Part shown: in pieces, positions 1 to 46,222 of the stretch | How the letters are laid out: every line of letters starts with the position of its first letter | Position numbering within the stretch: the stretch's first letter is position 1 | Assembly: GCA_025937835.1 (NCBI GenBank) | Contig: JAICQO010000049.1 | Span: 1-46,222, forward strand | DNA from: Polyangiaceae bacterium | GTDB lineage: Bacteria; Myxococcota_A; Polyangia; Polyangiales; Polyangiaceae | Direction: 5' to 3' | DNA: 46,222 nucleotides | Notes under the pieces: model-generated | What the model was told of the DNA's origin: nothing | The model's input: only the letters and a program-made list of their open reading frames with translations | The model's database searches: none | Translations under genes and position numbers: made by a program

Positions 1-20
1 CCCGTGTAAGCTTCGGTACC

Positions 21-1100
21 GTGGCCGTTGATAGTGCCCCTCCGCTGAGCGCTTCGAGTCCGTACGGGTCCGATTCGTTCTTGTTGCAGCTGGTGAAGAA
101 GGCGGTGGCCGCGGGAGCCCGCGATATTCACCTGAAGGTGGGCCAGCCGCCCGGGGCGCGGGTGGGGGACTCGCTCGTGTTCTTCAAGGTGGCGAAGATC
201 AAGGAGGAGGACACGCTCGCGGCGGCGCGGCTGTTGATTCGGGAACCGGAGGTGCTGGCGCGGCTCGGCGACCTTGGCGAGTACGACACGAGCGCGACGG
301 TGCCCGGCGTGGGGCGGCTGCGCGTGAACGTGTACCGGCAGCGCGGGTCGCTCGCGGTCGTGATGCGGATCGTGCCGGACAAGGTGCCGGTGCTGGCGGA
401 CCTCGGCGCGCCGAAAGCGTGTCGGCGCATGGCAGAGCTCGAGCGGGGGCTGGTGTTGTGCGTGGGCGCAGCGGGCAGCGGCAAGAGCACGACGCTGGCG
501 GCGATGATCGGGCACATCAACCAGAATCTGTCGCGGCACATTGTGACCATCGAGGATCCGATCGAGTACGTGCATGAGGACGCGCGCTCGAGCATCAGCC
601 AGCGGGAGATCGGCTACGACACGAAGAGCTTCGCGGACGCGCTGCGCGCGGTGCTGCGGCAGGATCCGGACGTGATCCAGATCGGCGAGATCCGTGACGC
701 GGAGTCGATGGATATCGCGTTGAAGGCGGCGGAGACGGGGCACCTCGTGTTCTCGACGCTGCACACGCCGGACGTGACGCGGACGATGAACCGCATCATC
801 GCCTTGATGCCGGGCTCGCAGGACGAGATCCGGGACCGCATCGGCGATGCGCTGCAGGGGATCGTCGCGCAGCGGTTGGTGCCGAAGGCGGACGGGCGCG
901 GGATGGTGCTCGCGGCCGAGGTGCTGGTCGGTACGGGCTCGGTGCGCGAGACAATCAAGCGGCCGCTCGGGAACCCGCCTCTGAAAGAGCTGATGGAGAC
1001 TGGCGCCGAGATGTACGGGATGCAGACGTTCGAGATGGCGCTGCGAAAGCTCCTGAACGAGGGGCTCATCGACCGTGACGCAGCGCGACTTGCGGGGTGA
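21..1100 (+). CDS. PilT-family type IV pilus retraction ATPase
   Basis: Secretion-superfamily hexameric ATPase of 359 residues, the usual PilT/PilU length. Visible motifs are Walker A GAAGSGKST (about 149-157), the Asp box TIEDPIEY (about 176-183), Walker B ending IGEIRD (about 221-226) and the His box TGHLVFSTLHT (about 239-249). Members of this family depolymerise type IV pilin filaments at the inner membrane and power twitching (S-motility in myxobacteria). The N-terminal PAS-like region is present but its DSLVFFKV stretch diverges from typical PilT, so this could be a second, PilU-like paralogue; I give no symbol for that reason. The start is GTG at 21; no better start lies in the window, and one outside the window cannot be excluded. 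No other pil genes are adjacent. Confidence 0.9.
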   Translation: MAVDSAPPLSASSPYGSDSFLLQLVKKAVAAGARDIHLKVGQPPGARVGDSLVFFKVAKIKEEDTLAAARLLIREPEVLARLGDLGEYDTSATVPGVGRLRVNVYRQRGSLAVVMRIVPDKVPVLADLGAPKACRRMAELERGLVLCVGAAGSGKSTTLAAMIGHINQNLSRHIVTIEDPIEYVHEDARSSISQREIGYDTKSFADALRAVLRQDPDVIQIGEIRDAESMDIALKAAETGHLVFSTLHTPDVTRTMNRIIALMPGSQDEIRDRIGDALQGIVAQRLVPKADGRGMVLAAEVLVGTGSVRETIKRPLGNPPLKELMETGAEMYGMQTFEMALRKLLNEGLIDRDAARLAG

Positions 1101-1344
1101 TCAGCGGTGCCGAGGCAGGCAGTCTTGCCACGAGCAGATTACGTTTGGCGCGGGCGACCACTGGCCACGGGAACAAACCGGCGAGGCCGGCGGGGCCTGT
1201 TTTCAGGCAACTCGAGTCGCGAGGCGGCGCTGACACCTCTGAAAGTGGCTGCCGGCGCCGGAAACCTTCAGGCGAGACCGGGGGCCCCCTCCACCAGGCC
1301 CCCGGTGGACAGCACGGCCCGATCTAGCTAAACGGAGTGCCCAG
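1101..1344 (+). promoter_or_regulatory. Hairpin-rich leader region upstream of bioB
   Basis: No convincing gene. The stretch is full of inverted repeats. The strongest is a perfect 10-bp stem with a 10-nt loop (arms 1277-1286 and 1297-1306), 38 bases before the bioB start. A second, with one mismatch, pairs CTGAAAGT with ACCTTCAG around 1240-1270 and encloses a GC-rich core. A short AGGCC/GGCCT stem near 1184-1198 is followed by GTTTTC. None has a clean T tract, so a structured 5' leader is as likely as termination of the upstream gene. I recognise no known riboswitch class. Confidence 0.35.
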
Positions 1345-2349
1345 ATGTCCGCTGACGGCTCTCTCGCTTCGCCCCTGCGCCACGATTTCCAGCTCGCGGA
1401 GGTGCGAGCGCTGCACGACCTGCCGCTGTTCGAGCTCTTGGACCGCGCCCGCCAGGTGCACCGGGCGAACCACCCGGACGGACAGGTGCAGCTGTGCACG
1501 CTGCTCAGCGTGAAGACCGGCGGCTGCCCGGAAGATTGCGGTTACTGCTCTCAGTCGTCGCACCACAAGACTCCGGTCAAGCCGCAAGCGCTGCTCAAGG
1601 TGGACGAGGTGGTGGCCGCGGCGCGGCGCGCGAAGGAGCAGGGGGCGACGCGCTTCTGCATGGGCGCGGCATGGCGCGAGGTGAAAGACGGGCCCGCGTT
1701 CGACCGCGTGATCGACATGGTGCGCGAGGTGAAGGGCATGGGGCTCGAAGCCTGCGTGACGCTCGGCATGCTGAACCCCGAGCAGGCGCGGCGGCTGAAG
1801 GAAGCCGGGCTCGATGCCTACAACCACAACCTCGACACGTCGCGCGAGCACTACAAGTCGATCATCTCGACGCGGAAGTTCGACGACCGTCTGAACACGC
1901 TCCGCAACGTGCGCGACGCCGGGATCACGGTCTGCTCGGGCGGGATCATCGGCCTCGGCGAGAGCATCGACGACCGCTGCCGGATGTTGATCGAGCTCGC
2001 CAACATGGACCCGCACCCCGAGAGCGTGCCGGTGAACGCCTTGACGCGCGTAGAAGGCACGCCGCTCGCCGAGATGCCGCCGGTCGAGCCGCTCGAGCTG
2101 GTGCGAATGATCGCGACCGCGCGGATCCTGATGCCGCGCTCGAAGGTGCGGCTCAGCGCGGGCCGCACGGAGCTGTCGCGCGAGGCGCAGCTCTTGTGCC
2201 TGTTCGCCGGCGCCAACAGCATCTTCTACGGCGATCGACTGCTGACCACGCCGAACCCGGACTCGGATGCGGATTCGGATCTGCTGCGCGCGGCCGGGCT
2301 CAGCGCGGAACCGCCGAAGAGCGGCGCGGCAGTCCCCGCCGCAGAGTGA
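1345..2349 (+). CDS. bioB: Biotin synthase BioB
   Basis: Radical-SAM enzyme that inserts sulfur into dethiobiotin, the last step of biotin synthesis, in the cytoplasm. The 334 residues fit the family. The SAM-cluster motif CPEDCGYC (Cys61, Cys65, Cys68) sits in the diagnostic context [14 protein letters not shown]. Other family landmarks are [40 protein letters not shown] and the C-terminal RLSAGR and [12 protein letters not shown]. The ATG start follows a GGAG-like ribosome site (aacggag). The roughly 15-residue N-terminus and Pro/Ala-rich tail are ordinary variation. No other bio genes are adjacent, so it appears to be a stand-alone transcription unit behind the structured leader. Confidence 0.97.
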
Positions 2350-2354
2350 AGCGG

Positions 2355-3254
2355 TCAGCGGCGCGCGCGGCGTAGCCGGACCGCGCCGAGCGTGAGCCCT
2401 AGCGCGAGCAAGCCGAGCGCCGAGCTGCCGGACGCGGGCGCGCGCGTGGCACAGCCGCGGCTATCGCCGTTGTCACCGCAAGTGCTGGAGAAGCCGTGGC
2501 GCGGCTCGCAGCTCTTGTTGGTCGGACGGCGATCCGGGTTCAGCGCGTCGCAAATCCCGAGCTCGTCGTCGAGCTCGAGCGAACGCAGGCCGTCGTCGCC
2601 CGGGCTGTAACCCGGGAGCATGGTCGCGTCCTTCTCGTCCGAGTGCGACAAGCCGAGGAAGTGCCCGACCTCGTGGGTCAGGATCGACGCGAGATCGGCC
2701 TGGCCGCGCCGCACCGGATCGCCGATCGAAATCGGCGTGTCGGTGCCGTTGATCTCGACGTCCACGTCGTAGATGAAGCCCGTGTTGGGGTCGAAGCGAA
2801 TGGTCGACAGCCCGAGCGCGTCCTCGCCGTTGGCGTACGGCCACTCTTCGTCGCGGAACATGAAGACGTTCGCGTTGCCGTCGCGCTGGTTGTACTCGAC
2901 CTCGTCGCACTCGACCGGGCCGATGTTCAGGACCGTGAGCGAGGGGCTCGCGCCGTCGCCGCAGTCGACCGAGAGCCAGCGCTGAAAGGCGTCGTTCACC
3001 TCTTCGGCGAAGCGCTGCTCGCTGACGCCGTGCTTCTGCGAGCCGTCTTCTTGAACGGCGAAGGTGACGCAGCTCGAGGCCCACACCAGGGGGTGTCCGG
3101 GGCCGGGGCAGCCGTCCTTGGTGCCTTCACACTGTTCCGGGTCCTTCTTCGGATCGCAGGTGTTGGAGCGGCAGTACGCGGACGCCGGAGCCGAACAGAG
3201 CAACGCGCCGAGCGCCAGGGTTGCACCCGTGAACAGGACCCGAGCGCCCTTCAT
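2355..3254 (-). CDS. Secreted matrixin-like zinc metalloprotease with MYXO-CTERM tail
   Basis: Protein of 299 residues. Residues 1-26 form a signal peptide ending ASA before Tyr27. A Cys-rich segment follows, then a metzincin catalytic domain with the full zinc motif HEVGHFLGLSH (about 194-204) and a downstream TMLPGY that may act as the Met-turn. The C-terminus (RGCATRAP, hydrophobic helix, RLRRARR) is a MYXO-CTERM sorting signal, known in Myxococcota to direct surface anchoring. I set the start at the ATG at 3254; the longer open frame would encode an improbable Arg/Pro/Ala leader. This ATG overlaps the stop of the upstream gene as ATGA, so the two are translationally coupled. Substrate unknown. 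Confidence 0.85.
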   Translation of the reverse strand: MKGARVLFTGATLALGALLCSAPASAYCRSNTCDPKKDPEQCEGTKDGCPGPGHPLVWASSCVTFAVQEDGSQKHGVSEQRFAEEVNDAFQRWLSVDCGDGASPSLTVLNIGPVECDEVEYNQRDGNANVFMFRDEEWPYANGEDALGLSTIRFDPNTGFIYDVDVEINGTDTPISIGDPVRRGQADLASILTHEVGHFLGLSHSDEKDATMLPGYSPGDDGLRSLELDDELGICDALNPDRRPTNKSCEPRHGFSSTCGDNGDSRGCATRAPASGSSALGLLALGLTLGAVRLRRARR

Positions 3255-3811
3255 CGGGCGCGCGCCTCGCGGATCAGGCGCTTGGCTTCGACGAGCTCGC
3301 GCCCGGGTAGGCGCTTCACGGCCAGGTCCTGGCTCGCCGTGAGCGCCGGCAGGTTCGGGCTCACGCGCAAGAGCCGGCGCTGCGACTCGATGCGCAGCGG
3401 GTAGTGCCCCTGCGCCATGCCCTGCAACCACAGCACGCCGTCGGCGCGCGCATGCAGGAACACCACCGAGCGCTCGTTCAACACGAGCTGAGCTTCGCCG
3501 TGCACGAGCTCACCGACTCCGTCGAGGACACCGCCGAGCGTGCGAACCAGGATTTCCGAATCGCCGGGCGCGTCGACCACCTCGTCGTCGATCGCCAGGC
3601 GGGTCTCGGTCACGATCCGCTTCTGGCCGCCGATCGTCTCGTAACGAGGGCTCGAAGCGAGCGGCGTGCCGACCAGAATGTGGTGGCTTTTCTTCGAGAG
3701 TGCTTCGAGGCTCAGACCGCGCGCGGTGGTTGCCTTCGCCCACCTGGGCACCAGCCCCGCTGCCACGATCACCCCCAACCCTCCGAGTGTCGTTCGTCTC
3801 GTCACCACCAT
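3251..3811 (-). CDS. Exported protein with twin-arginine-like signal, coupled to the matrixin
   Basis: Protein of 186 residues with TRRTTLGGLGVIVAAGLVP at the N-terminus, a short twin-arginine-like or Sec signal. The mature part has no domain I recognise; it contains a repeated theme of beta strands (RIVTETRLAIDDEVV, EILVRTLGG, QLVLNERSVVFLHARADG) and a basic C-terminal helix rich in Arg/Leu. Its stop overlaps the matrixin start (ATGA), so both come from one message and probably act together outside the cytoplasm, for instance as a partner, inhibitor or processing factor of the protease. That role is inference from position only. The start ATG at 3811 is the only sensible one before the signal peptide. 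Confidence 0.75.
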   Translation of the reverse strand: MVVTRRTTLGGLGVIVAAGLVPRWAKATTARGLSLEALSKKSHHILVGTPLASSPRYETIGGQKRIVTETRLAIDDEVVDAPGDSEILVRTLGGVLDGVGELVHGEAQLVLNERSVVFLHARADGVLWLQGMAQGHYPLRIESQRRLLRVSPNLPALTASQDLAVKRLPGRELVEAKRLIREARAR

Positions 3812-4036
3812 ACGTGGGGCTCAATATACTGGGTCCCCGGCTCGGGTCGAGCGGCGGCCCGGCGCCGGTCTGGTGGCCGAGCCACGCCCCGAGCGCGCCG
3901 CGAATCCGCTAAAACTCGAGGGTTTCGGCCCCAGGCCAGGGTCGCAAGCGGCACTCAGGCGCTGGCCCGGACCTGCGCTATAACGAGCGGCTGCCGGCTG
4001 CCGCTAGGACCCGCGTGCAGTCCGTATTCGTGCCCA

Positions 4037-6730
4037 ATGCGCTCAGAACTTGCGCCCACTGACTCCTCCAGGGCGGCCGTGCTGGAATCCGCCACTCTTG
4101 CGCAGGAGCTGAAGAGCTACCTCGCCAACCACCGCGCGACGCTCGAAGCCAAGGTGAAGCTCGGGACGGACGAGGCAGGGCTACCCGCGGCCGAGCGGCT
4201 GGCGAAGACCTACGACGGCCTCTTCTGCTCGCTGTTCAAGGCCGTCGAGTGCGCCCTGACCAAGCAGGGCAAGTGGTCGAACAACGTCGCGCTCGCGGCG
4301 GTCGGTAGCTATGGCCGCGGCGCGCTGGCGCTGCACAGCGACCTCGACGTGCGGCTCGTGACCGGCGGCCGCGCCGAGAAGGTGAAGCACGTCGCCGAAG
4401 CGGTGCTCTACCCGCTGTGGGACGCGGGCCTCAGCGTCGGCCATCAGGTCGTCACCCCGAGCGACCAGCTCGACCTCGCGCGCAACGACTTGCCGACGGC
4501 CACCACGCTGCTCGATTTCCGGCTGCTCGCAGGCGACGGCTCCACCACCGACAAGATGCTGGAGAAGGCCTACGACGGCATCTTTCACATCTCGAACATC
4601 GGTAAATTCCTGGAGCGCCTCAACACCCGCGCCGAAGAGCGCGTCACGCGCTTCGGGGACTCGGTGTACCTGCTCGAGCCGGACGTGAAGAACGGCAGCG
4701 GCGGGCTGCGTGATCTCGATCTGATGCACTGGGCCGCCCGAGCCCGCTGGCGCGCGACCCAGCTCGAAGATCTGGTGCGGCTCAGCGTGCTCCTGCCGCG
4801 CGAGTGGGCGCAGATCGACGCTGCCTCGCGCTTTGCGTGGCGCGTGCGCAACCTCTTGCACGTGCACGCCGGGCGCCGCTCGGATCGGCTGAGCTTCGAC
4901 CAGCAGGAGCTGATCGCGGGCGAGATGGGCTACGGCAACTCGGGCCCCGGCGTCGAGGCCTTCATGAGCGAGTACTACCGGCACGCGCGCAGCCTCTGGC
5001 AATGCCGGGAGATGCTGCTGCAGCGCGCGGAGCCTCCGCCCAAGCGACGTCCGCGCGAGACCCCGATCGGCGGCGGCCTCAAGCTCACGAACGATCAGGT
5101 GTCGATCGAGAGCCCCGGCGCGATCGAGCAAGATCCGTCGCTCTGCCTCAAGGTCTACGACGAGGCGATCCGCCGCGATTTGCCGGTGTATCCGTTCGCG
5201 CGCGACTCGATCGCCCGCGCGGCGTCGGTGCCGGAGATCTGCGAGCGCCTGCGCGAGAGCGCGGAGGCGCAGCGGCTGTTCCAGCGGCTCGTCACCACCG
5301 TACAGCGCACCAAGCTCCGCAGCGGCTCGGTGTTGAAAGAGCTGCACGACGTCGGGCTGCTGGTGGCGATGATCCCCGAGTTTGCGCCGGTGGTCGGGCG
5401 CGTGCACCACGACGTCTATCACGTGTACACGGTGGACGTGCACTCGGTGGCCTGCGTCGATCGGCTGCGCGAGCTGTGCCGCGGGGATCTGGCCGCCGAG
5501 CAACCGCTGGGCTCGCACCTCGCCGCCGAGCTCTCGCGCGCCAACGTGCTGTTCTTCGCGGCGCTCTTGCACGACATCGGCAAGGACATCGGCGGGCGCG
5601 ACCACGCCAAGCGGGGCCACGACATGTCGGAGGCGATCTTGCGCCGCCTCGGCATCCCCGAGACGGACATTCCCGAGGTGCAGCACCTCGTGAACAAGCA
5701 CCTCTTGATGTACCACGTGGCGACGCGGCGGGACCTCGACGACCCGAAGACGATCGAGTCGTTTTGCCAGGAAGTGCGCGGCCGCGAGGGCCTCCGCGAG
5801 CTCTACGTGCTCACGCTCTGCGACGTCTCGACCACGAGCCCGACGGCGCTCACCAGCTGGAAGGCGCGCATGCTCGAGGAGCTCTACCTCGCGGCGGATC
5901 GCTACATCGAGGGCGACGCCGACCACGGCGGTGATCGCCTCGACCGCATCAAGCGCGCGGTGCTCGAGGCTTGTCCGGAGCGCGGCGAGCGCGAGTTCTT
6001 GACCCACTACCTGGAAGCGGTGCCGGAGCGCTACCTGTACGCGAACGAGATCCCGCACGTGGTGCGCCACTCACGCTTCGCGCGCCAGGCCCAGATGCAG
6101 ACCGTGAACGTGACGGTGATGACGACCGCCGAGCCGTACGTGGAGCTCGCCTTCATCGCCGACGACAAGCCCGGTTTGCTGGCGATGATCACCGCCACGC
6201 TCGCAGCGGCGCGCTTCAAGGTGATCAGCGCGCAGGTGTACTCGTGGAAGGACTCGTTCAAGCGCACGCGCGCGCTCGACTTGTTCTGGGTGCGCGGCAG
6301 CTCGGTCGAGGCGGTGACGTCGGCGATCCCGCGGCTCGAGCGCGACTTCGGCCGGCTGATGAGCCAGGAGCTCACGCCCGACGCGCTCGTGACCGACGGC
6401 AACCGCACCGCGCACTGGTCCGAGCGACCGACGCCCGGGGTCCAGAGCGAAGTCGTGATCGACAATCGCTGTGCGACCCGCGATACCGTGATCGAAGTGA
6501 CGACGCGGGACCAGCTCGGGCTCTTGTTCTGGCTTTCGCACGCGCTGCAGTCGCTCGGACTCCAGATCTCGCTCGCGAAGATCAACACCGAGGGCACGCA
6601 GGTCGCGGACGTTTTTTACGTGACCGACGAAACGGGCTCCAAGGTTACCGAGCCCGAGCGCATCGAAGCCATCAAGAGTCGGATCCTATCCACGGTCTCC
6701 CGTCTCGAGAAGAGAGGCGCAGTATCATGA
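4037..6730 (+). CDS. glnD: Bifunctional uridylyltransferase/uridylyl-removing enzyme GlnD
   Basis: Senses glutamine and adds or removes UMP on PII proteins, the top of the nitrogen control cascade. Domain order in 897 residues: N-terminal nucleotidyltransferase with GSYGRG (about 90-95) and SDLDVRL carrying the metal-binding Asp102 and Asp104; a central HD hydrolase with HDIGKD near residue 512; two C-terminal ACT domains beginning near 701 (VELAFIADDKPGLLAMI) and 817 (VIEVTTRDQLGLLFWL). The frame is open far upstream, but the family alignment starts near the ATG at 4037; the upstream extension is Arg/Pro-rich and antisense to the neighbouring gene. Its stop overlaps the next gene as ATGA. 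Confidence 0.96.
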   Translation: MRSELAPTDSSRAAVLESATLAQELKSYLANHRATLEAKVKLGTDEAGLPAAERLAKTYDGLFCSLFKAVECALTKQGKWSNNVALAAVGSYGRGALALHSDLDVRLVTGGRAEKVKHVAEAVLYPLWDAGLSVGHQVVTPSDQLDLARNDLPTATTLLDFRLLAGDGSTTDKMLEKAYDGIFHISNIGKFLERLNTRAEERVTRFGDSVYLLEPDVKNGSGGLRDLDLMHWAARARWRATQLEDLVRLSVLLPREWAQIDAASRFAWRVRNLLHVHAGRRSDRLSFDQQELIAGEMGYGNSGPGVEAFMSEYYRHARSLWQCREMLLQRAEPPPKRRPRETPIGGGLKLTNDQVSIESPGAIEQDPSLCLKVYDEAIRRDLPVYPFARDSIARAASVPEICERLRESAEAQRLFQRLVTTVQRTKLRSGSVLKELHDVGLLVAMIPEFAPVVGRVHHDVYHVYTVDVHSVACVDRLRELCRGDLAAEQPLGSHLAAELSRANVLFFAALLHDIGKDIGGRDHAKRGHDMSEAILRRLGIPETDIPEVQHLVNKHLLMYHVATRRDLDDPKTIESFCQEVRGREGLRELYVLTLCDVSTTSPTALTSWKARMLEELYLAADRYIEGDADHGGDRLDRIKRAVLEACPERGEREFLTHYLEAVPERYLYANEIPHVVRHSRFARQAQMQTVNVTVMTTAEPYVELAFIADDKPGLLAMITATLAAARFKVISAQVYSWKDSFKRTRALDLFWVRGSSVEAVTSAIPRLERDFGRLMSQELTPDALVTDGNRTAHWSERPTPGVQSEVVIDNRCATRDTVIEVTTRDQLGLLFWLSHALQSLGLQISLAKINTEGTQVADVFYVTDETGSKVTEPERIEAIKSRILSTVSRLEKRGAVS

Positions 6731-7731
6731 ACTGGTTGAAGGCGGGTCTCTGCAGCGGCAGAGCGTTGGGGTTGGCGTTGGTGGTGGCATGTGGCGGCGC
6801 GGCGACGCCGCCCCCGAACGAGCCCGATCCGTCGCTCGGGCCGAGCGAGGGAGAAGGTCCCGTCGCGGCCGCGTCGAGCCCGAAGGTGCAAGAGGGCATC
6901 GACGCGATCCAGCAGCAAGACTTTGCCAAGGCCAAGGCGCTACTCACGACGGCTCGCGCGGAGGCGCCGAAGGATGCTCAGGCGGCCTTTTATTTGGGGG
7001 TCGCCGAGCAAAATCTGGGCGACACGGTAGCTGCAGAGAAAGACTACAACGAGGCGCTCGGGCTCGACCCCAAGCTCACCGAAGCGAGCGTGAACCTGTC
7101 GGCGATGCTGCTCGACCAGAACGCCGCGGACAAGGCGCTCGAAGTCGTCACGGCCGGCCTCAAGTTTCAGCCGAAGCACCCGGACCTCTTGATGAACCGC
7201 GCGCTCGCGCTCGAAGCCGTCGGCAAGAAGGACGAAGCCGTGACCGCTTACGGCGCCGCCGTCGAAGCGCGCCCGGACAACGTCGAGCTGCGGCTCGCGT
7301 ACGCCGACATGCTCGCCGGCGCCGGCAAGAACGACGTTGCGCTCCAGCAAGTGAAGCAAGCCAGCCAGACGGATGATCCGAAGCTGCTCGCGGCCGCCGC
7401 GCACCTGTTCGGCCGCTTGAAGTCGCCCGCGGATTGCGTGGCTGCCCTGGACAAGGCGCTCAAGGCCTCGCCCAGCGCCGACCTCCTCACGCGGCGCGGC
7501 GTCTGCCGGCACTCCGCCGGGGACGATCCGGGCGCTCAGGCCGACTTCGAAGCCGCGCTCAAGAGCGACGCCAACTTCGTCCCCGCGCATTTCTATCTGG
7601 GAATGCACCTGCGCAAGACGAACAAAAAGGCCGCGACCGAGCACCTGAAGAAGGCGGCCGAGCTCGGCAAGGGTGAGGGCGTCGGCAAGGCGGCCGAAAC
7701 TGCGCTCGCCGAGCTGAAGAAAGGAAAGTAG
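6727..7731 (+). CDS. TPR-repeat lipoprotein
   Basis: Protein of 334 residues with a lipoprotein signal peptide ending LVVAC (Cys22 lipidated), a Pro/Glu-rich linker and then a solenoid of tetratricopeptide repeats. Units such as AAFYLGVAEQNLGDTVAAE, LLMNRALALEAVGKKDEAV and FVPAHFYLGMHLRKTNKKAA show the W/Y-G-A spacing of TPRs. Such proteins are periplasmic scaffolds; no catalytic residues are seen. ATG overlaps the glnD stop (ATGA), so it is coupled to glnD, though nothing in the protein suggests a nitrogen role. It ends convergently 160 bases before the next minus-strand gene. Confidence 0.85.
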   Translation: MNWLKAGLCSGRALGLALVVACGGAATPPPNEPDPSLGPSEGEGPVAAASSPKVQEGIDAIQQQDFAKAKALLTTARAEAPKDAQAAFYLGVAEQNLGDTVAAEKDYNEALGLDPKLTEASVNLSAMLLDQNAADKALEVVTAGLKFQPKHPDLLMNRALALEAVGKKDEAVTAYGAAVEARPDNVELRLAYADMLAGAGKNDVALQQVKQASQTDDPKLLAAAAHLFGRLKSPADCVAALDKALKASPSADLLTRRGVCRHSAGDDPGAQADFEAALKSDANFVPAHFYLGMHLRKTNKKAATEHLKKAAELGKGEGVGKAAETALAELKKGK

Positions 7732-7891
7732 CCAGGGAGCTGGCGGATGGAGCCTCGGACCTGTTGCTCGAGTTCCGGGACGCGCTCGACGCCGAGTTCG
7801 CCGAGCTGAGAGGGGCGGAGGCGCTGGCAGAGCTGCGTCGCAATCGCTGGGATGCGAGCGCGTCGCGCAGCGACGAGACGGCGCTCGCCGC

Positions 7892-9127
7892 TCACAGCGC
7901 GAGGTTCAGCACCAGCGACGTGGTGCTCGCCAAAGAGTAACCCCGGCAGAGCGGGCTCTCCGACTCGGGGCAGTTCGCTTGCGCCACCAGCGCGGGGTCG
8001 CGCGTGTACTTGAGCTCTTCGCGGAGCGAGAGCTTGCCGAGGAGCTTCACCTCGAGGGCCAGCGTGTTGCGGAGCAGGGTGCGCTCCCAGAGATCGTCCT
8101 CGGCGACGACGTCGTCTCCGTACAGCGTGGGCAGCGCCTCGAAGGTGTCGAGCAGGGACCAGTTTTCCCGGTGGATCCCGGCGCGGATCCGGAAAGAACC
8201 GCGCAATCGCGAGCTGTCCTCGACGACCGGCTCGGCGTCCGCGTCGGCGGCGGCGTCCGCCGAGGGGGGTGCGTTGATCGAGCGGTAGTTCCAGACGGGC
8301 GCGAAGCTCGCGTCGAGCTGGTAGGTCCCGCGCAGGATCTCGAGCTTCGCGCCGAGCAAGGCCTCTTCGAGGTTGAGCCGCAGGTTCGCCGGGAGGTTGC
8401 GCTCGATGCTGGTGAACGTGAAGAGCGTGAGCCGCGGGGCGATGTCGTGGTAGTCGGCGCTGAAGCGGACGAGCGTCTGGTCGGTGCTCGTGAGCCCCGC
8501 GGCGCGGTGATACTTGAAGGTGCCGTCCAGCTTCACGTCCAGTGGATCCGAGGCGTAGCGGTCGGGCGGGGGAGTGCGGTGGATGCCGAGCCCGGCCGTG
8601 AAATCGTAGAGCTCCGTGTCGCTCTGGTACGCGCCGCCCGCGCTCAGCTCGAGCACGATCGGCACGGGAGGCGTCTCGCGCTCCGCGCGGATCACGCTCA
8701 GGATCCGTCCCGCGCCGTCGCGGATTTCCGTGGCGATCACGCGGTTTTCCTCGTCGAAATAGTAGCGATAGACGGCGCGGGCCGTGCGCTTGCCGTTCAC
8801 GAAGCACTCGGCCTCGGCGACGCGGTCGCCGTCCCAGCGGGTGCGCGCTTCGCGCAGCTGCCCGGGCGTGGCCTCGCTGCGCACGACCGCGTGGTCGCCG
8901 TCGTAGCGGATCGACACCTCCTGCACGTAGCGGTTCTGGTGTAGCCGGAGCTGCCGCACCAGGCGCCCCGTCGCGTCGTAGTGCGCGCGCACGTCGTCGG
9001 CTTCCGCAGGCATGGCCGGGCAGACGTCGTTGCCGCCGTCGTCGGCGTGCGCGAGCCGGGCGAGAGCCGACAGCGCGAGCGCCAGAGCTAGAGAATGATG
9101 TCGAGCAATCGATCGAGCTCGTCCCAC
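7892..9127 (-). CDS. Outer-membrane beta-barrel protein, DUF481-like
   Basis: Protein of 411 residues. A signal peptide ends AHA before the acidic DDGGND. The next ~130 residues contain YD/RHS-like short repeats (HYDATGRLVRQL, IRYDGDHAVV, YYFDEENRVIATEI). The rest alternates polar and aromatic strands (LDGTFKYHRAAGL, RLTLFTFTSIERNL, LRGSFRIRAGIHRENW) and ends NLAL, as expected of a beta-barrel resembling DUF481 (YdiY) proteins. The best start is GTG at 9127, which gives a clean signal peptide and lies 40 bases inside the end of parB; the longer open frame is parB antiframe. Position implies co-transcription with parAB. Function unknown. Confidence 0.7.
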   Translation of the reverse strand: MGRARSIARHHSLALALALSALARLAHADDGGNDVCPAMPAEADDVRAHYDATGRLVRQLRLHQNRYVQEVSIRYDGDHAVVRSEATPGQLREARTRWDGDRVAEAECFVNGKRTARAVYRYYFDEENRVIATEIRDGAGRILSVIRAERETPPVPIVLELSAGGAYQSDTELYDFTAGLGIHRTPPPDRYASDPLDVKLDGTFKYHRAAGLTSTDQTLVRFSADYHDIAPRLTLFTFTSIERNLPANLRLNLEEALLGAKLEILRGTYQLDASFAPVWNYRSINAPPSADAAADADAEPVVEDSSRLRGSFRIRAGIHRENWSLLDTFEALPTLYGDDVVAEDDLWERTLLRNTLALEVKLLGKLSLREELKYTRDPALVAQANCPESESPLCRGYSLASTTSLVLNLAL

Positions 9128-10059
9128 GACGAGTACTGAACCACGAGCTCGCCCTTGCCGTCGCGATCCTTGACCTCGACCTTGGTGCCGAGCCGGCGCT
9201 GCAAGCGCGTCTCCAGATCCCGCACGCTGGCGCTCTTGGCCGACGCCGTGGCAGAACCCCCACCACCCGCGGATTTCTTCCCAGATTTGCCCGATTTTGC
9301 GGCGCGCACCAGCTCTTCGGTCTGCCGCACGCTGAGCTTGCCGCGGATCACCTTGTCCGCGAGCGCGGTGAGCTGGGCGTCGTCGGGCGCGCCGAGCAGC
9401 GCACGCGCGTGGCCCTCGCTGAGCTCGCCGCTCACGACTTTTTCGCGCACGGTCGCCGGCAGCCGGAGCAAGCGCAGGGCGTTGGCGATCGTCGACCGAT
9501 CCTTGCCGAGCCGCGTCGCGAGCGTCTCTTGCGTGTGGGCGTGCTCCTTGATCAGCCGGTCGAGCGCTTCGGCGAACTCGATCGGATCGAGCTCTTCGCG
9601 CTGCACGTTCTCGATCAGCGCGAGCTCGTAGGCGTCCTTGGCGGACACGTCGCGCACGACTACCAGCACTTCGCGCAGGTTGGCTTTTTGGGCAGCACGC
9701 CAGCGGCGTTCGCCCGCCACGATCTCGAAGGTGTCGGTGCCCGGACGGCGCCGCACCACGAGCGGCTCGATCAAGCCGTGTTCGCGCAGCGATTGCGCCA
9801 GCTCCTCGATCTTCTCGGCGTCGAAGTGCTGCCGCGGCTGGCCGCGATTCGGCACGATCTTGTCGAGCGGGCACGAGAAAACGTTGCCCTCGCCGTAGCT
9901 CGGCCGCGGCTGTTCCGGGACCGGCGCGCTGGCGGCGCTCGGGGCAGCGGGCGGCGGCAGCGGTTGCGCAGGCGGCGCAGGCGCAGGCCGCAGCGGGAAC
10001 AGCGAGTCGAGGCCGCGCCCGAGCCCGCGCAGCGGCGGCTTCTTGGGCGTGTCGCTCAC
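9088..10059 (-). CDS. parB: Chromosome-partitioning protein ParB
   Basis: CTPase and parS-binding partner of ParA in chromosome segregation. The 323 residues show the expected order: N-terminal GLGRGLDSLF ParA-stimulating box; a Pro/Ala linker; the ParB/Srx domain with IVPNRGQPRQHF, the GLIEPLVVR loop and GERRWRAA; the LIENVQREELDPIEFAEA box; a helix-turn-helix (TQETLATRLGKDRSTIANALRLLRLP); a Lys/Ser/Gly linker; and a C-terminal dimerisation helix ending LLDIIL. The start is GTG at 10059, overlapping the parA stop as GTGA; the longer frame upstream is antiframe of parA. I saw no parS-like 16-mer nearby. Confidence 0.95.
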   Translation of the reverse strand: MSDTPKKPPLRGLGRGLDSLFPLRPAPAPPAQPLPPPAAPSAASAPVPEQPRPSYGEGNVFSCPLDKIVPNRGQPRQHFDAEKIEELAQSLREHGLIEPLVVRRRPGTDTFEIVAGERRWRAAQKANLREVLVVVRDVSAKDAYELALIENVQREELDPIEFAEALDRLIKEHAHTQETLATRLGKDRSTIANALRLLRLPATVREKVVSGELSEGHARALLGAPDDAQLTALADKVIRGKLSVRQTEELVRAAKSGKSGKKSAGGGGSATASAKSASVRDLETRLQRRLGTKVEVKDRDGKGELVVQYSSWDELDRLLDIIL

Positions 10060-10829
10060 GGGGAGACCTCGAGCAGCTCGCGCGCCAGGCTCAGGTAGCC
10101 CTGCGCGCCCTTGCTGCCGACATCGTACAGGATCACCGGCACGCCGTGCGACGGCGCCTCCGACAGCCGAACGTTGCGCGGGATGATCGCGTCGAACACG
10201 CGGAAGTGCTTCTTCACTTCGGCGGCCACCTGGTGCGCCAGGCGGTTTCGCGGATCCCACATCGTGAGCACGATGCCCTCGACCGTGAGATCCGGGTTCA
10301 GCGAGTTCTTCACGCGGTCGATCGTGGCCATCAGGTAGGTGATGCCCTCGAGCGCATAGTATTCGGGCTGAAGCGGCACGATCACGCGCTGCGCGGCGCC
10401 GAGCACATTCAGCGTCAACACGCCGAGCGACGGCGGCGAGTCGATGATCACGTACTCGTAGCGGGCGAGCGGCGCCGCGGCGAGCAGCTGCCGCAGATGG
10501 GTGCCGCGGTTCTCGTCGAAAAGCTCGTACTCGACGGCTGTCAGGTCCTGCGTCGACGGCGCGACGTCGAGCATCGCGATCTGCGTCTTGTGGATCACGT
10601 CTTCGAACGGCACGGCGCCGATCAGCGCGTCGTAGATCGTGCGCTCCGCGGTCCCCGGCGCGATACCGACGCCGCTCGAAGCGTTCGCCTGCGGATCGAG
10701 ATCGATCAACAGCGTCGGTCGTTCGGCCGCGGCGAGGCTGGCAGCGAGATTGACGGCCGTGGTGGTTTTGCCGACGCCCCCCTTCTGGTTGGCGATGGCG
10801 ATCACGGCGGGGCGAGGGGAGGGGGGCAT
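10056..10829 (-). CDS. parA: Chromosome-partitioning ATPase ParA/Soj
   Basis: Deviant-Walker ATPase of 257 residues that binds DNA non-specifically and, with ParB, moves replicated origins apart. The deviant Walker A KGGVGKTT lies at 16-23 in the typical IANQKGGVGKTT context; LLIDLDPQANASSG is the A' region and YVIIDSPPSLGVLTLNVL the Walker B. The short N-terminus places it in the chromosomal Soj group rather than plasmid ParA with an N-terminal HTH. The ATG at 10829 sits directly before MPPSPRPAVIAIANQ. It is the first gene of a parA-parB-outer-membrane-protein run. The gidA/gidB/oriC genes that often adjoin parAB are not in this window. Confidence 0.96.
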   Translation of the reverse strand: MPPSPRPAVIAIANQKGGVGKTTTAVNLAASLAAAERPTLLIDLDPQANASSGVGIAPGTAERTIYDALIGAVPFEDVIHKTQIAMLDVAPSTQDLTAVEYELFDENRGTHLRQLLAAAPLARYEYVIIDSPPSLGVLTLNVLGAAQRVIVPLQPEYYALEGITYLMATIDRVKNSLNPDLTVEGIVLTMWDPRNRLAHQVAAEVKKHFRVFDAIIPRNVRLSEAPSHGVPVILYDVGSKGAQGYLSLARELLEVSP

Positions 10830-11173
10830 GGGTTCTGGGCGGGCGGTCCGCGAGGGCGCGACCGTCGCACGCTCAGCGTCTTATCGAAATGCTGGGGTTC
10901 TGCGCGATTTTTTGGAGGCGGCCCCGACCTCGGATAGGGTGTGGGCAGATGTAGGCAGGAGTAGCCAGAGGTGAGCAGGTCAAGTCAAAGCCGTCGTTCC
11001 CAGCTCGCGCGTGCCTGTGCAGGCGCGCTGGAGACGCCGTCCACCCTGCCGGCCCGGAGAACCGAGGTCCGGATCGTTCGAGTGCTCGAGCAGGGATTCT
11101 TCAGCGTTCCCCGACCGCCCACTCCCGTCCGCCATCCCGCTTCCAGACCTGCTTTCGAGGAGACGCACACGCC
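10830..11173. other. Divergent intergenic region, parA / small acidic protein
   Basis: Must hold promoters for both divergent units. I see no confident sigma-70 boxes, no parS-like palindrome and no DnaA-box cluster. A GC-rich hairpin with CAGGC/GCCTG arms lies near 11008-11028. Just before 11174 a GAGGAG sequence forms the ribosome site of the small gene. Confidence 0.4.
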
Positions 11174-11359
11174 ATGGCATCCAATCTGAAAGGTTACACG
11201 ACCTTCAACGACTTCCAGCGCGAGGAAATCCGTCCCTCGATGCGCATCGGCTGGACGCTCGACGAGATCGAGGACAGCGGCAAGACCCTGGACTTCGACC
11301 TCGATCCCTTCGAGGCGCAGCTCTGGGAAGCAGAGAAGGAAGATTCCGACGACGAGTGA
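11174..11359 (+). CDS. Small acidic protein, function unknown
   Basis: 61-residue protein beginning MASNLKGYTTFNDFQREEI and ending in a very acidic tail (EAEKEDSDDE). A strong GAGGAG ribosome site lies 11 bases upstream of the ATG, and a near-perfect intrinsic terminator follows 50 bases after the stop, so it looks like a monocistronic, well-expressed unit. The sequence is amphipathic and charged, without Cys or membrane segments. I recognise no family. Position between parAB and the tig-clp-lon protease cluster could hint at a proteostasis or adaptor role, but nothing in the sequence shows this. Confidence 0.75.
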   Translation: MASNLKGYTTFNDFQREEIRPSMRIGWTLDEIEDSGKTLDFDLDPFEAQLWEAEKEDSDDE

Positions 11360-11408
11360 ACGTCGGCTCCTGAACAACACTTTTGTCCCCCTCCCGGGAC
11401 AGTCAGTA

Positions 11409-11446
11409 GACCCCGCCGGATTGCCTCCCGGCGGGGTCATTTTTTT
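11409..11446 (+). terminator. Rho-independent terminator
   Basis: Perfect 11-bp GC-rich stem (arms 11409-11419 and 11428-11438), 8-base loop, followed by A and a run of seven T. It ends the transcript of the small acidic gene before trigger factor. Confidence 0.93.
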
Positions 11447-11532
11447 GCTCGCGGCTCGGGCGAGAGTCCGGGCAGACCGGAACCAGCTCGCTTGACCCTG
11501 GTAGGCCCGTAGGTAAGGTGGCGACCCCCATC

Positions 11533-12807
11533 ATGCAGGTCACGCTTCAAACACTCAGCCCCGTGCTCGTCGAATTCGACGTCGAGGTCACCGCCGACCG
11601 CGTCAAGTCCGAGCTCGACAAAGCCTACGTTCAGGTCGCCCGCTCCGCGCGGGTTCCGGGTTTTCGCCCGGGCAAGGCGCCGCGCAAGGTGCTCTCGCAC
11701 TACTACGGCGCCAGGATCCAGGCCGACGTCGTGCAGCGCCTGGTCGACGAGACCTTTCCGAAGGCCGTGACCGATCATCAACTGCAGCCCGTCTCGCAGC
11801 CCGCGATCGAGACCAAGAAGCTCGTCGAGAACGAACCCTTCAGCTATCGCGCCCGCGTCGAGATCCTTCCGAAGATCGAGTCGGTCGAATACGAAGGCCT
11901 GACCGCGACGCGCCCGAAGTCGGAGGTCGCCGAGGCGGCGATCGACGAGGAGATCGACGGCTTGCGCCGCGCGCACTCCACGCTGCAAGCGCCCGGGACG
12001 CCGCGCCCCGCGCAGGCCGGCGACGTCACCGTGATCGATCTCGCGGTCGAGGCCGACGGCGAGCCCATCGAAGACGCGAGCACCACCGACCTCTCGGTCG
12101 AGGTCGGCGCCGGGCAGCTGCTCCCCGAAATCGACGCGGCCATCCTGGGGAAGAGCGTGGGCGAAACCACCCGCGCCGAGGCAGCCATGCCGGCCCAGCA
12201 CCCCCACCCTAAGCTTCGCGGTAAGACGGCCGTCTTCAACCTCACCATCAAAGAGATCAAGGAGCGCGTGCTGCCCAACGTCGACGACGAGTTCGCGAAA
12301 GACGTGGGCGATTTCGAGACGGTGGCGAAGCTCCGCGAAGATCTGCGCGCCAAGCTCGAGAAGCAAGCCAAGGAGAGCGCCGAGAATCAACTCGCCGAGC
12401 TCTTGGTTGCAGAGCTCGTGAAGAAGAACCCGATCCCGGTGCCCCCGTCGCTGGTTCAGCAACAGATGCGCATCACCGAGCAAGAGATCCTGACCCGCGC
12501 CCGTTCGTACGGTCAGAAGGCGACCGCCGTGGGTGACGACCTGCGCCGCCAGATCGAGCAGGACAGTGAGGTCAAGGTGCGCGCCGGCCTACTGATGGCC
12601 GAGATCGCGAAGAAGGAATCGATCCAGATAGGTCAGGCCGAGCTCGACGAAGGCCTCAAGGACCTCGCCGAACAGACAGGCAAGAACGTCGCCAAGCTCC
12701 GCGCCGAGTATCGCGACCAGAAAAAGCGCGAGATGCTGGTAGGCATGATCCTGGAAAGCAAGGTGCTGGACATCATCCAGGCCAAGGCCCAGATTCAGGA
12801 AGCATGA
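11533..12807 (+). CDS. tig: Trigger factor (ribosome-associated chaperone / PPIase)
   Basis: 424-residue ribosome-bound chaperone. The N-terminal ribosome-binding domain contains the signature [14 protein letters not shown] (E. coli GFRxGKxP motif). The central FKBP-like domain runs from about residue 150 ([15 protein letters not shown] through [18 protein letters not shown]). The long C-terminal helical domain ends in [11 protein letters not shown] prefer the ATG at 11533 ([11 protein letters not shown], as in the family) over an in-frame GTG five codons upstream, because AAGGTGG precedes the ATG at a workable distance. Ten bases separate it from clpP, so the two are probably one operon. The gene order tig-clpP-clpX-lon matches E. 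coli and many proteobacteria. Confidence 0.95.
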
Positions 12808-12817
12808 AAGGAACCCG

Positions 12818-13477
12818 ATGAAGCGACCCGAAACACGAGGCCAGGCGCTCCAGGTTCTCGAAAGCCTGAGCGAGCCGGCTCGCGCCAACATCATCTACCC
12901 GCACGTCGTCGAGACCACCCATCGCGGCGAGCGAACCTGGGACATCTTCAGCCGGCTCCTGAAAGACCGGATCGTGTTCCTCGGCAGCGCGGTCGACGAC
13001 GACGTCGCCAACATCATCATCGCGCAGTTTCTGTTTTTGGAGAGCGAGGATCCGGACAAGGACATCCAGCTCTACATCAACTCTCCGGGTGGTGTGGTGA
13101 CCGCCGGGCTCGCGATCTACGACACCATGCAGCACGTGCGCTGCGCGGTGAGCACGATCTGCATCGGGCAAGCGGCGAGCATGGGCGCGCTGCTGCTCAC
13201 GGCAGGCCACAAAGGGCGGCGCCAAGCGCTCCCACATTCGCGCATCATGATCCACCAGCCCCTCGGTGGTGCGCGCGGTCAGGCCACGGACATCGAGATC
13301 CAGGCCCGTGAAATCCGCCACATGAAGGACGTGATCACGGACATCCTGGTGCGCTCGACCGGGAAATCCCGGGCCGACATCGCGGCCGACATCGAGCGTG
13401 ATTTCTACATGGGCCCCGCCCAGGCCAAGGAATATGGCCTGATCGACGAAATTTTCGAACCGAAGAAGAAGTCCTGA
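12818..13477 (+). CDS. clpP: ATP-dependent Clp protease proteolytic subunit ClpP
   Basis: Serine peptidase of 219 residues that forms the tetradecameric chamber fed by ClpX. The catalytic triad is visible: Ser121 in [10 protein letters not shown], His146 in [12 protein letters not shown], Asp195 in ERDFYMGP. Family landmarks [19 protein letters not shown] and GLIDEI are intact. The N-terminal ~20 residues are longer than the mature enzyme and probably form a propeptide. The ribosome site GAAAGGA lies just before the ATG, and trigger factor ends ten bases upstream. Confidence 0.97.
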
Positions 13478-13504
13478 GGCGCGCCCTGTAGAAGTGACGG
13501 CGTG

Positions 13505-13525
13505 GGGCTGGAAGCCCTCCAGCCC
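13505..13525. repeat. Perfect hairpin between clpP and clpX
   Basis: 8-bp perfect stem (13505-13512 with 13518-13525) and a 5-base loop, in the clpP-clpX gap. No T tract follows, so it is a weak terminator or an RNA-stability element at the end of the tig-clpP message. Confidence 0.4.
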
Positions 13526-13541
13526 TGCCCGATCGAGGCCC

Positions 13542-13570
13542 TTGCCCGCCGCAGTTCATGGGCCTACAAT
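13542..13570 (+). promoter_or_regulatory. Sigma-70-type promoter for clpX-lon
   Basis: TTGCCC at 13542-13547, exact 17-base spacer, TACAAT at 13565-13570 (five of six consensus positions). The predicted start would be near 13577, leaving a leader of about 37 bases before the clpX ATG. This would let clpX-lon be transcribed apart from tig-clpP. Confidence 0.6.
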
Positions 13571-13613
13571 TTTTTGAAATCTAAGCGGAAGTTCAGCATC
13601 CAACGGAAATAGG

Positions 13614-14867
<1,254 letters not shown>

Positions 14868-14870
14868 CGC

Positions 14871-17374
<2,504 letters not shown>

Positions 17375-17378
<4 letters not shown>

Positions 17379-18418
17379 GGCTCGGCCTCGCGGCAGCGCT
17401 CGGTCTCGTCGCCTGCGCGGGCGGCGGGAAGCACGAGCCCCGCGCGGTAGCGCCCGCGCGGCCGAGCAGCTCTGCGCTCGCCGTTGCGACCACAGCGCCC
17501 GCGCCGGCACCGCTGCCCGAAGCGGCAGCCACGGCCGCGCCCGAGCCCGTCGCAGTGCCGGCGGCCGCGCCCGGACCCAGCGCGCCGCCCGACGTCACGC
17601 CGCCCTCGGCGCGCTCCGCCGAGCCGGGCGACGGCGTGTGGAAGCGTCTCGGCGAGGAAGGCACGAGCGGCGCCTGGCTCTACACGACCACGCTGCACCC
17701 GCACGCGAGCAGCCGCTTCATCACCGTCACGCTGGTCTCTATCGATCTGACCGCGCTGCGGCTCGGCTTCATGCCGGGCGTGGAGGACGTCGGGAAGCGG
17801 AACGTGCCGTTCGTCCCCGGCCTCGTCCCAGCCGAGGAGCAGTCCGGGCTCATCGCGGCGTTCAACGGCGGGTTCATGCTCCGGCACGGGCGCTGGGGCA
17901 TGCAGCGCGGCGAGACCTCGCTGCAGGCTCAGCGCGACCCCGGGTGCAGCATTGCGATCGACAGCGGGGGCGCGGTGCAAATCCGCTCCTGGCCGGAGCT
18001 CGCACCGGAAGCCAGTCGCTTCGTGGCGATCCGCCAGACTCCGCCGTGCCTCGTCGAAAAGGGCGTGCTGCATCCGCAGCTGCTCAAGGGCCTCGACAAG
18101 GCCTGGGCCGGCAACACCGCGGGGGTCGTGACGCGGCGGCGTTCGGGGATCGGCGTCGATCGCGACGGGAAGCGCCTGCTCTATGCGGTCGGTCTCGAGG
18201 CCTCGCCGCGCCTGCTCGCCGAAGCCCTGAAGGCTGCGGGCGCCGAGCACGCAGCAGAGCTCGACATCAACTGGAACTGGACTCGGTTCTTGGTCTTCGA
18301 TGAGAACGCAGAGGGCGCGCTCCGCGTCTCGAAGTCGTTGGTCGAGGTCGAGCACTCGTCGCGCGTGTACGTCGAGCGCCCGTCGGAGCGTGATTTTTTC
18401 TACGTCTTGCGGCGCTGA
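17375..18418 (+). CDS. Phosphodiester-glycosidase (NAGPA/DUF2233-like) lipoprotein, CTG start
   Basis: In this frame, codons directly after the lon stop encode [16 protein letters not shown], a lipoprotein signal with lipobox LVAC, yet no ATG, GTG or TTG precedes it in frame. CTG at 17375 overlaps the lon TGA as CTGA, matching the four-base couplings elsewhere here, and gives Cys14 as the lipidated residue. An internal ATG at 17555 would lose the signal. A Pro/Ala linker follows, then a domain with [25 protein letters not shown] and the terminal [12 protein letters not shown], resembling the NAGPA phosphodiester-glycosidase fold. Likely envelope-localised and possibly acting on cell-wall or exopolysaccharide sugar phosphates; that substrate is inference. 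Confidence 0.75.
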
Positions 18419-18430
18419 GCGCTCGAGGCG

Positions 18431-18778
18431 TTACCCGAACGTCTCGCCGTCGAAGCCCCAGAGGTGGCCCGGCGGGTTCGAGAACTCGAGGTAGATGCGG
18501 TTTTGGGGGATATCGAGGCCGCGCGACAGGGCGCTGCACAAAAGCGCGCTCAAGCGCTGCGTATCGGCGGGCGTGAAGGTGCCGATGCTCTTCACGCTAG
18601 CAAAGCAGGAGGGCGCCGTCGTGCCGGCGAAGGTCATCGGCGTCTCGGCGTGGAGCGCTGTCATCACGTAGGATTCGGGCTTACCGAGCTCGTGCGCGAG
18701 CAAGGCGGACAACGACTTCAGAAACGAGTCGGCGTTCAGCGGGGCGGGCTTCGAGGTGTAGACGCTGACGAGCGGCAT
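18431..18778 (-). CDS. MIF-family tautomerase
   Basis: 115 residues, the standard length of macrophage migration inhibitory factor/phenylpyruvate tautomerase proteins. The chain starts Met-Pro, leaving the catalytic Pro1 after methionine removal. Family features include the GKPESYVMTAL segment, the RIYLEF strand and the C-terminal GHLWGFDGETFG. The enzyme would tautomerise keto/enol forms of alpha-keto acids in the cytoplasm as a trimer. The frame is open further upstream but only this ATG gives Pro1. It lies ten bases downstream of the MFS gene on the same strand, so they are probably co-transcribed. Confidence 0.9.
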   Translation of the reverse strand: MPLVSVYTSKPAPLNADSFLKSLSALLAHELGKPESYVMTALHAETPMTFAGTTAPSCFASVKSIGTFTPADTQRLSALLCSALSRGLDIPQNRIYLEFSNPPGHLWGFDGETFG

Positions 18779-18788
18779 GGCCGGGACG

Positions 18789-20033
18789 CTACTCGGGGCG
18801 CGGCTCGGCGGAAAGCAGCGGAGCCGGGGAAACGGCCTGCTCGCGTTCCCGCACCCGGCGATCGACCAGCAAGAGCAGATACGGGACGACCAGGCTGACC
18901 GCGACGGTGATCCAGGCCAGCTGATCCATGCCCTCGAGCCTGCCGTCCGGGAGCTCGTGGAGGATCCGGGCGCCGAGCAACGCTCCGGCCGCGCCGGCCA
19001 GGTGATCGACGGCGGATTGCGACGACATGTAACGCGCGCGCTCGTCGGCGTCGGGCACGCGGCTCGCAAGGGCGCGCATCGGCACGGCGCGGAAACTGCT
19101 CGTGATCATGAAGCCGGCGAACAGGATCACCACCGGCAGCTGGTAGGCGGGCGCGATGAACGACGCGACGAGCACCGCGACGTAGCCCAGCGTGGCGCCG
19201 GCCGCGATCAGCGGCGCACCGAAGCGATCGGCGAGCATCCCTGCCAGGCGCATCGTCGCGAAGCTGATCGTGCCACCCACGAAGTACAGGAAGCCGAGGC
19301 CGTCGCGCGGGAACCCGAAGTTGAACTGGAAGTAGGCGGCGAGGTTCGGCACCAGCGCGAAGTGCCCGAACATCACCAGGCCGTTGCAGGACAAGGCCAC
19401 GGCCACGCCTGGCCTTCGGATCAGCTCGCGGAAGGTGCTGCGGTGTCGGCCGGCGCGCTCGAGGTGCCGGGTGAGCGGCGGTAACAGGATCAGCGCCCCG
19501 GCCGTGACCAGGACGCCGAGCGCAGCGACGGCGAAGAACGGCAGCCGAAAACCGCCGATGTGCGCGAGCTCCAGGCCCGCCGGCACTCCGAGCACGGAGG
19601 CCACGGCAAACGCGCCGAGCACTTTGCCCATGGCCTGCCCGCGGCGCTCGGGCGGAACCAGGTCGGTGACGATCGCGAGCGCGAGCGCCGACGCCGGTCC
19701 GCCGAAGGTGCCGGCGACGCAGCGGGTGACGAGCATCGCCGGAAACGACGTCATCAGACCGCCTGCTGCCGTGGACAGCACGAGCCCCGCCAGCGCCACC
19801 GCGAGCGCCTTGCGACGGTCGAAGCGATCCAGCATGCCCGAGCCCAGGATCCCGGCGAGCGCCGCGGCGAACGTGTAGCTTGCGCCCATCGTCCCCAGGC
19901 TCGAGTTCGGAACCTGGAATGCCGCGGCCAGATCTGGCCCGAGCGGCATGACCATCATGAAGTCGAGGACGTTGACGAACTGAACACTGCCGAGCAGCAG
20001 CAGGACTGTGCGCTCGCTGAGAGGTCGGGTCAT
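18789..20033 (-). CDS. MFS transporter (probable drug/metabolite exporter)
   Basis: 414-residue major facilitator with about twelve hydrophobic helices. The DRFDRRKAL loop between helices 2 and 3 is the MFS motif A, and helix 5 holds VLGVPAGLELA, close to the antiporter motif C of DHA-type exporters. FVNVLDFMMVMPLGPDLA in helix 1 is typical of drug:H+ antiporter-like MFS proteins. The start is the ATG at 20033 before TRPLSERTVLLLLG; the longer open frame adds an unlikely polar leader. It is transcribed divergently from the ArsR operon, which may regulate it through the shared spacer. Substrate unknown. Confidence 0.85.
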   Translation of the reverse strand: MTRPLSERTVLLLLGSVQFVNVLDFMMVMPLGPDLAAAFQVPNSSLGTMGASYTFAAALAGILGSGMLDRFDRRKALAVALAGLVLSTAAGGLMTSFPAMLVTRCVAGTFGGPASALALAIVTDLVPPERRGQAMGKVLGAFAVASVLGVPAGLELAHIGGFRLPFFAVAALGVLVTAGALILLPPLTRHLERAGRHRSTFRELIRRPGVAVALSCNGLVMFGHFALVPNLAAYFQFNFGFPRDGLGFLYFVGGTISFATMRLAGMLADRFGAPLIAAGATLGYVAVLVASFIAPAYQLPVVILFAGFMITSSFRAVPMRALASRVPDADERARYMSSQSAVDHLAGAAGALLGARILHELPDGRLEGMDQLAWITVAVSLVVPYLLLLVDRRVREREQAVSPAPLLSAEPRPE

Positions 20034-20165
20034 ACGAGGACGCGCAAGTGAGGGCTGGCACGATGACCTGGGTGAGGGGTTGGCGCAAAGGTGCTGGCAG
20101 CGCCGGACGCCGCGCTCGGTGATCAAATGGCGACGAAGGGGCTCGACAGGAGCGATATGCACTGT

Positions 20166-20179
20166 TATGCATATGCATA
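20166..20179. promoter_or_regulatory. Palindromic operator candidate for the ArsR-family gene
   Basis: Perfect 14-bp palindrome TATGCATATGCATA, three bases before the ArsR start codon; ATGCAT or ATGCA recurs at 20155-20159 and 20183-20188. The stretch is AT-rich against a GC-rich background. No ribosome site precedes the ATG at 20183, so the TATGCAT could also serve as the -10 of a leaderless message. Confidence 0.5.
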
Positions 20180-20182
20180 CTC

Positions 20183-20527
20183 ATGCATTCGGAGGTTTTT
20201 CAGACGCTTTCCGATCCCACGCGGCGGCGCATCGTCGAGGCGCTGCTTTCCGGGGAGCAGGCGGTGAACGACCTGGTCGAGCGCGTCAGCATCCACCAGT
20301 CGGGGGTGTCGCGGCACCTTCGCATCTTGCACGAAGCCGGCTTCGTGCAGGTGCGGCCGAAGGGAGCGCAGCGCTTGTATTCGCTGCGCGCCGAGCCGTT
20401 CCGCGAGCTCGACGCCTGGGTGACGGCCTACCGCAAGCTCTGGGAGGCGCGCCTCGATCGCTTCGGAGAAGAACTCGAGAGGCGGCAGCGTGCGCGCGCC
20501 GCCAAACGCAAGGAAGGCAGCTCATGA
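20183..20527 (+). CDS. ArsR-family winged-helix repressor
   Basis: 114-residue DNA-binding regulator. The N-terminus EVFQTLSDPTRRRIVEALLSGEQAVNDL is the classic ArsR/SmtB helix pair. The recognition helix is HQSGVSRHLRILHEAGFV and the wing QVRPKGAQRLYSL. No CxC metal motif is present, so it is of the metal-independent type usually paired with SRPBCC proteins. The C-terminus is a basic coiled helix. Its stop overlaps the following gene as ATGA. The palindrome at 20166-20179 is a plausible autoregulatory site. Confidence 0.92.
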   Translation: MHSEVFQTLSDPTRRRIVEALLSGEQAVNDLVERVSIHQSGVSRHLRILHEAGFVQVRPKGAQRLYSLRAEPFRELDAWVTAYRKLWEARLDRFGEELERRQRARAAKRKEGSS

Positions 20528-21027
20528 TCAAGCACCCGCCCGGGATGACGTCCGAAAGTCGCCGCAGGATCCGCCTCGAACGCACCTACCAGGCACCGAT
20601 CGAAGACGTCTGGGAGCTCTGGACCACCAAGGAGGGGATCGAGTCGTGGTGGGGCCCCGGCGGCTTCCGCGTGACGGTGAAGAGTATGGACCTCCGCCCG
20701 GGCGGCAAGCTCGAGTACGTGATGGAAGCCGTCGAACCGGAGCAGATCGAGTTCATGAAGAAGGCCGGTATGCCCACGGCGCACGAGGCGACGCTCAGGT
20801 ACACGGAGGTCGTGGCTCCGACGCGGCTCGCGTACCTGCACGCGGCCGACTTCATCCCGGGCGTCGAGGTCTACGACGTCTCGCACCTGATCGAGATCAC
20901 CGAGACGGCGAACGGCGTGCGGATGACGCTCACGTTCGACGCGATGCACGACGAACACTGGACGAACATGGCAGCGGCTGGCTGGGAGCAGGAGCTCGAC
21001 AAGCTCGGCCAGGCGCTTTCTTCCTGA
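20524..21027 (+). CDS. SRPBCC (AHSA1-like) ligand-binding protein
   Basis: 167 residues of the START/Bet v1-like SRPBCC superfamily, AHSA1 branch. The signature ERTYQAPIEDVWELWTTKEGI is followed by WWGPGGFRVTVKSMDLRPGG. The family forms a deep hydrophobic ligand pocket; the ligand here is unknown. It is coupled by ATGA to the ArsR regulator, a very common arrangement in which the regulator controls the SRPBCC partner. Confidence 0.9.
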   Translation: MIKHPPGMTSESRRRIRLERTYQAPIEDVWELWTTKEGIESWWGPGGFRVTVKSMDLRPGGKLEYVMEAVEPEQIEFMKKAGMPTAHEATLRYTEVVAPTRLAYLHAADFIPGVEVYDVSHLIEITETANGVRMTLTFDAMHDEHWTNMAAAGWEQELDKLGQALSS

Positions 21028-21038
21028 AGGAGACCAGC

Positions 21039-21491
21039 ATGCAAAAGATCACGCCCTTTTTGTGGTTCGACGGCAACGCCGAAGAGGCCGCGAACTACTA
21101 CGTGTCGATCTTCAAGAACGGCAAGATCACGGGTGTCTCGCGCTTCGGCGCGACGGACGCGATCATGACCGTGTCGTTCGAGATCGAGGGACAGAAATTC
21201 ATCGCCCTGAACGGCGGCCCGCATTACCAGTTCACTCCGGCGTTCTCGCTGTTCGTTGATTGCGAAGATCAGGCAGAGATCGACCGCTTGTGGTCAGCGT
21301 TGTCGGCGGCCGGCGCCGAAGACAAGTGCGGGTGGCTGCGCGACAAGTACGGCGTGTCCTGGCAGATCATCCCGAGCTGTTTCGGGGAGCTCATGCAAAA
21401 GCCCGGCGCGGTTCAAGCCATGTTGAGCATGCGGAAGCTCGACATCGAAGCGTTGCGCCGGGCGGGCGCCGACCCGGGGGACGCGGCGTAG
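21039..21491 (+). CDS. VOC-superfamily protein (PhnB / 3-demethylubiquinone methyltransferase-like)
   Basis: 150 residues with ITPFLWFDGNAEEAANYYVSIF, the start of the PhnB-like glyoxalase fold family (Pfam 3-dmu-9_3-mt). The later KYGVSWQIIPSCFGELM segment is also diagnostic. Despite the family name there is no SAM-binding motif; most members are metal-binding or ligand-binding proteins of unknown role. A clear GAAGGAGA ribosome site precedes the ATG at 21039, eleven bases after the SRPBCC gene, making an arsR-SRPBCC-VOC operon. Confidence 0.9.
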   Translation: MQKITPFLWFDGNAEEAANYYVSIFKNGKITGVSRFGATDAIMTVSFEIEGQKFIALNGGPHYQFTPAFSLFVDCEDQAEIDRLWSALSAAGAEDKCGWLRDKYGVSWQIIPSCFGELMQKPGAVQAMLSMRKLDIEALRRAGADPGDAA

Positions 21492-21508
21492 CGCCGCCGC
21501 AGCTCCGC

Positions 21509-21661
21509 CTAGGCGTTTCCGAAGAACAGGAAGAACAGCAGGAGCAGCACGACCAGGCCGATGCCGCCGCTCGGGTAGTAGCCCCAGCCGCGGCTGTACG
21601 GCCAGGCGGGAGCGGAAGCCAGCATCGCGATGATGAGCACGATCAGGAGCAGCGTGAGCAT
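21509..21661 (-). CDS. Small membrane protein, DUF3309-like
   Basis: 50 residues: one hydrophobic helix (MLTLLLIVLIIAMLASAPAW), a short Tyr/Gly turn with WGYYPSGG, and a second hydrophobic helix (LVVLLLLFFLFFG). This is the DUF3309 pattern, a tiny inner-membrane hairpin of unknown role. AAAGGA lies at a normal distance before the ATG at 21661. It is convergent to the VOC gene. Confidence 0.8.
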   Translation of the reverse strand: MLTLLLIVLIIAMLASAPAWPYSRGWGYYPSGGIGLVVLLLLFFLFFGNA

Positions 21662-22090
21662 GGGAGTTCCTTTCGGCCGCAGATGGGCGGCTCTGTCAGC
21701 TCCTTCCGCAAACTCGATGCCAGCCCACGAAATCAGCGCGGTTCTGCGGCAAAAATAAAGATTCTGGAGGATCGCTGCAAGATCCCGCACCCGGGGGATG
21801 GGGCAAATCGAGGCGATTTCCGCCGATTGTGAGGCGCTCTGTCACGCGCCGGCTGCCGCCGATTGCCGACGCGGGGCTGCGTATTTCTCGTAGATGGGAA
21901 TAGTACTCCAGAGTTGCAGTGCGTCGGTCTGAACCAGGTGCAGACGGGCTTCGCGCCAGAATAGCTCAATAAATCCAGCGTTTCGGGATCCAGCCACGCT
22001 CTCCGTTGCCCGTAATATCCGAAGTTTGTGACTAGTCGGATAATCCTAGGCCAGGCGCGCGTGGGCTCTTACACTCGCGCGTGACGAGCC
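21662..22090. other. Divergent intergenic region of about 430 bases
   Basis: No gene supported. It should carry promoters for the 50-residue membrane protein (minus) and the DUF1592 lipoprotein (plus). On the minus strand TTGCAG and TATTTT lie 17 bases apart around 21755-21785, a weak sigma-70 match. GGATAATCC near 22037 is a possible -10 for the plus strand. The region is less GC-rich than its surroundings. Confidence 0.35.
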
Positions 22091-23938
22091 ATGACGAAGC
22101 CCTGGATCCGCGTTGCCGTTGCTCTCTCGGGGGCCGTGCTGTCGGGCTGCACAGCCGAGCTCGAGAGCGCGAATAGCGCGATCCCGGGCGGCGGGGCCAG
22201 CGGGGGCGAGAGCGGCATGGCTCCGCCGGGTGCACCCCCCAATACACCCCCGGGCGCACCGCCGAGCTCGGGCGGAACGGGCGGAGCGCCGGGAGCCGTA
22301 CCCCCGGCGGTTTCTGGCGGAGCGCCGTCGAGCGCGGGGGCACCGCCCTCCGGTGCCGGAGCGCCGACCACGACGGCCGTCACGGGCCGCGTCGGGTTGG
22401 CCGCGCGCATCAGCAAGGTCGAGTATGCGAACAGCGTGGCCGACGTGCTCGGCACCACGCTGACCGCGGCCGAGCTCGACGCGACGACCGGCGGTATCCC
22501 CGACGACGCCGGCGACGGCGTGTTCAAGCACATCGCCGACAAGCAGACGAGCATCGAGCAGCACGCGCTATCGTACTTTCAGGTGGCCGAAGGCGTGGTC
22601 AAGCGCGTTGACGTCGCGGCGCTCACGAAGAGCCTCGGCTGCAGCCAGGCCACTGCCGAGTGCGGTGGGAAGGCGATCGCGGCTCTCGGCCGGCGCCTGT
22701 ACCGGCGACCGCTCACGCAGCGCGAGAGCGACGCGATGCTCGCGGTGTTCAACGCCGCGGTCGCAGAACAGCTCGATTTCGCAGGGGCCATGCGCTGGAC
22801 GCTGCAGGCTCTGCTGCAGTCGCCGCAGTTCCTGTTTCGAATGGACGAGGAGACGCGGGGCACCGCCGGGCAAGCGCGCGATCTGACGCCCCAGGAGCTC
22901 GCGGCGCGGCTCGCCTCGTTCATCTGGGTGAGCGTGCCGGACGAGGCGCTGCTCGCCCGCGCCGAAGACGGCAGCTTGACCCAGCCGGACGTGCTCGAGT
23001 CCGAAGTGCAGCGCCTGCTGGCGGATCCGAAAGCGCAGCGGCTGACGCGCGCATTCGTCGCCGACTTCAGCCGCGCGCGCTACGCCTCGTTCGAGGGCGT
23101 CACGGATGCCGATCGCCTGGCGCTGGACGAGTCGATCGCCGCCACGTTCCAGGACCATCTGTGGACGCAGAAGGGCAGCATCGCGTCGCTTTTCACGACC
23201 ACGCGCTTCGTGGTCAACCCGCGCGTGGCCGAGCTGCTCGGGATGCAGATGCCGGGTTCCGGCTTGATGCCGGTGGACGTCGGCCAGCTGCCGCAGCGGG
23301 TCGGGTTGCTCGCACATCCGGGGATGATCGCGGGCATGGGCGATCGCGGCACCGGGTCGTTCGTGAACCGCGGCAAGTACTTGATGGAGCGGCTCTTGTG
23401 CCGGAACCCCGGTGCGGTGCCGGCGGGGCTGCTCACCGAGCTCGAGACGTTCAACTCCAACACCACCGGCTTCAACGAGCACGAGCGCGCGGCCGTTCGC
23501 AAGACGCGGGCCGAATGCTGGGGCTGCCACACGCAGTTCGAGCCGTTTGCGTTCGGGTTCTCGCGCTTCGACGGCGCGGGGCGCTACGTCGGCGAGCAGG
23601 ACGCGGCGGGCAAGCCGTTGCCGCTCGACGGCTGGGTGCCGCTGCCGGGCAAGGCCGAAGCCGCCAGCCCCAAGTACACGGACTTTGCGAGCTACATGCA
23701 GATCCTGGCGGACGAGCCGGTGATCCAGACCTGCATGACCGAGCATTTCATCGCCTTCGCCACGGCGCGCACCAGCGACGATCAGGCCAAGCTCGAGGCG
23801 GAGCGGGTGGGGGAGAAGTACCTTGCCGGCGGCAGCACGCTGGGCGCGATGGTGTCAGCCGTGGTCCAGAGCCAGCTGTTCCGGACGATCGTGCCATTGC
23901 CTGCCGTGAGCGCCGAAAACCCGGGGCCCCAACCATGA
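22091..23938 (+). CDS. DUF1592-family cytochrome-like lipoprotein
   Basis: 615 residues. Lipoprotein signal with lipobox LSGC (Cys20), then a Gly/Pro/Ala-rich linker to about 95, then the DUF1587/DUF1592/DUF1588/DUF1585 architecture shared by Myxococcota and Planctomycetes. Landmarks are ARISKVEYANSVADVLG, RLYRRPLTQRE, QSPQFLFRMDEE, RFVVNPRVAELLGM and RGKYLMERLLC. CWGCH near 477-481, followed by TQFEPFAFGFSRFDGAGR, is a CxxCH heme-c motif in the usual place for DUF1588. The protein probably sits in the envelope as a heme-containing oxidoreductase-like component; substrate unknown. The stop overlaps the next gene as ATGA. Confidence 0.88.
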   Translation: MTKPWIRVAVALSGAVLSGCTAELESANSAIPGGGASGGESGMAPPGAPPNTPPGAPPSSGGTGGAPGAVPPAVSGGAPSSAGAPPSGAGAPTTTAVTGRVGLAARISKVEYANSVADVLGTTLTAAELDATTGGIPDDAGDGVFKHIADKQTSIEQHALSYFQVAEGVVKRVDVAALTKSLGCSQATAECGGKAIAALGRRLYRRPLTQRESDAMLAVFNAAVAEQLDFAGAMRWTLQALLQSPQFLFRMDEETRGTAGQARDLTPQELAARLASFIWVSVPDEALLARAEDGSLTQPDVLESEVQRLLADPKAQRLTRAFVADFSRARYASFEGVTDADRLALDESIAATFQDHLWTQKGSIASLFTTTRFVVNPRVAELLGMQMPGSGLMPVDVGQLPQRVGLLAHPGMIAGMGDRGTGSFVNRGKYLMERLLCRNPGAVPAGLLTELETFNSNTTGFNEHERAAVRKTRAECWGCHTQFEPFAFGFSRFDGAGRYVGEQDAAGKPLPLDGWVPLPGKAEAASPKYTDFASYMQILADEPVIQTCMTEHFIAFATARTSDDQAKLEAERVGEKYLAGGSTLGAMVSAVVQSQLFRTIVPLPAVSAENPGPQP

Positions 23939-25386
23939 GAAAGATCCTGTCTCGCCGAACGCTGCTGCACGGTGCCGGTGGCGTGATGATCGGCCTGCCG
24001 TTCCTCGACGAGATGCGGCCGCGCAGCGCCAACGCGCAAACGACCGATCCGCCGATGCGGCTCATCACGTTGTTCTTCGGTCTGGGCGTGGCCCGCGAGG
24101 AAATGCTGAAGGGCTTCAAGGGGCCGCTCGCTCCCTTCGAAGCGCTTCAAAAGAAGATGTCGATCTTCACCAACCTCGAGCTCAAGCAGTCGCATGACTT
24201 CGGCTCGGGTGAGCCGCACTTCAAGGTCGGCGACGTGGTGTTCGTGGGTGATCCGCAGAAACGCGAGTACGAGGCCGCCGGTCCGTCACTCGAGCAGATC
24301 GTGAAGAAGGATCTGTTCCCGAACGGTGTCCCCACGCGGCTCGGCTCCAAGTCGGTCGGCATGTGGTTCCGCACGGGGTCGGTCTCGCAATACACGCGGC
24401 ATTGGAACCACGACGGCAGCCCGGGCGAGCGCCCCGAACGGCGTCCCACGCGGATCTTCGAGCAGCTCTTCGGCGGCATGACGGGCGGGGGCACGCCGGG
24501 AGCGCCGCAGGATCCAGGCGCCGTGCGCGAGCAACACCTGAAGCGCAGCGTGCTCGACGCCGTGGTCGGCGAATACAAGCACTACATCGGCGATGCATCA
24601 CCGCTCGGCAAGGATTCGAAGGCCAAGCTGTCGGTGCACCTCGACAACATCCGCAACGTCGAAAAACGCCTGGCACCGGTCGAGGCCGCGGTCGATGACG
24701 CCATCGCGCAAGAAGAGTGCGCGATGCCGAAAGCGGTCACCGATCCCGGCAAGGATTTGCCGTACGATCTGGCACAGGGCGGCGCCGGCGGCAGCGCGCC
24801 CGTCATTCAACACGAAGATTTCGCCGCGGCGTTCCAGCTCCAGGGGCAGCTGATGGCCCTGGCGTTGCGCTGCGACGTGCTGCGCTTCGGGAGTATGTTG
24901 TTCGTGGGCTCGGGCGGGCACGTCGGCTTGCGCGGCACCTACTCGGCGCTCGGCGACAGCGTGAACTTCACGCAGGACTTGCCCGGGACGAGCCCGCACG
25001 ACGCGTACTTTCACAACAACCGTTGGGACAAGTGCCGCCTTCACGCGCACTATTGCATCACCAACATCGCGGGTGCGCTCGCGTCGCTGGATGATCCGAG
25101 CTTCCTCGAAGCGAACGGCAAGACCGTGCTCGACAACACGCTGGTGATCGTCGGAACGGACTACGGCGGGGGCGGCACGACGACGGGGCACATCCCCGAG
25201 GGTGTGTTTCACGCCATCGCGGGCGGCAACGGTCATTTCAAGCCCGGTTTCAACGACAAGGTCTACAACGTGATCGACGTGTACGAGACCGCGTTGAAGC
25301 CGTACGGCCTGAAAACCGGCATGGGAGCCGGGCGCCACGCCCGCTACAAGCACGCGCCGGTCGAGATCGGCGAAGTACTGGCCTGA
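23935..25386 (+). CDS. DUF1552 family Tat-exported protein
   Basis: 483 residues beginning with the twin-arginine signal LSRRTLLHGAGGVMIGLPFLDEM, cleaved near ANA. DUF1552 proteins belong to the alkaline-phosphatase/sulfatase-like fold group related to DUF1501. MRLITLFFGLG at the start of the mature domain and VLDNTLVIVGTDYGGGG near residue 400 fit the family. It is coupled by ATGA to the DUF1592 lipoprotein, the standard arrangement of this two-gene unit. The Tat signal implies folding, perhaps with cofactor, before export. The biochemical role of the pair is not established. Confidence 0.9.
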   Translation: MRKILSRRTLLHGAGGVMIGLPFLDEMRPRSANAQTTDPPMRLITLFFGLGVAREEMLKGFKGPLAPFEALQKKMSIFTNLELKQSHDFGSGEPHFKVGDVVFVGDPQKREYEAAGPSLEQIVKKDLFPNGVPTRLGSKSVGMWFRTGSVSQYTRHWNHDGSPGERPERRPTRIFEQLFGGMTGGGTPGAPQDPGAVREQHLKRSVLDAVVGEYKHYIGDASPLGKDSKAKLSVHLDNIRNVEKRLAPVEAAVDDAIAQEECAMPKAVTDPGKDLPYDLAQGGAGGSAPVIQHEDFAAAFQLQGQLMALALRCDVLRFGSMLFVGSGGHVGLRGTYSALGDSVNFTQDLPGTSPHDAYFHNNRWDKCRLHAHYCITNIAGALASLDDPSFLEANGKTVLDNTLVIVGTDYGGGGTTTGHIPEGVFHAIAGGNGHFKPGFNDKVYNVIDVYETALKPYGLKTGMGAGRHARYKHAPVEIGEVLA

Positions 25387-25533
25387 GCAGCGAGCGACGG
25401 AGCCGCGCGCCTCACAGCGGCTCCGATCTACCTACCAGTTTGCCGGCGCTGCGTAGACCGCGTGATCGGTGTCGGCTTACACTGGTCGGATATCGAAGGC
25501 GGTAGTTCGGGTGGAAGCCGCCTGGGAGGAATC

Positions 25534-26739
25534 ATGAATCCGGTGAAGCTGCTGTGGTGTTCGGTCCTCGTTCTCGCTGCCTGCTCGGGTGCGCCAACGG
25601 AGGGGGTAGAAGAGTCGGTCGAGCCGATTTCGAAGGGGCATGGGCACGGAAACGGAAACGGGCATGGGCAGGGCCACCACGGGCCGAAGACCAGGAGCGT
25701 CGAATACGCGAGCCTGGACGTGCCGATCCCGGCGGGCATCGCCGCAGGAAAGGACGTGTTCTTCGTGGGCTCTCCGCTCGAGGGGCGGGTCGTCGTACTG
25801 TCGCGCAAGACTCGCGCTCAGCTCGCCGAGCTCCCGCAGCCGCCCGGCAACTTCGTCTTGCCGCTGATCTTGCACTCGATCGGGCCCTCGCGCGTGGCGG
25901 TGCTCGATAGTGGAGGACTCCCTGCGCCCGGCGTGAGCGACGTCGAGCCGACGCTCTACGAATACGAGTACCGGCTGCGCCACGGCGTATTCCAGGCGAC
26001 GCTCGCGCGCACCGTGCGCTTTACCGGCAATCGCATCGGCTTTGCCGAAGAGTTCGCCTACCTCGGTTCGGGCCGTTATCTGGTGACCGACGCGATCTAC
26101 GGCAGCATCTGGCAGGTCACTTCTCGGGGTGATGTCCGGCCGGGCATCGTCCCGAAGAGCTTCGAGCCCGAGGATCGGATCCCCGAGCTCTCGAACTGCC
26201 CGACCATGCCGCAGATCGAGGTCGGTGGGCTGCCGTTCCTGTTCACGGGCTCGACCATCCCCGGCGCGGGCGGCATCGACGTGCGGGACGGCACGGTTTA
26301 CGTGTATTCCTCGTGCGCCGCGGCGCTGTACGCGTTCCCGCTGTCGATTCTGCGTGACTCACGGGCGCCGCATCGGCGCGTAGCGTCGCTGCGGTTGGTC
26401 TCGAAGAAGCCGAATGACGTACCGGTCGAGGAGCTGCTCGAGCTGCAGTTCAACCCGTTCGACCCGTCCGATCCGTACCTGTACGGAACCGACGCGCTCA
26501 GGTTGCGCGTGATCCGCATCGATTCCCGGACAGGTGCCCGCCAGGTCCTCGGCGACGATCCGCGCTTGTTCAATTTCCCGTCCTCGCTCGCGTTCATCGA
26601 ACCGGAGAAGAGCGAGCGCGCGGCGATGCTCGTGCTGTCGAATCAACAGCACCGCACGACGATCACCAACGACGCGCTCGGCGAAGAGCTGTTCGAGCCG
26701 CCCTTCCTCGTCGCGAAGCTGGCTGTCTCGAAGCGCTAG
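25534..26739 (+). CDS. Lipoprotein with His/Gly-rich linker and propeller-like domain
   Basis: 401 residues. GGGAGGA precedes the ATG at 25534; lipobox LAAC gives Cys17. An earlier in-frame ATG would bury the signal peptide and is rejected. Residues about 36-50 form a linker of alternating His, Gly and Asn that could bind divalent metals. The rest has repeating short beta strands (VFFVGSPLEGRVVVLSR, SRVAVLDSGGLP, RYLVTDAIYGSIWQV, GIDVRDGTVYVYSSC) typical of a beta-propeller of the SMP-30/NHL kind. Function unknown. Its TAG stop shares the four bases CTAG with the stop of the minus-strand gene that follows. Confidence 0.75.
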   Translation: MNPVKLLWCSVLVLAACSGAPTEGVEESVEPISKGHGHGNGNGHGQGHHGPKTRSVEYASLDVPIPAGIAAGKDVFFVGSPLEGRVVVLSRKTRAQLAELPQPPGNFVLPLILHSIGPSRVAVLDSGGLPAPGVSDVEPTLYEYEYRLRHGVFQATLARTVRFTGNRIGFAEEFAYLGSGRYLVTDAIYGSIWQVTSRGDVRPGIVPKSFEPEDRIPELSNCPTMPQIEVGGLPFLFTGSTIPGAGGIDVRDGTVYVYSSCAAALYAFPLSILRDSRAPHRRVASLRLVSKKPNDVPVEELLELQFNPFDPSDPYLYGTDALRLRVIRIDSRTGARQVLGDDPRLFNFPSSLAFIEPEKSERAAMLVLSNQQHRTTITNDALGEELFEPPFLVAKLAVSKR

Positions 26740-27527
26740 CCCTGTTTGGCGGTCGCCTTTTTGGCGACCGTCTTCGGTTTGGCCTTGGCCTTGGCCTTGG
26801 CCGCCTTGGCTTTTGCCTTGAGCGAGGCCTTGGCTGTCGCGGCCTTGGCTGCCTGCTTTTTCGCGGAGACCTTGCTGGCTGCCTTCTTCGACTTCAGAGC
26901 CTTGGTCGCGGCGGCGCTCGCTGCGGCAGATCGGGTCGTGACCTTACCCTTGGCCGCGGCGGCGGCCTTGGTTTCGGTGCGTGCCTTGATGAGCACCGGT
27001 GGAGAGTCGTGAGCGACGACGGCTACACGGCGGGCAGCTTCGGCTTTTGCGGAAGCCGGGCGGGCTGCAGCCTTGCTCGCCTTGCTGGCGGAGCTGGTCT
27101 TGGCGGCGGCGCGGGCCTTCGTGGCGGCGCTCGCCTTGGCCGTGACGGCGGCGCGCGGAGGCGGCGACTTCCACGGCTTGGCACCGGCACCCCAGCCGAC
27201 GAGCAGCGCGACGGCAGCGACGCCCGCGCGGATCGACATCTCGCGCGACGGCCTCTTCCAAAGTGACGGTTTCTTCAAAAGCTTTCGGAAGCGCTCGAGG
27301 CGCGGCGGCTTCTGAAACGGATTCGGCTCCTCGTCGGGGATCGCCTCGACGGTCTCGGCCACCATGTCGACGGGGGGGTTCTCGAAGGAGGGCAGCGGTT
27401 CCGTGCCGTAGCCTGCGTGGGCCTGCCGCGACGAGGGCGCCGGCGGTGGGCCAGCAGGATTCACCTCGGGTGCGGGAGGAGGGGGATAGGGCGGATTGGC
27501 AGGCTGGCCGGGGTAGGAACGCGCCAT
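26736..27527 (-). CDS. Single-pass membrane protein with histone-H1-like Lys/Ala tail
   Basis: 263 residues. AAGGAG lies at a normal distance before the ATG at 27527. Order: Pro/Gly-rich N-terminus (SYPGQPANPPYPPPPAPE), acidic spacer with ENPPVDMVAETVEAIPDEE, a basic patch (RLERFRKLLKKPSLWKRP), one transmembrane helix (AGVAAVALLVGWGAGA, about 112-127), and a ~130-residue tail built of Ala/Lys/Thr repeats such as AKAKAAKAKAKAKPKTVAKK. The tail resembles bacterial histone-H1-like proteins (HctA/AlgP), but the basic patch before the helix predicts the tail is periplasmic, where it might bind peptidoglycan, LPS or DNA. No family is recognised for the N-terminal part. Confidence 0.75.
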   Translation of the reverse strand: MARSYPGQPANPPYPPPPAPEVNPAGPPPAPSSRQAHAGYGTEPLPSFENPPVDMVAETVEAIPDEEPNPFQKPPRLERFRKLLKKPSLWKRPSREMSIRAGVAAVALLVGWGAGAKPWKSPPPRAAVTAKASAATKARAAAKTSSASKASKAAARPASAKAEAARRVAVVAHDSPPVLIKARTETKAAAAAKGKVTTRSAAASAAATKALKSKKAASKVSAKKQAAKAATAKASLKAKAKAAKAKAKAKPKTVAKKATAKQG

Positions 27528-27738
27528 GCGGTCGACTCCTTGGTTCGGGTCTCCAAAACTTACCCGCGTTCGCGTTGCCGCGCACTCTTTCCGAATCCGC
27601 GCGACACGAACTCTGTCATCCCTCGGTATAGAATTGCACGCGCAGTGTGAGTTTCCCGGGACGCTGATGTAGGTGCGTCGCGCGCTAGTGCATGTGTCAA
27701 GCGCTAGCGAAGCTCGTTGTTTCTTCTGACGTGCGCTC

Positions 27739-28644
27739 TCAGAGCTCGGCGTACTTGGTGACCGCGAACGTATCGCACTGCTTCGGGTCGCCCCCTTCGA
27801 AGCCGCGGCGGAACCAGCGGATGCGCTGGGTGCTCGTGCCGTGCGTGTAGTCGTCCTGGTTCGAGTGGCCGAGCGCGTCGTCGCCGATGGCATGGGCGGC
27901 GGTGAGCGCTTCTTTCAGATCTTCTTCGGTGATCGAAAGCGAGGCTCGCGCCGTGTGCCCCCACACGCCGGCGAGGCAATCCGCCTGCAATTCGACGCGA
28001 ACCGAGACCTGATTTTCGCTTTCGCCCCGGACCTTGAGGCGCGTGGAGCCGATCAGGTTTTGCACGTGATGCCCGACCTCGTGCGCGATCACGTAGGCCT
28101 GAGCGAAGTCGCCCGGCGCTTTCAGCTTTTGCTCCATCACGCCGTAAAAACCGGGATCGATGTAGAGCTTCTTGTCGCGCGGGCAATAAAACGGTCCGAC
28201 CGCGGAGGTGGCGTTTCCACAACCGCCGGTGGACACCCCGTCTGCGAACACCACCAGAGTCGGGTTCTGATACGGGCCCGGCGCGCTTCCGTATTCAGGC
28301 AGGCTCGCGCTCTGAAACTTGTCCTTCCACACGTCCTCGGTGGAGGCGAGCACCACGCGGGAGAAGTCGCAGGCCTTGCCGTTCTCGGCGCTGGCTGCGC
28401 AGACGCTGCCGCTGCCCTGCGGGCCCGCGCCTGGTCCGCCCAACGCGCCGAACAGCTGCGCCTTGAGGCCTGCCGGTAGCACCAAGTAGCCGACGCCGAG
28501 CAACGCGCCGATCACGGCCACGCCCTTCACGCCCAGCATTTGCACCACGCCGAACAGCAGGTGGAGCGGGAGCCCGCCGCCGCCTCCGCCGCCCTGGCCT
28601 CGATCTTCGAAGTGTTCGGAACGGCGGCGTCCTCCGATGTCCAT
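27739..28644 (-). CDS. Neutral zinc metallopeptidase, YpfJ/KPN_02809 family
   Basis: 301 residues. The N-terminus MDIGGRRRSEHFEDRG is the family's GRR-S-N-EDRR box. A Gly-run and one transmembrane helix (GVAVIGALLGVGYLVLP) follow, then the periplasmic catalytic domain with HEVGHHVQNL near 185 (HExxH) and the conserved ELQADCLAGVW downstream, which supplies the third zinc ligand. NQDDYTHGTSTQRIRWFRRGFEGGD is the usual C-terminal signature. The family is a putative membrane-anchored peptidase of unknown substrate. The ATG at 28644 is chosen from family alignment; the longer frame adds an Arg/Ser-rich leader. Confidence 0.93.
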   Translation of the reverse strand: MDIGGRRRSEHFEDRGQGGGGGGGLPLHLLFGVVQMLGVKGVAVIGALLGVGYLVLPAGLKAQLFGALGGPGAGPQGSGSVCAASAENGKACDFSRVVLASTEDVWKDKFQSASLPEYGSAPGPYQNPTLVVFADGVSTGGCGNATSAVGPFYCPRDKKLYIDPGFYGVMEQKLKAPGDFAQAYVIAHEVGHHVQNLIGSTRLKVRGESENQVSVRVELQADCLAGVWGHTARASLSITEEDLKEALTAAHAIGDDALGHSNQDDYTHGTSTQRIRWFRRGFEGGDPKQCDTFAVTKYAEL

Positions 28645-28840
28645 GCCGCCCGAGCTTATGCTCGTTCCGTCGCGGCGACCAGAGCAACTTCGAGTTCGGT
28701 CCCCTGGACGACGTTGCGCGGAGACGTCGCTCTCCGAGTATGCTCGTCGCGAGTTTTCGTCCTTTGAACGAGTTGCCGCCGCGCCGCCTCGAATCGGGTG
28801 TTCCCCACCAACCAATCAATGCCCGTTTCGGAGCGTGGGC

Positions 28841-29812
28841 GTGAGGCCGTACGGGCTCGCTTGCGCCGTTGCGCTCTCGGCCGGGATCGCGCGCGGCGAA
28901 GCATTGCGCTTGTCCTGGGACGCCGAGGACGGCTGCGCGTCGCGCGAGCAGATCGAGGCCGGCGTGGAGACAGTGCTCGGAAGGCCGATCTCGGAGCTGT
29001 CGAGTAGCTGGACGCGGGTCGAAGCGAGCGCGAAGCGGCAAGGTGAGGAGTGGGAGCTGCGAGTGCGGGTGGTCGGTCGCGACGGCTCCGTGAACGAGCG
29101 GCGGCTCGCTGCGCCGACTTGCGCCGAGGCGGGCGACGCAGCGATCGCCGTGCTGGCCACGAGCCTCACGGCAAAACCCGCCGAGCCGGTGGAGCTCGAA
29201 GAGCGGCCGCAGGAACGGCCGTTCGTGCCGCTGGTGAGCGCGCGGCCCGAGCCCACCAGGACGAAAATTACCCGAGGGGTGGAGGAAAGCCGGGTGGGGG
29301 AGCTGACGCCGTTTCGCGTCTCCGCAAGCTTGGGGCTCGACACGTCCGTGCTCGAGTCCGCGGCCCCGCTGATCGAGCTGCGCCTGGGTCTGGAGGGCGA
29401 GCGCTTCGCGGTTCACGCATTCGGCGCTGTGTTGGCCGCGCAGAAAATCACCCTAGAGGGTGGTTTCGCCGAGCTCGGCTTGTGGAGCGCTGGCGTGCTC
29501 GGCTGTTACCGCTGGCTGGGTGCGGGGCGCGCTGCCACGTGGTCGTCGCGCTGGTGCGCCGGCGGAGAGCTCGGCCGGATCACGGCGAGCGGCCGTGGCT
29601 TCTCGGACGCGCGGGATGACGCGGCGCTCTGGGCGGCCTCTCGAGCCGAGCTGGACGTCGGTCTCCGGCTGTCCCGGGCGGTCGTGCTGCGCGCTGCAGC
29701 CGGCGGGCTCGCCCAGCTTCGGACGCTCTACGTCGCGGTCACCCCCGAGCGCGTGTACGAGACCCCGGCTTTGACGGCGCGCGCGCTGCTCGGGCTCGAG
29801 GCAGCCTTTTGA
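28841..29812 (+). CDS. Secreted protein encoded upstream of an ECF sigma factor
   Basis: 323 residues from GTG at 28841, where CGGAG lies seven bases upstream; a second GTG six bases earlier is too close to it. The signal peptide is RPYGLACAVALSAGIARG, cleaved before EALRLSWDAEDGC. The mature part first shows a ~100-residue domain with two Cys (DGCASREQI ... RLAAPTCAEAGDAAIAVLA), common in myxobacterial exported proteins, then a glycine/aromatic-rich beta region that looks like an outer-membrane barrel (GLEGERFAVHAFGAVLA, AGVLGCYRWLGAGRAATW). It lies just upstream of the sigma factor on the same strand and could be co-regulated. Confidence 0.7.
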   Translation: MRPYGLACAVALSAGIARGEALRLSWDAEDGCASREQIEAGVETVLGRPISELSSSWTRVEASAKRQGEEWELRVRVVGRDGSVNERRLAAPTCAEAGDAAIAVLATSLTAKPAEPVELEERPQERPFVPLVSARPEPTRTKITRGVEESRVGELTPFRVSASLGLDTSVLESAAPLIELRLGLEGERFAVHAFGAVLAAQKITLEGGFAELGLWSAGVLGCYRWLGAGRAATWSSRWCAGGELGRITASGRGFSDARDDAALWAASRAELDVGLRLSRAVVLRAAAGGLAQLRTLYVAVTPERVYETPALTARALLGLEAAF

Positions 29813-29877
29813 CGGCGGCCCGCGGTTCGGCCCACGGATCCGGGTCGCTTCCGACATTAGAGCGAGAAGCCGGGCGG

Positions 29878-30456
29878 ATGGACGAACCCACGGTCAACGA
29901 AGAGCCGGGAAAGCAGCCGCGCTTCGACGCGGAGCCGGACGAGGCAGAGCTGCCCGCCGGGTTCGACGTGCTCTACGACGAGCATTTCGCGTTCGTCTGG
30001 CGTTCGCTGAAGCGCTTGGGCGTTCCGGTCGAGGCGCTGGACGACGCCGTGCAGGACGTGTTCATCGTGGCATTGCGGCGGCGCTCGGATTTTCGGGGAC
30101 AGTCATCGGAGCGCACGTGGCTGTTCGGGATTGCGCACAACGTCGCACACGAGCAGCGCCGCAAGCTGCGCCGCGCTGCGGAACACGAGGCCCTGGATGA
30201 AGCGCTCTCGGCGCCGAACCCGAGCCCGCTCGAAGCGCTCACGACGGCCGAGGCGCTGCGCTTCGTCCGCAGTTTCCTGGAGACGCTCGACCCCGATCGA
30301 CGCGCCGTGTTCGTGATGACGGAGCTCGAGCAGATGCCGGCACCCGAGGTGGCCCGCGCCCTCGGCGTGAATCTGAACACCGTGTATTCGCGGCACCGCG
30401 CCGCCAGGCTCGAGTTTTTACGGCGTGTCGAGCGCCATTTTCGGAGAAACCCATGA
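29878..30456 (+). CDS. ECF-family RNA polymerase sigma factor
   Basis: 192 residues. Region 2 is FDVLYDEHFAFVWRSLKRLG through DDAVQDVFIVALRR and FRGQSSERTWLFGIAHNVA; region 4 is LDPDRRAVFVMTELEQMPAPEVA with the helix-turn-helix LGVNLNTVYSRHRAARLEFL. It directs RNA polymerase to stress or envelope promoters. I place the start at the ATG at 29878; a TTG at 29809 overlaps the preceding stop and could extend it by 23 residues. Its own stop overlaps the next gene as ATGA, the usual coupling of an ECF factor to its regulator. Confidence 0.92.
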   Translation: MDEPTVNEEPGKQPRFDAEPDEAELPAGFDVLYDEHFAFVWRSLKRLGVPVEALDDAVQDVFIVALRRRSDFRGQSSERTWLFGIAHNVAHEQRRKLRRAAEHEALDEALSAPNPSPLEALTTAEALRFVRSFLETLDPDRRAVFVMTELEQMPAPEVARALGVNLNTVYSRHRAARLEFLRRVERHFRRNP

Positions 30457-31268
30457 CTGACCCGAGCGGCTGGGCGGAGCGGATGCTGGAGCTGGCTCGC
30501 GATGCGGACGAGCCGAGCCGTGCGGATCGGACCCGCGTGCGCGCCTTGCTCGTCGCGCGGTGCTTGCTCGAGCCGAGCCTGGCGGCGGCGGCGCACACTG
30601 GCGTGTCGGGCGTGGTGGGTTCTTCGAAGGCGGCGCTCGGCTCGAAGGCGTTGTTGTCGAAGGCGCTGGTCGCGTTCGGCATCGGCGGCGCAGCCGGAGC
30701 CGCGACTTCGGTGGCCGTGCTGGCCGTCACTCCGGAGAGCCCGCCGCGAGCGGTGCCCGCGATTTCGAGCGCTGCGCAGTCGAATCACGCAAAAGCGCCG
30801 ACAGCGCCGGTTTCGCGAGCGACGCCGGCGCTGTCGATGCCTGCCGCGCTGCTCGAGGGAGAAGAGCCGAAGGCGCTTCCCACGGCTCGAAATGTTTTCC
30901 CGCCCGCGGCTGTCGGCGCAGCTCCATCTGCGCACTCTGCTCCGATGCCGGCGCCCTCCAATCTCTCGATCGAGCTCGACGCGCTCCGACGCGCTCAGCA
31001 GCTTTTGCATCGCGGGGACGCGCGCTCCGCTCTGGCCGTTCTCGGCGAGCTCGAGCGGCTCGTGCCGGCGGGCGTGCTCGGCGAGGAGCGCGCCGCGACG
31101 CGTGCGCTCGCGGCGTGCGCCGCGCTCGGACGCGCTCCGGCGCGCATCGCGGAGTTCGTGGCACGGTATCCAAGTTCCGTACACGTCGAGCGCGTGCGCG
31201 CCGCTTGCGAGCCGGCCGCCCAAGGCTTGGAAAATAGCCACACGGATCCACCCGCGTCGCGTCATTAG
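30453..31268 (+). CDS. Membrane protein coupled to ECF sigma factor, probable anti-sigma
   Basis: 271 residues. The N-terminal ~75 residues are cytoplasmic and helical (GWAERMLELARDADEPSRADRTRVRALLVARC) without a ZAS zinc motif. One hydrophobic helix follows (LVAFGIGGAAGAATSVAVLAV), then an Ala/Pro linker and a C-terminal TPR-like segment (DALRRAQQLLHRGDARSALAVLGELERL). This layout is common in myxobacterial partners of ECF sigma factors, where the N-terminus would hold the sigma factor and the periplasmic part would sense a signal. ATGA coupling to the sigma gene supports it; direct evidence is lacking. Confidence 0.7.
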   Translation: MTDPSGWAERMLELARDADEPSRADRTRVRALLVARCLLEPSLAAAAHTGVSGVVGSSKAALGSKALLSKALVAFGIGGAAGAATSVAVLAVTPESPPRAVPAISSAAQSNHAKAPTAPVSRATPALSMPAALLEGEEPKALPTARNVFPPAAVGAAPSAHSAPMPAPSNLSIELDALRRAQQLLHRGDARSALAVLGELERLVPAGVLGEERAATRALAACAALGRAPARIAEFVARYPSSVHVERVRAACEPAAQGLENSHTDPPASRH

Positions 31269-31298
31269 TCTGACCAATAGACAGAGGAGCTGAGCGAG

Positions 31299-32552
31299 AT
31301 GCTTCGAATGGTGATTGGCGGGCTGGTGTTGGTTTCGGGCGCAGCGCTGGCCTTTGGCTGCGACGACACGATGACGATCGGTGAGCGCGAGGCGGGCGGC
31401 AGCGGAGGACAAACCGGGGACGGGTCCGAAGCCGGCGGAGCTCCCACCACGGGCGGAGCCGAGACGACGACCGGCGGAGCCAACGCGACTGGCGGAGTCG
31501 TCGCTGCCGGTGGTGAGACGGACACCGGCGAGGCCGGCCAGGGCGGAGCGCCGGCACAGCCCGAGGTCACGTGTGAAGGGACGGACCAGCGGCTGTACGC
31601 GAATGCCTTCGCCACGTGTTTACTGCGCGAGGACGGCACCCCCGTGTGTTGGGGCAGCCCCTCGTGGACAGAGCAGACGCCCGACGAGGCGTTGGTGTCG
31701 ATCTCGATCGGGCAGGACGCAGCGTGCGGGGTCACGCCGGATTGCCGCGTGGTCTGCTGGGGTGCCGGGCCACAATCGATGCCGCCGGCAAGACTCTACG
31801 CGCGCCAGGTCGTGGTGAGCGAGGCCGTCTCGTGCGCGCTCGGCCTCGACCAGCGCGTCCAGTGTTGGGGCGATCCGTTCTTGGACGAGGTGTACGCGAA
31901 CCACGAGTTTCGCGCGTTGTTTCAGGGCGAAAGTGTCTGTGGCATCCTCGGCGAGAACGAGGCGGAGGCCGGGGGCGCGCTATGTTGGGGCTCGGCACTT
32001 CCGTCCCTGTCGCTCTCGTCACAACCGGGCCCATTCGTCGAGCTCGGCTCGGCCGACCACGCCTGTGGCCTGCTCGAGAGCGGCGAGCTGTTTTGCTGGG
32101 GAAACACCTATTACGGAGCCACCGAGGCACCGCCTGGCGAGTTCCAATCCGTGATCACCGGCGACAGCCACTTCAGTTGCGCGCTCGATGCAGACGGCCA
32201 CGCCACCTGCTGGGGCAGCATGTATTTCGACGACGAAGATCCCGCGTTGCTCGAAGCACCGGGCGACGAATTCGAAGCCCTGGTCTCCGGCACCGCGCAC
32301 CTCTGCGGCTTGACGACAGACGGCGAGGCCCGCTGCTGGGGTTACGGCGTCCCCGCCGACGAACGTGAGGAAGTCCCGTATTTCGGCCAGGCCTCGCCTC
32401 CGGACGGAGAGTTCACGGAGCTGGCCGCCGGCTATTGGCACACGTGTGGACTGCGCGGCGACGGCTCCGTCGAATGCTGGGGCGCCGGCGAGCCGACTGA
32501 CCCCAATGGGAGCGGCGCTCACCAAGGACAGAGCGATCCGCCCGAGCTCTGA
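31299..32552 (+). CDS. RCC1-repeat (BLIP-II-like) surface lipoprotein
   Basis: 417 residues. GAGGAG precedes the ATG; lipobox LAFGC gives Cys21. Residues about 30-85 form a Gly/Thr/Ala linker. The rest repeats a unit with CALDADGHATCWG, CGLLESGELFCWG, CGLTTDGEARCWG and CGLRGDGSVECWG, i.e. Cys-x-Leu ... Asp-Gly ... Cys-Trp-Gly blades of an RCC1-like seven-bladed propeller. Paired cysteines within a blade probably form disulfides outside the cell. Such proteins are abundant in Polyangiales; the partner is unknown. It follows the sigma/anti-sigma pair by 30 bases and may be in the same unit. Confidence 0.88.
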   Translation: MLRMVIGGLVLVSGAALAFGCDDTMTIGEREAGGSGGQTGDGSEAGGAPTTGGAETTTGGANATGGVVAAGGETDTGEAGQGGAPAQPEVTCEGTDQRLYANAFATCLLREDGTPVCWGSPSWTEQTPDEALVSISIGQDAACGVTPDCRVVCWGAGPQSMPPARLYARQVVVSEAVSCALGLDQRVQCWGDPFLDEVYANHEFRALFQGESVCGILGENEAEAGGALCWGSALPSLSLSSQPGPFVELGSADHACGLLESGELFCWGNTYYGATEAPPGEFQSVITGDSHFSCALDADGHATCWGSMYFDDEDPALLEAPGDEFEALVSGTAHLCGLTTDGEARCWGYGVPADEREEVPYFGQASPPDGEFTELAAGYWHTCGLRGDGSVECWGAGEPTDPNGSGAHQGQSDPPEL

Positions 32553-32561
32553 GCTCGGTCG

Positions 32562-34685
32562 TTAGTAGATCTCCACGTCGTCGAGGAAGATCGTGCCGGT
32601 CCAGGCCTCGTCGACTTCGAAGTGAAAGCCGATGGTCGCCGCGGTGCCGGTGCTGCTGCCGAGTGGGTTGGTGTAATACTCTGTCGAGCTCCACCATCCG
32701 GCCGTGGTGACGGGGTTGAAGTCGAAGGTGCCTCCGCCGGAGCTGGTCGGGCTCGCCTCGCTCCACCAGCTGAAATAGTTGTAGCCGCCCTGGGAGGGGG
32801 CTGGCGGATCCATCCGGAACTTCCAGCGAACGAACTTGTTGGAGAGGTTGATCTTTCCGCCGTTCGCGCAGATTTTGACCGCGACGTCCACGTGCCGGCG
32901 GTCGCCGTTGTCCGGGTCGCTTCCGGCGTTGGTGTACGGGATCGCCAACGAGCGGCTTCCCGTAACGGCGAAGCGGCTGGACGAGGACAGTGCCCCGTTC
33001 GAGCCGTTGCTCCCCGGCACGAGGAACCAGCCGTCAGTGGAACCGGAGACCTCGAAGCCCCAGTTCGTGCAGGTAGTCTGGTTCGAGGAAGGGGAGCAGG
33101 TCGCGGTGTATTCCGTCTTCAGGCACGCGGACTTGCAGGTCCCGCCCTCGCACGATGGAGACTGATTGGCGACGCTTGGGCAGACAGTCCCGCAGGTTCC
33201 GCAGTTGTTGAGATCCGTGCTGACGGCCACACACGAGGTCGGCGCATTCACGGGGCAGGCCATCGACGCGTCGCTGGTCTTCTGCCCGCACGTCCCGTTC
33301 GAGAGCCCCGTGAGGGCGGCGGAGCAGCCCTGGCACGACAAGCTGCAGGCTGCGTCGCAACAGACCTGGTCCTTGCAGAAGCCGCTCGTGCATTCGTTGG
33401 CGCTGCTGCAGCCCGCGCCCTTGCCCTTCTTCGGCGCGCAGTTGTTGCCGGCGCAGTAGTAACCCGACCGGCAATGTGAATCGTTGGAGCAGCTGGTGCG
33501 GCAGGCGCTGGCGGAGGCGCAGGTCAGATTATCCGGACAGGCCGTCGGCGTGCTCGGACTGCAGGTCGACGCGCCGTTGCACGACCCCTCCGCCGTGAGC
33601 GTGTCGCCGCTGCACGTCGCCGTCCCGCATGCCGTCCCGACGGCGCGTACCCGGCAAGCACCGCCCCCGGTGCACTCGCCGTCACGGCCGCAGGCATTGG
33701 AGGTGTCCGCGGCGCACTCGTCGTCCGGGTCCTCACCGGAGGGGATGCCGACACAACGACCGGAGCTCTGTCCGGTCTTTTCCTTGGAGCACGCGCTGCA
33801 GGTGCCTTCGCACTCGTTCTCGCAGCACACCTCGTCGACGCAGAAGCCCGAACGACACTGGTTGTCCGCGGTGCAGCCTTGGCCGTCCGTCTGCTGGTTG
33901 TGGCACGTCTCGTCTTCCTCGTCGCAGTAGCTACCGGTCGGACAGTCCGGGTCCGCGCTGCAAGGCTGCTGACAGCCGACGTCCGTGCACGGGTTTTGCC
34001 CGCACGCGACGGGCGCCGCGGCCTGGCAGCTGCCCTCGCCGTCGCACGTGCGAACGGGCGTGAAGCTCGAGCCGTTGCAGCCCGCTTCGGCACACACTTC
34101 GTTGGGCCCGAACAGGCGGCACGCGCCCGCTCCGTCGCAGCTCCCGTCGTTGCCGCAGCTCGCGGGGGCGCTCGCCTCGCAATCGTCGTGCGGATCGGAG
34201 CCGGCCAGCGCAGGTCCGCACGTGCCGTTGGGTAGCCCGGTGTAGAGCCCCACGCAGGCTTCGCACGTGCCGTCGCACGCGCGATCGCAGCATACCTCGT
34301 CCTGGCACAGCGCTGACTCACACTCCGCGTTCGAGGCACACGCGAGCCCGTTGCCCTTCGCCGCCGGGTTGGTCCCACCGACGGGATCCGTGCCGCTGCC
34401 GCCGTTGCTCGGAGAGCCCCCGTTGCCCGGAGAGCCCCCGTTGCTCGGAGAGCCTCCGTTCGACGATGAACCGCCGTTCCCGCCGGCGCCGCCGCTGCCC
34501 CCGCTCGCAGATGAAGCGTCGCCGCCCGCCGCTCCGGCGCTCCCCGCGTCGCCGTTCGTCGCGTCCACGCCGGCTTCTCCGCCTTGCTGTTGCGGCTCGG
34601 AGAAGCTGCGTTCGTGCTCGCAACCCGCGACCAAGAGAAACGCGCCCACCAGCGCGCAGACCAATGCACTCAGATTACTTCGCAT
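32562..34685 (-). CDS. Large Cys-rich (Dickkopf-like) lipoprotein with C-terminal sugar-binding-like domain
   Basis: 707 residues. GAGGTGG precedes the ATG at 34685; lipobox LVAGC gives Cys22. A low-complexity linker of SNGGSP/GNGGSP hexads (about 70-100) leads to several Cys-rich modules of the form CxxxxQCxSGFCVDEVCCxxxCxGTCxAC, a pattern widespread in myxobacterial surface proteins. The last ~190 residues are Cys-poor and beta-rich (WGFEVSGSTDGWFLVPGS, VRWKFRMDPPAPS, TIFLDDVEIY), like a carbohydrate-binding jelly roll. Probably outer-membrane anchored, exposed and disulfide-stabilised. The DNA hexad repeat around 34395-34480 may vary in copy number between strains. Confidence 0.85.
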   Translation of the reverse strand: MRSNLSALVCALVGAFLLVAGCEHERSFSEPQQQGGEAGVDATNGDAGSAGAAGGDASSASGGSGGAGGNGGSSSNGGSPSNGGSPGNGGSPSNGGSGTDPVGGTNPAAKGNGLACASNAECESALCQDEVCCDRACDGTCEACVGLYTGLPNGTCGPALAGSDPHDDCEASAPASCGNDGSCDGAGACRLFGPNEVCAEAGCNGSSFTPVRTCDGEGSCQAAAPVACGQNPCTDVGCQQPCSADPDCPTGSYCDEEDETCHNQQTDGQGCTADNQCRSGFCVDEVCCENECEGTCSACSKEKTGQSSGRCVGIPSGEDPDDECAADTSNACGRDGECTGGGACRVRAVGTACGTATCSGDTLTAEGSCNGASTCSPSTPTACPDNLTCASASACRTSCSNDSHCRSGYYCAGNNCAPKKGKGAGCSSANECTSGFCKDQVCCDAACSLSCQGCSAALTGLSNGTCGQKTSDASMACPVNAPTSCVAVSTDLNNCGTCGTVCPSVANQSPSCEGGTCKSACLKTEYTATCSPSSNQTTCTNWGFEVSGSTDGWFLVPGSNGSNGALSSSSRFAVTGSRSLAIPYTNAGSDPDNGDRRHVDVAVKICANGGKINLSNKFVRWKFRMDPPAPSQGGYNYFSWWSEASPTSSGGGTFDFNPVTTAGWWSSTEYYTNPLGSSTGTAATIGFHFEVDEAWTGTIFLDDVEIY

Positions 34686-35049
34686 CCAAACCACCTCACC
34701 GAACTCGCCAGCGCTAACACCCAGCTCGATGCAATGCAAAACTCAGCCTGTGCATCGCGCGAAACACCGGCGCGAAAAGGCCTCGTAACTGAGGGTCGAG
34801 GCGCCTTGCTCCGAGCCAGCAAACGAAGATCGAGCCGCGTGACGACCCCCCGCACACGAGTAGTTATGAAGGGCGGTTGCTCTCGGCTGGAGCGCAAGCG
34901 AGCGCCAACGCCGCGTCTCAGCGGCGGAAACGTTTTCGGCGAACACGCTCGCCAGGCGCGAGCGAGCCGCGCGGCGAGAGCTGGATGTTCACTCTGTAGC
35001 ACTGCGAGCGCTTACAGAGAGGCGACATGGCTCCGCTCGGTCGGGACTA
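34686..35049. other. Intergenic region, with possible 7-codon leader ORF at 35027-35050
   Basis: No ordinary gene. It holds the promoter region of the Cys-rich lipoprotein (minus). Near its right end, AGAGAGG precedes a 7-codon frame (MAPLGRD, 35027-35050) whose TAA overlaps the next ATG by one base (TAATG). This could couple translation of the ribbon-helix-helix gene to a leader peptide. Confidence 0.35.
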
Positions 35050-35223
35050 ATGCTGCGCGTGCGAATGTCGGACGATGAGCGACGACAGCTCGAGTGGCTC
35101 GCTGACGAGGATGGTCTGACCGCATCCGATGCAGTGAGGCAGCTGGTCCGGCGCGCCTTCATGGAGCGCGCAACCGAGCTCGCTGAAGCCGTGAAACCGA
35201 AGCCGAAACCGAAACGCAAGTAA
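35050..35223 (+). CDS. Ribbon-helix-helix (CopG/Arc-like) DNA-binding protein
   Basis: 57 residues. MLRVRMSDDERRQLEWLADEDG gives the beta strand and first helix, LTASDAVRQLVRRAFMER the second helix, followed by a basic Lys/Pro tail (KPKPKPKRK). The LRVRMSDDE strand and the Gly-Leu-Thr-x-Ser turn are typical of MetJ/Arc-fold antitoxins and plasmid regulators. The ATG at 35050 keeps the N-terminal strand; the later internal Met6 would remove it. No toxin gene adjoins, so it may be a solitary regulator or the remnant of a mobile-element module, since the att-like repeat lies 168 bases downstream. Confidence 0.75.
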   Translation: MLRVRMSDDERRQLEWLADEDGLTASDAVRQLVRRAFMERATELAEAVKPKPKPKRK

Positions 35224-35256
35224 GGCCGAGCGGATGGCTTCCAGGTGAGCTTTCGA

Positions 35257-35374
35257 CCGCTCCCTGAGGAAACCTGGGAGCGGCACTCACCAGGCGTGAG
35301 CGCTCCGCTCGAGCTCTGGGCTCGATCTGCGGAGCGCCCACTGTCTCGTCGATCTCGTGGTCCCTGCGGACCAC
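35257..35374. repeat. Cluster of three perfect hairpins next to the element's left end
   Basis: Three inverted repeats in 118 bases. (1) 8-bp stem 35257-35264 with 35276-35283. (2) Compound stem 35300-35308 with 35329-35337 (9 bp), enclosing 35309-35314 with 35320-35325 (6 bp). (3) 7-bp stem 35357-35363 with 35368-35374, loop of four. None has a following T run. They end 17 bases before the direct repeat at 35391. Confidence 0.6.
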
Positions 35375-35390
35375 GGCGTCGTCAGTGTCG

Positions 35391-35424
35391 CGAGTTTTAG
35401 CGGGGCGGACGGGACTCGAACCCG
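35391..35424. repeat. Left attachment-site repeat (displaced tRNA-Asp 3' end)
   Basis: 34 bases identical to 41523-41556. They consist of the last 24 bases of tRNA-Asp (minus strand: part of the T arm plus acceptor 3' strand and discriminator) and 10 bases beyond it. No 5' part of the tRNA is present, as expected of the att site distal to the integrase. Confidence 0.85.
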
Positions 35425-35467
35425 AGAACGAAGCGACTTTGACGGGGAAAAGCAGGAGAAGGGTGCG

Positions 35468-35496
35468 GAGGACTCGGGTTCAATTCCCGGCGTCCC
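35468..35496 (+). other. tRNA T-arm/acceptor-like scar
   Basis: Contains a canonical T loop (TTCAATT) in a five-pair stem (TCGGG with CCCGG, one wobble) followed by CGTCCC, like the 3' end of a tRNA on the plus strand. No anticodon arm precedes it, so it is not a tRNA gene. It is most likely an attachment-site remnant from a different tRNA. Confidence 0.45.
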
Positions 35497-35536
35497 TGAG
35501 GGTAAGTCGGCGAACCTGCGTCAGCGATCGCTTGAG

Positions 35537-35671
35537 GTGAACGATTCGCCGAGCCCGCGGGCGGCGCTCGTTGCCTCGCTGATGGCCGCCATCTCCGCGG
35601 CGACGGCTGCGGGCGACCTCCACGCCGCTCAGGTCGCGCACGAAGCGCTGGGGCGCCCGCTGGCCGCCTGA
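35537..35671 (+). CDS. Small Ala-rich protein, 44 residues, hypothetical
   Basis: From GTG at 35537 the frame gives NDSPSPRAALVASLMAAI followed by SAATAAGDLHAAQVAHEALG and ends RPLAA. The AAGDLxAAxVAHEALGRxL phrase resembles small helical proteins I associate with mobile elements of high-GC bacteria, but I name no family. The frame is open upstream to 35357 across the att repeat, and that part is clearly tRNA-derived, not protein. TTGAGG before the GTG is a weak ribosome site placed too close. Low confidence. Confidence 0.4.
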   Translation: MNDSPSPRAALVASLMAAISAATAAGDLHAAQVAHEALGRPLAA

Positions 35672-36059
35672 GCCCGGTGTGTCGAGCATCGCCGACCTTG
35701 CCGAGGAGCGGCACAGGCGAGGGCGGTAGGCGCGCCGAGCTCGCCTGTCGTCCGAGTACTGCGACGAGCACCGTGCGCCGTCGCTTTGCCGCGGGCACAA
35801 CGGGCCGCGCAGCCACCTCGAGCGAGGTGACAGCGCGTCGCCCACGGCCGCGCTCGACGGCGTCGCCCGTCCCCGTCGGCTAGACGGCTGTCGTCCGCCG
35901 CGCGGGTTGCGACGTCGCTCCAAGCGGCGGGACGACGGTACGGGCCGCGCTCGGAGACCTCCCGCTCGGGCTTGCCGAGCCCCGCGGTGAGCCAGCTGTT
36001 TTCCGAGGGGAAGCGTTCGGCCGGCCGTGAGACCCCGGCTCGAGTTTCAGAATCAACGA
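35672..36059. other. Non-coding stretch inside the element
   Basis: About 390 bases with open frames on several strands, none with convincing composition or a ribosome site. It is GC-rich and Arg/Ala/Pro-biased in all frames, as expected of random high-GC sequence. Confidence 0.4.
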
Positions 36060-36131
36060 GCTGTTTCAAAATCCGGAGGCTGTTTCATTTTGGGTTCCAA
36101 ATTCTAAGAATTGGGGTATAGAACCCAGGCC
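36060..36131 (+). promoter_or_regulatory. AT-rich control region of the unknown/ImmA-IrrE gene pair
   Basis: Sharp AT-rich island. It has a direct repeat GCTGTTTCA at 36060-36068 and 36079-36087, an inverted repeat with 6-bp arms around one central base (AATTCT A AGAATT, 36100-36112), and a TATAGA -10 candidate at 36117-36122. The ATG at 36132 lies nine bases after the -10 and has no ribosome site, so the message may be leaderless. The repeats are natural operator candidates for the XRE-domain protein encoded in the same unit. Confidence 0.55.
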
Positions 36132-36827
36132 ATGCACCGTTACCCCTGGCAGGTTGCGCCGGCGCTCACCGAAGCGCGGCTTCGTCTCATCGCGGCCGTT
36201 TTTGACCGCGTTCGAAACGAGGTCGCCCAGTTGCACCAGCCGGAGAAGGGCGACGGCAACTGGGGGTTCGGTTGCCGATCCTACGAGCGCACGTGCTTCG
36301 CCTTCGAACGAATGGCCGAGGAGGAGCCCTACAAGGCGTGGATGACGGTCGTCCGTGGCGGCTTGGAGTGCACGCTTCGAGTCGAGAGCATCCCGATCAA
36401 ATTCTATCGCGGGGATCCCGCCGATCCCACACCGCGCGTACTCCGGGGTGCGGCGAACGCTGCGTTGCGTGACGTGCGTACGGGGCAAGCAAGCATGTTC
36501 GCAATGTTCGATAGCGGCCACGCGTCTGACGACGGGTTGTTCTGGCTCCTCGCGATCGATACCCACCCCGACCTCACCGTGTCGCGGGTTGTGATCTTTC
36601 AGGCTGACGAGTACGGGAGCGTGCACAACGAATGGGAGATTCCGCTCGATGAGAGCGTGCACGCGGTCGCCAACGTCACGCCGATCAGGCCCGAGGGGGT
36701 CGACCTACCTCCGCCGGTGGTGCAATCGCGGACGGATGAGATCTTGACGAAGGACGGAGATTCGGCGCAAGACGAGCCTTCAGAAAGCAAGGCGGTTGGC
36801 GATGGCCAAGGTGACGAAACCCCGTGA
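36132..36827 (+). CDS. Unknown protein overlapping an XRE/ImmA-IrrE gene
   Basis: 231 residues, no family recognised. N-terminal helix ALTEARLRLIAAVFDRVRNEVAQLH, then a globular part with WGFGCRSYERTCFAFERMA, KAWMTVVRGGLECTLRVE, PIKFYRGDPADPTPRVLRG, and FWLLAIDTHPDLTVSRVVIF, EYGSVHNEWEIPL. The last ~50 residues are acidic and disordered (TKDGDSAQDEPSES). No signal or membrane segment. An in-frame TTG at 36111 is possible but lies in the promoter region. It ends 26 bases inside the next gene. The pairing with an XRE/ImmA-IrrE protein, the AT-rich operator and the mobile location recall toxin-regulator or defence modules; which partner would be the effector is not shown. Confidence 0.75.
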   Translation: MHRYPWQVAPALTEARLRLIAAVFDRVRNEVAQLHQPEKGDGNWGFGCRSYERTCFAFERMAEEEPYKAWMTVVRGGLECTLRVESIPIKFYRGDPADPTPRVLRGAANAALRDVRTGQASMFAMFDSGHASDDGLFWLLAIDTHPDLTVSRVVIFQADEYGSVHNEWEIPLDESVHAVANVTPIRPEGVDLPPPVVQSRTDEILTKDGDSAQDEPSESKAVGDGQGDETP

Positions 36828-37938
36828 GCGTTTCTGCGGACCCCGACTTCGTCTGGCCCGCAGCTTCAACGGGCTGACGCGAGCGGACCTGGCTCGCGAG
36901 GCCTCTGTTACGCCGCAATACATCGGTCACTTTGAACATGGTCACCGACAGCCGACCCCGGTGCTGCTGGACGCCTTTGCGACGGTTTTGGGGTTCGAGC
37001 AGTCCTTTTTTTTCGGCGAGCCGCTCGAGGAGTTTCGCGACGAGGAGTGCCATTTCCGGCGCCGGACCACGACGCCAGTGTCGGTGAGAACCCGGGTTCT
37101 CGCACACGGTTCGCTTTTCGGCAGGCTCGTCACCTTTCTGGACGAGTCCGTGAAGATGCCACCAGAGAGGATCCCGAGCATCCCCTTCACATCGCCCGAG
37201 GCAATCGAGGAAGCCGCGCAGATTTGCAGGGTGGAGTGGGAACTCGGAACCGACGTCCCGATCAAGAACCTGGTTCGAGCCGTGGAGCGCGCCGGCATCG
37301 TCGTCACACGTTTCGCCGCGGAGACGCTGAAGGTCGACGCCTTTTCGCGGGCAGGCAAGCGCAGCGTGGTGGTGTTGAACGCTGACAAAGACTGCTACTC
37401 CCGTTCGCGGTTCGATTTGGCACACGAGTGCGCTCACCTCATCGGCCACGGCGGTCTCACCACAGGCGACCCAGAAACAGAGAAGCAAGCGGATCGATTC
37501 GCGGGAGCACTGCTTCTTCCAAGAGCCGGTTTCCTGCGCGAGTTCCCGAGGTCGCGAACGCTCGACTGGACTGCACTCTTCGCGCTGAAGCGGCGATGGG
37601 GAGTGAGTCTGTCGGCGATCGTACGACGCGGGTATGAGCTTCGGTTGCTGCCCGCGACGCTCTATCAGGCGGCGTACAAGCACATGGCCTATCGCGGTTG
37701 GCTACGGCACGAACCCGAAGAGCCGGCGCCCGAGGAACCTGAGTTGCTCGGAATTTGCTTCCAACAGGTCGCGAAGGACCAGGGCCTCCGAGAGACGGAT
37801 ATCGCTGAGATCCTTGGGTGGCCGTCGAGCACGCTCTCCAGGGTGGCTGGGATTTCTGTCGCCGAACCCGAATCAGGGCCGCCTCATCCAGGAACGGTTG
37901 TTTCGTTGGCCGCTGCGCGGATGAAGCGCGCCTTGTAG
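36802..37938 (+). CDS. XRE-HTH / ImmA-IrrE zinc metallopeptidase
   Basis: 378 residues. The N-terminal XRE helix-turn-helix spans about 14-65 (ARSFNGLTRADLAREASVTP, YIGHFEHGHRQPTPVLLDAF). After a linker comes the ImmA/IrrE domain (COG2856) with HECAH at 208-212 and the downstream EKQADRFAGALLLP that supplies the third metal ligand. The C-terminal ~90 residues include a second helical segment ending in TDIAEILGWPSSTLSRVAGI, which looks like another HTH. Such proteins cleave repressors or bind DNA to switch mobile elements and stress responses (ImmA of ICEBs1, IrrE/PprI of Deinococcus). AAGG lies nine bases before the ATG at 36802. It overlaps the preceding gene by 26 bases. Confidence 0.9.
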   Translation: MAKVTKPRERFCGPRLRLARSFNGLTRADLAREASVTPQYIGHFEHGHRQPTPVLLDAFATVLGFEQSFFFGEPLEEFRDEECHFRRRTTTPVSVRTRVLAHGSLFGRLVTFLDESVKMPPERIPSIPFTSPEAIEEAAQICRVEWELGTDVPIKNLVRAVERAGIVVTRFAAETLKVDAFSRAGKRSVVVLNADKDCYSRSRFDLAHECAHLIGHGGLTTGDPETEKQADRFAGALLLPRAGFLREFPRSRTLDWTALFALKRRWGVSLSAIVRRGYELRLLPATLYQAAYKHMAYRGWLRHEPEEPAPEEPELLGICFQQVAKDQGLRETDIAEILGWPSSTLSRVAGISVAEPESGPPHPGTVVSLAAARMKRAL

Positions 37939-38602
37939 TCGAGAATTCCCGGGTTCGATCCCCACTACGCACGTGCGAGACGTCCACGGGGTACCCATAG
38001 ATTCGCCGTTCCCCTTCATGTCTCGGAGTGAGCCCCTGTGCTTCGACGAAGACACGCAGCTGCGCCACGCAGGCCTCGCACAGCTCCAGCAGATCGAACG
38101 AGCGCGGGGAGTCGTCCGGAAACAGCACGTGCGCGCGAGCAGGCTTCCCGAGTGCCGCGAAGAACGGCTCCGTCGTAGTCAGGAATTCTTGCGGCGACAT
38201 CTCCACGGCGCCCTTCCTCTCGCGTTTTTCAGCGATTGCGTTCACCTCCTCTCGAGTGAGCGGTCTCGACGCAAACTTGCGCCCATTGACCCAAAGCCGA
38301 AGGTGCTTGGACGTGTTGACGATGTCGCGGCAAGCCCGCAGCTCCGGTGAGTCATAGAGCAACTTCACGGGGGCCTTGAACGCTTCGTCCGTCTTCGAAA
38401 TCCAGTCGTACATTGCGTCGCAGCATCCGAAGAGCGCGAGCGCGTGATCGCTCAGGTTCCACGCCGCCGTGATGTCGAAGTGCTCGTCGTGGAGGGGGAC
38501 GCCGCGGAGCGCACGCACCCTCTCGAGCCATCTGAGCGTTCGGCCCCAGAGCTCGAGTGTCGGTCGGTCACTGTAGGAGCCCGAGAACATGTCGGCGATC
38601 AT
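37457..38602 (-). CDS. Unknown protein, 3' end probably lost at an insertion scar
   Basis: The frame runs 381 residues, but only about 1-210 (38602 down to about 37973) look like protein; the rest is antisense to the ImmA-IrrE gene and of random Arg/Ser/Pro composition. The first part is helical, with WGRTLRWLERVRALRG, DHALALFGCCDAMYDWI, SPELRACRDIVNTSKHLRLW and DLLELCEACVAQLRVFVEAQG; I recognise no family. The break coincides with the T-arm-like scar at 37939-37972, so the original C-terminus was probably removed by an integration event, leaving a chimeric reading frame. It lies 39 bases downstream of the next minus-strand gene, so the two probably share a message. Confidence 0.5.
   Translation of the reverse strand: MIADMFSGSYSDRPTLELWGRTLRWLERVRALRGVPLHDEHFDITAAWNLSDHALALFGCCDAMYDWISKTDEAFKAPVKLLYDSPELRACRDIVNTSKHLRLWVNGRKFASRPLTREEVNAIAEKRERKGAVEMSPQEFLTTTEPFFAALGKPARAHVLFPDDSPRSFDLLELCEACVAQLRVFVEAQGLTPRHEGERRIYGYPVDVSHVRSGDRTREFSTTRRASSAQRPTKQPFLDEAALIRVRRQKSQPPWRACSTATQGSQRYPSLGGPGPSRPVGSKFRATQVPRAPALRVRAVANRDRPCACTPPDRASRAATEAHTRVVRSPTDSLPIAASARRVQSSRAFATSGTRAGNRLLEEAVLPRIDPLASLFLGRLW
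37939..37972 (+). other. Second tRNA T-arm-like scar
   Basis: Directly after the ImmA-IrrE stop: GGGTTCGATCCCC followed by ACTACGCAC, resembling a tRNA 3' end, with only the inner three pairs of the T stem intact. The minus-strand protein loses its natural sequence exactly here and continues as SGDRTREFS, the sort of peptide produced by reading antisense through a tRNA. Confidence 0.4.
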
Positions 38603-38641
38603 ACCCCAGGCGCGCCGACCATGGGATCGATGCGCTTGGGG

Positions 38642-39325
38642 CTACCGGATGAACTTGACGAGCGCTTCCCCGAACGATTCCAGCGCAATAACCGAAATCT
38701 CTTCGCCGTCGCTGGCGCGCCACGCTTCTCCAGAGCGGAGCACGGGCGTATTGCGAAACCTATCTCGCATGTCGATGACCGCTGCGCGCAGAGCAGCCAC
38801 TTCCTCGGGCGGGACTTGGAGGAGCGACTTCGAGGACTTCCTCACTGTGAAGAGCGAGCGCTCGCCGATCCCCAATTGGGAGTGCTCGCCGAGCAATGTG
38901 AGAAGCCGGATGGCCACATCGCTCAGGTTACGCACCTGGTTGAACCAAAATTCGCGGATCGCTTGGTCACCAAGTCGGGGGTCCAACTGTCGAGCAGCCG
39001 CGTTGACGAGAGCGTTCGTCTTGGATTCGCTACGCGCCTCCGCCTGCGCCTTTGCTACTTCACGAGCGAGGGCGACAGCGTGCGTGGCTCGCAGTTCGTC
39101 CAGCTTCATGCCTTGCCCAGCCAACTCTTTCGCTAGCTCTTCAACGCGAGCCTGCAACCGTAACATCGTCTCGAAGATGTCGGACCTGACCGCTTCGTGG
39201 AGCCGCTCGTCGGCGTTGGGTGGGAGGAACACGGAAACGAGCTCGACAGCAAGCCCTAGGATCGGTATCTGCGCTGCGCCGATGCGTGCGAGCTTCCCTG
39301 CCTTGTCGCCGAACTCATCCGTCAC
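38642..39325 (-). CDS. Unknown helical protein with membrane-active N-terminus and coiled coil
   Basis: 227 residues. Residues about 15-36 (IGAAQIPILGLAVELVSVFL) form a hydrophobic segment long enough to enter a membrane. A charged coiled coil follows (about 52-105, LQARVEELAKELAGQGMKL through VAKAQAEARSE). Then QAIREFWFNQVRNLSDVAIR and LLTLLGEHSQLG resemble, loosely, the helical core of DUF4393-type proteins. The C-terminus has EEVAALRAAVIDMRDRFRNT. No enzyme motif. Codon use and GC look lower than in the flanking chromosome. Co-directional with the genes on both sides. A membrane effector in a defence-like module is possible but only inferred. Confidence 0.65.
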   Translation of the reverse strand: MTDEFGDKAGKLARIGAAQIPILGLAVELVSVFLPPNADERLHEAVRSDIFETMLRLQARVEELAKELAGQGMKLDELRATHAVALAREVAKAQAEARSESKTNALVNAAARQLDPRLGDQAIREFWFNQVRNLSDVAIRLLTLLGEHSQLGIGERSLFTVRKSSKSLLQVPPEEVAALRAAVIDMRDRFRNTPVLRSGEAWRASDGEEISVIALESFGEALVKFIR

Positions 39326-39484
39326 AACGACAAACCTTATCAGCGACTCCTGAGTAGGGCCACCAGGCGGCGTACTGCAACAACTTGACCACGAACAGAA
39401 CGCGCGTCGGCGCGCAGAAAAGTCGACATCTGGCGGCGGATCGCGCCCGCAAGGGAAGCGAGATCGGAACCGCCGACGTCTGCT

Positions 39485-39796
39485 TTAAAGGTTCGGCGCC
39501 ATTGCGTCTGTCTCGAACGGCATTGCGAGCTCGGTCAATCGCTTCTTCAGTTCTTCCCACGCCGACGTCGAGATCGGACCTACAAAGAAGCTGGCCACAC
39601 GCAACGTCACTTCACGTCCGCGACGAGCTTCTCTGAGCCGCAGGGATTCCTCTCCCGTCGAGGAGGCCGCATCAGGACCGCCCACGCTCAAATCGGCACC
39701 GTCCCACCTTCCGAGCCTTCCGCGAGGGACCCCCGCTGCTTCCAACGCTTGCTTGACCGCCTGCTCGTCCGCACCCTCGACCTTCCAGTTCGACAT
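39485..39796 (-). CDS. Small hypothetical protein
   Basis: 103 residues starting MSNWKVEGADEQAVKQALEA. A two-helix start is followed by a beta-like stretch (REVTLRVASFFVGP) and a terminal helix (SAWEELKKRLTELAMPFE). No signal peptide, membrane segment or recognised motif. No clear ribosome site precedes the ATG. It lies in the minus-strand run of the element, between the helical protein and the frameshifted small gene. Confidence 0.5.
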   Translation of the reverse strand: MSNWKVEGADEQAVKQALEAAGVPRGRLGRWDGADLSVGGPDAASSTGEESLRLREARRGREVTLRVASFFVGPISTSAWEELKKRLTELAMPFETDAMAPNL

Positions 39797-39930
39797 GCCG
39801 AAGTCCGACAGCTGCGGCTTGCAGAAAGTTCCAACGAAGCAGGCGGGGGCGAACGCCTGCGGTGACAGATCCAGCGAAGCTCAGGCCTTGAAGAGGCGCA
39901 GCCAAGTCCGCGACGGCACGCCGTCCCCAG

Positions 39931-40102
39931 CTATAGGAGCGCGCGGAACTTCTTCGGCAGATCCTCAGCGAGCTCACCCATGTACTGCCTCGCGCGCTCC
40001 TGCTGTTCCTCGTCCATCGTAGGCAGCGCTTCCGCCAGCTGCGCGTAGGCGTTCGCGATCGCGGCCCCAGTATTCCCTCAGCTGTTCGTCGGTGGTCGTC
40101 AT
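39931..40102 (-). pseudogene. Frameshifted small gene
   Basis: From ATG at 40102 the frame reads MTTTDEQLREYWG, then good coding character jumps to another frame: AAIANAYAQLAEALPTMDEE followed by QQERARQYMGELAEDLPKKF and RALL, ending at TAG 39931-39933. The span of 172 bases is one more than a multiple of three, so a single-base change restores one ~57-residue helical protein. No family recognised. It supports decay of the element. Confidence 0.5.
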
Positions 40103-40326
40103 GGGCGTTTGAAAGCGCTCCGGGCCGCACGGTGCCGTCAATGAGTATTCTTTCACCCGGGGCGGGGGTGACGGGCATGCTCGCGCTGGCAGTCGCTCTG
40201 GCGACGGTGGTGCCCGGGGTTCGGTCGCTTGGGCACGCCCTCGTGACGGTCCAATCCGTTGAGCCGTTCAGGATTCCGGCCGGGCCTTGACGGCCTTGGG
40301 CGATGGCGTTGCGGTACGATGTCAGG

Positions 40327-40896
40327 ATGAGTACCTCGGTCGTGGGTCGCGCCCTCGAATGGCTCGGCGGCTCCTGGCTCGTGTGGTTGGCGATGGTGTC
40401 GTGCTCGGCGGGGGCGTCGCCTGGAGCAGCTCGCGACGAGCCTCCCGAGGCCGAGACCGGCGGAACGCTCGCGGCGACCGGCGGGGCCGTCACGGAGATC
40501 ATTGGCGGGCGCCCGGCGGTGGGCGGCGTGACCTCAAGCCCGGGAACGGGCAGTCGCTCGGCGCCGGCCGCGACGGGCGGAGGGAGCTACGTTCCGCCGG
40601 CCATGGCTCAGCCGATGCCGGGCGCGGACTACGACGCCTTCGAGGTGGCGTGCGACATCAAACAGGAGATCGGGTCGGCCCTAACGTACTACTACGCGGT
40701 GCACGACATGCCCGGCGCAACGCTGCAGCAGCGAGCGCGGGTGATTGCGTTCGTGACCAGCGGCGGCACGGAGACCATCGCGGGCCGGCAATTCCAGGGA
40801 GCCGTCTCGCCCGTCTACCTTGTGGAGGGAGGCGTGGCCGTGAATTGCTCTGTGGATGCTCAAGCTCGCGCCACGTTCCTGGTGTCGAAGCCGTAG
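40327..40896 (+). CDS. Lipoprotein of unknown function inside the element
   Basis: 189 residues from ATG 40327; an in-frame ATG at 40303 would add eight residues and cannot be excluded. The signal peptide ends LAMVSCSAG (lipobox). A Gly/Thr/Ala-rich linker follows (about 35-95), then a ~90-residue domain with YDAFEVACDIKQEIGSALTY, TLQQRARVIAFVTSGG and a terminal strand ATFLVSKP. Style and linker match chromosomal lipoproteins of the window, so it may have been captured locally. The gene ends 47 bases before the recombinase fragment. Confidence 0.65.
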   Translation: MSTSVVGRALEWLGGSWLVWLAMVSCSAGASPGAARDEPPEAETGGTLAATGGAVTEIIGGRPAVGGVTSSPGTGSRSAPAATGGGSYVPPAMAQPMPGADYDAFEVACDIKQEIGSALTYYYAVHDMPGATLQQRARVIAFVTSGGTETIAGRQFQGAVSPVYLVEGGVAVNCSVDAQARATFLVSKP

Positions 40897-40942
40897 CAAA
40901 CACCCACTACGATCGAGGGCAGCGGATTGGGGCGCTCTCACT

Positions 40943-41606
<664 letters not shown>

Positions 41607-41808
41607 GTGAGCGGCGGGCGGTACATAGCACAAGGGTCCGTCCGCTCCACAAGAGAAAAGGCGCGCGAGGGACAGAAGAACGACGATTGGGGTCGCGGGC
41701 CTGGAAAGGGCCGAAAATTGGGTAGAATGGTCGATCGTCCGGCCAAGTCGCGGGCAGGCTGAGGGTGGGCTAAGCTCAGCTGGACGCGGGCTGTACGGGG
41801 TGCGGTAA

Positions 41809-43287
41809 ATGTCTGAAGACGGCGTAGCACGGCGAAGCGTTGGGACTTTGGCGGGTGCGCTCGGGGCGCTTCGGCTCGCGCTGCTGGCGAGCTTCGGGGT
41901 CGCGCTGGCGCCTGGGTGTGGAGGGCAGACCGAGCCTGACGGGCAGACCGAGCCTGACGGGCAGACCGAGCCCAAGGCTCCGGTCGTGGCTCCGTGTAGC
42001 GATTCCAGGGACGTGGGGGGCGGGCTCGAGCGGTGCGCGGAAGGGTGGCTGCATCGGACGGCGGCTGTCACCTGTGAGTCGACGGTGCCGCGTCCTGATG
42101 TGTGGCCGAAGCTGGGGGCTCGGGATCATTGCGATGAGGACGCTGATTGCGCGCGCCTGGCGTACGGGCACTGCAGCCCGTGGACGGACGGCTTGCCACC
42201 CAGCGAGAACTTGACCTGCCTGGCGGGGTGCGTGAGCGACGCGGATTGCGGAGCGGGAAAGATTTGCATGTGCGGATCGCCGGTCGGAACGTGCGTCGAG
42301 GCGACGTGTACGACCGACGCAGATTGCGACGGCGGGTTGTGCGCGGCTGCGACGACGTCGGGCGGCTGCCAGCGCGACGGAACCCGCTTCGACTGTCAGA
42401 GCCCGAACGACGCGTGCATGACGTCGAAAGACTGTCCCTCGGGGCAGAGATACTGCGAGATCGTTGGCGGAGCGAGGAGCTGCGGCAGTGGATGGTTTTG
42501 CGGGCGGCCGTTCCTGGTTGGCGGTGCGCCAAGGCTAGCCGAGGTCCAGCCGGCAACGCGTGGAGATTGGTCGGCTGCGCTGACTCCTGACTTTTCTACC
42601 CTCGACGACGGGCAACGTCTCGAGCTCGCGGAGCACTGGAGCCGGGTGGCGCTGATGGAGCATGCGTCGATCGCGGCGTTTGCTCGCTTCGTGCTCGAGC
42701 TGTTGTCGATGGGCGCTCCCGCAGAGCTCGTTCGCGAGGCGCAGCGCGCGATGCGGGACGAGCTCGAGCACGCCGAGCTGTGCTTCGGGCTCGCGAGCGC
42801 TTACGCGGGCATGCCGATCGGCCCCGGCCGGCTCGCGGTCGATGGCGCGCTCACGGGGCGAAGCCGCCGCGAGCTGGTAGTGACCGCTTACCGCGAGGCT
42901 TGTCTCGGAGAGACGCAGGCGACCGCCGAAGCGCGGGCGGCACTGTTGCGAACCGAGGATCCAGCCGTGCGTCGCGTGCTCGCGCGGATCGCGGAGGATG
43001 AGGCCCGCCACGCCGCGCTCGGCTTCCGCTTCCTGCGCTTTGCGCTCGAGAGCGCGGGGGAGAGCGAGAAGCGCGCGCTGCTGGCCGAGCTTCGGGCTGA
43101 GCTCGGCGCTTCCTTCGTGCGGGCGGCGAAAGGCGAGGTTGCTGCCCCAGCGCTCGCGGCTCACGGACTGCTTTCGGAGAGTGAACGGACCGAGGCTCGC
43201 CGCGCGGCGCTCTCGGAGGTGGTGGTTCCGTGCTCCCGAGCGCTGTTCGGGGCCGCGGAGCTTGCCGTTCCGGCGCTCCGCGTCTAA
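41809..43287 (+). CDS. Lipoprotein with Cys-rich modules fused to a ferritin-like di-iron domain
   Basis: 492 residues. Signal peptide ending LAPGC (Cys37), then a GQTEPD hexad repeat, a Cys-rich region to about 235 (CVSDADCGAGKICMCG, CTTDADCDGGLC, DCPSGQRYCEIVGG), then a four-helix domain. Helix residues E284 (MEHASIAAFARF), E318/H321 (DELEHAEL), E368 (LGETQATAEA) and E398/H401 (EDEARHAALGF) give the E...ExxH...E...ExxH set of ferritin-like di-iron proteins. The fusion predicts an outer-membrane-anchored metal or oxidase domain on a disulfide-rich stalk. Whether it stores iron or oxidises a substrate is unknown. It lies between two tRNA genes. Confidence 0.82.
   Translation: MSEDGVARRSVGTLAGALGALRLALLASFGVALAPGCGGQTEPDGQTEPDGQTEPKAPVVAPCSDSRDVGGGLERCAEGWLHRTAAVTCESTVPRPDVWPKLGARDHCDEDADCARLAYGHCSPWTDGLPPSENLTCLAGCVSDADCGAGKICMCGSPVGTCVEATCTTDADCDGGLCAAATTSGGCQRDGTRFDCQSPNDACMTSKDCPSGQRYCEIVGGARSCGSGWFCGRPFLVGGAPRLAEVQPATRGDWSAALTPDFSTLDDGQRLELAEHWSRVALMEHASIAAFARFVLELLSMGAPAELVREAQRAMRDELEHAELCFGLASAYAGMPIGPGRLAVDGALTGRSRRELVVTAYREACLGETQATAEARAALLRTEDPAVRRVLARIAEDEARHAALGFRFLRFALESAGESEKRALLAELRAELGASFVRAAKGEVAAPALAAHGLLSESERTEARRAALSEVVVPCSRALFGAAELAVPALRV
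41923..41973 (+). repeat. 18-bp tandem repeat, 2.8 copies, in the ferritin-like lipoprotein gene
   Basis: Copies at 41923-41940, 41941-41958 and a partial at 41959-41973, each encoding GQTEPD, just after the lipobox. The first two copies are identical, a possible length-variable stalk. Confidence 0.85.
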
Positions 43288-43301
43288 GAAGCGCGTGCCC
43301 C

Positions 43302-43373
43302 GGGCGGGTAGCTCAGCGGTAGAGCGCTGGTTTTACACACCGGATGTCGCAGGTTCAAACCCTGTCCCGCCCA
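43302..43373 (+). tRNA. tRNA-Val (TAC)
   Basis: 72 bases, CCA not encoded. Acceptor GGGCGGG pairs with CCCGCCC, discriminator A. D stem GCTC/GAGC; anticodon stem CTGGT/ACCGG with loop TTTACAC (anticodon TAC); T arm GCAGG TTCAAAC CCTGT. Starts 15 bases after the ferritin-like lipoprotein stop. Confidence 0.95.
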
Positions 43374-43433
43374 CGAAACGCGAGTGCATGAGACGAGAAG
43401 GGTCGGTGTGCGCCGGCCCTCGTCTCGACCCAA

Positions 43434-43501
43434 CCAATCTACTAACGGGTCGAGGTCGCCGCGCGGCGCCGTCGAGCGCGGGCGGCGAGGAGCAGCGCGA
43501 G
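43434..43501. repeat. 68-bp direct repeat, copy 1
   Basis: Matches 44666-44733 at 66 of 68 positions. It covers the last ~20 codons of each MYXO-CTERM gene plus eight bases beyond the stop. Confidence 0.85.
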
Positions 43502-44653
43502 CGACCAGAGCGCGGCGATGTTGCTGGCGCGGGGCTTCGGTGCGCTCGTCAGCGCGCAGGCTTGCGAGGTGCGGTGTGGGTGGTCCGCGTCCGCGTCCGG
43601 AGTTGGAGCCGGAGTTGGCGCTGGAGTTGGAGTTGGAGCCGCGGAGGGAGGCGGATCTGCGGTAGGAACCGGATCCGTGGGCGCAGGCGCGGGGGGACAT
43701 GCGGATTCGGGATGGGTGCGACACCACCGCTCTCGATAGGCGTCGTCGGGTGGCAGGTCTTCGAGGCGACACTCTCCGATGCGGTCGGCATTTTGCGGAG
43801 GCCCCTCGGGTGCGCCGCAGGCCACTTCGGAATATTCGAGGTTCGTGCGCAGATCTCGGGCGATGACTCGAATGCAGTATTCCCTCGCTTCGTTCGTGAA
43901 GGAGACCTGCGCCGCTTCTTGCGGCGCGTACGGTGGACCCTGTACGAGGAAGCGTTCGGGTATCGCAGTGACGTGTCCTGCCAGAGCCGTCGCCTCGAGC
44001 GTGTACTTCCAGGCCACGGCGATCGGCAGCGGGGGCGCGGGCAGAGCGAGCGTGGCGTCGATGAATTCGCTGAGCTCCGCGCCGAACGTGCGAGGGGCCG
44101 AGGTCCCGCAGGTCAGCGATTGACCGTGATCGCGGAGCTCGCGGACCCAGTCCTGCAACTCGGGAGCGGGCAGGGCGAGCGAGGGGCTTGCATCGGTCAC
44201 GCTCAGCACTCGCGAAAGGACGGTGTCACCTGCGGCGCTCTTCAGCAGGATGCTGGCGCTCAGTTTATCCCCGGGAGATCGCTGCTCGTGGGCCGCCCAA
44301 CCGATCAACAGCTCGCGGTACTGAAAGGTTGCGTCCTGTTCATCGAGGATCTGGGTGGTGCCTTCGACCAAGTCGAGCCCTGCCCTCACTTCGATGAACA
44401 CACTGTCGAGCGGCGCCTCGGACGCTGCGCCCGCGGCGACCACGAGGAGGGAAAAGAAGGCGTCGAGGCCGACCGGCACGACCGCGTCCTCGTCCTGCGC
44501 CGTATGCACGCCGCTGACGCGTGCGGACAGTCCGCCGGACGAGCCGTAGGCGTCCGAGCTCTCGAACACGGCGAAGGAGACGAGGTACATCAGCGGGACC
44601 AGGGCCACCGCGCCGATCGCGAACAACCGATCTCTTCGAGACGTCCAAAGCAT
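43442..44653 (-). CDS. MYXO-CTERM surface protein, paralogue 1
   Basis: 403 residues. A membrane helix at the N-terminus (LFAIGAVALVPLMYLVSFAVFE) acts as signal anchor. The ectodomain contains GLDAFFSLLVVAAGAASEAP, LDSVFIEVR, AVAWKYTLEATA and a Cys-containing tail region (CRLEDLPPDDAYRERWCRTH). A Pro/Thr/Ala repeat stalk (PTPTPAPTPAPTPD) follows, then the sorting tail SQACALTSAP, hydrophobic helix and ARARRRRAATSTR. GGAG lies before the ATG at 44653; the longer frame upstream is read through the paralogue's 3' end. Function unknown. It is 20 bases downstream of the paralogous gene. Confidence 0.8.
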   Translation of the reverse strand: MLWTSRRDRLFAIGAVALVPLMYLVSFAVFESSDAYGSSGGLSARVSGVHTAQDEDAVVPVGLDAFFSLLVVAAGAASEAPLDSVFIEVRAGLDLVEGTTQILDEQDATFQYRELLIGWAAHEQRSPGDKLSASILLKSAAGDTVLSRVLSVTDASPSLALPAPELQDWVRELRDHGQSLTCGTSAPRTFGAELSEFIDATLALPAPPLPIAVAWKYTLEATALAGHVTAIPERFLVQGPPYAPQEAAQVSFTNEAREYCIRVIARDLRTNLEYSEVACGAPEGPPQNADRIGECRLEDLPPDDAYRERWCRTHPESACPPAPAPTDPVPTADPPPSAAPTPTPAPTPAPTPDADADHPHRTSQACALTSAPKPRASNIAALWSLALLLAARARRRRAATSTR

Positions 44654-44665
44654 CGGGCAACTCCG

Positions 44666-44733
44666 CCAATCTACTAATGGGTCGAGGTCGCGGCGCGGCG
44701 CCGTCGAGCGCGGGCGGCGAGGAGCAGCGCGAG
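44666..44733. repeat. 68-bp direct repeat, copy 2
   Basis: Second copy of the block at 43434-43501, two mismatches, at the 3' end of the upstream paralogue. Confidence 0.85.
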
Positions 44734-45939
44734 TGCCCAGGCCGCAGAGGTTGCACGTGTGCCGGGCGCGGGTGCGCCAGTGAGCGCGCAGGCTTGCGAG
44801 GTGCGGCTCTCCGATGCGGGCTCCGCGGGCGTGTTGCCGTTGCCGCCTGGGCTGCTTGCTGCGGGGTTGCTTGCGGAGCCGGCGGTGCTGACACGGCCGG
44901 CTGCTCCGGACGTCGGAAGGCCCGTACCGGGTCCGAGGATGGATTGGCATTCGGCCTGGGTGGTGTCGGGATGCGCGCGGCACCAGCGCTCCTGATACTC
45001 AGCGCCGGGTGGCAGATCCACGAAATGGCAGTTGCTGATTCCGTCGTCGAGCACGGGTGGGTCCGTGGGCGCTCCGCAGAGCTTGGTGGAGTACTCGAGA
45101 TCGGTGCGCAGGTCTCGCGCCTGGATTTGCAGGCAAGTCTCATCCTGCAGTTGGGTGGACGAGGACAAGAGCTTTTCGAGCGGCTCGGACGACGGGCCCT
45201 GGACGAAGAAGCGCTCAGGTCGCCAGTCTGCTGCGGCCCCTGCGGTGGGCTCGAGCGTGTACTTCCAGGCTACTGCGACGGACGGTGCGGGCGTGAGGGA
45301 GGCGAGCGTCACCTGAGCAAAGTCGCTGAGCTGGCTGCCGAAGGTGTAGGCGGTTCCGCAGGGGTTCGGTATCCCGCACGAGAGCTGCTCTCCTGCGTCA
45401 CGGCGCCCGTACGTCCAGTCCCGGAGCTCGAAGGCGGGCTCGGGCAACACGGCGTCTTCGTCGGTCACGAGCAGGGTTCCCGTCCAGGTTTGGCTGCTGA
45501 AAGAGGTCTTGAGGACGACCTTCGCGGTAAGTTCACCGGAAGCTTGTGGCTCAAAGGCTTCCCAGCCGAGCAATAGGTCGGCCAATTGTAGCTGGTCGTA
45601 TCGCTGGTCGTCGAGGACACGCAGCGTACCCGGCACGAGCTCGCCCGCCTGGTTCGTGACTTGAATCGACACGCTGTCGAGCGGTGATTCGACCGCGGAG
45701 CTTCGAGCCCGAGCGCGAAATGAAAAGAACGCGTCGGGGCCGACGCTGACGCGGTCCCCCATATACTCGACGAGGGTGACTCCGTCGGTGGGGACGTGTC
45801 CGCCCGTCCCGCTGAGCCCTCCGGTGCAGCTTTGAGCGTCCGAGGTCTCGAACACGAGCAACGAACCGCCGTAGCTCAGCGGAACGAGCACCGCCAAGCA
45901 CACCGGTAGCAGCCCGCCTCTGCGATACAACCAACGCAT
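44674..45939 (-). CDS. MYXO-CTERM surface protein, paralogue 2
   Basis: 421 residues with the same plan as the gene downstream: N-terminal hydrophobic segment (GGLLPVCLAVLVPLSYGGSL), shared blocks VGPDAFFSF, ESPLDSVSIQV, VAVAWKYTLEPTAG, RDLRTDLEYSTKLCGAP and DLPPGAEYQERWCRAHP, a Ser/Gly/Asn/Pro stalk, and the tail SQACALTGAPAP, helix, ARARRRRAATSTH. The MYXO-CTERM tail implies processing and surface anchoring. The tandem copies have diverged in the ectodomain but not in the tail, suggesting recombination at the 3' ends. Start ATG at 45939. Confidence 0.82.
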   Translation of the reverse strand: MRWLYRRGGLLPVCLAVLVPLSYGGSLLVFETSDAQSCTGGLSGTGGHVPTDGVTLVEYMGDRVSVGPDAFFSFRARARSSAVESPLDSVSIQVTNQAGELVPGTLRVLDDQRYDQLQLADLLLGWEAFEPQASGELTAKVVLKTSFSSQTWTGTLLVTDEDAVLPEPAFELRDWTYGRRDAGEQLSCGIPNPCGTAYTFGSQLSDFAQVTLASLTPAPSVAVAWKYTLEPTAGAAADWRPERFFVQGPSSEPLEKLLSSSTQLQDETCLQIQARDLRTDLEYSTKLCGAPTDPPVLDDGISNCHFVDLPPGAEYQERWCRAHPDTTQAECQSILGPGTGLPTSGAAGRVSTAGSASNPAASSPGGNGNTPAEPASESRTSQACALTGAPAPGTRATSAAWALALLLAARARRRRAATSTH

Positions 45940-46026
45940 GCGCCGGCATCAGCAAGCAGCGTGCCGCGCTGATGATTCTCGATTTTCAGGGATTTTTGCT
46001 GCGTTGACGCAGGGGATGGCACAACT

Positions 46027-46222
46027 TCAGGAGGCGCTTGGCACAGATTCGGCGTGATCCCGCGAGTTGGTGCGCGCGGCATCGTCGAGTGCGCGCTCGA
46101 GCAAATCGCGCTCGGTGTCGATCTCTGCCTTGGTGCGATAGCCCAGGCGACGGAAGAGCGAGACCGGAGGGCACCAGCCGACCGTGGCGTGGAGCATCAG
46201 GAACGCCATTTGCGCCCCGACG
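46027..46222 (-). CDS. Partial gene at window edge, small DUF2892-like protein
   Basis: The frame runs off the window; an ATG at 46209 would give 60 residues (MAFLMLHATVGWCPPVSLFR and onward RLGYRTKAEIDTERDLLE), but the frame stays open to the edge and the true start may lie beyond. The WCPP-x-RR-x-G-x-RT-x-x-EI-x-x-ER pattern resembles the C-terminal part of small inner-membrane DUF2892-type proteins. The assignment is weak. Nothing recognisable lies between its stop and the MYXO-CTERM gene (45940-46026). Confidence 0.45.
   Translation of the reverse strand, partial: VGAQMAFLMLHATVGWCPPVSLFRRLGYRTKAEIDTERDLLERALDDAARTNSRDHAESVPSAS

Follow-up and report, generated by a model that had tools for sequence, protein, structure and literature searches.

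Three GC-rich hairpins lie in a row between a small ribbon-helix-helix (RHH) gene and a displaced fragment of a tRNA-Asp gene in the window, by which we mean the whole 46,222-nucleotide stretch of Polyangiaceae DNA analysed here. The array is real and unusually stable, and its minus strand folds better than its plus strand. The best-supported reading, to which we give about even odds, is that the array is the former 3' flank of tRNA-Asp, terminator-like but devoid of T tracts, which was stranded by the insertion of a 6.1-kb element. The observations behind this reading are the hairpins, the duplication of the att site, the place of the array in the empty site and the sense-strand folding of relatives at that same place.

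The perfect stems of the array measure 8, 9+6 and 8 bp and span 35257-35375. The original prediction had given stems of 8, 9+6 and 7 bp ending at the left att repeat; the first two lengths hold, the third is 8 bp rather than 7, and the array stops 15 nt short of the 34-bp repeat at 35391. Its placement of the array between the RHH gene, whose stop is at 35223, and that repeat was correct. Hairpin 1 starts 20 nt past this stop. The array has the GC-rich stem-loops of a canonical intrinsic terminator, but a T (U) tract directly behind the stems is absent, as had been predicted; the two terminator-like sites detected in 34700-36150 both fall away from the array. Coding sequence was considered and rejected, since neither the junction nor the minus-strand open reading frame 35374-35159 shows a coding-like phase. 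The features are collected in Table 1.

Table 1. Features of the hairpin junction and the adjoining element, with the loci of a second hairpin found outside the window
Feature	Position	Strand	Remarks
Small RHH gene, 57 aa	35050-35223	+	Converges on the hairpins; family occurs in tRNA-targeting elements
Hairpin 1	35244-35291	-	8-bp perfect core 35257-35264/35276-35283, loop 11
Hairpin 1, outer stem	35244-35249/35286-35291		Beyond the 8-bp core
Hairpin 2	35296-35341	-	13-bp stem with one G-U on the minus strand
Hairpin 2, perfect parts	35300-35308/35329-35337; 35309-35314/35320-35325		9 bp around 6 bp
Hairpin 3	35356-35375	-	35356-35363/35368-35375, perfect 8 bp, loop 4
Left att half-site	35391-35424	.	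Displaced tRNA-Asp 3' end + 9 bp
Tyrosine integrase, C-terminal half	40949-41485	+	N-terminal part missing
Right att half-site	41523-41556	.	Within regenerated tRNA-Asp 3' end
tRNA-Asp (gtc)	41532-41606	-	Regenerated by the element
Bulged-C hairpin (outside the window)	L045, L046, L048, L049, L051, L052, L057; places in L154-L177		Model R1

The predicted unusual density of hairpins was upheld. The interval 35225-35385 folded at -90.7 kcal/mol on the minus strand (z -5.58 against shuffles) and at -87.7 kcal/mol on the plus strand (z -3.79), and 0/200 shuffles were as low on either strand. When 140-nt segments were ranked with correction for dinucleotide composition, the target-aligned minus-strand segment came 4th of 35,028 and the best regular-grid segment at the array 8th, two segments having been added deliberately at the target. 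The best 100-nt z of the array was -6.7, and none of the 138 intergenic regions delimited by a crude gene caller (26 convergent, 41 divergent, 71 tandem) went below -4.39. This caller missed the RHH gene, and the target interval was entered manually. Clusters of three perfect stems of at least 8 bp within 125 nt, with loops of up to 30, occurred three times, the array included, in 625,807 bases of the own genome (the window plus 40 contig stretches), and one of the other two is a simple tandem repeat. With stems of at least 7 bp, 35 clusters were counted in the same bases; this looser pattern is common. Scaled from the sample, the whole genome might hold some thirty comparable hairpin clusters.

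The two att half-sites are identical at 34/34 bp and the second holds the 3' end of tRNA-Asp, which establishes the repeat at 35391 as a genuine att half-site. Because this repeat is the displaced tRNA-Asp 3' end, the 6.1-kb element does not include the hairpins. Inside the element, an intact integrase of the kind expected of an island was not found: the fragment, fused behind an unrelated ORF and beside tRNA-Asp, matches only residues 244-434 of a 447-residue query taken from the integrase frame of locus L073. The element thus looks decayed and, with the C-terminal half of its integrase alone retained, the island is probably fixed. When the flanks were rejoined to restore the empty site, hairpin 3 lay 24 nt behind tRNA-Asp on the sense strand of the tRNA, as a stable U-tract-free stem of the T-less terminator-like kind. 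The element sequence that now follows tRNA-Asp also folds (sense z -3.23). The element further carries a gene encoding a helix-turn-helix and an IrrE-like metallopeptidase (Peptidase_M78; 36796-37938). At 35403-35496 the displaced tRNA-Asp fragment and a second T-arm-like stretch (35473-35496) form a 24-nt inverted repeat (79%), and 35408-35495 gave a weak tmRNA-like match (17.5 bits against a gathering score of 47). To the right of tRNA-Val lies a tandem duplication (43434-44090 / 44666-45346), with 141 nt at 84% and 105 nt at 70% and a spacing of about 1.23-1.26 kb.

Before insertion, the order would have been tRNA-Asp on the minus strand, 24 nt, hairpins 3, 2 and 1, and then the RHH gene, which converges on them. 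Once transcribed, the row of GC-rich stems may have stopped or strongly paused RNA polymerase, or defined a 3' end, and the array would have kept the tRNA unit separate from the RHH gene. The 6.1-kb element would have integrated in the 3' end of the tRNA and rebuilt it with its own copy, an insertion that would leave the array at the far end of the element, 6 kb from the tRNA. We infer that the array was a flank of tRNA-Asp and not the leftover of an older element, although the presence of the RHH gene suggests that the flank itself may derive from one.

The 3' flanks of tRNA-Asp in relatives are consistent with this reading. tRNA-Asp was matched in 88/94 genomes, own included; 30 loci were examined, 29 of them from relatives, and 27 relatives had enough flank. 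Over the first 170 nt past the gene, the mean best z on the sense strand was -2.91, with 14/27 below -3; further on, the same relatives gave -0.96 (+300), -1.07 (+700) and -1.06 (+1100) (P 1.3e-8), all z-scores being computed against the background of the window's own genome. Sense folding was stronger than antisense in these flanks (P 0.002), and the empty site of the window has the same asymmetry (z -6.53 sense, -4.40 antisense). This strong sense-strand folding, the place of hairpin 3 in the empty site, the lack of coding-like phase at the junction and the several perfect hairpins of at least 7 bp at the corresponding place in three relatives (three in L032, two each in L018 and L033) argue for a stranded flank. 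Against it, the array has no T tract, yet a simple purpose-made detector found stems with an adjoining T tract behind tRNA-Asp in 11/27 relatives. Within 160 nt of tRNA-Asp, nine of the 27 have no perfect hairpin of at least 7 bp, and a further 15 have one. Nor is the flank itself conserved. The own genome also speaks against it. A control that began with 41 tRNA matches, of which 30 loci were examined and 25 tRNA genes scored, revealed 3' flanks that are mildly structured at most, with a mean of -1.47 compared with -0.91 at +400 (P 0.034) and no strand difference across the 25 (P 0.65). As none of the 25 reaches the strength of the array (lowest sense value -3.69), the array is atypical among the tRNA flanks of its own genome.

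No homologue of the array was found in the sets searched. DNA search of the own genome gave a self-match and no second copy; the single copy, together with a second-best structure match in that genome of 28.4 bits against 188.5, led us to reject a dispersed palindromic (REP-like) repeat. There was no Rfam 15 match in the array and no plasmid or phage DNA relative at E 0.1. A DNA search of 97 genomes hit 10 at E 0.001, own included; the other nine supplied 10 short matches of 41-44 bits, of which three (L007, L008 and L011) fall inside the hairpin interval. These lack the three hairpins and were taken as chance. The structure model of the array (R2), which consists of one sequence aligned to itself and so finds only near copies and would miss distant relatives, hit 6/106 family genomes at E 0.1, own included, with a best other score of 29.7 bits against 188.5 for self, and thus no homologue. 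Neither was there one in 38 chosen loci (best 18.3 bits).

Relatives of the RHH gene were found in 11/108 family genomes by single-sequence search and in 52/183 genomes of the order by profile search, own included in both counts. Around 13 such relatives, two of which (L049 and L072) are the same place, a tRNA gene was present in 8/13 stretches. Each of these tRNA genes lies downstream on the opposite strand, and in L073 the interval between RHH gene and tRNA contains a tyrosine integrase. These arrangements mark the RHH relatives as genes of tRNA-targeting elements. The RHH protein had a weak match to NikA-like proteins, below the cut-off (E 0.0072), and no relaxase was found among 10 proteins scanned. 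In the window, the RHH gene and the displaced tRNA fragment stand 176 nt apart, and no integrase intervenes. The same holds in L053 (1447-1886), where the RHH gene lies 163 nt from an opposite-strand tRNA-Lys, again with no integrase between, as in the empty site. This shared arrangement makes it plausible that an older element once sat at tRNA-Asp.

A compact hairpin of another kind was detected behind the RHH stop in seven of the first 13 RHH relatives. It runs in the order stem, C opposite A, short stem, bulged C, variable stem, loop and TGGCC, and lies just upstream of the next small gene. Model R1 was built from seven sequences, a prior alignment (A2) of 15 leader hairpins having been poor, and matched 24 places in 15/177 genomes of the order (E 0.05); seven of these had served to train the model, and an eighth has the same sequence as one of those seven. 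An RHH-like gene lies just upstream at 12/24 places, and one of the other 12 is on a contig too short to tell. Across a sample of the phylum, R1 matched 2/377 genomes (E 0.001), and at E 0.01 it missed seven of the 32 sources given to it, all seven having been picked by eye as hairpin carriers. In 24 distinct rows, 7/11 pairs changed on both sides, and the covariation score was 0.257, compared with 0.071 +/- 0.019 in shuffles (0/500 as high) and 0.039 or less when the alignment was slid; the alignment was fitted to R1, which biases these values towards the model. The match in L168 is probably spurious, lying within a protein gene that we take to be homoserine dehydrogenase; it was kept in alignment A5 and, with L129, left out of the folding test of the downstream 28 nt. 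In that test, which covered 23 leaders, the 28 nt that follow the motif and precede or span the next start codon folded better than mononucleotide shuffles (1/200 shuffled sets as low). Among 20 extended motif loci, one of which carries a by-eye motif, eight have tRNA genes downstream, each of them on the opposite strand, and four have a sequence matching the L073 integrase, one of these on the other strand. No Rfam match to the hairpin was found in seven motif-bearing loci at E up to 1, and the literature listings searched named nothing resembling it. We regard the bulged-C hairpin as a candidate new leader RNA. It may matter more than the array, as a covarying leader in tRNA-targeting elements of this bacterial order. 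R1 has no match in the window (best 15.7 bits, E 0.3, away from the array), and its best score in 35200-35700, 6.6 bits, is not a match.

The original prediction had offered a structured RNA, recombination-directionality sites or a folded single-strand DNA substrate. The first two are possible but found no support, and the third is likewise unsupported. The hairpins fall outside the att-delimited element, at a position occupied in relatives by strong tRNA-Asp 3'-flank hairpins. A version of the DNA-site idea keeps some weight through the plausible older element: the array would mark the end of an element that formerly occupied tRNA-Asp and would hold its arm or directionality-factor sites, with the RHH protein or a lost integrase binding the inverted repeats as double-stranded DNA. 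The association of the RHH family with tRNA genes in 8/13 stretches and the integrase-free spacing in L053 are in keeping with it. However, the window holds no third att copy (21-nt core, up to 3 mismatches), double-strand sites would not be expected to differ in folding energy between strands as the array does, and a repeated arm-type motif was not demonstrated, so that we consider this unlikely. We judge it quite unlikely that the array has no function and arose by chance or by mutational correction of palindromes in decaying non-coding DNA. The adjoining element is decayed, with half an integrase, no conservation was seen, and similar clusters occur elsewhere in the genome sample, one strict one being the simple tandem repeat; chance sits poorly, though, with three hairpins in a row at a position where strong hairpins, and the same bias towards one strand, recur in relatives.

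A separate minus-strand structured RNA, or single-stranded DNA in folded form, that does something other than end transcription would account for a stability above all 25 own-genome tRNA flanks and for a place behind an RHH gene, where relatives often have a different, covarying hairpin. We hold it to be very unlikely: the one-sequence model found no structural homologue in 106 family genomes, Rfam has none, and the array does not fit the bulged-C motif of the relatives. The specific form in which a dedicated minus-strand RNA or folded DNA, belonging to an earlier tRNA-Asp element, replaced the bulged-C leader hairpin, in this lineage, in the slot behind the RHH gene is highly improbable. If the array is instead a stranded tRNA-Asp flank, island insertion can strand the downstream stop signals of a tRNA, and unusual groups of hairpins at the edges of other islands may likewise represent displaced flanks instead of new RNAs.

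The array shares with the bulged-C leader hairpin a place shortly behind an RHH gene of the same family, and hairpin 1 starts at a similar distance behind the stop; the array differs in having no bulged C and no following small gene, and in failing the model. T-less hairpins are described as fairly common in GC-rich mycobacterial genomes, one of them having reduced reporter expression, and evidence for termination by them is there called contradictory (PMC5335608). For Streptomyces, structured 3' ends without U tracts are described as a class and likened to T-less hairpins or Rho-dependent ends (PMC8269248). We liken the array to these 'I-shaped' terminator-like hairpins by sequence and folding, and we infer that it ends transcription. 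The common ground is GC-rich, U-tract-free stems shortly behind a gene; here, in contrast, three stand in a row, fold far more strongly than the other intergenic regions of their own genome, and are now 6 kb from the tRNA (PMC5335608, PMC8269248). A regenerated tRNA and a displaced 3' fragment mark the ends of tRNA-gene islands (PMC4383910). The 6.1-kb element shares both features with these Islander-type islands, as well as a tyrosine integrase domain beside the tRNA, but its integrase is halved and the hairpins lie outside the island (PMC4383910).
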